Part shown: positions 1 to 27,172 of the stretch, piece by piece | Layout: each line of letters opens with the position of its first letter | Position numbering within the stretch: position 1 is the stretch's first letter | Program-made: the position numbers and the translations under genes | Notes under the pieces: model-generated | What the model was told of the DNA's origin: nothing | The model's input: the letters and a program-made list of their open reading frames with translations, nothing else | Databases searched by the model: none | From: a virus | Reading direction: 5' to 3' (one strand) | DNA length: 27,172 nucleotides | Virus record (IMG/VR): IMGVR_UViG_3300050821_003048 | Location: 1 to 27,172 of that record

Positions 1-876
1 CGACGCGTGAGGCACTTATTGCGACAAGAGCCCAACGCGCTCGAATTGGCGGCCCGGTTTCATCTGATTCGCAATATCAGCGAGCCGATGGCTTTCGAGC
101 AGCAATGCGTGGCGCAAATGCAGTCCATGGTTGCGATGAACATGCGAATCGACATGATCGTGTTGGATACTTGGGGCGCGTCAGGTCTCTGCTTTGCGGA
201 CAACGATACCGAGGCTGTGCTTAAAGCCATGTTCATTTTGAAGAGTGTAGCGAAGCGTACGGGCGCCGCGCTGATCGTCACTGATCACTTGCCGCTTGGC
301 AACGAAGATGCATGGCAAAAAGGCAACGGTGCCAAGTCCGGCAACGCCGGCTTTGTGTACCGAGTCACTGGCGCTCGCAACGACTACGTGTCGATTGATT
401 GCGGGAAGGCACGCGGAGCGCCAAAGGCCAAGAGCTACACCGGCCGAATCGTCTCGGAGAACTACGGAAAAGACGTGAAAGGTCGCACGACTACAGTTAA
501 CGTGTTCAAACGAACTTCCGAAATTATTAAAGAGGCCAAAGAACAATCCGCCGTGCTTAGGCTTGCCGCAATCCTGCCAGGTGTGACAGCTGCCGGCATG
601 GACGCATTGCGAGCCGGCAGCGTCGTCAGGTTCGAAAGTGTAGCGGCCGAAGTCGGACACGCTATCAAAGGCGAAGTGCCGAGCTACGTCGTCACGAAGG
701 ACGCCGCCAAAAAGATGTTTGACGACGGTTTGAAAAATTTATTGGACAGTGGACACCTTCGACCCTTGTACGGTTTTCCTTTTTATGTAATCTATCCGCC
801 GGCCGGTAGTGTACGGCAAGAGTTGATGATACCGTTCACGATCGAACTACCTAATGGAGGATTTCCGTGGTCATAA
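1..876 (+). CDS. RepA-like hexameric helicase / AAA ATPase, 5' truncated
   Basis: The frame is open to the left edge, so the true start lies outside; the first in-window GTG at 7 is internal. Near residue 50 there is a Walker B-like strand (IDMIVLDT), followed about 40 residues later by a second strand, ALIVTDHLP, in the pattern of RepA/DnaB-type RecA-fold ATPases ('...VVIDT...', 'VLVVHH'). The Walker A part is missing because of the window edge. The last roughly 120 residues look like a separate helical, possibly winged-helix, domain. A likely role is replicative or accessory helicase loading for phage DNA replication, consistent with the polymerase and ssDNA-binding genes downstream. It ends in GGFPWS, and its last codons contain the ribosome-binding site and GTG start of the next gene. 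The family call is by motif pattern only. Confidence 0.65.
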   Translation, partial: RRVRHLLRQEPNALELAARFHLIRNISEPMAFEQQCVAQMQSMVAMNMRIDMIVLDTWGASGLCFADNDTEAVLKAMFILKSVAKRTGAALIVTDHLPLGNEDAWQKGNGAKSGNAGFVYRVTGARNDYVSIDCGKARGAPKAKSYTGRIVSENYGKDVKGRTTTVNVFKRTSEIIKEAKEQSAVLRLAAILPGVTAAGMDALRAGSVVRFESVAAEVGHAIKGEVPSYVVTKDAAKKMFDDGLKNLLDSGHLRPLYGFPFYVIYPPAGSVRQELMIPFTIELPNGGFPWS

Positions 877-1034
877 GACAGACGCACACGTACGTCGAAC
901 TTGAAGTGTCAAAAGCTGCATATGATGAAATTGCGGCACTCTTGCGTGATGTTGATTATGATCACGTCTTTATGGATGACGGCGCGATCGATATGCACGG
1001 CATCGCGTTGGTGGTTAAGCGCGATGGCCCTTGA
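867..1034 (+). CDS. Small hypothetical protein, 55 aa, GTG start
   Basis: This short gene has a GTG start preceded by a strong GGAGG six bases upstream, inside the last codons of the upstream ATPase gene (10-base overlap). The product starts VVIRQTHTYVELEVSKAAYD and continues as an alternating strand-helix-strand pattern with an acidic centre (DVDYDHVFMDDGAIDMHG) and ends KRDGP. The pattern suggests a small alpha/beta fold. I do not recognise a family. Its stop lies inside the next small gene, so the three genes are translationally coupled. The reading frame and the SD-to-start spacing are clear; the function is unknown. Confidence 0.7.
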   Translation: MVIRQTHTYVELEVSKAAYDEIAALLRDVDYDHVFMDDGAIDMHGIALVVKRDGP

Positions 1035-1179
1035 CGCGAACGGCGAATGGGACGGCGTGTGCGCCTGCGGTAAAAAGGAAATGGACGGCGTACGTTGCCG
1101 GCTGGGTGCCACGCACGAACTGCCTAAGCTAATGCCGTGGGAAATTGAAAAGCCGAAAGAGGAATTTCCGTGGGAGTAG
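1024..1179 (+). CDS. Small Cys-containing protein, 51 aa, with two PWE motifs
   Basis: I chose the ATG at 1024, which overlaps the end of the previous gene; the frame is open further upstream, but that part only shadows the 867-1034 gene. The product, MALDANGEWDGVCACGKKEM onward, has a CxC pair and a third Cys (VRCRLG) that could bind a metal. It carries the peptide PWE twice: LMPWEIEK near residue 40 and EEFPWE as the last six residues. The final codons double as the SD and GTG start of the methyltransferase gene. I do not recognise a family. The acidic-hydrophobic-Pro-Trp tail resembles the tails that dock on replication proteins, but that is inference. Confidence 0.65.
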   Translation: MALDANGEWDGVCACGKKEMDGVRCRLGATHELPKLMPWEIEKPKEEFPWE

Positions 1180-1967
1180 CCTACTACAACGAAAAAGATC
1201 CGTTCGCTGCGGAATGGCTGCGCAAGCTTGTTGCTGCAAACATGATCGCACCCGGCGACGTTGACGAAAGAAGCATCGAGGATGTCATTCCCCTGGAGCT
1301 TGCCAAGTACACACAGTGTCACTTCTTTGCCGGCATCGGCGGTTGGTCCCGAGCCGCTCGCCTTGCCGGGTTGCCCGATAGCGAACCTATTTGGACCGGC
1401 TCTTGTCCGTGCCAACCTTTCAGCGGGGCAAGCCAAGGCACGGGGTTTGCTGACGAGCGGCACCTATGGCCTGCGTTTTTCCATCTTATCGAGCAGTGCC
1501 GACCTAGCGTCGTTTTTGGTGAGCAAGTTGAATCAGCGGTTAAGTGGGGTTGGCTTGACTTGGTACAATCCGACATGGAAGGCGCGGACTACGCCTTCGG
1601 GGCGGCAATACTACCGGCTTGTAGTGTCGGCGCGCCGCACGAACGGCAACGCATATTCTTCGTGGCTCACGCCAACCGCAACAGAAATGAACCACGGCAC
1701 AATAAATTTCCATGCGCGACGGAGGAAGAAAGGGAAGCCCGAGGCCCAATTCAGGTTGGGGGACCAATGCATTCTACGTTTTGGGATGACCATGTTAGAG
1801 CGGCGGGAAACGACGGAAAACAATATCTCTTGGAAAATAGACCCGGCGCATTCCCGTTGGTTAATGGGCTATCCGAGGGAGTGGGACGCTTGCGCGCCTA
1901 CGGTAACGCGATCGTTCCGCAAGTCGCGGCCGAACTTATCAAAGTGGCCATGGAATACGCGCCATGA
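1170..1967 (+). CDS. C5-cytosine DNA methyltransferase (Dcm-like)
   Basis: The 265-residue product methylates cytosine C5 in DNA using S-adenosylmethionine. The conserved motifs are in order: motif I FFAGIGG (about residue 52), motif [12 protein letters not shown] with the catalytic Cys of PCQ (about 81), motif VI FGEQVES (the usual ENV is EQV), motif [17 protein letters not shown] (about 158), and motif [15 protein letters not shown] (about 243). The target-recognition segment between VIII and X is short, about 75 residues. The GTG start is placed after GAGGAA embedded in the previous gene. It ends with an ATGA overlap into the next gene. In a phage this most likely protects DNA from host restriction. 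Unusually, a second frame is open through almost the whole gene (see 1282-1971). Confidence 0.93.
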
Positions 1968-1971
1968 CTAG
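1282..1971 (+). other. Long alternate-frame ORF inside the methyltransferase gene
   Basis: Frame +1 stays open from TTG 1261 (best ATG at 1282 after GAGG) to 1971, giving about 229 residues overlapping the Dcm-like gene. It contains stretches such as [40 protein letters not shown] and [17 protein letters not shown]. From memory, these resemble hypothetical proteins often annotated beside phage cytosine methylases. Part of the resemblance is forced, because conserved Dcm codons (GAPHERQR) read in this frame give SARRTNGNA. The WLMGYP segment, however, falls where the Dcm frame is less constrained. It may be an overprinted gene or a frame shadow that is propagated in databases. I cannot decide which from sequence alone. 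Confidence 0.35.
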
Positions 1972-2137
1972 CAAAACAGGCGATGAACTGCGGGCGTTGG
2001 CCGCTGCGATCGAACGCGTCAAGAGCGAAAGCCCAGTCGCGAACGTAGCGCAGCAGATCGTCAACAACTGCACTGACCATCTTCGCACTGTCGCGCGTCT
2101 GCACGACATGCATGCTCTGGTCATGAACCATGACTGA
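1964..2137 (+). CDS. Small hypothetical protein, 57 aa
   Basis: The ATG overlaps the TGA of the methyltransferase gene as ATGA, a typical translational coupling. The product reads [20 protein letters not shown], then a predominantly helical segment with [20 protein letters not shown], and ends ALVMNHD. It looks like a two-helix or coiled-coil protein with one Cys. I do not recognise a family. The next gene starts inside its last codons (8-base overlap), so it sits in an unbroken chain of overlapping genes. The coupling supports it being real. Confidence 0.65.
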
Positions 2138-2471
2138 TGACGAACTTTTCCCATGGGAACCGCGCCCCCGGTCAGTCGAGGAAACCGTGGAGCTGCTACA
2201 ACTAGATTTCGCGTACGCCGTGACGCACACCGCCGTTGTGGTGCATTCTAACAACCCGGCGATGGTGTTCACTGCCAATACACAACGGGGCCAGCTCGTG
2301 CCGCGTGGCGAGGTAAAATTTCTTGGGGCGAATGGAGTGGCGGCAACGACGATCGAACTGCAAGATATCGGAATGCCACAGGTTCACGCGCAGTACATGA
2401 CTGTACAGCAGATCATGTCGCGCGTTTGGAAGTTGGCAAGCGAATTGGGTTTGGAGTTGAGCAATGAGTGA
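2130..2471 (+). CDS. Hypothetical protein, 113 aa, N-terminal FPWE
   Basis: It starts at ATG 2130 within the end of the previous gene. The N-terminus [15 protein letters not shown] carries the same Phe-Pro-Trp-Glu peptide found at the end of two upstream proteins, here after an acidic run. The rest is a compact alpha/beta pattern (VVVHSNNPAMVF, VKFLGANGVAATTIELQDIG) finishing with a helix (VQQIMSRVWKLASELGLEL). I see no recognised domain and cannot assign a function. The position among DNA-metabolism genes is the only context. Confidence 0.75.
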   Translation: MTDDELFPWEPRPRSVEETVELLQLDFAYAVTHTAVVVHSNNPAMVFTANTQRGQLVPRGEVKFLGANGVAATTIELQDIGMPQVHAQYMTVQQIMSRVWKLASELGLELSNE

Positions 2472-2616
2472 CGCCATTCTGTTACTGCTTATTGTCGTAA
2501 TTGTTACGAGCGCCGGATGGGGTTTTGTGACAAATTCACGCCGCCGCGCGAGAATGACGCCCGAAGAACGCAAACGCGAGGACGAAGAAGTCAGTCGCGA
2601 AACACAAATTTGGTGA
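2464..2616 (+). CDS. Small single-pass membrane protein, 50 aa
   Basis: It starts at ATG 2464, overlapping the previous stop by 8 bases. The first roughly 22 residues (MSDAILLLLIVVIVTSAGWG) form one strongly hydrophobic helix. A basic turn (NSRRRARM) and a highly charged C-terminal helix (TPEERKREDEEVSRETQIW) follow, so the tail should be cytoplasmic by the positive-inside rule if the N-terminus is outside. There is no recognised family. A spanin- or holin-like role is possible in principle, but the location among replication genes does not support it; membrane anchoring of another phage protein is equally plausible. Confidence 0.65.
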   Translation: MSDAILLLLIVVIVTSAGWGFVTNSRRRARMTPEERKREDEEVSRETQIW

Positions 2617-2619
2617 CAC

Positions 2620-2901
2620 ATGGCAGACGACGGGCTCAAAATCGAAACGGCGGCCGGCGTTACGCTGCGCGACGCAATACGCCAGCACATGACATCGTTC
2701 GCGCTCACAATCAACACAAGTCGCCACACCGGCCAAGCTGTCATCTCGGCGTACATCGATGGCTTGTCTGGCGCTATGGCGCTGACGATCGCGGGTAGCC
2801 ACGGCAGCAAAGAAGAGATTGTTAACGCTACGCTAGCTAAGTTGCGCGAAGCTCTTGATCGTGACTTGCAGTACTTGGGGAAAAACCATGCCAAATACTG
2901 A
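2620..2901 (+). CDS. Hypothetical protein, 93 aa
   Basis: It starts at ATG 2620, three bases after the previous stop. The product reads MADDGLKIETAAGVTLRDAI, then a beta segment (VISAYIDGLSGAMALTIAG) and a C-terminal helix (SKEEIVNATLAKLREALDRDL). The pattern suggests a small alpha/beta protein. I recognise no family. The last 14 bases overlap the start of the following gene. It has the same strand and tight spacing as its neighbours, consistent with one operon. Confidence 0.7.
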   Translation: MADDGLKIETAAGVTLRDAIRQHMTSFALTINTSRHTGQAVISAYIDGLSGAMALTIAGSHGSKEEIVNATLAKLREALDRDLQYLGKNHAKY

Positions 2902-3094
2902 ACCTAATTCGCTGCCGTGGCAGTTTGACGACTGGCGAGACTGGCGGCGCACGTACACGGCGTATGTCGAAGAGTTCAAAGTGAGCGCTAAGGACAGCTT
3001 TAGAGAGGCCCTGCTAGAAATGCGCCTTAGGCGGCTCGGCTTCGTTGGCGTGAATCTGGATCGGGAAATCGAGTTTATAAAAGAAAACACCTGA
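2888..3094 (+). CDS. Hypothetical protein, 68 aa, Trp-rich N-terminus
   Basis: I chose ATG 2888, preceded by TTGGGGA; the frame opens further upstream but that part shadows the previous gene. The N-terminus MPNTEPNSLPWQFDDWRDWR is rich in Trp and Asp and again carries a Leu-Pro-Trp peptide. The middle and C-terminus are helical and basic or acidic in turn (AKDSFREALLEMRLRRLGF, LDREIEFIKENT). There is no recognised domain. Its TGA overlaps the helicase ATG (TGATG), so it may be translated with the helicase and could be a partner of it. Confidence 0.7.
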   Translation: MPNTEPNSLPWQFDDWRDWRRTYTAYVEEFKVSAKDSFREALLEMRLRRLGFVGVNLDREIEFIKENT

Positions 3095-4725
3095 TGTACC
3101 CCGCTCCACCCTTAGCGCCCTTCATACCACGCCGCCACCAAACGGAAGGCGTGCAAGCACTCGTTGCTTACGAAGGGCGCTTCAGTGTCGCCGAGGCGTC
3201 CGTAGCTTCCGGCAAAAGCGCCATGCTCGGAATGCTGGCGATCCACTACAGTCAGTTCGGTCGCGTACTGATCGTTGCGCACAACAAAGAATTAGTGGTC
3301 CAAAATGCCGAAGCCTGCAAACAACTTGGGTGTGTCCCTGGCGTCTGTTCAGCATCCATCAGCGTCAACGCCTTCGCCCGGGTTACAGTCGGAACCATCG
3401 GAACAATCGTTAGCAGACTCCACCTTTTCCGTGACGTGGTGGCGATTCTTGTGGACGAAGTTCACCGGACGCCACCCGCTAAGTCGTCACAATACCGGCG
3501 GCTGTTCGATAAGCTCGCGCAAACCAAAGTCCACGGGCTGACCGCAACCCCATTCCGCTCGGACGGCACCGGCGATCTTAACCGTACATTCGGCCCGGTA
3601 GTTTTCAAGTACACTTTTCTGGACGCACTTCGTGACGGCTATGTCAAGCCGCTGGTCCCGGTGGACGCTGGCGAGGACGAGACGATCGAAGTTGACGGAC
3701 TGAAAACCGTTGCCGGCGATTTCGATATGGACGAAATGGCGCCCCGGGCGATCAAGCTTTCTCCAAGCCACGCGAAAACCATCTTGGACGTAATGCAGAA
3801 GTACGGTCGTCGTCGCGTACTGGTGTTTTGCTGCAACATCGAGCACGTCGATAGGATAGAAGCCGAGCTGCAAAAACTTGGCGCCTCTGTTGTCGGTGTG
3901 CACTCGCGCTCGATCACGGGCAAGCGCGATAAAGCCGTGGACGCATTCAAAGCCGGACGCGCGGAGATCCTCGTATCGTGCAATATGTTCACGACGGGCT
4001 TTAACGTCATCGACATCGATTATATGGCGTTCTGCCGCGCCACCAAATCTGCCGTGCTGTACGCGCAGTCGCTAGGACGCGGCGCCCGCATAACACCGTA
4101 CGCCGCTAACTGCCTCGTGTCGGACTTCGGCGGCAACATTCAGCGGCACGGCACCCTTGATGCCGTAATGGCAGCGCCAGGTCGATTGCTGGAATGCGAA
4201 GCCGACGGTTGCGGCGCTGAATGGGAAACTTGGGAAAACGGCAAGACGTGCCCGAAGTGCCAAACGCTGCACCGGAGCGCGCCAAAGTGCAAAAGTTGCG
4301 GCGATCAGTTTGATCCGCATTTTCACGGAATGCGCTGCCCGCACTGTCATCAACAACAATCCGAAATCAAGACGTGCGCAGCCTGCGAAGAGACGTACGC
4401 GGCATTTTTGCACCCGCTTTGCCCGTTCTGCGGTTTCGACAATACCGTAGTCATGGCGGCCGGCAAAGATTTGAAAATGCGCGGCGGTGCGAATGAAGCC
4501 GTCAGCATCCGTAAAATAGTAGAAAACAGTCCTTGGCAGGAAATCGTCAGCCCGCCGGTTAAGAATCCTTCGGGCGGCTGGACTTTAACAACGCGGTATA
4601 CGACGGCACTCTGGAACTACGAAGTGCTGCCCGACGTGCATTCAGTGTACCTCAAGCGAGCCACCAACGGGCGCTACATCGCGGCCGGACTTTACGATAG
4701 GCAGGGCGTGATCCATCAGAAATAG
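3094..4725 (+). CDS. DEAD/DEAH-type SF2 helicase with C-terminal zinc ribbons
   Basis: The 543-residue product should unwind or translocate on nucleic acid with ATP. Motifs in order: Q-motif-like RRHQTEGVQAL, motif I ASVASGKS (Lys about 41; the usual leading Gly is Ala), motif II LVDEVHR (about 120, DExH type), motif III LTATPFR (about 150), and motif VI QSLGRGARI (about 330). After the helicase core come three CxxC-type pairs of knuckles between about residues 368 and 450 (CPKC, CKSCG, CPHCH, CAAC, CPFCG), that is, a stack of zinc ribbons, and then a C-terminal domain (TTRYTTALWNYEVLPDVHSV). The core resembles the RecB-less UvsW/DEAD phage helicases. Its exact role (recombination, replication restart or branch migration) is not determinable here. 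Confidence 0.9.
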   Translation: MYPAPPLAPFIPRRHQTEGVQALVAYEGRFSVAEASVASGKSAMLGMLAIHYSQFGRVLIVAHNKELVVQNAEACKQLGCVPGVCSASISVNAFARVTVGTIGTIVSRLHLFRDVVAILVDEVHRTPPAKSSQYRRLFDKLAQTKVHGLTATPFRSDGTGDLNRTFGPVVFKYTFLDALRDGYVKPLVPVDAGEDETIEVDGLKTVAGDFDMDEMAPRAIKLSPSHAKTILDVMQKYGRRRVLVFCCNIEHVDRIEAELQKLGASVVGVHSRSITGKRDKAVDAFKAGRAEILVSCNMFTTGFNVIDIDYMAFCRATKSAVLYAQSLGRGARITPYAANCLVSDFGGNIQRHGTLDAVMAAPGRLLECEADGCGAEWETWENGKTCPKCQTLHRSAPKCKSCGDQFDPHFHGMRCPHCHQQQSEIKTCAACEETYAAFLHPLCPFCGFDNTVVMAAGKDLKMRGGANEAVSIRKIVENSPWQEIVSPPVKNPSGGWTLTTRYTTALWNYEVLPDVHSVYLKRATNGRYIAAGLYDRQGVIHQK

Positions 4726-4734
4726 GAGAGTGAA

Positions 4735-4944
4735 ATGGCGCAAGGCGAATTTACGAAAGAGGAAGCGACTGCGAGTCTCGACGGGCTTTCTGAGATGTTC
4801 AAGGCGATTCCCAAAAACAAACAAGGAAACTTTTTTGGGCATCTAAACGACATCGCACTATTCCTTGAAGCGGCGAAGCGAGCCGCGCCAGCCGAAAAAC
4901 AAAAAGGACCTTGTACGGAAAATAGGGTGTTGACGGCGCCCTAA
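4735..4944 (+). CDS. Hypothetical protein, 69 aa
   Basis: A good ribosome-binding site (AGGAGAG) precedes ATG 4735, which lies nine bases after the helicase stop. The product is MAQGEFTKEEATASLDGLSE, then MFKAIPKNKQGNFFGHLNDI and ALFLEAAKRAAPAEK; it looks like a helical bundle with an amphipathic C-terminal helix. No family is recognised. The end of the gene overlaps the start of a sigma70-like promoter, so it is probably the last gene of the first transcription segment. Confidence 0.7.
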   Translation: MAQGEFTKEEATASLDGLSEMFKAIPKNKQGNFFGHLNDIALFLEAAKRAAPAEKQKGPCTENRVLTAP

Positions 4945-4958
4945 ATCCTTGTCATACA
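4930..4958 (+). promoter_or_regulatory. Sigma70-like promoter containing the TGTCATACA element
   Basis: TTGACG (4930-4935), a 17-base spacer and CATACA (4953-4958) precede the 141-residue protein gene. The -10 hexamer lies inside TGTCATACA, an element that recurs at 13934-13942 and twice at 20697-20718. Confidence 0.55.
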
Positions 4959-4987
4959 TTTGCGTCATCAACCACGGGAGACACGAA

Positions 4988-5413
4988 ATGAAGATCATAG
5001 TCGAGTTTGACAACGAGGCAGAGTTCAAGGCACGCATCAAAAACCCGCGCGGCGGCAAGGACGACGACGGTCCGCAGGTCGGCAGCGCGCAGGCCCCGGC
5101 GCCCTTGATGCCGCCTCAGCAACAGCAACCTGCGTTCAACCCCAACCCGCCGGCCGCGTTCACGCCGCCGCAGGGCGGCTTCCCTGGGGCGCCCGTCGCT
5201 GACCCGGTTGTTGCCGGCCTCGTCCAGCGCATCGTCGCCCGCATTGACGGAGCCATCGCTAACGGACAGCCTGCCGACGCGGTGTTGAGTTGGTTTCGCG
5301 GCCAAGCGGGAGCCGAAGCAGTCGCCGCCACGATGGACCAAATCAAAACTGTGTTTTTGCCTAAGCTGACAGTTCCGGCTTTGGAAAACATAGCCAAATT
5401 AATGAACGCGTAA
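4988..5413 (+). CDS. Hypothetical protein with Pro/Gly/Phe-rich linker, 141 aa
   Basis: I chose ATG 4988 behind GGGAGAC, about 23 bases after the predicted transcription start; upstream in-frame codons lie in the promoter. Three parts are visible: a short N-terminal beta-rich piece (MKIIVEFDNEAEFKARIKNP), a disordered linker of Pro, Gln, Gly and Phe (residues about 22-72, with FTPPQGGF), and a C-terminal helical domain (VVAGLVQRIVARIDGAIANG onward, ending LENIAKLMNA). The linker peptide FTPPxGGF also occurs in the C-terminal tail of the ssDNA-binding protein at 7612-8388. I do not recognise the family. Confidence 0.75.
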   Translation: MKIIVEFDNEAEFKARIKNPRGGKDDDGPQVGSAQAPAPLMPPQQQQPAFNPNPPAAFTPPQGGFPGAPVADPVVAGLVQRIVARIDGAIANGQPADAVLSWFRGQAGAEAVAATMDQIKTVFLPKLTVPALENIAKLMNA

Positions 5414-5436
5414 TTAGGGCGCACCACAGTGTCCTT

Positions 5437-5477
5437 GGAGGCGGCGACGGGCACCGTAAGTGCTGTTAGCCGCCTCC
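5437..5477 (+). promoter_or_regulatory. Nested hairpin in the 5414-5499 gap
   Basis: A perfect 9-bp stem GGAGGCGGC / GCCGCCTCC (5437-5445 with 5469-5477) encloses a smaller perfect stem GCAC / GTGC (5451-5454 with 5460-5463). There is no T-run after it, so it is not a standard rho-independent terminator. It sits 22 bases before the next ATG and may be an RNA processing site, an attenuator or a small structured RNA. Confidence 0.5.
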
Positions 5478-5499
5478 TAAACCTCAAAAGGTCCGCACG

Positions 5500-5736
5500 A
5501 TGCTTCGCGCTCATGCAAACATGCCAATCGATGAATTCATCGCGCAGTTGCGTACTTACGTCATTGCGCTCGGACTGAGTACTCAAGTCGTGGACTGCGT
5601 TGATCGACTCGCGGACGCATACGAGGTTGAGGATCGGCGTGCATTAGAGTTGCAAGAATCAGAAGAAGAGGGTGAAAAATGCGGGCGCGAAAGTATGCGA
5701 AACGAAATCTTAGGAGCCGTAAAACACGTGGCTTGA
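5500..5736 (+). CDS. Hypothetical acidic protein, 78 aa
   Basis: ATG 5500 follows AAAAGGT and the nested hairpin. The product MLRAHANMPIDEFIAQLRTY is helical in its first half (IALGLSTQVVDCVDRLADAY) and very acidic in the second (EVEDRRALELQESEEEGEK), ending with a short helix. There is no recognised domain. A following 17-codon ORF at 5747-5800 could be a leader or chance; I do not call it. Confidence 0.65.
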   Translation: MLRAHANMPIDEFIAQLRTYVIALGLSTQVVDCVDRLADAYEVEDRRALELQESEEEGEKCGRESMRNEILGAVKHVA

Positions 5737-5799
5737 CCGGCAAGACATGCCACCACTTTTGAAAGACGAACTTATTGAGTTTATAGAGGACGTTGTTTG

Positions 5800-6777
5800 A
5801 TGGCCCATTCAATCTTCGCGCCATCATCCGCAGCTACGTGGCTCGAATGCTCTTTCAGCGCACGCAACAGCGTACCCGAGGCACCGAAGCCGTTGAAAAC
5901 GCAGCTCGCCGCCGATGAGGGCACACGCGTACACGCATTGCTGGCGGCGTCTTTTACGGATGCAGATGCGGCAGAGGGTGACACGGCTGAAGATACGATT
6001 GCACTCGGAATGGCCTTCATACGTCAGCTAGAGCCCGGCGAACTGCACGCGGAATTGAAAGTTGAACTAGCGTACGAATGCGGTGGCACGACTGACGTAT
6101 TTAACGACACGCCGTATATCGCCACCGTACTTGATTTGAAAAACGGCAAGTGGGACGTTGATGCGTACCACAACAAGCAAATGCTGACATACGCCGCTGC
6201 GCTGCTCAACGAATGCGAAGCCGAGTGGTGGCGCCTTGTGATTTTCCAGCCCAACGGCTTGGACGAAACGCCTTTCAAGCAATGGGTCGCGCATCGTAGC
6301 GAAGTCGCGGCGCACCGCGATCGCGTGCTACGACAGATCGCTGACCGCAGTGCGCCGCGCCCCGGCCCGTGGTGCCGCTGGTGCAACGCGTTTCAGCAAT
6401 GCCCCGCGATGGCGGCCGACGCCGGCTTCGTCATGGGTGCCATGTCACGCGCTCCCGAGAGTCTGACCAGCGAGGAACTTGTACGGCTGTTGCGAATCAT
6501 CCGGGCGCTGGGCGATGTGAAGGCCGTCTATGATGACGCATTGACCACGAAGTTAAAGCTAGGCCATGCGGCGCCGGGTGCCGCACTGAAGCCAGCTCGC
6601 GCTTTTCGAGCTTGGAATGACCAAGAGCAGGCCGCCAAGGTGCTGTACGAAAGTTTCGGTTTTAGGGGCGTGAAACCGCTGTCGCCAGCGCAGGCTGAAA
6701 AGCTCGGGCCGGCTGGAAAGCAGTACGCAACTGTCGGGGCGCACAAGCCTCAAGGTGAAATGAAGGCATCGTATTAA
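5800..6777 (+). CDS. DUF2800 family PD-(D/E)XK nuclease (RecB/Cas4-like)
   Basis: I chose ATG 5800 (TGATG context, AGAGGA upstream); a TTG one codon earlier is less likely. The 325-residue protein begins HSIFAPSSAATWLECSFSAR with an early ADEGTRVHALL helix. The catalytic core is visible as GGTTDVF (Asp) and then VLDLKNGK, the DxK of the RecB-like fold, near residues 90-112, followed by NKQMLTYAAAL. Cysteines in PWCRWCNAFQQCP near residue 190-200 could ligate an Fe-S or Zn centre as in Cas4/AddB-type nucleases. In phages this family sits beside DUF2815 and DNA polymerase genes, as here, and probably acts in recombination or end processing. Confidence 0.85.
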   Translation: MAHSIFAPSSAATWLECSFSARNSVPEAPKPLKTQLAADEGTRVHALLAASFTDADAAEGDTAEDTIALGMAFIRQLEPGELHAELKVELAYECGGTTDVFNDTPYIATVLDLKNGKWDVDAYHNKQMLTYAAALLNECEAEWWRLVIFQPNGLDETPFKQWVAHRSEVAAHRDRVLRQIADRSAPRPGPWCRWCNAFQQCPAMAADAGFVMGAMSRAPESLTSEELVRLLRIIRALGDVKAVYDDALTTKLKLGHAAPGAALKPARAFRAWNDQEQAAKVLYESFGFRGVKPLSPAQAEKLGPAGKQYATVGAHKPQGEMKASY

Positions 6778-6778
6778 C

Positions 6779-7222
6779 ATGCGCTGGTTTGAAAAAATCG
6801 CTGCGTCCCGCTATCCTGATTTTGTAATCGGCAAAAATTACTGCCGCCGTTGGTGGATCATTCCGCGCAATCGTTTTTTCAACATTTATTTGCATCACTT
6901 TTTGCATTCGGACGATGACCGAGCATTACACGACCACCCGTGGGCGAACGCGTCCTACCTCCTCGCGGGCCAGTACATCGAGGTCGAGATCCTCGCCGGT
7001 GGCGTCGAGCGGAGGACGCTTATGAGGGCCGGCGATTGGAGATTCCGACTCCCCACGTCGGCGCATCGGATTGAGCTAATAGGTAACCAAGTCGCGTGGA
7101 GTCTGTTCATCACCGGCCCCGTCGTGCGTGATTGGGGCTTTCACTGTCCGAAGGGCTGGCGTCTGTGGAAAGATTTTGTTGACGAACGCGATCACGGGTC
7201 AATCGGACGCGGCTGCGATTAA
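6779..7222 (+). CDS. Cupin-like phage protein, 147 aa
   Basis: ATG 6779 follows the nuclease stop immediately. The sequence LHHFLHSDDDRALHDHPWAN (about residues 38-57) provides an HxH-type metal ligand cluster of the cupin fold. It is followed by GQYIEVEILAGG, RAGDWRFRLPTSAHRIEL with a further His, and SLFITGPVVRDWGFHCPKGW. This pattern is typical of a conserved phage cupin-fold protein of unknown function. The N-terminus is aromatic and basic (RRWWIIPRNRFFNIY). A small-molecule or sugar-related enzymatic role is possible; no substrate can be named. Confidence 0.75.
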   Translation: MRWFEKIAASRYPDFVIGKNYCRRWWIIPRNRFFNIYLHHFLHSDDDRALHDHPWANASYLLAGQYIEVEILAGGVERRTLMRAGDWRFRLPTSAHRIELIGNQVAWSLFITGPVVRDWGFHCPKGWRLWKDFVDERDHGSIGRGCD

Positions 7223-7239
7223 AAAGCAGGAAAAAACCA

Positions 7240-7542
7240 ATGGACATCTACGCACTGCACGAGAAAATGACCGGGCACTTATTCCCGGCGTACTCAAACA
7301 CCGATGAACGGTTTTTGGCGCTAGCGCTCTGCGGTGAGGCCGGCGAACTCGCCAACATGATTAAGAAGCGCTGGCGGGACGGCGCCGATTTGACTGAGGA
7401 AATCCGGGACGAGATAGCCGATATTCGCGTTTATCTCGAATTGCTGGCGAAGTGCTTCGGCATCGAAGGTGCCAAGCTTGACACTCAGGTCGAGAATAAA
7501 CTGCAAAAGGTTGTTGAAAAATTTGCCGCACGGCTGACTTGA
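7240..7542 (+). CDS. MazG-like nucleotide pyrophosphohydrolase
   Basis: The 100-residue product matches the all-alpha NTP pyrophosphatase (MazG) pattern: LALCGEAGELANMIKK (the ExxE pair, residues about 31-36) and then EIRDEIADIRVYLELLAKCF (the second acidic pair, ExxD). It ends with the usual VENKLQKVVEKF helix. It should hydrolyse nucleoside triphosphates to monophosphates. In phages this tunes nucleotide pools or counters host alarmone-type responses. AGG in a purine-rich leader precedes ATG 7240. The full-length MazG-like single domain is complete. Confidence 0.9.
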   Translation: MDIYALHEKMTGHLFPAYSNTDERFLALALCGEAGELANMIKKRWRDGADLTEEIRDEIADIRVYLELLAKCFGIEGAKLDTQVENKLQKVVEKFAARLT

Positions 7543-7567
7543 CCAATCCTAACCGTACGGCTACACT
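7539..7567 (+). promoter_or_regulatory. Sigma70-like promoter before the ssDNA-binding protein gene
   Basis: TTGACC (7539-7544), a 17-base spacer and TACACT (7562-7567) lie in the only sizeable gap of this stretch, about 45 bases ahead of the ATG at 7612. The -35 overlaps the end of the MazG gene. The spacing is ideal for sigma70. Confidence 0.6.
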
Positions 7568-7611
7568 GCCCACGTTGATAAATTGGCAAACTTAAAACTG
7601 GAGAATTGAAA

Positions 7612-8388
7612 ATGGCACAGCGACAATACGAAGCTGCAACGGTGTTCAATGCTCGCATCGCAGACATGCGGCATCTCTGGGAACCGTCCCGCGAATATAA
7701 GGGACAGCCCACGCAGAAGCCCAATTACTTCGCCATGTTCCTCGTCAAGAAAACCGTAGCGCAGTGGTTCCAGGAACCGGCACTTGCAGGCATCGCGGCG
7801 GCGTGCGGCAAGATTTACCAGACAAATCCGCATGTTCTCGTCTGGCCGGTCGTCGACGGCGACATGCCAAACCCCGAGGGCAAGTCGTCCGAGTTCGCCA
7901 AAGGTCACTGGCTTTTCTCGGGCTCGAGCGGCAACCCGCCGAATGTCGAGATCGTACAAGCCGGTGGTGTACTTACGAAGCTGACAAACAAAGTCGGCGT
8001 GAAGTCCGGTGATTACGTCATGGCCGGCGTGACGGCGGCTGTGAAACAGAACGATACCCGCGGCGTCAAGCTGTATCTCAACGCCGTCGTATTTTCGTCG
8101 CCCGGCGAAGAAATCGTGTTCGCCAATTCTGTCAGCGGTGCCGAGCTGATGCGAATGGCGGAACAGCAGGGCTTGCGTCCGGCGGGCTTCAGTGCGTCGC
8201 CTGGAGGGTTTGCGCCGCAGCCGTTTGGTGGACAGCACGGGGGTTTTACGCCGCCGGCAGGCGGGTTTGCCCCGACACCGCACGCCCCTGCTTTTCCGGC
8301 TGCCCCGGGCCCCACTGGGCCGGGTTTCGGTGGGAGTGCGACATCCCCTTTTAACGCACCGCCGACTAATCCGTTTGGTCCGCGTTGA
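7612..8388 (+). CDS. DUF2815 ssDNA-binding protein
   Basis: I chose ATG 7612, nine bases after CTGGAG; a TTG six bases upstream has poorer spacing. Residues 1-185 form the OB-fold-like DUF2815 core (YEAATVFNARIADMRHLWEP, NPHVLVWPVVDGDMPNPEGK, GVKLYLNAVVFSSPGEEIVF). Phage members bind single-stranded DNA like T7 gp2.5. The last 70 residues are a disordered Gly/Pro/Phe-rich tail (GGFTPPAGGFAPTP) ending NPFGPR. The gene has its own promoter, as expected for a protein needed in large amounts, and is followed by a terminator-like hairpin. The association with the DUF2800 nuclease and polymerase is a common phage gene set. Confidence 0.85.
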   Translation: MAQRQYEAATVFNARIADMRHLWEPSREYKGQPTQKPNYFAMFLVKKTVAQWFQEPALAGIAAACGKIYQTNPHVLVWPVVDGDMPNPEGKSSEFAKGHWLFSGSSGNPPNVEIVQAGGVLTKLTNKVGVKSGDYVMAGVTAAVKQNDTRGVKLYLNAVVFSSPGEEIVFANSVSGAELMRMAEQQGLRPAGFSASPGGFAPQPFGGQHGGFTPPAGGFAPTPHAPAFPAAPGPTGPGFGGSATSPFNAPPTNPFGPR

Positions 8389-8396
8389 GTGAGTAG

Positions 8397-8436
8397 GGAG
8401 GGGTGCCCTTAGTAACCTGGTTGACGGTGCCCCTCC
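8397..8436 (+). terminator. Terminator-like hairpin between the ssDNA-binding protein and polymerase genes
   Basis: An 11-bp stem with two G-T pairs, GGAGGGGTGCC (8397-8407) with GGTGCCCCTCC (8426-8436), an 18-base loop, then TGTTT. The short T-run makes it a weak or partial terminator that could reduce transcription into the polymerase gene. Confidence 0.55.
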
Positions 8437-8445
8437 TGTTTCACC

Positions 8446-10383
8446 ATGCAGCACCCTGACGACCTATGGGCCGACTTCGAAACCCGCAGCCGCTGCGATC
8501 TTAAGAAGGCGGGTGCTAGGCGGTACGCAGCAGATAATTCGACCGGCATAACGTCGGTCGTTTGGCAGTTCCGGGGCACGCGCAAGCGTGCGTGTCCCAT
8601 ACATCCTTTTTTAGGTACGCACGCGCTCGCGGACCTGTACGCCGACGTTCGCGTTTGTTCCCGATTCGTCGCGCACCACGCAAATTTTGATGTTTCGATT
8701 TTGCGCGCCGTGAATCCATTCCTCGATCTACCGCTTTCCAAGATCGACTGCAGTATGGCTCGCGCTCAATCACTGGCACTTCCCGGCGGCCTCGATCAAG
8801 TTTGCAAGGCGTTAGGCATTCGGGGCAAGGACCCGCGCGGGCGCGAACTGGTCATGAAGACATGCCGGCCACAGCGCGACGGTACGTTTAACGAAGACGT
8901 ACAGACGTTTCGCGAGCTACTCGAATACAACGATGTTGATGTCGACTGCCTTATTGACCTGGACAATCGGCTGCCGCCGCTCACGCCGGATGAACGCTTG
9001 ATTTTTGAGCGCACGTGGCGAAAGAACGAAATCGGGCTGCCGATCGACGTGCACCTTGCTACCGCGATCGCGATGCGCCGGCAAGAAATCGAGCAAGAGA
9101 GCACCGCAACACTCATGGAGCTGACGCAGAATGCGGTAACGAAGCTTTCGCAGCGTCAGCGTATCATCGAATGGTGCAACAGTGGCAACCGCGCGGCTGG
9201 GCTAGAGAACACGCAAAAGCATATCGTCGCGGAAAAACTGGCGGACGAAAACTTACATCCCGACGTACGGATAGTGCTGGAACTGTTGCAATCCGAAGGC
9301 GGCTCCGCGCCGCTGAAAGCGCAGGCTTTGCTCGATCGGCACGTCAATGGTTTTTACAAAGACGCTACGCGGTACTTCGGTGCGCGATCGGGTCGCGGTA
9401 CATCCGAAGGCGTCAACACCTTTAACATCGCAAGGCCATCGGGCAAGTACGACGGGCAGGACGGGCGGCTAACGATTGATAGCGTAATTCAGGGCCTCAA
9501 AGCCGGATTTAAGTACAACAATATTGCGCTGACCGATTGCCTGCGTAGTTTGATCGTGGCACCTGACGGCTGGATGGTCTGCGACAACGACTTATCAAAC
9601 GCAGAGTACCGAATTGCGCTATGGATGGCCGGCGACACAGATCGTTTGAACGTGCTTGCGACTGGCGGTGATCCGTACATATACAACGCAATTGCCATGG
9701 GGCGCGTTCCGCCGGGATCAACTAAGAAGACACACCCGCACGAACGGCAGAGTTATAAATCTGTGACGTTGGGCGGCAACTACCAGCTCGGCTGGAAAAC
9801 GTACATGGCGCATCAACGCCGCGCTGGCAACAACATGGACGAAATAAAAGCGCGTTCCGACATTGACGGCTACCGGCAAGCAAATCCACTCCTGCAATCA
9901 CTGTGGTACGCGCTCGCCGATGCTTTCAAGTTCGCAATTTATGAGCAGCCGGGGCGCATCTTTCCAGCTGGCAAAGTAGCGTTCCAGAAAGACGGCCACG
10001 GCACTGTCTGGATGCTGCTGCCGTCCGGTCGTGCGGTGCCGCACTATTCGGCACATATCACGTATGGCGGCGAGATGGCGTTCTTTCGCGGCAAGTTCGG
10101 TGCCATGCTGCGCCAGAAAGCGTTTGGCGGTTCGCTGCTCGAAATCGCCTGCCAGTCCATGACGCGTGACCTTGTGACGGCAGCTGAAGCCGATATCGAG
10201 CGCGAGCTACCGGACGTGGTTTTGATTCTAGATGTTTATGATTCGATTTTAGCTCTTGCGCGTACGGACGTTGCCGGTGTACGGTCGCAACAGATGCGCG
10301 ATATTATGAAGCGACAGCGTTCGTGGACTTCGGGGTTGCCGTTGGATTGCGAAGGGTACGAAAGCGAGCGGATGCGGAAATGA
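8446..10383 (+). CDS. Family A DNA polymerase with 3'-5' exonuclease
   Basis: The 645-residue replicative polymerase has exonuclease motif I WADFETRS (Asp10, Glu12), motif II HHANFDVSIL, and motif III EYNDVDVDC. Polymerase motif A is CDNDLSNAEYRIALWMAGD (about 380), motif B is YKSVTLGGNYQLG (about 440) and motif C is LDVYDSIL (about 599). In motif C the catalytic Asp is present, but the usual His and Glu of VHDE are Tyr and Ser. The C-terminus SWTSGLPLDCEGYESERM is typical. ATG 8446 is the only in-frame start after the upstream TGA and has no Shine-Dalgarno sequence, so initiation may be weak or controlled by the hairpin just upstream. It should copy the phage genome with proofreading. Confidence 0.95.
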   Translation: MQHPDDLWADFETRSRCDLKKAGARRYAADNSTGITSVVWQFRGTRKRACPIHPFLGTHALADLYADVRVCSRFVAHHANFDVSILRAVNPFLDLPLSKIDCSMARAQSLALPGGLDQVCKALGIRGKDPRGRELVMKTCRPQRDGTFNEDVQTFRELLEYNDVDVDCLIDLDNRLPPLTPDERLIFERTWRKNEIGLPIDVHLATAIAMRRQEIEQESTATLMELTQNAVTKLSQRQRIIEWCNSGNRAAGLENTQKHIVAEKLADENLHPDVRIVLELLQSEGGSAPLKAQALLDRHVNGFYKDATRYFGARSGRGTSEGVNTFNIARPSGKYDGQDGRLTIDSVIQGLKAGFKYNNIALTDCLRSLIVAPDGWMVCDNDLSNAEYRIALWMAGDTDRLNVLATGGDPYIYNAIAMGRVPPGSTKKTHPHERQSYKSVTLGGNYQLGWKTYMAHQRRAGNNMDEIKARSDIDGYRQANPLLQSLWYALADAFKFAIYEQPGRIFPAGKVAFQKDGHGTVWMLLPSGRAVPHYSAHITYGGEMAFFRGKFGAMLRQKAFGGSLLEIACQSMTRDLVTAAEADIERELPDVVLILDVYDSILALARTDVAGVRSQQMRDIMKRQRSWTSGLPLDCEGYESERMRK

Positions 10384-11783
10384 TGCAAGACACGTACGAA
10401 GATTTTCTAATTCGAAAGTCGGCGATGCCCGTCCTGTCGGGAATATCGCGCGACTTAAAGCTGCCGGACAAGCTGCGCCCTTTTCAGCGTGACATCGTTA
10501 CTTGGGGCCTGCGACAAGGCCGCGCTGCGGTATTCGCCGGAACCGGCCTCGGCAAGACGTTTCAGCAGCTATCGTGGGCGCAGGAAATTCAGCACGACAC
10601 TTGGCGCCGGATACTGGTCTTGGCACCGCTCGCGGTCGCGCAGCAAACCGTGCAAGAGGCTAAAAAATTTAATATTGATTCGGTCGAGTACGCCCCTGAT
10701 CGCGCTTCGATCAAATCAAACATTGTCGTTACGAACTACGATCGCATTGACAACTTCGATCCTGCGGACTTCACTGGCATTGTGCTCGACGAGTCCAGCA
10801 TCATCAAAGCGCATGACAGCAAGACGCGAGCGAAGCTGATCGAATTTACGCGTGATATTCCCTTCCGGCTGCCGTGTACGGCCACGCCCGCCCCGAACGA
10901 TTACGTCGAGTTAGGCAACCATGCGGAGTTTCTTGGCGTATGCAGCGCTAAGGAAATGCTGGCGACATGGTTTGTCCACAACGGCTCGCTGAAAGCTACG
11001 AGCGTCAAAAATCACGATGCCAAGCTGAGAGGCAAAGTTACTGCGGAATGGCGTCTCAAAGGCCATGCCGAGCAGGAGTTCTGGGCGTGGCTGTCATCGT
11101 GGTCCGTCATGTTGCGGCACCCGAACGAGTTGGGTTACGACGAGCCTGGATACGACCTGCCGCCGTTGCATAAGCATTTCATCACAGTGCCGTCCGACTT
11201 GCCTGTTGCGCACACACTGTCCGAGCGGCTGCGGGCGCGACGCGATAGCACGGCCGATCGCGTACGGGCGGCGGCGACGCTAGTCAACATGCAGCCGGAT
11301 CGGCCGTGGCTTGTGTGGTGCAACTCCAATCTGGAATCCGAAATGCTGACGGCTGCGATTGCTGGCGCCGTCGAAGTGCGCGGCAGCCATCCGGCCGAGC
11401 TGAAATCGGAACGCCTGATGGGCTTCGCCAACGGCGCCGTGCGCGCACTCGTCAGTAAGCCGTCGATCGCTGGATGGGGCATGAATTTTCAGCGGTGTGC
11501 CGACATGGTTTTTGTCGGTCTCAATGACAGTTTCGAGCAGCTGTTCCAGGCTATCCGGCGTTGCTGGCGTTTTGGGCAGACACAAGACGTAAATGCATAC
11601 TTCATCGCGTCGACAGCAGAGGGTGCCGTTGTCAGCAACCTAGCCGCCAAGGAAGCCGCTGCCGATCGCATGGCGGACGAAATGTCAAAGCATACGCGTA
11701 CGCTGATGACGCGAACGCTACACGGCATCCGCACGCTTACGCCGCACAAAAACAATATGGAGGTTCCTTCATGGCTGAGGTAA
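10380..11783 (+). CDS. SNF2-like SF2 helicase
   Basis: I chose ATG 10380, which overlaps the polymerase stop as ATGA; a longer upstream frame only shadows the polymerase gene. Motifs: LRPFQRDIVTWGLRQGRAAV, motif I GTGLGKT (about 58), motif II LDESSIIK (about 138), motif III CTATPAPND (about 167), and motif VI QAIRRCWRFGQ (about 390). These define a compact Swi2/Snf2-type DNA translocase of about 467 residues, common in phages next to DNA polymerase and a methyltransferase. It probably remodels or unwinds DNA during replication or recombination. The C-terminus overlaps the next gene by 13 bases and carries that gene's ribosome-binding site. Confidence 0.92.
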   Translation: MMQDTYEDFLIRKSAMPVLSGISRDLKLPDKLRPFQRDIVTWGLRQGRAAVFAGTGLGKTFQQLSWAQEIQHDTWRRILVLAPLAVAQQTVQEAKKFNIDSVEYAPDRASIKSNIVVTNYDRIDNFDPADFTGIVLDESSIIKAHDSKTRAKLIEFTRDIPFRLPCTATPAPNDYVELGNHAEFLGVCSAKEMLATWFVHNGSLKATSVKNHDAKLRGKVTAEWRLKGHAEQEFWAWLSSWSVMLRHPNELGYDEPGYDLPPLHKHFITVPSDLPVAHTLSERLRARRDSTADRVRAAATLVNMQPDRPWLVWCNSNLESEMLTAAIAGAVEVRGSHPAELKSERLMGFANGAVRALVSKPSIAGWGMNFQRCADMVFVGLNDSFEQLFQAIRRCWRFGQTQDVNAYFIASTAEGAVVSNLAAKEAAADRMADEMSKHTRTLMTRTLHGIRTLTPHKNNMEVPSWLR

Positions 11784-12757
11784 TCGATCAAGCGTCCGGC
11801 CCGAACTGGCACCTGTGGAACGGCGACTGCGTTGCCGTAGCGCGCGGGCTGCCGAATGAATCCGTACATTACACGATATACAGTCCGCCGTTCATTTCGC
11901 TATACACGTTTTCGGACGATCCACGCGACATGAGCAATTGCCGCGAGGATAGCGATTTCTGGCGCCACTATGAGTTTCTGATTGCGGAGGTCTATCGCGT
12001 CACCAAGCCCGGTCGGCTTGTGTCTATCCACTGCATGAACCTACCAACGTCCAAGCTGCGGGACGGGTTTATTGGGCTGCGAGACTTCCGAGGCGACATC
12101 ATCAAGGCGCATCAGAAGGTCGGATTTTACTACCATTCGGAAGTGTGCATCCGAAAGGATCCTGTGTCCGCAATGCAGCGCACGAAGGCGATCGGGTTGT
12201 TGCACAAGCAAATCGTCAAGGACTCTAGTTTGTCGCGCATGGCGATCCCTGATTACATCGTGACTATGCGCAAGCCCGGTGACAATCAGGAGCGCATCGC
12301 AGGGCAGTTTGATGCGTACTACGGTTCGGAAACGACGCCAGACGGCACACTGCCAAGTCGGGAGTGGAACGAAGACGAAGAAAAGATGGTCCCGTGCATC
12401 GCAGCCCCCGGAACTAAACAGTACAGCATCGCAGTGTGGCAACGCTACGCCGAGGCGGTGTGGGCTGACATTGCGCAAGGTGACGTACTATCCCGTAAGG
12501 AAGCACGCGAAGAGGCCGACGAAGCGCACATATCACCGCTGCAGCTCACGCCAATCAGACGCTGCCTCGAACTGTGGAGCAACCCCGGCGACACCGTATT
12601 CTCTCCGTTCGCTGGCATCGGTTCTGAACTGTACGTGTCACTGCAGATGGGGCGCCGCGCGATCGGTGCGGAGCTGAAGCCGTCCTATTGGCGGCAAGCC
12701 ATACAGAATTGTGAGCGCGCCGCGATGCCGCCAAAAATGCCGTGGGAATCCCAATAA
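11771..12757 (+). CDS. N4/N6 DNA methyltransferase
   Basis: I chose ATG 11771, behind GGAGG nine bases upstream; earlier in-frame codons shadow the helicase. The amino-methyltransferase motifs are permuted, as in the beta class: catalytic SPPF (about 37-40) near the N-terminus and the AdoMet-binding FSPFAGIGSELYVSL (about 276-288) near the C-terminus. The protein should methylate adenine N6 or cytosine N4. Its 328-residue length is normal for the family. It ends PKMPWESQ, again with a Pro-Trp-Glu peptide. With the Dcm-like gene upstream, the phage carries two DNA methylation activities, consistent with evasion of host restriction. Confidence 0.92.
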   Translation: MAEVIDQASGPNWHLWNGDCVAVARGLPNESVHYTIYSPPFISLYTFSDDPRDMSNCREDSDFWRHYEFLIAEVYRVTKPGRLVSIHCMNLPTSKLRDGFIGLRDFRGDIIKAHQKVGFYYHSEVCIRKDPVSAMQRTKAIGLLHKQIVKDSSLSRMAIPDYIVTMRKPGDNQERIAGQFDAYYGSETTPDGTLPSREWNEDEEKMVPCIAAPGTKQYSIAVWQRYAEAVWADIAQGDVLSRKEAREEADEAHISPLQLTPIRRCLELWSNPGDTVFSPFAGIGSELYVSLQMGRRAIGAELKPSYWRQAIQNCERAAMPPKMPWESQ

Positions 12758-12769
12758 GGGTACGCACCC

Positions 12770-13276
12770 ATGACCGCGCAAGTCGGCCGTTTCACCATGC
12801 GCGACCTAAACCCGTGGGAAGGCCCCGCTCTATTCGTGTTGACAGGCAACCCCGACGTGACACGCTACATGGGTTTCCGTACGCACAAATCCGTTGGCGA
12901 AGCAACACAGCTCATAGAGCAGTACCGCAACAGCATCGCTAGGTGGCAGGGCGTTTATTCCGACAACGATCTTCTAGGCGTCGTCGGCCTGGAGGTAGCG
13001 CGACATCAGGCAACCATGTCAATCATGTTCCGCTCTGACTGGAAAGCGCGCGGCGCCGGCCGCGAGTTTTGCCGTCCGTTTGTGCAATGGATTTTCACGC
13101 ATCCGCAAACATGGCGACTGTGGACATACGTACACGTTGACAACATCGCGGGCCAGCGCGTAACGGAGCGTATGGGCGCCATACGTGAAGGACTGTTGCG
13201 GCGGTTTGAGTTCTTTCCGAATGTCAGTGCGGAGCCGCAAGACTGCTTCGTGTATTCGATCGTACGCAGCGACTAG
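12770..13276 (+). CDS. GNAT-family N-acetyltransferase
   Basis: The 168-residue product has the RimJ/RimL-like (Acetyltransf_3) layout: an N-terminal strand pair, NDLLGVVGLEVARHQATMSI, then the acetyl-CoA loop region DWKARGAGREFCRPFVQWIF (motif A RxxGxG-like), and VDNIAGQRVTERMGAIREGL, the hallmark 'N..G.R..E..G...EG' of this group. It transfers an acetyl group from acetyl-CoA to a protein or small molecule; in phages the target is usually unknown. AAGGG lies 11 bases ahead of ATG 12770. It converges on the - strand ejection gene with a 4-base overlap at the stop codons. Confidence 0.85.
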   Translation: MTAQVGRFTMRDLNPWEGPALFVLTGNPDVTRYMGFRTHKSVGEATQLIEQYRNSIARWQGVYSDNDLLGVVGLEVARHQATMSIMFRSDWKARGAGREFCRPFVQWIFTHPQTWRLWTYVHVDNIAGQRVTERMGAIREGLLRRFEFFPNVSAEPQDCFVYSIVRSD

Positions 13277-13914
13277 AACGCCGCCGCAAACGACCCGAGC
13301 CCATTGAACATCGATCCAAGCCCGCTGCCCTTGCTCTGCGCATCTTTGGCTTGCGCCTCCGCGATACTCGACGTGGCCTGATTTTGCGAATTGGTAGCAC
13401 TCACTTGCTGTCCCGTCGCCGCCTGCCCAACGCCGATCGCGCTGAACATATTGCCAAGCGCGCTTTCGAGCTGACCGAAACCTTGCTGGTTGCCTTGCAG
13501 GTATTCGTTGTACGCCGTGTTCGCACCCTGCGACACAATGCCATGGTCAATGGTCCCGAGCGCGCGTTCATTGGCGCCAGAAAGCAGGTCGCCGCGAGCG
13601 GCAGCGCTGTTGTTCTGTACTTCGTTCGCTTGCTGCAATTGATACTGCGCAGCCGGTGTGTTCTGGTAGCCGGACGTGAATTGATCGTAGCTTTCGACGT
13701 TTCCGGCCTTCCCTTGAATATTGTCAATCGCGTCTGTGGTAGCCGGCAAAAACGACTGCCCGAACGTGTTGTACGGCTGCGTACTGCCGATTACGCCTGC
13801 CGTATTGCTGTTGACGGCATCTTGCCCTTTGCTCAGATCGTTGGCCCCTATCTGGGCGCCAACGACGGCCCCGAGGCCGCCGCCAAAACCAACTGGGTTT
13901 GCCTGTACCGTCAT
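13273..13914 (-). CDS. Phage ejection / DNA transfer protein
   Basis: The 213-residue product is poor in charge and rich in Gly, Ala, Gln and Asn. After a hydrophobic Gly-rich N-terminus (VGFGGGLGAVVGAQIG) comes YDQFTSGYQNTPAAQYQLQQ, then NNSAAARGDLLSGANERAL and NTAYNEYLQGNQQGFGQLES. This YxxF...Y.LQQ...SAAARG.LLSG pattern is typical of small P22 gp7-like ejection proteins that leave the virion with the DNA. The C-terminus is disordered and Gly/Ser-rich. AAGGG precedes the ATG at 13914. It is cut off from the other - strand structural genes by the + strand island 13963-15079. Confidence 0.75.
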   Translation of the reverse strand: MTVQANPVGFGGGLGAVVGAQIGANDLSKGQDAVNSNTAGVIGSTQPYNTFGQSFLPATTDAIDNIQGKAGNVESYDQFTSGYQNTPAAQYQLQQANEVQNNSAAARGDLLSGANERALGTIDHGIVSQGANTAYNEYLQGNQQGFGQLESALGNMFSAIGVGQAATGQQVSATNSQNQATSSIAEAQAKDAQSKGSGLGSMFNGLGSFAAAF

Positions 13915-13926
13915 TTGCGGAGCCCT

Positions 13927-13942
13927 TGTATTGTGTCATACA
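13927..13942. promoter_or_regulatory. Palindromic operator-like site with CATACA -10
   Basis: TGTAT and ATACA (13927-13931 and 13938-13942) form a perfect 5-bp inverted repeat with a six-base spacer, containing the shared TGTCATACA element. TTGCGG (13915-13920) lies 16 bases before CATACA (13937-13942), giving a weak + strand promoter for the RHH gene. It sits between two divergent genes and could control both. Confidence 0.45.
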
Positions 13943-13962
13943 TTCGGCTAAGCCTACCACCT

Positions 13963-14169
13963 ATGAGTACGGAACGGAAGACCGTCATGATATCGGGCAG
14001 GCTGCCTGCGGCCCTCGTGGAGCGCTTGGACTACGTTACCCGCAACATTGACAGTGAGACCATAAAGAACCGCTCTGCGGCGCTCCGGGAGGCCCTGGAG
14101 GCGTGGCTGCCGGGCCGTGAGGATCGGTTAAGGGAGCTGGGCATTCTGGCTGCGAAGGCGCGCAAGTAA
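13963..14169 (+). CDS. Ribbon-helix-helix type regulator, 68 aa
   Basis: I chose ATG 13963; the frame is open far upstream but that region shadows the ejection gene on the other strand. The product MSTERKTVMISGRLPAALVE starts with a short strand (TVMISGRL) followed by two helices (PAALVERLDYVTRN and NRSAALREALEAWL). That is the Arc/MetJ-type pattern used for DNA binding as a dimer. The C-terminus is basic (ILAAKARK). No Shine-Dalgarno sequence is visible, and the predicted transcript leader is only about 15 bases. It probably represses its own promoter or a neighbouring one; the palindrome just upstream is the natural candidate operator. Confidence 0.6.
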   Translation: MSTERKTVMISGRLPAALVERLDYVTRNIDSETIKNRSAALREALEAWLPGREDRLRELGILAAKARK

Positions 14170-14195
14170 CGGGCCTTGAGCGAGGGACTTCGATG
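14169..14195 (+). repeat. Leader repeat, copy 1 (with 26662-26688)
   Basis: The 27-base stretch including the ATG at 14193 matches 26662-26688 at 24 of 27 positions. Shared parts are ACGGGCCTT, AGCGAGGGACTT and the ATG. It includes the ribosome-binding site GAGGGA of both genes. Confidence 0.85.
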
Positions 14196-14705
14196 GGCAA
14201 GCGACGAGATGGGCGCCTTCCTACGATGGTCAGCACGGAATCGCTGGCGCGGCTCGATAGCAAGCCGAGCAGCGAACTCGCGGCCATGCGCGCGGACCTT
14301 GGGAGCCTCATGCACGTCCACGGCTCATTTGTGAACCGCTTCCGTGTTGAGGCAGACGCGATTACTGCCATCCTTCATTCACGCGACCGTCCCTACTTTG
14401 AGGTCAGCGACCATGCGGTCGTGCGCTGGCTTGAGAAGGTCAAGGGCTTCGATATGAATGCACTACGGCAGGAGATCGCGGCCGAGGCCAAGGCCGCCAA
14501 GGAAAGTGGCGAAGGCGCCATCTGCCGCGCGAAGGGCGATGCGGTCGCCTACACCAAGGACAAGGTTACGTTCATCGTCGCTCAGCGGAACAGCATCGTG
14601 ACCGTCGTATTTGGCGACTACCTAAATCCGAATGGAGGAGGGCGGTCGGGACCGATCTTCGCCGCCCAAGTATTTCCGGCCCGCGCTCATACGGAACAAC
14701 CGTGA
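14193..14705 (+). CDS. Hypothetical phage protein, 170 aa
   Basis: GAGGGA six bases before ATG 14193 is a clear ribosome-binding site. The first 60 residues are a basic then helical segment (MGKRRDGRLPTMVSTESLAR, ELAAMRADLGSLMHVHGSF). A compact domain follows from about residue 66: YFEVSDHAVVRWLEKVKGFD, MNALRQEIAAEAKAAKESGE, then DKVTFIVAQRNSIVTVVF. This 'DHA..R.LE' domain occurs in other phage hypothetical proteins from memory, but I know no function. The end, PARAHTEQP, shares codons with the unrelated gene at the right window edge. It overlaps the VRR-NUC gene by 4 bases. Confidence 0.75.
   Translation: MGKRRDGRLPTMVSTESLARLDSKPSSELAAMRADLGSLMHVHGSFVNRFRVEADAITAILHSRDRPYFEVSDHAVVRWLEKVKGFDMNALRQEIAAEAKAAKESGEGAICRAKGDAVAYTKDKVTFIVAQRNSIVTVVFGDYLNPNGGGRSGPIFAAQVFPARAHTEQP
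14680..14696 (+). repeat. C-terminal codon repeat, copy 1 (with 27146-27162)
   Basis: These 17 bases, CCCGCGCTCATACGGAA, are identical to 27146-27162 and are read in the same frame in both genes (Arg-Ala-His-Thr-Glu). Confidence 0.85.
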
Positions 14706-15079
14706 CAAGAAAACCCACTAGAAAGGCGCCCAAAGCCAAAGGGCCGTCCGAAAACGAAATCCATGTCAAGGCGTGGGCCTGGGTCCAAAAAGCGCATCCC
14801 GAGCTGCTGATTTTCCACATCGCCAACGAACGTAAGGCCCATGTTCAGTACCACGTCAAAATGAAGCGCAAAGGCGTCTTAGCCGGCGTGGCGGACTTCC
14901 TCGCGTTTCCGATTGGCGGTCGCAAGCTCGCGATCGAACTCAAAGACGATAAAGGTACGCAGGACGCGGATCAGATCAAGTTTCAGCGACGTTGGGAGCG
15001 CGCAGGCGGTGCGTATTTTGTTGTGCGTACGCTGGCGGACTTTCAGGTTACCGTCGATTGCGCAGTGATGTTCGGCTAA
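14702..15079 (+). CDS. VRR-NUC domain nuclease
   Basis: GTG 14702 overlaps the previous stop (GTGA). The 125-residue protein has a basic N-terminus and then the VRR-NUC core of the PD-(D/E)XK fold: ENEIHVKAWAWVQKAHPELL, GVLAGVADFLAFPIGGRKLA with the catalytic Asp, and IELKDDKGTQDADQIKFQRR with the ExK pair, ending AYFVVRTLADFQ. Phage stand-alone VRR-NUC proteins are thought to cut branched or damaged DNA, acting with the helicase and polymerase genes. Its stop converges on the fibre-like gene with a 4-base overlap. Confidence 0.92.
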   Translation: MTRKPTRKAPKAKGPSENEIHVKAWAWVQKAHPELLIFHIANERKAHVQYHVKMKRKGVLAGVADFLAFPIGGRKLAIELKDDKGTQDADQIKFQRRWERAGGAYFVVRTLADFQVTVDCAVMFG

Positions 15080-15537
15080 GCAATTACGACCCACGCGCCT
15101 CCTATCTTGCCGTACAGCCTCGTGCCCGCGCCACCCGTATTGTTGATGTACAAATCGCCATTGTTGCCAAGCCCGGCCCCCGGAACGCCAGTGCCGTTCC
15201 GCACAACGGCATTCGCCTGCAACGTTGCAATGGCGGCAGTATTGGTCGCAATGTTTGCGGTGTTGGTCGCGATGTTTGCGGTGTTGGTCGCGATGTTCGC
15301 AGTGTTGGCCGCTACCTCTGCGGTAAGCGTGGCGACTTCCGCAGTCAGTGTCGCAATTTCCGTAACCAGCGTAGCAACTTGGGCAGCAAGTGCCGGCAAC
15401 CCAGCAACGCTGTCCTGATTGATCTGCCCTTGGCTATCCAGGATGGATTGAATCTCTAGCAGCCAGCGATTTAGCTGCCCACCAAAGACGCCGAATGAGA
15501 CGGGCAGTTGCGGTGGGGGCGGTACTTTAAGCGTCAC
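15076..15537 (-). CDS. Coiled-coil fibre-like protein with 7-residue repeats
   Basis: GTG at 15537 follows AAGGAG with 10-base spacing and lies within the end of the 66-residue gene. The product MTLKVPPPPQLPVSFGVFGG has an N-terminal anchor, a helix (LNRWLLEIQSILDSQ), a long coiled coil built of heptads (ATLTAEV twice, NTANIAT three times), and a C-terminal bead with GAGLGNNGDLYINNTGGAG and GKIGGAWVVIA. This last module is the usual tip of small phage fibre or collar proteins. It is probably a trimeric neck or tail fibre piece. The heptads are encoded by a 21-base tandem repeat. Confidence 0.7.
   Translation of the reverse strand: MTLKVPPPPQLPVSFGVFGGQLNRWLLEIQSILDSQGQINQDSVAGLPALAAQVATLVTEIATLTAEVATLTAEVAANTANIATNTANIATNTANIATNTAAIATLQANAVVRNGTGVPGAGLGNNGDLYINNTGGAGTRLYGKIGGAWVVIA
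15236..15298. repeat. 21-base tandem repeat, three copies
   Basis: Three head-to-tail 21-base units (15236-15256, 15257-15277, 15278-15298) encode the coiled-coil heptads NTANIAT. Copies differ at only a few third-position sites. A fourth, diverged unit follows. Confidence 0.8.
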
Positions 15538-15727
15538 TAAAAGAAAACTCCTTGATGTGTCCCTGCCAGAACTCTTGCGCCTTAGCAGCTTTGGCGCAAT
15601 TTTCCTTAGTGCTGCCGTACGTCACTACATGCACGCGCTCTCCATCAAACCCAATTAGCAAAACTTGCTCCAAACCGTGTTTTTCTGCGACTTCTTTTGC
15701 CGTAGCGATCGGAATGCGTTTTGCCAT
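15527..15727 (-). CDS. Conserved small phage protein, 66 aa
   Basis: The product MAKRIPIATAKEVAEKHGLE QVLLIGFDGERVHVVTYGST has a basic strand, a helix (AKEVAEKHG), two strands (VLLIGFD, VHVVTYG) and a helix (NCAKAAKAQEFWQGHI). The 'KRIPI...A...YG....H..VTYG....C..AA' pattern is familiar from many phage structural neighbourhoods, but no function is known to me. AAAGG precedes the ATG at 15727. It lies between the gp10-like and fibre-like genes. Confidence 0.7.
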   Translation of the reverse strand: MAKRIPIATAKEVAEKHGLEQVLLIGFDGERVHVVTYGSTKENCAKAAKAQEFWQGHIKEFSFSDA

Positions 15728-15745
15728 GTTTTACCTTTGCCCTTA

Positions 15746-17185
15746 CTATGTACCTGCCGACACGTTTGCGAACATTTCATCGATCGTAAACGGAGCTTGC
15801 GTGCCGCTGTACTGCAAGCGGAACTGTCGCCGCCGCCCCGTGCCGAAGTTGCGGCCAATCGCACGTTGCGTGCCGGGCTGCGGCATCGTGATTTGGCGGA
15901 CGCCGTACCACGTAGCGGCTTTGTCCACTGACCAATCGAGCTGAAAATTTCCGGCTGCCGGCCCCATGGACGAAGTCACGTCAATTGAATTGTACGTCTG
16001 CCGCGTCTCTTCGCTGCCGAGCCAAGGCGTGACTATGGTGCGCTGTAGCGTACCAGCCGGCTCCGTGTTGTCGTTTATGTTCACGGTGCATATCTGGCCC
16101 GTGTCCAGCCCGACGTACGTGACGCCGCCGCTGAATTCCGTAGCGCAGCGCCCCGCGTGATCAAGTCGGCCGCCGGGCGTCTGCCGATAAGACCACACGC
16201 CAGTCGCGCCGCACAGTTCGAGCGTCCACTGGCCTGGCAGTGTCAGCACGTAGAAGTCGCCGCCGCCCTGTCCGTATGCGTACGCCGTCAAAGTCGCCAG
16301 CGTCGCCGCCGTGAGCTGTTGCAAAAGCAAATCAATCCATGGCGGCGATACCGGCTGACCAGTCTGCCCAGTACAAAGCCATATGCGGCGATCAGTGCCC
16401 ACAAACATGATTATGTCACGCAGCACGGCGAGCGACAGGCGCGCGGCCAGCCCTACGGAGTAGAGCGAATTCGGGTAGGCTGTGAACGCGAAGTCGGCTT
16501 GCCCGCCCGGGTCGTACCATTGTTCGAGCGAGCGGGAGCCAAGAGGCCATAAAACAAGCCCGGACACCGCCAAATCGACAACGCGATCGGCACGAGCTTC
16601 CTTCGTGGCAAAGCTGTTCGGCAGCACATCAGCCGGCGCCAGTGGTTGCGAGCTATACATTTTGGCGTCTTGCTGGGCATAGAAATTCGACGCGGCGGAC
16701 CACACCGCTATGTTGTTCAGCTCCGCAACAGCAGACGGATCGAAATTAATGCTGGCGTCAAAGCCGGCGTTGACGACGCCCGCAGTCGTCGCTGTGTAGC
16801 CAGTTCCGTACTCTGCAACGTTATTGGTGTTCGCATTCGACGCGATGCAGAGTGCCGTGCGATCTTCGGCAAAACGGATAACCGGCTGTTGTGCGTTTAC
16901 GGCGACGAAACCCGCCAGCGTCGGCGCGTTGGTCTGTACGTCGTAATAAATTGAACCGTCTGCGTGCCCGCTCCACACTGTTCGCAGAGCCTGCCCAATG
17001 GCGACGCACGGTGCGGCTGTTGGCTGGCAAACCTGCGTCAACCCCGGTGCGCCAACAAGACGCGCTCTGCCGGACTTGCCTTCCTTTTGCTCGCGCGGCA
17101 CGACGCGGACATTGATAAGCTTCCCGGCCCCTTCGTCCAAATTCAGAGGATCTTGGAAAGAACCGAGGATGTCGATTACGGGCAT
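15746..17185 (-). CDS. P22 gp10-like packaged-DNA stabilisation (neck hub) protein
   Basis: I chose the ATG at 17185, one base after the gp4-like stop (TAG-C-ATG); a TTG five codons earlier is less likely. The 479-residue length fits P22 gp10 (about 470). The repeated beta-propeller-like strands and the segments FQDPLNLDEGAGKLINVRVV, LGSRSLEQWYDPGGQADFAF, VGTDRRIWLC and GGGDFYVLTLPGQWTLEL are characteristic of this head-closure hub. It sits on the neck below the portal and gp4-like adaptor and keeps packaged DNA in. The gene order gp4-like then gp10-like matches P22. The call is by pattern and context. Confidence 0.8.
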   Translation of the reverse strand: MPVIDILGSFQDPLNLDEGAGKLINVRVVPREQKEGKSGRARLVGAPGLTQVCQPTAAPCVAIGQALRTVWSGHADGSIYYDVQTNAPTLAGFVAVNAQQPVIRFAEDRTALCIASNANTNNVAEYGTGYTATTAGVVNAGFDASINFDPSAVAELNNIAVWSAASNFYAQQDAKMYSSQPLAPADVLPNSFATKEARADRVVDLAVSGLVLWPLGSRSLEQWYDPGGQADFAFTAYPNSLYSVGLAARLSLAVLRDIIMFVGTDRRIWLCTGQTGQPVSPPWIDLLLQQLTAATLATLTAYAYGQGGGDFYVLTLPGQWTLELCGATGVWSYRQTPGGRLDHAGRCATEFSGGVTYVGLDTGQICTVNINDNTEPAGTLQRTIVTPWLGSEETRQTYNSIDVTSSMGPAAGNFQLDWSVDKAATWYGVRQITMPQPGTQRAIGRNFGTGRRRQFRLQYSGTQAPFTIDEMFANVSAGT

Positions 17186-17186
17186 G

Positions 17187-17873
17187 CTAGTTTCTAACAA
17201 ACCGGAGCCATTGCTGACCCCTCGCGTAGTCCCGCCAGCGCGCGTTGACGCGTTCGGCGTCCATGACGATCGGGTCTGTCTGGCTCAGCGTACGCCCATA
17301 CGAGCCCATGATGCGGCGCCCGAGCAGTAGCGTGGCGTCGTGTATCCCTTCCGGCGGCAGTGCAACCACGTCGCTACCATCCGCTGCGGAAATCAAAGCG
17401 AGCCGGCCGCCGTACTCGATCAGCGCATTCGCAGGCGCGCGGGGCGGCTGCCACGCGGTAATCAGCACCGAGCCATCCGCCTGCCGTTCCTGGTGCCATT
17501 TGGTGACGATGCCGGGGTACGTCGTGCGTACCACGTCGGCAATCGGCGCCATGCGCGTTTCACGATTGACGGTAAGGTTTATGTCATTCACCCAAATGGC
17601 GCGCACGGCCACTGCGTCAGCTTGCACCAGATAGCTGGGGCTGCCGTTGCCGACTACGAACGTGTAAACCTGTCCGTTCGTGCCGGGCGGCAGTACGGCC
17701 GCTTGGCGCTTGATGAGGTACTGGCAAGCGCCGTCTGCTTGCTCGGCGCGAAGCAAGTCATTCAAAATTGTGACGTTGTTCGCGATATCCGTAGCTGTCG
17801 GAGCCTCAGTTGCGTCCGTGATGCCGAACAGATGCAGCGCACTCGTGATGATCTGGGCAGCCGTTACGGTCAT
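17187..17873 (-). CDS. P22 gp4-like head-tail adaptor
   Basis: I chose the ATG at 17873, which overlaps the preceding gene's stop as ATGA; an upstream in-frame start lies inside that gene. The 228-residue product begins MTVTAAQIITSALHLFGITD and continues NNVTILNDLLRAEQADGACQ, the helical adaptor pattern of P22 gp4 and relatives, followed by a beta-rich insertion (QVYTFVVGNGSPSYLVQADA, AVRAIWVNDINLTVNR) and a C-terminal helix (RVNARWRDYARGQQWLRF). It should bind below the portal and connect to the gp10-like hub. It is longer than P22 gp4 (166), so the beta insertion is extra. Confidence 0.72.
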   Translation of the reverse strand: MTVTAAQIITSALHLFGITDATEAPTATDIANNVTILNDLLRAEQADGACQYLIKRQAAVLPPGTNGQVYTFVVGNGSPSYLVQADAVAVRAIWVNDINLTVNRETRMAPIADVVRTTYPGIVTKWHQERQADGSVLITAWQPPRAPANALIEYGGRLALISAADGSDVVALPPEGIHDATLLLGRRIMGSYGRTLSQTDPIVMDAERVNARWRDYARGQQWLRFVRN

Positions 17874-18142
17874 GCGTTTTTCTTTGCTTGCCCGATTTGA
17901 TAGGGCATCCACTCGCAAAAAGACACCCCGACCGCCGGACTTTCGCCGTCCTGCACCAACCTGATCATCGTGCGAGAGTGCGAATTGCCGTTCTTGTCGA
18001 TAACCATCAAGTTGACTGTACGGGTGTCGTGCACGTACGCGATATGCGCTGCAAGGGGCTGCGAACTGTTTCCCAGCATCTTTGCATCAAGGTCGTTCGG
18101 TTGATACCACACGACGCGTCCAGGTGTCGGCTCGATTACCAT
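17870..18142 (-). CDS. Conserved small phage head protein, 90 aa
   Basis: The product MVIEPTPGRVVWYQPNDLDA, then LAAHIAYVHDTRTVNLMVID, and GVSFCEWMPYQIGQAKKNA is a small beta-rich protein. The pattern 'GRVV.Y.P.......PLAA...YVH....VNL.V.D..G........LVQDG......CEWMPYQ.GQ' is familiar from phage head-to-tail regions, function unknown. It overlaps the gp4-like gene by 4 bases, so the two are co-translated. Confidence 0.72.
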   Translation of the reverse strand: MVIEPTPGRVVWYQPNDLDAKMLGNSSQPLAAHIAYVHDTRTVNLMVIDKNGNSHSRTMIRLVQDGESPAVGVSFCEWMPYQIGQAKKNA

Positions 18143-18145
18143 CGT

Positions 18146-18763
18146 TTAGACTCCCTTGGCTGCAGCCCATGGCGGCGACCACAGCTGATCGTTCGGAAAA
18201 TCCGGGTCCGTCTTGGTGACGTTCGCCAGCTCGGTTACTTCGTTCGGCGGCGTAACTGTACGAACGGAATTGCTTGGGATGAAAGTGCCGTCATAATCTT
18301 GCGGCACGATCGTAGTCAGGTTGAAAACCTTGGCCGACAGCGGCGCATTCGGCCCCATGAATGCTGCCGACTTCCCGAGACTGGCGTAATAGGGCACCGA
18401 TGTAAGCAGCTTGGCAAGCCGCGTGGCGTCGTCAGGCGCAGCCTCGGGTGCGGCGGCAAAGACCGTCGTAGTGCCTTCGACGGGGCCGTTGCCCCAAATG
18501 GCATCGAGGTTCCAGCGCAGCGGCAGCGGTTCCGGCGGCGGCTCTATCGACTTGTCGGGAAAGGCTTGGAAGTCGTACACAGCCGGCCACGGGTCCCAGC
18601 AAGGCCGCGTGGCGCGTCCGCTGGTTTCGGAGCACACAAGTAGACCGGTTAGGCGTTCACGCTTCAGCGTCGAATACAGGACGCGGGCGTTACATCGCGA
18701 GCACGCGCCCCAAGTCGCGTAGGGCGGGAATTTTGGCTTGGCCGTGTGGCGTGGCGCGCTCAT
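18146..18763 (-). CDS. Phage structural-region protein with zinc-knuckle N-terminus
   Basis: I chose the ATG at 18763, which overlaps the PAPS-reductase-like stop as ATGA; an ATG four codons upstream is possible. Residues about 20-60 hold WGACSRCNARVLYSTLKRER and LVCSETSGRATRPCW, a CxxC...C...C zinc-binding set. The sequence DPWPAVYDFQAFPDKSIEPP follows, which is a conserved phage block from memory. The rest is Pro-rich and then a C-terminal SWTPPW-like tail. The function is unknown; the position suggests a head or neck component. Confidence 0.7.
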   Translation of the reverse strand: MSAPRHTAKPKFPPYATWGACSRCNARVLYSTLKRERLTGLLVCSETSGRATRPCWDPWPAVYDFQAFPDKSIEPPPEPLPLRWNLDAIWGNGPVEGTTTVFAAAPEAAPDDATRLAKLLTSVPYYASLGKSAAFMGPNAPLSAKVFNLTTIVPQDYDGTFIPSNSVRTVTPPNEVTELANVTKTDPDFPNDQLWSPPWAAAKGV

Positions 18764-19545
18764 GTTCCACACCATCCAGTTTCGCAGCCCGAAGAACCGT
18801 TACCGTCGTCAAGTTCGAACTTGCCGTGTCCTGCGAGCGCCCAACGTACGATTTCCTTAATGCCGGTCGCGCCCATGTAGCGGTACGGACGGAACATCGT
18901 GCGCGGGCTGCCTTTTGACGTGTAGCCCATGTCGATTTCGATATCGTTTATCTTATGAATGCGAGCTGGGTTTTTCGACAGTTCAATGATGTCGTCGCGA
19001 TTGGAGTTGATACAAGGGAAGCACTCCATTGAGCGGTGCGGCAGAACATTAAATCTAGCACGTACGATAAGTGCGTCGCGCTCGGCTTCCTGCACAGCGG
19101 CCAGCGGCGCCCAAACTTTGCGACCGTCCAAGCCAATAGTCCATTCAGGAAACGACGCGCGGTTTTTGCTTTCTTCGCGGCGCACCCCAATCACGCTCGT
19201 TGATCGTGATTGGGGGTCATGCTCGTCAAGCCACGCCTCGGTCGGAACCATTTTCAGTTCCGACGTACAATATTGGATGCCCTGCCGGGGCCAGCCTTTC
19301 TTTTTCCGAACAAGGGCTTCCAAGCCGATGCTGGCCGTCCGATGCGGGTCAAACCCGTACGACCTTGCCAGCGCCTCCCCGCGCGCCACTCTGTCAGGCC
19401 ATTCGTCGGAAGCCCATCCGGTGTCGTTGTACAGGACCGCCACACGGGGGCCGCCGGGCCACCCAGCGGGGCTTTCGCGCATCCACTGAATCAGCGCAAT
19501 GCTGTCGTTCCCGTAGGATGCCTTGATGACGTAATCGTATGCCAT
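18760..19545 (-). CDS. PAPS-reductase-family (PP-loop) protein
   Basis: The 261-residue product has the PP-loop variant SYGNDSIALIQWM (residues 10-22, where sulfate-assimilation enzymes have SGGKDS), then VLYNDTGW, QYCTSELKMVPTEAWLDEHD, the GVRREESKNRA motif and two Cys pairs, ECFPCINSNRDD and GCETGWCGT at the extreme C-terminus. The family activates or transfers sulfur on adenylated substrates; the Cys pairs could hold an Fe-S cluster or zinc. Phage versions occur inside structural operons, as here between capsid and neck genes, and their substrate is unknown. No clear Shine-Dalgarno sequence precedes the ATG at 19545; a terminator-like hairpin lies upstream. Confidence 0.85.
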   Translation of the reverse strand: MAYDYVIKASYGNDSIALIQWMRESPAGWPGGPRVAVLYNDTGWASDEWPDRVARGEALARSYGFDPHRTASIGLEALVRKKKGWPRQGIQYCTSELKMVPTEAWLDEHDPQSRSTSVIGVRREESKNRASFPEWTIGLDGRKVWAPLAAVQEAERDALIVRARFNVLPHRSMECFPCINSNRDDIIELSKNPARIHKINDIEIDMGYTSKGSPRTMFRPYRYMGATGIKEIVRWALAGHGKFELDDGNGSSGCETGWCGT

Positions 19546-19582
19546 GTGCGGACTGTATCACATCCGCCGTCCTAGCGAAAGA

Positions 19583-19608
19583 GGCCGCCCGCATCGCAGC
19601 GGACGGCC
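19583..19608 (-). terminator. Terminator-like hairpin after the capsid gene
   Basis: On the - strand, GGCCGTCCGC pairs with GCGGGCGGCC across a six-base loop (10-bp stem, one mismatch), followed by TCTTTC. It sits in the 115-base gap between the capsid and the PAPS-reductase-like genes, so capsid mRNA is probably made in excess of the downstream neck genes. The rest of the gap shows nothing else. Confidence 0.6.
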
Positions 19609-19660
19609 CAAGTTTGTACCCAGGGAGGGTTCGTGGAGCTGTCGGTAAACCTATGCGTTG

Positions 19661-20593
19661 TCAGGCATTATCTGCGCCAGGAGAAACGTAGACGGTTCTC
19701 CAGTCCACAATGGAGGCGGCGCACCGAAACCAAAGCGCCATGAGCTTCGCCTGATTGCTCCAGTTGCTGTCCTCGCGCATCTCTAGCGCGGAGCGCTCCC
19801 AAAACGTGAAGCCCTGCCCGTTGTCCTTGTCCTGCTCGGAAGTCTGAATGAAGTAATTGTCCTTGTCCACAAGGTAGGGCGTCTCGACCACTTCGGGCAG
19901 TGCGCCCGTGGACCGCAGAACGTTGATGTTGTTCGTCTGCGCGTTCCACTGCAACGGCGAGCCGAGAATACGCCGGGTTTCCGGGCCGCTTTCCGGCGAC
20001 AGAATCACGCGGCGCGGAAGCTCATTGATGATGAAACCGCGACCGTTGCGCGTGTACGAGATCTGAATAACGGCGTTCTCGAATGCCAGTTCCGACACGT
20101 TGGCTGAAACGAGCAAGTTACTTTGCAAGCCAGAGACAGTCGGGTGGCTGGCAGAACCAAGCGGTACGTTATCCGCACGAAGGCCGTTCACGGCATCCAC
20201 GGCGACTTGAAGCGGCGCGTGGGCAATGTACTCTTCGGTCTGCCGCGCGCTGAATGCCAGCTCTTTCATCATGCGGGCGCCGACATCCTCATACAGATTG
20301 TCGTCTTCGGCTTCGCGCGAGATCGCGACAGCGAGGCCGTACGATGCGTGCGTAACCTGAGTGCGGTAGCCTTCGTTCGGTACGTCGAATTGAACGGGCT
20401 CCAGTTCCGGCTGTTGTACGGCGAGGCCAAGGCCGGCGCGTTCGGTCATGAACTCTTCGAACGCTTTTTCCGAGGGCTTGGTGTCGAAAAATTTGGTGTA
20501 GATCGGTTCCAGCCGCTCATAATCCAACCCGAACAAGGCATACAAGCCCGGCCAGTATTGCGACGGTTGCAAACTACGATCGATGACTTGAAT
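19661..20593 (-). CDS. Major capsid protein (HK97 fold), apparent ATT start
   Basis: The 310-residue product matches phage major head proteins: KAFEEFMTERAGLGLA, YRTQVTHASYGLAVAISREA, EDDNLYEDVGARMMKELAFS, the arm-like SASHPTVSGLQSNLL, NELPRRVILSPESGPETRRI, and the closing RTVYVSPGADNA. The obvious start by codon type is TTG at 20572, but it lies 26 bases from the nearest Shine-Dalgarno sequence. A perfect AGGAGG sits five bases ahead of an in-frame ATT at 20593, and a TGA closes the frame just before it. I therefore place the start at ATT, giving MIQVIDRSLQPSQYW. The capsid runs opposite to the portal and is followed by a hairpin terminator. Confidence 0.88.
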   Translation of the reverse strand: MQVIDRSLQPSQYWPGLYALFGLDYERLEPIYTKFFDTKPSEKAFEEFMTERAGLGLAVQQPELEPVQFDVPNEGYRTQVTHASYGLAVAISREAEDDNLYEDVGARMMKELAFSARQTEEYIAHAPLQVAVDAVNGLRADNVPLGSASHPTVSGLQSNLLVSANVSELAFENAVIQISYTRNGRGFIINELPRRVILSPESGPETRRILGSPLQWNAQTNNINVLRSTGALPEVVETPYLVDKDNYFIQTSEQDKDNGQGFTFWERSALEMREDSNWSNQAKLMALWFRCAASIVDWRTVYVSPGADNA

Positions 20594-20671
20594 GGTAGCC
20601 TCCTGTCACTGGCCGGGCCGGTACGTCCCACACCCCGCGAAAGGAACTTAGCACCGAATACGAACACACGC

Positions 20672-20701
20672 AATATATGGTACAGTGCCTTGACTTGTCA
20701 T
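20672..20701 (-). promoter_or_regulatory. Leftward promoter for the capsid operon
   Basis: On the - strand ATGACA (20696-20701), an 18-base spacer and TATATT (20672-20677) fit sigma70 well. The predicted leader to the capsid start is about 70 bases. It overlaps the rightward portal promoter. Confidence 0.5.
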
Positions 20702-20718
20702 ACATCGGATGTCATACA
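20690..20718 (+). promoter_or_regulatory. Rightward promoter for the portal operon, with two TGTCATACA sites
   Basis: TTGACT (20690-20695), a 17-base spacer and CATACA (20713-20718). TGTCATACA occurs at 20696-20704 and again, 14 bases later, at 20710-20718. The predicted transcript would begin only a few bases before the portal ATG at 20728, so the mRNA may be nearly leaderless or the second site may act as an operator instead. Confidence 0.5.
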
Positions 20719-20727
20719 AGGGGCCTC

Positions 20728-22674
20728 ATGCGCGATCTTCCCGTCTTAAAGCTCAATTTGAAAAAGCCGCAAGATTTCGGCAACGTCGCCGAGAAATTGA
20801 GCCCAGATGAGCGCCGTACGCTCGCAACCGACATTATCGAACTGATTGGCATCGACGAGCAATCGATGTCGGATTGGCTTGGGAAGGCCAAAGGCTACCT
20901 CGACAAAATCGAAAACGATGAAAACGACAGTCCGAACGATCGCGAGCAAGAAGGTGCCGGGGAAGAGCCGCCGCCGAAAACCGAGATGACGCTATCGGCG
21001 GTCATTCAGTTTTCAGCCCGCGCAACCGACGCACTGCTAGGCGAGCCCGACTTGGCGCGCGCCAGCGAGCCCGGCAGCGAAGATTTAGCGGCGTGGGTAT
21101 CCAGCCAGCTCCGTACAAAAGACCCGAACTGGACCTTGGACACGGACCCGCTGATAATTCACATGTCGGTTACGGGGCTGGGTTGGCGCAAGCGTGATTT
21201 TGACGACGAAGATCGCGTGTTTCATTCTGCCTTCCGCCCGTGTACGCACGTCATCATAAACGATAGTGTTCGATCCATAGAGCGCGCACCGCGCATCACT
21301 GACGAGTTCGAGCGCTACCCGTACGAAATCGATCGCATGATCGAACGCAAAAAGTGGGTTGACTACGAGCCCCGGTACGATGACGACCGCGACCCGCAAG
21401 CATCGAAACGGTTTTACGATACTGACTTATGGCTTGATCTTGACGGCGACGGGATAGACGAGCCGTGGACCGTCGTAATCGCCCGCGACGACACGCCGGA
21501 AGTCGTACGGATAAAGCCCCGATGGTCCGCTAAGACCGTCGTCGACACCGACGAAGTTTTGTTTTTCAATCCGATCCGTCGTTTCTATCCGTACCGATTT
21601 CTGCCGGACCCAAAAGGCACTTTCCTTCCGATGGGATTCGGCAAACTGCTGGACCGCACGGAAAGCTCTGCCGACCGGCTGTTGGGCTCAATTGTGGAAA
21701 CTGCCAAAAGCGAAAGCGAAAACGGCGGTGTGTTTGCCGGTGGCGGCTTTGGGCTGCCCGACAAAATCGAGCTGAAAAACAATCGCATCGCTACGCTGAA
21801 CACGGATGGCGCTCCGCTCGCCAACAAATTCTCTCCGTTCCCCGTCAAATCGGTATCGCCCGGCTCAGTCGCAACGCTCGAAAAGCTTATGACGCTTGGC
21901 GACCGTCTCGCTGGCACGCTGAACCTTCTGGAGAATGCACCGTCGTCCATGACCGCGACCATGGCGAGAGGCATCATAGATACGGGTACGCAAGTCCAGT
22001 CCGCCGTACACCGCCGGCTCGTGGCGTCCATGACGCAAGAATTTCGCATGTTCGTCCAGATGGCGGACGCGTACGACATGCTGCCTGAAAACGTCTTGGC
22101 GTCCAGCAAGGACGGCATCGCAGTCACGGCAGATCCGTCATTGGCGACTGAGATGCAGCGTGCGGCGCTCGCTGGCCTGTATCTGCAACTTGTCGAGTTA
22201 GGTATGAAGGGTGGCGGATTCAGCGTTCCAGAAGCTGCGCTTCGTTTCGGCAAAGTCATGCGGCTCCCGGATCCTGAAAAACTGGTCGCAGCGCCGCAGC
22301 AACCGCAGCTCACGCCCGACGAAAAAATGAAGGGCATGATCGGCATGGGCAAGATGCAAATTGAGCAGATGAAAGCCAAGGCTCAAGTTGCCGTAGACCT
22401 TACCCAAGCCTTGCTGAACATGGTCGAAGCCAGCGGCGGAATGCTTGACAACCGCGCGGCTTTATTGCAAATGGCGCAAATAGAGCAAACCGTACAAGAG
22501 CTGATGGCGGGTGCGAACAATGCAGACGGCATCCTTAGCGGAATGGCTCAACAGTCCGGAAACCAAGGCCCTGGTGACGTATCTCAAGTTTCGCCAGGCG
22601 CCAACAATGGCGGCGTTCCTCCAGGGGCAGGAAGTCCACCCAATACACCAGGGGCAGGCAGCGGGCTTCAGTGA
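20728..22674 (+). CDS. P22-like portal protein
   Basis: I chose ATG 20728 (AAGGGG upstream); the frame is open earlier but through the promoter. The 648-residue protein starts MRDLPVLKLNLKKPQDFGNV, has the wing region SAVIQFSARATDALLGEPDL and HMSVTGLGWRKRDFDDEDRV, the FFNPIRRFYPYRFLPDPKGT strand segment, and a long helical stem around SESENGGVFAGGGFGLPDKI, then a C-terminal barrel region with VAVDLTQALLNMVEASGGML. It forms the dodecameric DNA entry vertex. The last 40 residues are a Gly/Pro/Asn-rich tail, which overlaps the next gene. This is the gp1 type rather than the shorter HK97-type portal. Confidence 0.85.
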   Translation: MRDLPVLKLNLKKPQDFGNVAEKLSPDERRTLATDIIELIGIDEQSMSDWLGKAKGYLDKIENDENDSPNDREQEGAGEEPPPKTEMTLSAVIQFSARATDALLGEPDLARASEPGSEDLAAWVSSQLRTKDPNWTLDTDPLIIHMSVTGLGWRKRDFDDEDRVFHSAFRPCTHVIINDSVRSIERAPRITDEFERYPYEIDRMIERKKWVDYEPRYDDDRDPQASKRFYDTDLWLDLDGDGIDEPWTVVIARDDTPEVVRIKPRWSAKTVVDTDEVLFFNPIRRFYPYRFLPDPKGTFLPMGFGKLLDRTESSADRLLGSIVETAKSESENGGVFAGGGFGLPDKIELKNNRIATLNTDGAPLANKFSPFPVKSVSPGSVATLEKLMTLGDRLAGTLNLLENAPSSMTATMARGIIDTGTQVQSAVHRRLVASMTQEFRMFVQMADAYDMLPENVLASSKDGIAVTADPSLATEMQRAALAGLYLQLVELGMKGGGFSVPEAALRFGKVMRLPDPEKLVAAPQQPQLTPDEKMKGMIGMGKMQIEQMKAKAQVAVDLTQALLNMVEASGGMLDNRAALLQMAQIEQTVQELMAGANNADGILSGMAQQSGNQGPGDVSQVSPGANNGGVPPGAGSPPNTPGAGSGLQ

Positions 22675-22768
22675 GGTAATGCGGCTACTAGAGCAGCCAC
22701 CGGAAAAGATTATCGCAGTTTTTAACAACGCAAACCGAGAATTGAATGAGCAACATCGGCGTTCATGA
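22520..22768 (+). CDS. Small phage protein overlapping the portal C-terminus, 82 aa
   Basis: ATG 22520 (a GTG three codons earlier is possible) lies inside the portal gene, in frame +2, with a 155-base overlap. The product MQTASLAEWLNSPETKALVT YLKFRQAPTMAAFLQGQEVH is helical with the block AAPxxAAFLxGQxVxPxxQG, which looks like a conserved phage protein encoded just after portals. The second half is helical (FSEVMRLLEQPPEKIIAVFN). The overlapped portal segment is a low-complexity tail, which makes the dual coding easy. It overlaps the GroES-like gene by 23 bases. Confidence 0.65.
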   Translation: MQTASLAEWLNSPETKALVTYLKFRQAPTMAAFLQGQEVHPIHQGQAAGFSEVMRLLEQPPEKIIAVFNNANRELNEQHRRS

Positions 22769-23237
22769 CTTCGCCATACCGCACGGCCACGTACGGCCGA
22801 CGCGAGACGTAATCGTCATTCGTCTACCGATGCCGCCCAAAATGATCGGCGGGATTCACGTCCCCGATGTAGTCCGCGACATGGCGCAGCACAACGTCAT
22901 GGCAGGCCGGATCGTGTCCATGGGGCCGCTTGCATTCGTTTACAAAGATGCAGAAGGCAGCTTGACGCGGGAGCCCGTACAAGTTGGCGATTGGGTTACT
23001 ATCCGCCCGTTCGCCGGCACGATGGTGCAAGGCGGTAAACTTCAGGCGAGCAGCGGATGGCGCTACGTTTCCAGCTTTCAAGATGTGCTGGCCGTCATCC
23101 CAGCCGACAAAATGCCGGACCCAGCAACGCTGCTATGGGACGACGAAGACGCAATCAAATCAGTTGCGCCTGCACACACTTCGGAAGACTTCGGCGGCAA
23201 ACCCCGCGAACGCACGGTGATCCATGCCCGATCTTAA
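22746..23237 (+). CDS. GroES-like co-chaperonin
   Basis: The 163-residue protein has the Cpn10 beta-barrel pattern: HVRPTRDVIVIRLPMPPKMI GGIHVPDVVRDMAQHNVMAG, the mobile-loop-like region with GGIHVP, then GRIVSMGPLAFVYKDAEGSL, VGDWVTIRPFAGTMVQGGKL and GWRYVSSFQDVLAVIPADKM. Bacterial GroES is about 97 residues; this one has a C-terminal tail of about 50 residues. A phage GroES-like protein usually binds the host GroEL ring to help fold the capsid protein. It lies between portal and scaffold-like genes, which fits. Confidence 0.75.
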   Translation: MSNIGVHDFAIPHGHVRPTRDVIVIRLPMPPKMIGGIHVPDVVRDMAQHNVMAGRIVSMGPLAFVYKDAEGSLTREPVQVGDWVTIRPFAGTMVQGGKLQASSGWRYVSSFQDVLAVIPADKMPDPATLLWDDEDAIKSVAPAHTSEDFGGKPRERTVIHARS

Positions 23238-23244
23238 CGTGATG
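23216..23244 (+). repeat. 29-bp direct repeat, copy 1 (with 23492-23520)
   Basis: These 29 bases begin GGTGATCCATGCCC and end TTAACGTGATG. They are identical to 23492-23520. The repeat contains the ATG and first seven codons (MPDLNVM) of two consecutive genes. Confidence 0.95.
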
Positions 23245-23496
23245 GTAGTTGTCGCGCTGGTACTGCTGTCCTTCGCCGGGCCAGTGAACGCGCAATCGTA
23301 CACAGCTCCTGATGGCGTGAACAAGTGCATCGCCGTGACCAACGGCACGACGACACAATGCACGCTGCTCGGCGTTAGTTCGATCAACGCCTTACCCTCT
23401 TCCGCAATCATTCTGAAATGCGAAGATGGCTACGAGATCGTCATTGCCGCCCAAGGCCCGATGTGCGCCCGCGAGCTTAAACCCCCCATAAGGTGA
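23224..23496 (+). CDS. Secreted small Cys-containing protein, 90 aa (cassette)
   Basis: The start ATG lies in the direct repeat. After MPDLNVM comes a hydrophobic run (VVVALVLLSFAGPVNA) and a likely signal-peptidase site before QSYTAPD (after about residue 23). The mature part of about 67 residues has four Cys (35, 46, 66, 81), suggesting two disulfides. No family is recognised. The n-region lacks the usual positive charges, because the first seven codons come from the repeat; an internal ATG at 23242 could be the native start. The gene is bracketed by the 29-bp repeat, looks like a moron insertion, and could act in the periplasm, for example in superinfection exclusion. Confidence 0.7.
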   Translation: MPDLNVMVVVALVLLSFAGPVNAQSYTAPDGVNKCIAVTNGTTTQCTLLGVSSINALPSSAIILKCEDGYEIVIAAQGPMCARELKPPIR

Positions 23497-23520
23497 TCCA
23501 TGCCCGATCTTAACGTGATG
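23492..23520 (+). repeat. 29-bp direct repeat, copy 2 (with 23216-23244)
   Basis: Identical to copy 1 over 29 bases; flanking bases differ on both sides. It contains the ATG at 23500 and seven codons of the following gene. Confidence 0.95.
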
Positions 23521-24153
23521 CTGTTGGAGCACGCCAAAAGCGGCCTGCAGGCCGAACTCGATACCGCCGTAACCAACGGCGACACGGAAGGGGCGCGCAA
23601 AATAGCCGACAGAATCAGCGCGCTGAACAGCGCAGCCGCGCCCAAGCCATCGACTGCGTACGGCGATGCCGAGATACGCGCGGAGCTGAACAAGCTGCCG
23701 TGGTTTGGCGTAGACCCGAAGAAATCCGGCCGTACGATCGAACTTGGCAAGACCATGGACCCGAAGAAATTCAGCACGGCTGCTGAGTTTACCGCGGCGC
23801 TGGTCAAAGTCGTTGACGAAGAATTTAAGCCGGCTGTCAAAGAACCGCCGGAAGGCGAAACCGACGAAGAGCGCGAAGCGCGGGAGGCAGAGGAAGCGGA
23901 AGCCGCCGCTGCCAAAGCAAAGAAACCACGCGCCAGCGACGGCCCGGCGGATGGAGATGCCACTGGTACGCGTACGCGTCGCACGTCGGGACCGTGGACG
24001 AAGATGTCCGACGCCCCGTCCGACGTGCAAAAAGAGATCAACCGCACGGCGGACAAATTTGCGCCCAAGACCAAAGAGGGGCGCGAGAAGTTCGTGACCA
24101 AGGCGCTTGAAGCTCACTACGGCAAAGCGCAGCTCGCCAAGGGAAAGAAGTAG
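23500..24153 (+). CDS. Possible scaffold or structural protein, 217 aa
   Basis: The product MPDLNVMLLEHAKSGLQAEL continues as helix-rich, charged sequence, with KLPWFGVDPKKSGRTIELGK and MDPKKFSTAAEFTAALVKVV, then a long acidic Glu/Ala run (about residues 115-150) and a basic C-terminus (EALEAHYGKAQLAKGKK). High charge, helicity and the position between portal-type and minor genes are what scaffold proteins show, but I do not recognise a family and the capsid runs the other way. Its first codons lie in the 29-bp repeat, so its original start may be the ancestral one from which the copy arose. Confidence 0.65.
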   Translation: MPDLNVMLLEHAKSGLQAELDTAVTNGDTEGARKIADRISALNSAAAPKPSTAYGDAEIRAELNKLPWFGVDPKKSGRTIELGKTMDPKKFSTAAEFTAALVKVVDEEFKPAVKEPPEGETDEEREAREAEEAEAAAAKAKKPRASDGPADGDATGTRTRRTSGPWTKMSDAPSDVQKEINRTADKFAPKTKEGREKFVTKALEAHYGKAQLAKGKK

Positions 24154-24156
24154 GCC

Positions 24157-24414
24157 ATGGCAAAATACCGAAAAAAGCCGGTCGTTATCGAGGCGTGGCG
24201 GCTACCAATGAGCGACGGTGCAAGCCGCGTTTTCGACGGCGACGCGAATATCATTTTCAAACGAGAAAACGGCGCGATTATCGAAGCCGTCATCTCGACC
24301 TTGGAGGGGACGATGGTCGCCAACAATGGCGATTGGATCATCCGAGGCGTAAAGGGCGAACTGTATCCTTGTAAGCCCGACATATTCGCCGCTACTTACG
24401 AGGCAGTCCTGTGA
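24157..24414 (+). CDS. Conserved small phage protein, 85 aa
   Basis: The product MAKYRKKPVVIEAWRLPMSD matches a widely seen small phage protein whose end reads LEGTMVANNGDWIIRGVKGELYPCKPDIFAATYEAVL. The 'KYRKKPVVIEA' start and the 'GDWIIRG..GE.YPC..DIF..TYE' end are familiar from many tailed phages, function unknown. It starts four bases after the preceding stop and overlaps the next gene by 4 bases. Confidence 0.85.
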   Translation: MAKYRKKPVVIEAWRLPMSDGASRVFDGDANIIFKRENGAIIEAVISTLEGTMVANNGDWIIRGVKGELYPCKPDIFAATYEAVL

Positions 24415-24962
24415 ATAACGATCCAACAAACCCCTTCGCAGGCATCCCCGACGCGCTCAAGCCGAATCCGCCGGCACCCGTACCCGAACCGCAGTCGGCC
24501 GGCGATGCCATGGCGAGCGCTTCGCCATTCAAGGAAGCGTTGGACGTTGATGAAATCATCAAGAACCTGACGCTCGATCGGCCGTTGAAGCTGTTCATCC
24601 CGAACAAAGAAAAGTATCCGCAATACGAGTTCAGGATCATCAACAGCATTCCGCATGAAATCGCGGACGCCCACAACAAAGGCTTCAAGGAAGTCACGGA
24701 CGACGAGATGTCCAAGCTATTCCGGGATCTTGTCGCCGGTACGGACAAAGAGGGCAAAGCGTTCCGTCCAATCTTGGTCGCGCGCCCGAAAGCCGTTGGC
24801 GACCACATCCGCAAGCGCTACCGCATCCAGCTCGCCAGCCTGTACGCCGGTATGGACCCGGGTAACAAAGACCTATCCGGCAAGTACACGGCCAACGTGG
24901 ACGCCAAGGACGGCACCAAGGGGCAATTCACCGGAGCTGGTTTTCGCATTAAAACGGGGTAA
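24411..24962 (+). CDS. Hypothetical structural-region protein, 183 aa
   Basis: GTG 24411 overlaps the previous stop (GTGA). The N-terminus is disordered and Pro-rich (MNNDPTNPFAGIPDALKPNP), followed by a compact alpha/beta domain: LKLFIPNKEKYPQYEFRIIN, PHEIADAHNKGFKEVTDDEM, ILVARPKAVGDHIRKRYRIQ. The C-terminus is Gly/Lys-rich. It resembles small phage structural proteins by length, context and composition, but no family is recognised. Confidence 0.7.
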   Translation: MNNDPTNPFAGIPDALKPNPPAPVPEPQSAGDAMASASPFKEALDVDEIIKNLTLDRPLKLFIPNKEKYPQYEFRIINSIPHEIADAHNKGFKEVTDDEMSKLFRDLVAGTDKEGKAFRPILVARPKAVGDHIRKRYRIQLASLYAGMDPGNKDLSGKYTANVDAKDGTKGQFTGAGFRIKTG

Positions 24963-24967
24963 GGAAA

Positions 24968-25183
24968 ATGGTGTTGTGGGCTGTTTGGCTGCTCGTCATC
25001 GTGTGCAGCTTCGCGCTGTTTGAAGGGCTGGCGCTCTACCGGGGCACGCCGACGCTTTCGCGGTGGGTGTGGACTGTCAGCAAAGCATGGCCGCCGTTCC
25101 CGTACATTGCCGGTTTCATTACGGGATTCCTCGCGTGTCATTTTTGGTGGGGCGGCATCGTCTGTTTTGCACCCGTACAATAA
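24968..25183 (+). CDS. Small membrane protein, 71 aa
   Basis: ATG 24968 follows AAGGAAA. Two hydrophobic segments are visible: VLWAVWLLVIVCSFALFEG (residues 2-20) and FPYIAGFITGFLACHFWWGG (about 43-62), separated by a short polar loop (LYRGTPTLSRWVWTVSKAWP). The block SRWVW..SKAWPPFP.I.GF..GFLACHF is a common phage membrane-protein pattern from memory. Holin function is possible from the two-helix layout but is not shown by the neighbours (no endolysin in the window). Confidence 0.65.
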   Translation: MVLWAVWLLVIVCSFALFEGLALYRGTPTLSRWVWTVSKAWPPFPYIAGFITGFLACHFWWGGIVCFAPVQ

Positions 25184-25261
25184 ATTCCGACTGTTGCGGC
25201 TTTATCACACCTTTCCGGCGTAGAGTGGTCGTGTAAATTCCACTCACAAAGGATAGATGAC

Positions 25262-25990
25262 ATGAAGCGACTGTTTGCTTTGCTGATCGGGACCGCGCTG
25301 TGCGGCCCCGTGATGGCGGCTGATCTGACGCTGCGAACCAAGGCCCCGGCCTACACCCCTCCCGTCTGCACCGCGGGCGCGGCGATGACCACGACGATGG
25401 CGGCGGTCTTGCCGTCGTGCTCGGGCTTCTACGGCGGCTTCTCGTTGCAGGGCCTTGGATCGAACCTCGACATTCTCGGTTCCGGCATCAACAACTCGGT
25501 GTTCGCGGGCGGCGGCATCGTGGGCGGCGTCGCCGGCTATCAGTTCTGGAACGGCCAGTTCTTCTTTGCGGGCGAGGCCAATCTAGGTCTGGACGTACAG
25601 ACCAACGGAGTGAACAGCGCGGCCGGCTTCAAGAACTGGGACGCCGGCATTTTCGCCAAGGCGGGCATCGGCTTGTCCAATCTGATCGGCATTGGGCAGC
25701 CCGGCACGGTTGGCACCGGCACGCCGTCTCAGGGCATCAATCTAGCGATCATCCCCGGCACGTCGCTCATGTCGCCTTATCTGGTAATTGGGGAATCGTT
25801 CAAGAATGGCAATCAAGGCTGGACGATGGGGGCCGGCACCGAGTTTATTCTGGCGCAAGGCTGGAACCTCGACGTGTACTACCACCACATCAACTGGAAC
25901 AGCACGACGGCGGTTGCGATTCCCGGCGCCACGATCATGTCCACGACGCCTGAGAATCGGGTGGGTGTGGCGTTCATAAAGATGTTCTGA
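25262..25990 (+). CDS. Outer-membrane beta-barrel protein (Omp25/RopB-like)
   Basis: The product has a clean signal peptide (MKRLFALLIGTALCGPVMAA, cleavage near residue 19) followed by ADLTLRTKAPAYTPP, typical of Rhizobiales Omp25/Omp31-type porin-like proteins. The remaining roughly 220 residues alternate in short strands with Gly and aromatic ends (GFYGGFSLQGLGSN, GGVAGYQFWNGQFFFAGEAN) and end in FIKMF, a terminal Phe as in outer-membrane barrels. It would sit in the host outer membrane and may block superinfection, as Lom-type phage proteins may. AGGA precedes ATG 25262. The 78-base gap upstream probably has its own promoter (I see no clear -35/-10). Likely transferred from a host. Confidence 0.85.
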   Translation: MKRLFALLIGTALCGPVMAADLTLRTKAPAYTPPVCTAGAAMTTTMAAVLPSCSGFYGGFSLQGLGSNLDILGSGINNSVFAGGGIVGGVAGYQFWNGQFFFAGEANLGLDVQTNGVNSAAGFKNWDAGIFAKAGIGLSNLIGIGQPGTVGTGTPSQGINLAIIPGTSLMSPYLVIGESFKNGNQGWTMGAGTEFILAQGWNLDVYYHHINWNSTTAVAIPGATIMSTTPENRVGVAFIKMF

Positions 25991-26295
25991 TGACCGCCGT
26001 AACCCGCCTCGCGCCGATAGATACCGGAACGCCGGAACGTGTTGCCGAGATTACCGTGGCGGCGGTCGATCACATCGGCAACACGAGCGCCGCCAGCATC
26101 GACAGTGCGGCCGAGGCCGTCGAGCAAGAAGGCAAAAAACTGGCCGATCGTCTCCGCAAGTTGGCATCTGCAGTGCGGGAGCACACTCGGATTGCAGCTC
26201 AGGAAGTGAGCAACTTTAGTCTGATGATGACCACGATGGGCGATACCGTTCGCAGTCTGGAAAATCAGATCAAAGGTGACGCCAAAGACGAGTAA
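25990..26295 (+). CDS. Helical hypothetical protein, 101 aa
   Basis: ATG 25990 overlaps the outer-membrane gene stop (TGATG), so it is co-translated. The product is helical: VAEITVAAVDHIGNTSAASI DSAAEAVEQEGKKLADRLRK LASAVREHTRIAAQEVSN. It looks like a coiled coil, with no Cys and little aromatic content. No family is recognised. It is the last gene before the strong terminator, so it is either a partner of the outer-membrane protein or the last gene of the structural operon. Confidence 0.65.
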   Translation: MTAVTRLAPIDTGTPERVAEITVAAVDHIGNTSAASIDSAAEAVEQEGKKLADRLRKLASAVREHTRIAAQEVSNFSLMMTTMGDTVRSLENQIKGDAKDE

Positions 26296-26300
26296 GCGAG

Positions 26301-26329
26301 GGGGCCTCAGAAACGAGGCCCCACTTTTT
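26301..26329 (+). terminator. Strong rho-independent terminator
   Basis: A perfect 8-bp stem GGGGCCTC / GAGGCCCC (26301-26308 with 26315-26322), a six-base loop AGAAAC, then ACTTTTTATTT. It ends the rightward structural operon; the RHH gene on - ends at 26328, so it may also act leftward. Confidence 0.9.
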
Positions 26330-26576
26330 ATTTAATCTTTTCGATGGCCTCGATAACCAAGCTCGTGACCGTACGCCGGGTTTTCTTCGCCTTGGCGATG
26401 ATCTTGGTTTTCTCCGCTTTGGTCAGCCGCATGTCTAGCCGTTCCGAACGCGCGACGGTATCGGCTTTCCTCTTTTTGACCTTGGCCTTAGCGGCCTTCC
26501 GCCGGGCACGCGAGCGGATGGCGTCCGGCGTCATGCTCGGCGTAGGCGGCGTTTTCAGAGGTCCAGTAGCTTCCAT
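26328..26576 (-). CDS. Ribbon-helix-helix type regulator, 82 aa
   Basis: I chose the ATG at 26576 with AGGA nine bases upstream; the frame is open further upstream, through the promoter region. The N-terminus is Pro-rich then strongly basic (RSRARRKAAKAKVKKRKA), and the C-terminal 45 residues, RLDMRLTKAEKTKIIAKAKK TRRTVTSLVIEAIEKI, follow the strand-helix-helix pattern of Arc-type repressors, with the 'MRLT..EK..I...A....RTVTSLV.EAI' signature. It is a likely DNA-binding repressor. The divergent promoter region in front, with repeated CGTACA sites, is the obvious target. Confidence 0.7.
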   Translation of the reverse strand: MEATGPLKTPPTPSMTPDAIRSRARRKAAKAKVKKRKADTVARSERLDMRLTKAEKTKIIAKAKKTRRTVTSLVIEAIEKIK

Positions 26577-26586
26577 GGCTTGTGAT

Positions 26587-26634
26587 CCTGTACGGTTGAC
26601 AGTGGCAAGCCTATAACGTACATTGTCGTACAGG
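26587..26634. promoter_or_regulatory. Operator-like inverted and direct repeats at the divergent promoters
   Basis: CCTGTACG (26587-26594) and CGTACAGG (26627-26634) are a perfect 8-bp inverted repeat. CGTACA also occurs at 26617-26622, 10 bases (one helical turn) from the copy at 26627-26632. These flank and overlap both promoters here and would suit binding by an RHH repressor. Confidence 0.5.
26596..26624 (+). promoter_or_regulatory. Rightward sigma70-like promoter, interlocked with 26610-26638
   Basis: TTGACA (26596-26601), a 17-base spacer and TACATT (26619-26624) precede the right-edge gene. Confidence 0.6.
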
Positions 26635-26638
26635 TCAA
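26610..26638 (-). promoter_or_regulatory. Leftward sigma70-like promoter for the RHH gene
   Basis: On the - strand, TTGACC (26633-26638), a 17-base spacer and TATAGG (26610-26615). It overlaps the rightward promoter by 15 bases, so both cannot be occupied together. Confidence 0.6.
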
Positions 26639-26661
26639 CACAGGTACGGATAGGCACGCAT

Positions 26662-26688
26662 ACGGGCCTTAAGCGAGGGACTTTTATG
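26662..26688 (+). repeat. Leader repeat, copy 2 (with 14169-14195)
   Basis: Matches copy 1 at 24 of 27 positions, including the ribosome-binding site GAGGGA and the ATG. Confidence 0.85.
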
Positions 26689-27172
26689 ACCAAAGAACGC
26701 CACTACCCTGCCCTGGAATTGCAGAGTCACCAAGACGACAATCGCGGCAATGGCAGCATGAGTGCCGCATACTATGCCGTGGAGGTCCGCAACAATTCCG
26801 ATATGCCGAAGGTGGTTGCCGAGAATAACTCTCCAATCCCCTTCGTGATCGATAATTACTGGCGGCAAATCCCGATCGGGCCGAGCGCGTCAGCATGGGG
26901 AGCAAACATCCCTATGCGGTCCTGGGATAGAGATGCTGCCGAGCATGGACTGGTTTCCTACGTCGCGGCGGAAGCGCATCGCTGGGCTTTTCTGGCAATG
27001 CTGGAAGCTCATTACATAGGCGGCGCGCTCTGCATCGAGACGCGGCTTGTCCAAGTCAAGTTCGAAAAGAACTACTCGATGAAGGAGGTTGGAGTTTCGG
27101 AGCCACAAACGTTCGGATGGGGACCGAAGGCCGAGAACCTCAAGCCCCGCGCTCATACGGAAAAAGCTAGCT
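26686..27172 (+). CDS. Hypothetical protein, 3' truncated at the window edge
   Basis: ATG 26686 with GAGGGA six bases upstream starts a frame that runs to the right edge (162 codons, no stop). The product begins MTKERHYPALELQSHQDDNR and continues with strand and helix patterns: AAYYAVEVRNNSDMPKVVAE, FVIDNYWRQIPIGPSASAWG, SYVAAEAHRWAFLAMLEAHY, then KPRAHTEKAS at the edge. No family is recognised. Its leader and its last codons match those of the unrelated gene at 14193-14705. A sigma70-like promoter lies about 60 bases upstream. Confidence 0.75.
   Translation, partial: MTKERHYPALELQSHQDDNRGNGSMSAAYYAVEVRNNSDMPKVVAENNSPIPFVIDNYWRQIPIGPSASAWGANIPMRSWDRDAAEHGLVSYVAAEAHRWAFLAMLEAHYIGGALCIETRLVQVKFEKNYSMKEVGVSEPQTFGWGPKAENLKPRAHTEKAS
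27146..27162 (+). repeat. C-terminal codon repeat, copy 2 (with 14680-14696)
   Basis: Identical over 17 bases to 14680-14696 and read in the same frame (Arg-Ala-His-Thr-Glu). Confidence 0.85.

Follow-up and report, generated by a model that had tools for sequence, protein, structure and literature searches.

Unrelated single genes between the same two short borders in two phages with unrelated backbones

Introduction

How do two genes with unrelated bodies come to carry the same short sequences at both ends within one phage? The stretch analysed here (the window) spans an entire IMG/VR record, 27172 bases long, and its 3' edge truncates the second of the two genes. We describe the shared ends, the insertion sites in comparison with close relatives, a second phage with the same pair of ends, and the explanations that may account for them. 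Throughout, the gene between the two ends is called the payload, the start-side border LEADER and the stop-side border END.

Results

Two window genes share both ends

Payload gene 1 (14193..14705, plus strand) encodes 170 aa, and payload gene 2 (26686..27171, plus strand) encodes at least 162 aa before it runs off the record end. LEADER copy 1 (14169..14192, plus strand), a start-side border with a ribosome-binding region, precedes the first gene; LEADER copy 2 (26662..26685, plus strand) precedes the second. Compared over 27 nt, 14169-14195 (ACGGGCCTTGAGCGAGGGACTTCGATG) and 26662-26688 (ACGGGCCTTAAGCGAGGGACTTTTATG) are identical at 24 of 27 positions. On the stop side, END copy 1 (14680..14696, plus strand) and END copy 2 (27146..27162, plus strand) both read CCCGCGCTCATACGGAA (17/17 identical) and lie in the same frame, translated R-A-H-T-E. 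The stop codon of payload gene 2 is located beyond 27172, so its distance from END may differ from that in payload gene 1. No third copy of LEADER or END is found in the window at up to 3 mismatches, and 100 dinucleotide-preserving shuffles yield mean match numbers of 0.00 for LEADER and 0.12 for END.

The preliminary description of this locus had claimed a shared leader and shared C-terminal codons around unrelated bodies, and the comparison of the two proteins bears this out. Their best BLASTP alignment (E 0.041, 11/38 identities) represents no real similarity, and BLASTP, Pfam, PHROGs, NCBIfam, PADLOC and PDB sequence searches find nothing common to both. Residues 64-133 of payload 1 match PHROG 8252, a family of unknown function, and payload 2 has no family match. 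Hidden homology was considered and rejected, as the protein sequence searches return no common match. AlphaFold models of the two proteins, computed without an alignment, have mean pLDDT values of 46.5 and 30.0, which makes them poor models that are not decisive on fold.

Payload gene 1 occupies a gene boundary that is empty in eight close relatives

Alignment of the portal protein yields 15 close relatives (L026-L040) with portal identities of 53-86%. Payload gene 1 is inserted between two backbone genes on the plus strand, an RHH (CopG-like) gene (13963..14169; Pfam RHH_1 E 0.0019, below the cut-off; homologues in 10 of the 15 relatives), the stop codon of which directly abuts LEADER 1, and a nuclease or Holliday-junction-resolvase-like gene (14702..15079; PHROG 824, 93 and 5702). 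In eight relatives (L040, L028, L038, L036, L032, L034, L035 and L039) the site is empty, and the RHH and nuclease genes adjoin or overlap; as L035 and L039 do not differ here, the number of independent observations is 7 or 8. L029 instead has a 76-aa gene in the interval and L033 one for a 57-aa membrane peptide, each with another leader. Aligned with L029, the window is identical at 48 of 60 positions up to the RHH stop and at 15 of 35 across the next 30 bases, and similarity returns at 14694 with GAACAAC.G, covering the last three bases of END.

Homologues of payload 1 or payload 2 are not found in the 15 close relatives; the only payload match, marginal and 32 residues long, is in the distant L107. 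The absence of both payloads from the closest relatives is most simply read as gain in the window lineage. The cassette exchange proposed in the preliminary description is partly borne out. Comparison with the relatives shows gain of whole units, including their ends, at gene boundaries. A swap of payloads in place between fixed ends, as proposed there, is not seen, as the two ends are kept at either site in 0 of the 15 relatives.

Payload gene 2 follows a conserved divergent region

The second payload lies divergent from another RHH-like backbone gene (26328..26576, minus strand; NikA-like Pfam match E 0.004, below the cut-off; homologues in 8 relatives). The intergenic region between them (26571..26650) contains promoter-like hexamers, and its conservation in L029 and L040 extends as far as CAGGTCAACACAGGTACGGA. 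Similarity to these two relatives stops 11 bases before LEADER 2: upstream of the break, 65/85 and 65/81 positions are identical (L029 and L040, respectively), and downstream 18/44 and 20/46. Following the conserved region, L029 and L040 each carry a different gene, and other relatives carry none. The preliminary description had noted an RHH-type gene close to each payload; a link between them is not supported, as both RHH genes are conserved backbone in the relatives.

The region 26571-26650 is a putative promoter region. Arrangements of the TTGAC-17-TA type occur in it on either strand, as do repeats of GTAC.GGTCAAC/GTTGAC next to the RHH gene; the region is conserved in relatives and looks like an RHH operator. 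A candidate END remnant upstream of LEADER 2 (blastn E 0.13) was rejected, as this stretch belongs to the promoter region conserved in the relatives.

A second phage carries the same pair of ends

LEADER and END were scanned independently over 2.9 million viral contigs. LEADER matches 1 contig and END 6, and a single contig, G001, is common to both, with the elements within about 510 bp. G001 (IMGVR_UViG_3300020118_000165; coordinates as L013) is a 71.7-kb phage whose backbone is unrelated to that of the window, except for a distant helicase match (23% identity). Relatives of G001 found through the helicase are at most 40% identical, too distant to reveal an empty site.

On the minus strand of G001, two tandem units, gA followed by gB, each run from LEADER through a gene to END. 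In the first unit, LEADER (17561-17582, motif match) precedes gA (17466-17558), which encodes a 31-aa membrane peptide, and END (17456-17471, 14/16 identical) lies in a different reading frame and includes the gA stop codon. In the second, LEADER (17430-17448, motif match) precedes gB (17061-17426), which encodes a 122-aa protein, and END is located at 17076-17091 (16/16 identical). A search of related phage genomes for the two ends, with differing payloads between them as the supporting outcome, had been proposed in the preliminary description, and G001 supplies two further payloads. Full-length homology of the two window proteins, the outcome named there as contrary to exchange, is not found, and the payloads now also include a 31-aa membrane peptide.

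The remaining contigs matched by either pattern contain one element only, in unrelated contexts, and both ends together are not found in any further viral or genome contig. Looser leader patterns in the viral contigs and an exact leader scan of the genome contigs return chance matches only, G001 aside. A search of phages and plasmids with a 50-nt END+LEADER composite gives nothing relevant; its weak match in cyanophage S-2L (E 1) was discarded, as it sits within an annotated gene.

Apparent conservation of the borders as DNA around unrelated payloads

In the window and G001, each of the four LEADER-bearing genes has END at its 3' end. Neither element occurs elsewhere in the window phage or G001 at up to 2 mismatches (simulated expectation 0.00-0.05). 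The consensus of the four LEADER copies is ACGGGCCTT[GA]AGCGAGGGA, and that of the four END copies is CCGC[GA]CT[CG]ATACGGAA. The evidence thus comprises four units in two phages, with one payload truncated. Chance or an assembly artefact, for which one may point to the shortness of the sequences and the metagenomic origin of the contigs, is scarcely credible: the expected number is zero, the pair recurs in an unrelated contig, and the flanks match relatives.

The payloads are without detectable mutual similarity and comprise 170 aa (with the PHROG 8252 domain), at least 162 aa, a 31-aa membrane peptide and 122 aa. END is translated R-A-H-T-E in three of the four units, so some selection on a C-terminal peptide is conceivable. 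The END of gA, however, has another frame and contains the stop, which argues for conservation of the ends at the DNA level. Around unrelated payloads, and in two phages whose backbones are unrelated too, the borders stay the same; they thus appear to be conserved as DNA and to outlast the payload.

Duplication and divergence would offer another origin, in which an ancestral gene was copied to several places until the ends alone remained recognizable. The in-frame R-A-H-T-E in 3/4 copies agrees with it, as do weakly similar first codons, M-x-K-x-R in the window pair and MRW in the G001 pair; the common MRW... start of gA and gB fits tandem duplication for that pair. As an account of the four units it is nevertheless very improbable, as the proteins show no similarity and range in length from 31 to at least 162 aa, the gA END stands in another frame and includes the stop, and third-position identity in the ends speaks against conservation at the protein level.

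LEADER as a regulatory signal

LEADER spans the ribosome-binding region, lies 3-5 nt from the start codon and is directly upstream of unrelated starts in 4/4 copies. These positions raise the possibility of a start-associated regulatory signal, with LEADER serving selected early genes and END a matching 3' signal, so that the repeats reflect co-regulation and not moved DNA. The SAS/ESAS of cluster K mycobacteriophages provide a precedent: related phages carry these short repeats directly before the starts of genes that are unrelated to one another (PMC3203893). LEADER resembles SAS in standing immediately upstream of unrelated starts. SAS, however, are numerous, kept in the lineage and devoid of a paired 3' element, whereas LEADER occurs in only two copies per genome and is paired with END. 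A regulatory signal should persist in the lineage, yet LEADER is absent at up to 3 mismatches from the whole records of all 15 close relatives, and such a signal leaves the paired END and the insertion breakpoints unexplained. We therefore regard a regulatory signal as unlikely.

Comparison with mobile elements

Alternatively, the units may be non-autonomous mobile elements, whose ends are recognized in trans by a specific recombinase or transposase that moves or swaps single-gene cassettes. The two ends are defined and different, the insertion sites differ, the G001 units are arranged in tandem, and LEADER and END show a weak inverted match, TGAGCGnGG (shuffle P about 0.007). This match is not kept, however, but is broken without compensation in window LEADER copy 2 and in the gA END, and no target-site duplication is visible at the first site. 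Compared with integron gene cassettes, no attC-like core is apparent by eye and a Phage_integrase family protein is found in 0 of 11 records; the enzyme could be the host's.

The MPME of mycobacteriophages holds a single ORF. It is an ultra-small insertion of a few hundred bp that is absent in close relatives (PMC3029335), and the units resemble it as small one-ORF insertions missing from close relatives. MPME, however, is one conserved sequence with inverted repeats, whereas here the payload differs each time and is not a conserved element protein. We consider the mobile-element reading improbable.

Discussion

The two window genes are probably, though by no means securely, promoterless single-gene accessory insertions, a moron-like cargo, that belong to one cassette family and spread by recombination at the borders. 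Each unit would consist of LEADER (about 19-22 nt, with the ribosome-binding region), a payload ORF and END (about 16 nt, over the last codons or the stop). By inspection, the unit shows no promoter or terminator of its own: LEADER begins at the upstream stop, END overlaps the last codons, and the downstream gene follows immediately. A promoterless gene that arrives with both borders would be placed within a transcribed region, after the stop of one gene and before the start of another. Because the insertion lies exactly at a gene boundary of an existing transcription unit, the new gene would use its own leader and leave the neighbours intact, the borders supplying a ribosome-binding leader and a harmless end. 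Recurring as they do around other payloads, and in an unrelated phage as well, the borders may act as short homology for further exchange. Phages that meet in one host would exchange units by annealing or double-strand-break repair, carried out by phage recombinases of which the RecE/RecT-like pair of G001 is an example.

We take recombination at the shared borders as the most likely mechanism, and infer the role of the borders as homology arms and the acting enzyme. G001 encodes RecT (above the cut-off) and a RecE-like DUF3799 nuclease, and the window encodes a RecB-like DUF2800/PDDEXK nuclease and an Enc34-type ssDNA-binding protein, so that suitable enzymes are at hand in at least one partner. 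No RecT match is present in the window record or its relatives, some of which are incomplete records. At 16-22 bp, the shared borders are short by the standards of ordinary homologous recombination, which counts against the mechanism. G001 also encodes a GcrA-domain protein, and the outer-membrane beta-barrel gene of the window is of an alphaproteobacterial type; together they suggest that the two phages have related hosts.

Several known systems share parts of this arrangement. A moron is an extra gene that separates two neighbours which directly adjoin in related phages, and typically carries its own promoter and terminator (PMC3029335). Payload 1 likewise lies between genes contiguous in relatives (8 without an intervening gene, 2 with other genes). 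Unlike morons, the units have no evident promoter or terminator, but a leader and END, with the same borders around unrelated payloads. For lambdoid phages, short conserved boundary sequences have been proposed to guide recombination, as cited in PMC3029335 and PMC6466182, although such sequences are not findable at most mosaic junctions (PMC3029335). LEADER and END, common to the window and G001, are similar in being short DNA at module borders, but here they lie on both sides of a single gene in phages with otherwise unrelated backbones. Repeated intergenic sequences of T4-like phages, the PeSLs, have been proposed to mediate gene shuffling (PMC4503421). PeSLs combine an early promoter with a stem-loop terminator and occur at high density, whereas there are two copies per genome here and neither feature is visible by inspection of LEADER and END. 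The units differ from morons, lambdoid boundaries, PeSLs and SAS alike in that a single gene has a conserved element at either side, and that the payloads, like the phages carrying them, are unrelated.

A bolder reading would see in LEADER and END the ends by which a so far undescribed recombination system recognizes promoterless single-gene cassettes, whatever their payload, and moves them between unrelated phages. The hosts would probably be Alphaproteobacteria, and the system would be a viral equivalent of gene cassettes. We consider this reading unlikely.

Border-guided insertion as favoured here touches an old question, whether the joints of mosaic phage genomes, which frequently coincide with gene borders, arise from short conserved borders or from random joining followed by selection. 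Since the data include the insert, its empty counterpart in relatives, the two borders and another, unrelated phage with these borders around other payloads, border-guided exchange becomes directly testable. The 16-19-nt end pair (ACGGGCCTTRAGCGAGGGA with CCGCRCTSATACGGAA within 2 kb) can serve as a search key for more small accessory genes, and small accessory phage genes often counter host defences.

Other observations in these genomes

A 29-nt perfect direct repeat (23216-23244 and 23492-23520 of the window) surrounds an inserted 90-aa gene (23224-23496) with a signal-peptide-like start, which separates groES from the gene after it. In L029 these two neighbours overlap, stop with start, at the very sequence of the 29-nt repeat. 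The insertion thus duplicated the overlap and leaves both neighbours intact, and the new gene uses a copied ribosome-binding site and first 7 codons. Other exact repeats in the relatives and G001 were dismissed as coding repeats, palindromes or resemblances of ribosome-binding sites.

Several early proteins end in similar C-terminal tips (FPWS, EEFPWE, KMPWESQ, KMPWEA and LFPWNAP), encoded at 1-876, 877-1179 and 11528-12757 of the window, 1921-2925 of L040 and 2251-2841 of L029. They could serve as a common docking motif of the kind found on SSB tails. The outer-membrane beta-barrel gene of the window (25262-25990) is porin-like. L040 (14435-15241) and L029 (14232-15041) contain a membrane-protein-like ORF of similar length at the same site, for which tblastn gives no match to the porin-like gene, and the site is a possible location of host-surface cargo. 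In G001, the portal protein (4249-6315) carries a C-terminal Acb1 (anti-CBASS) domain within a single reading frame.
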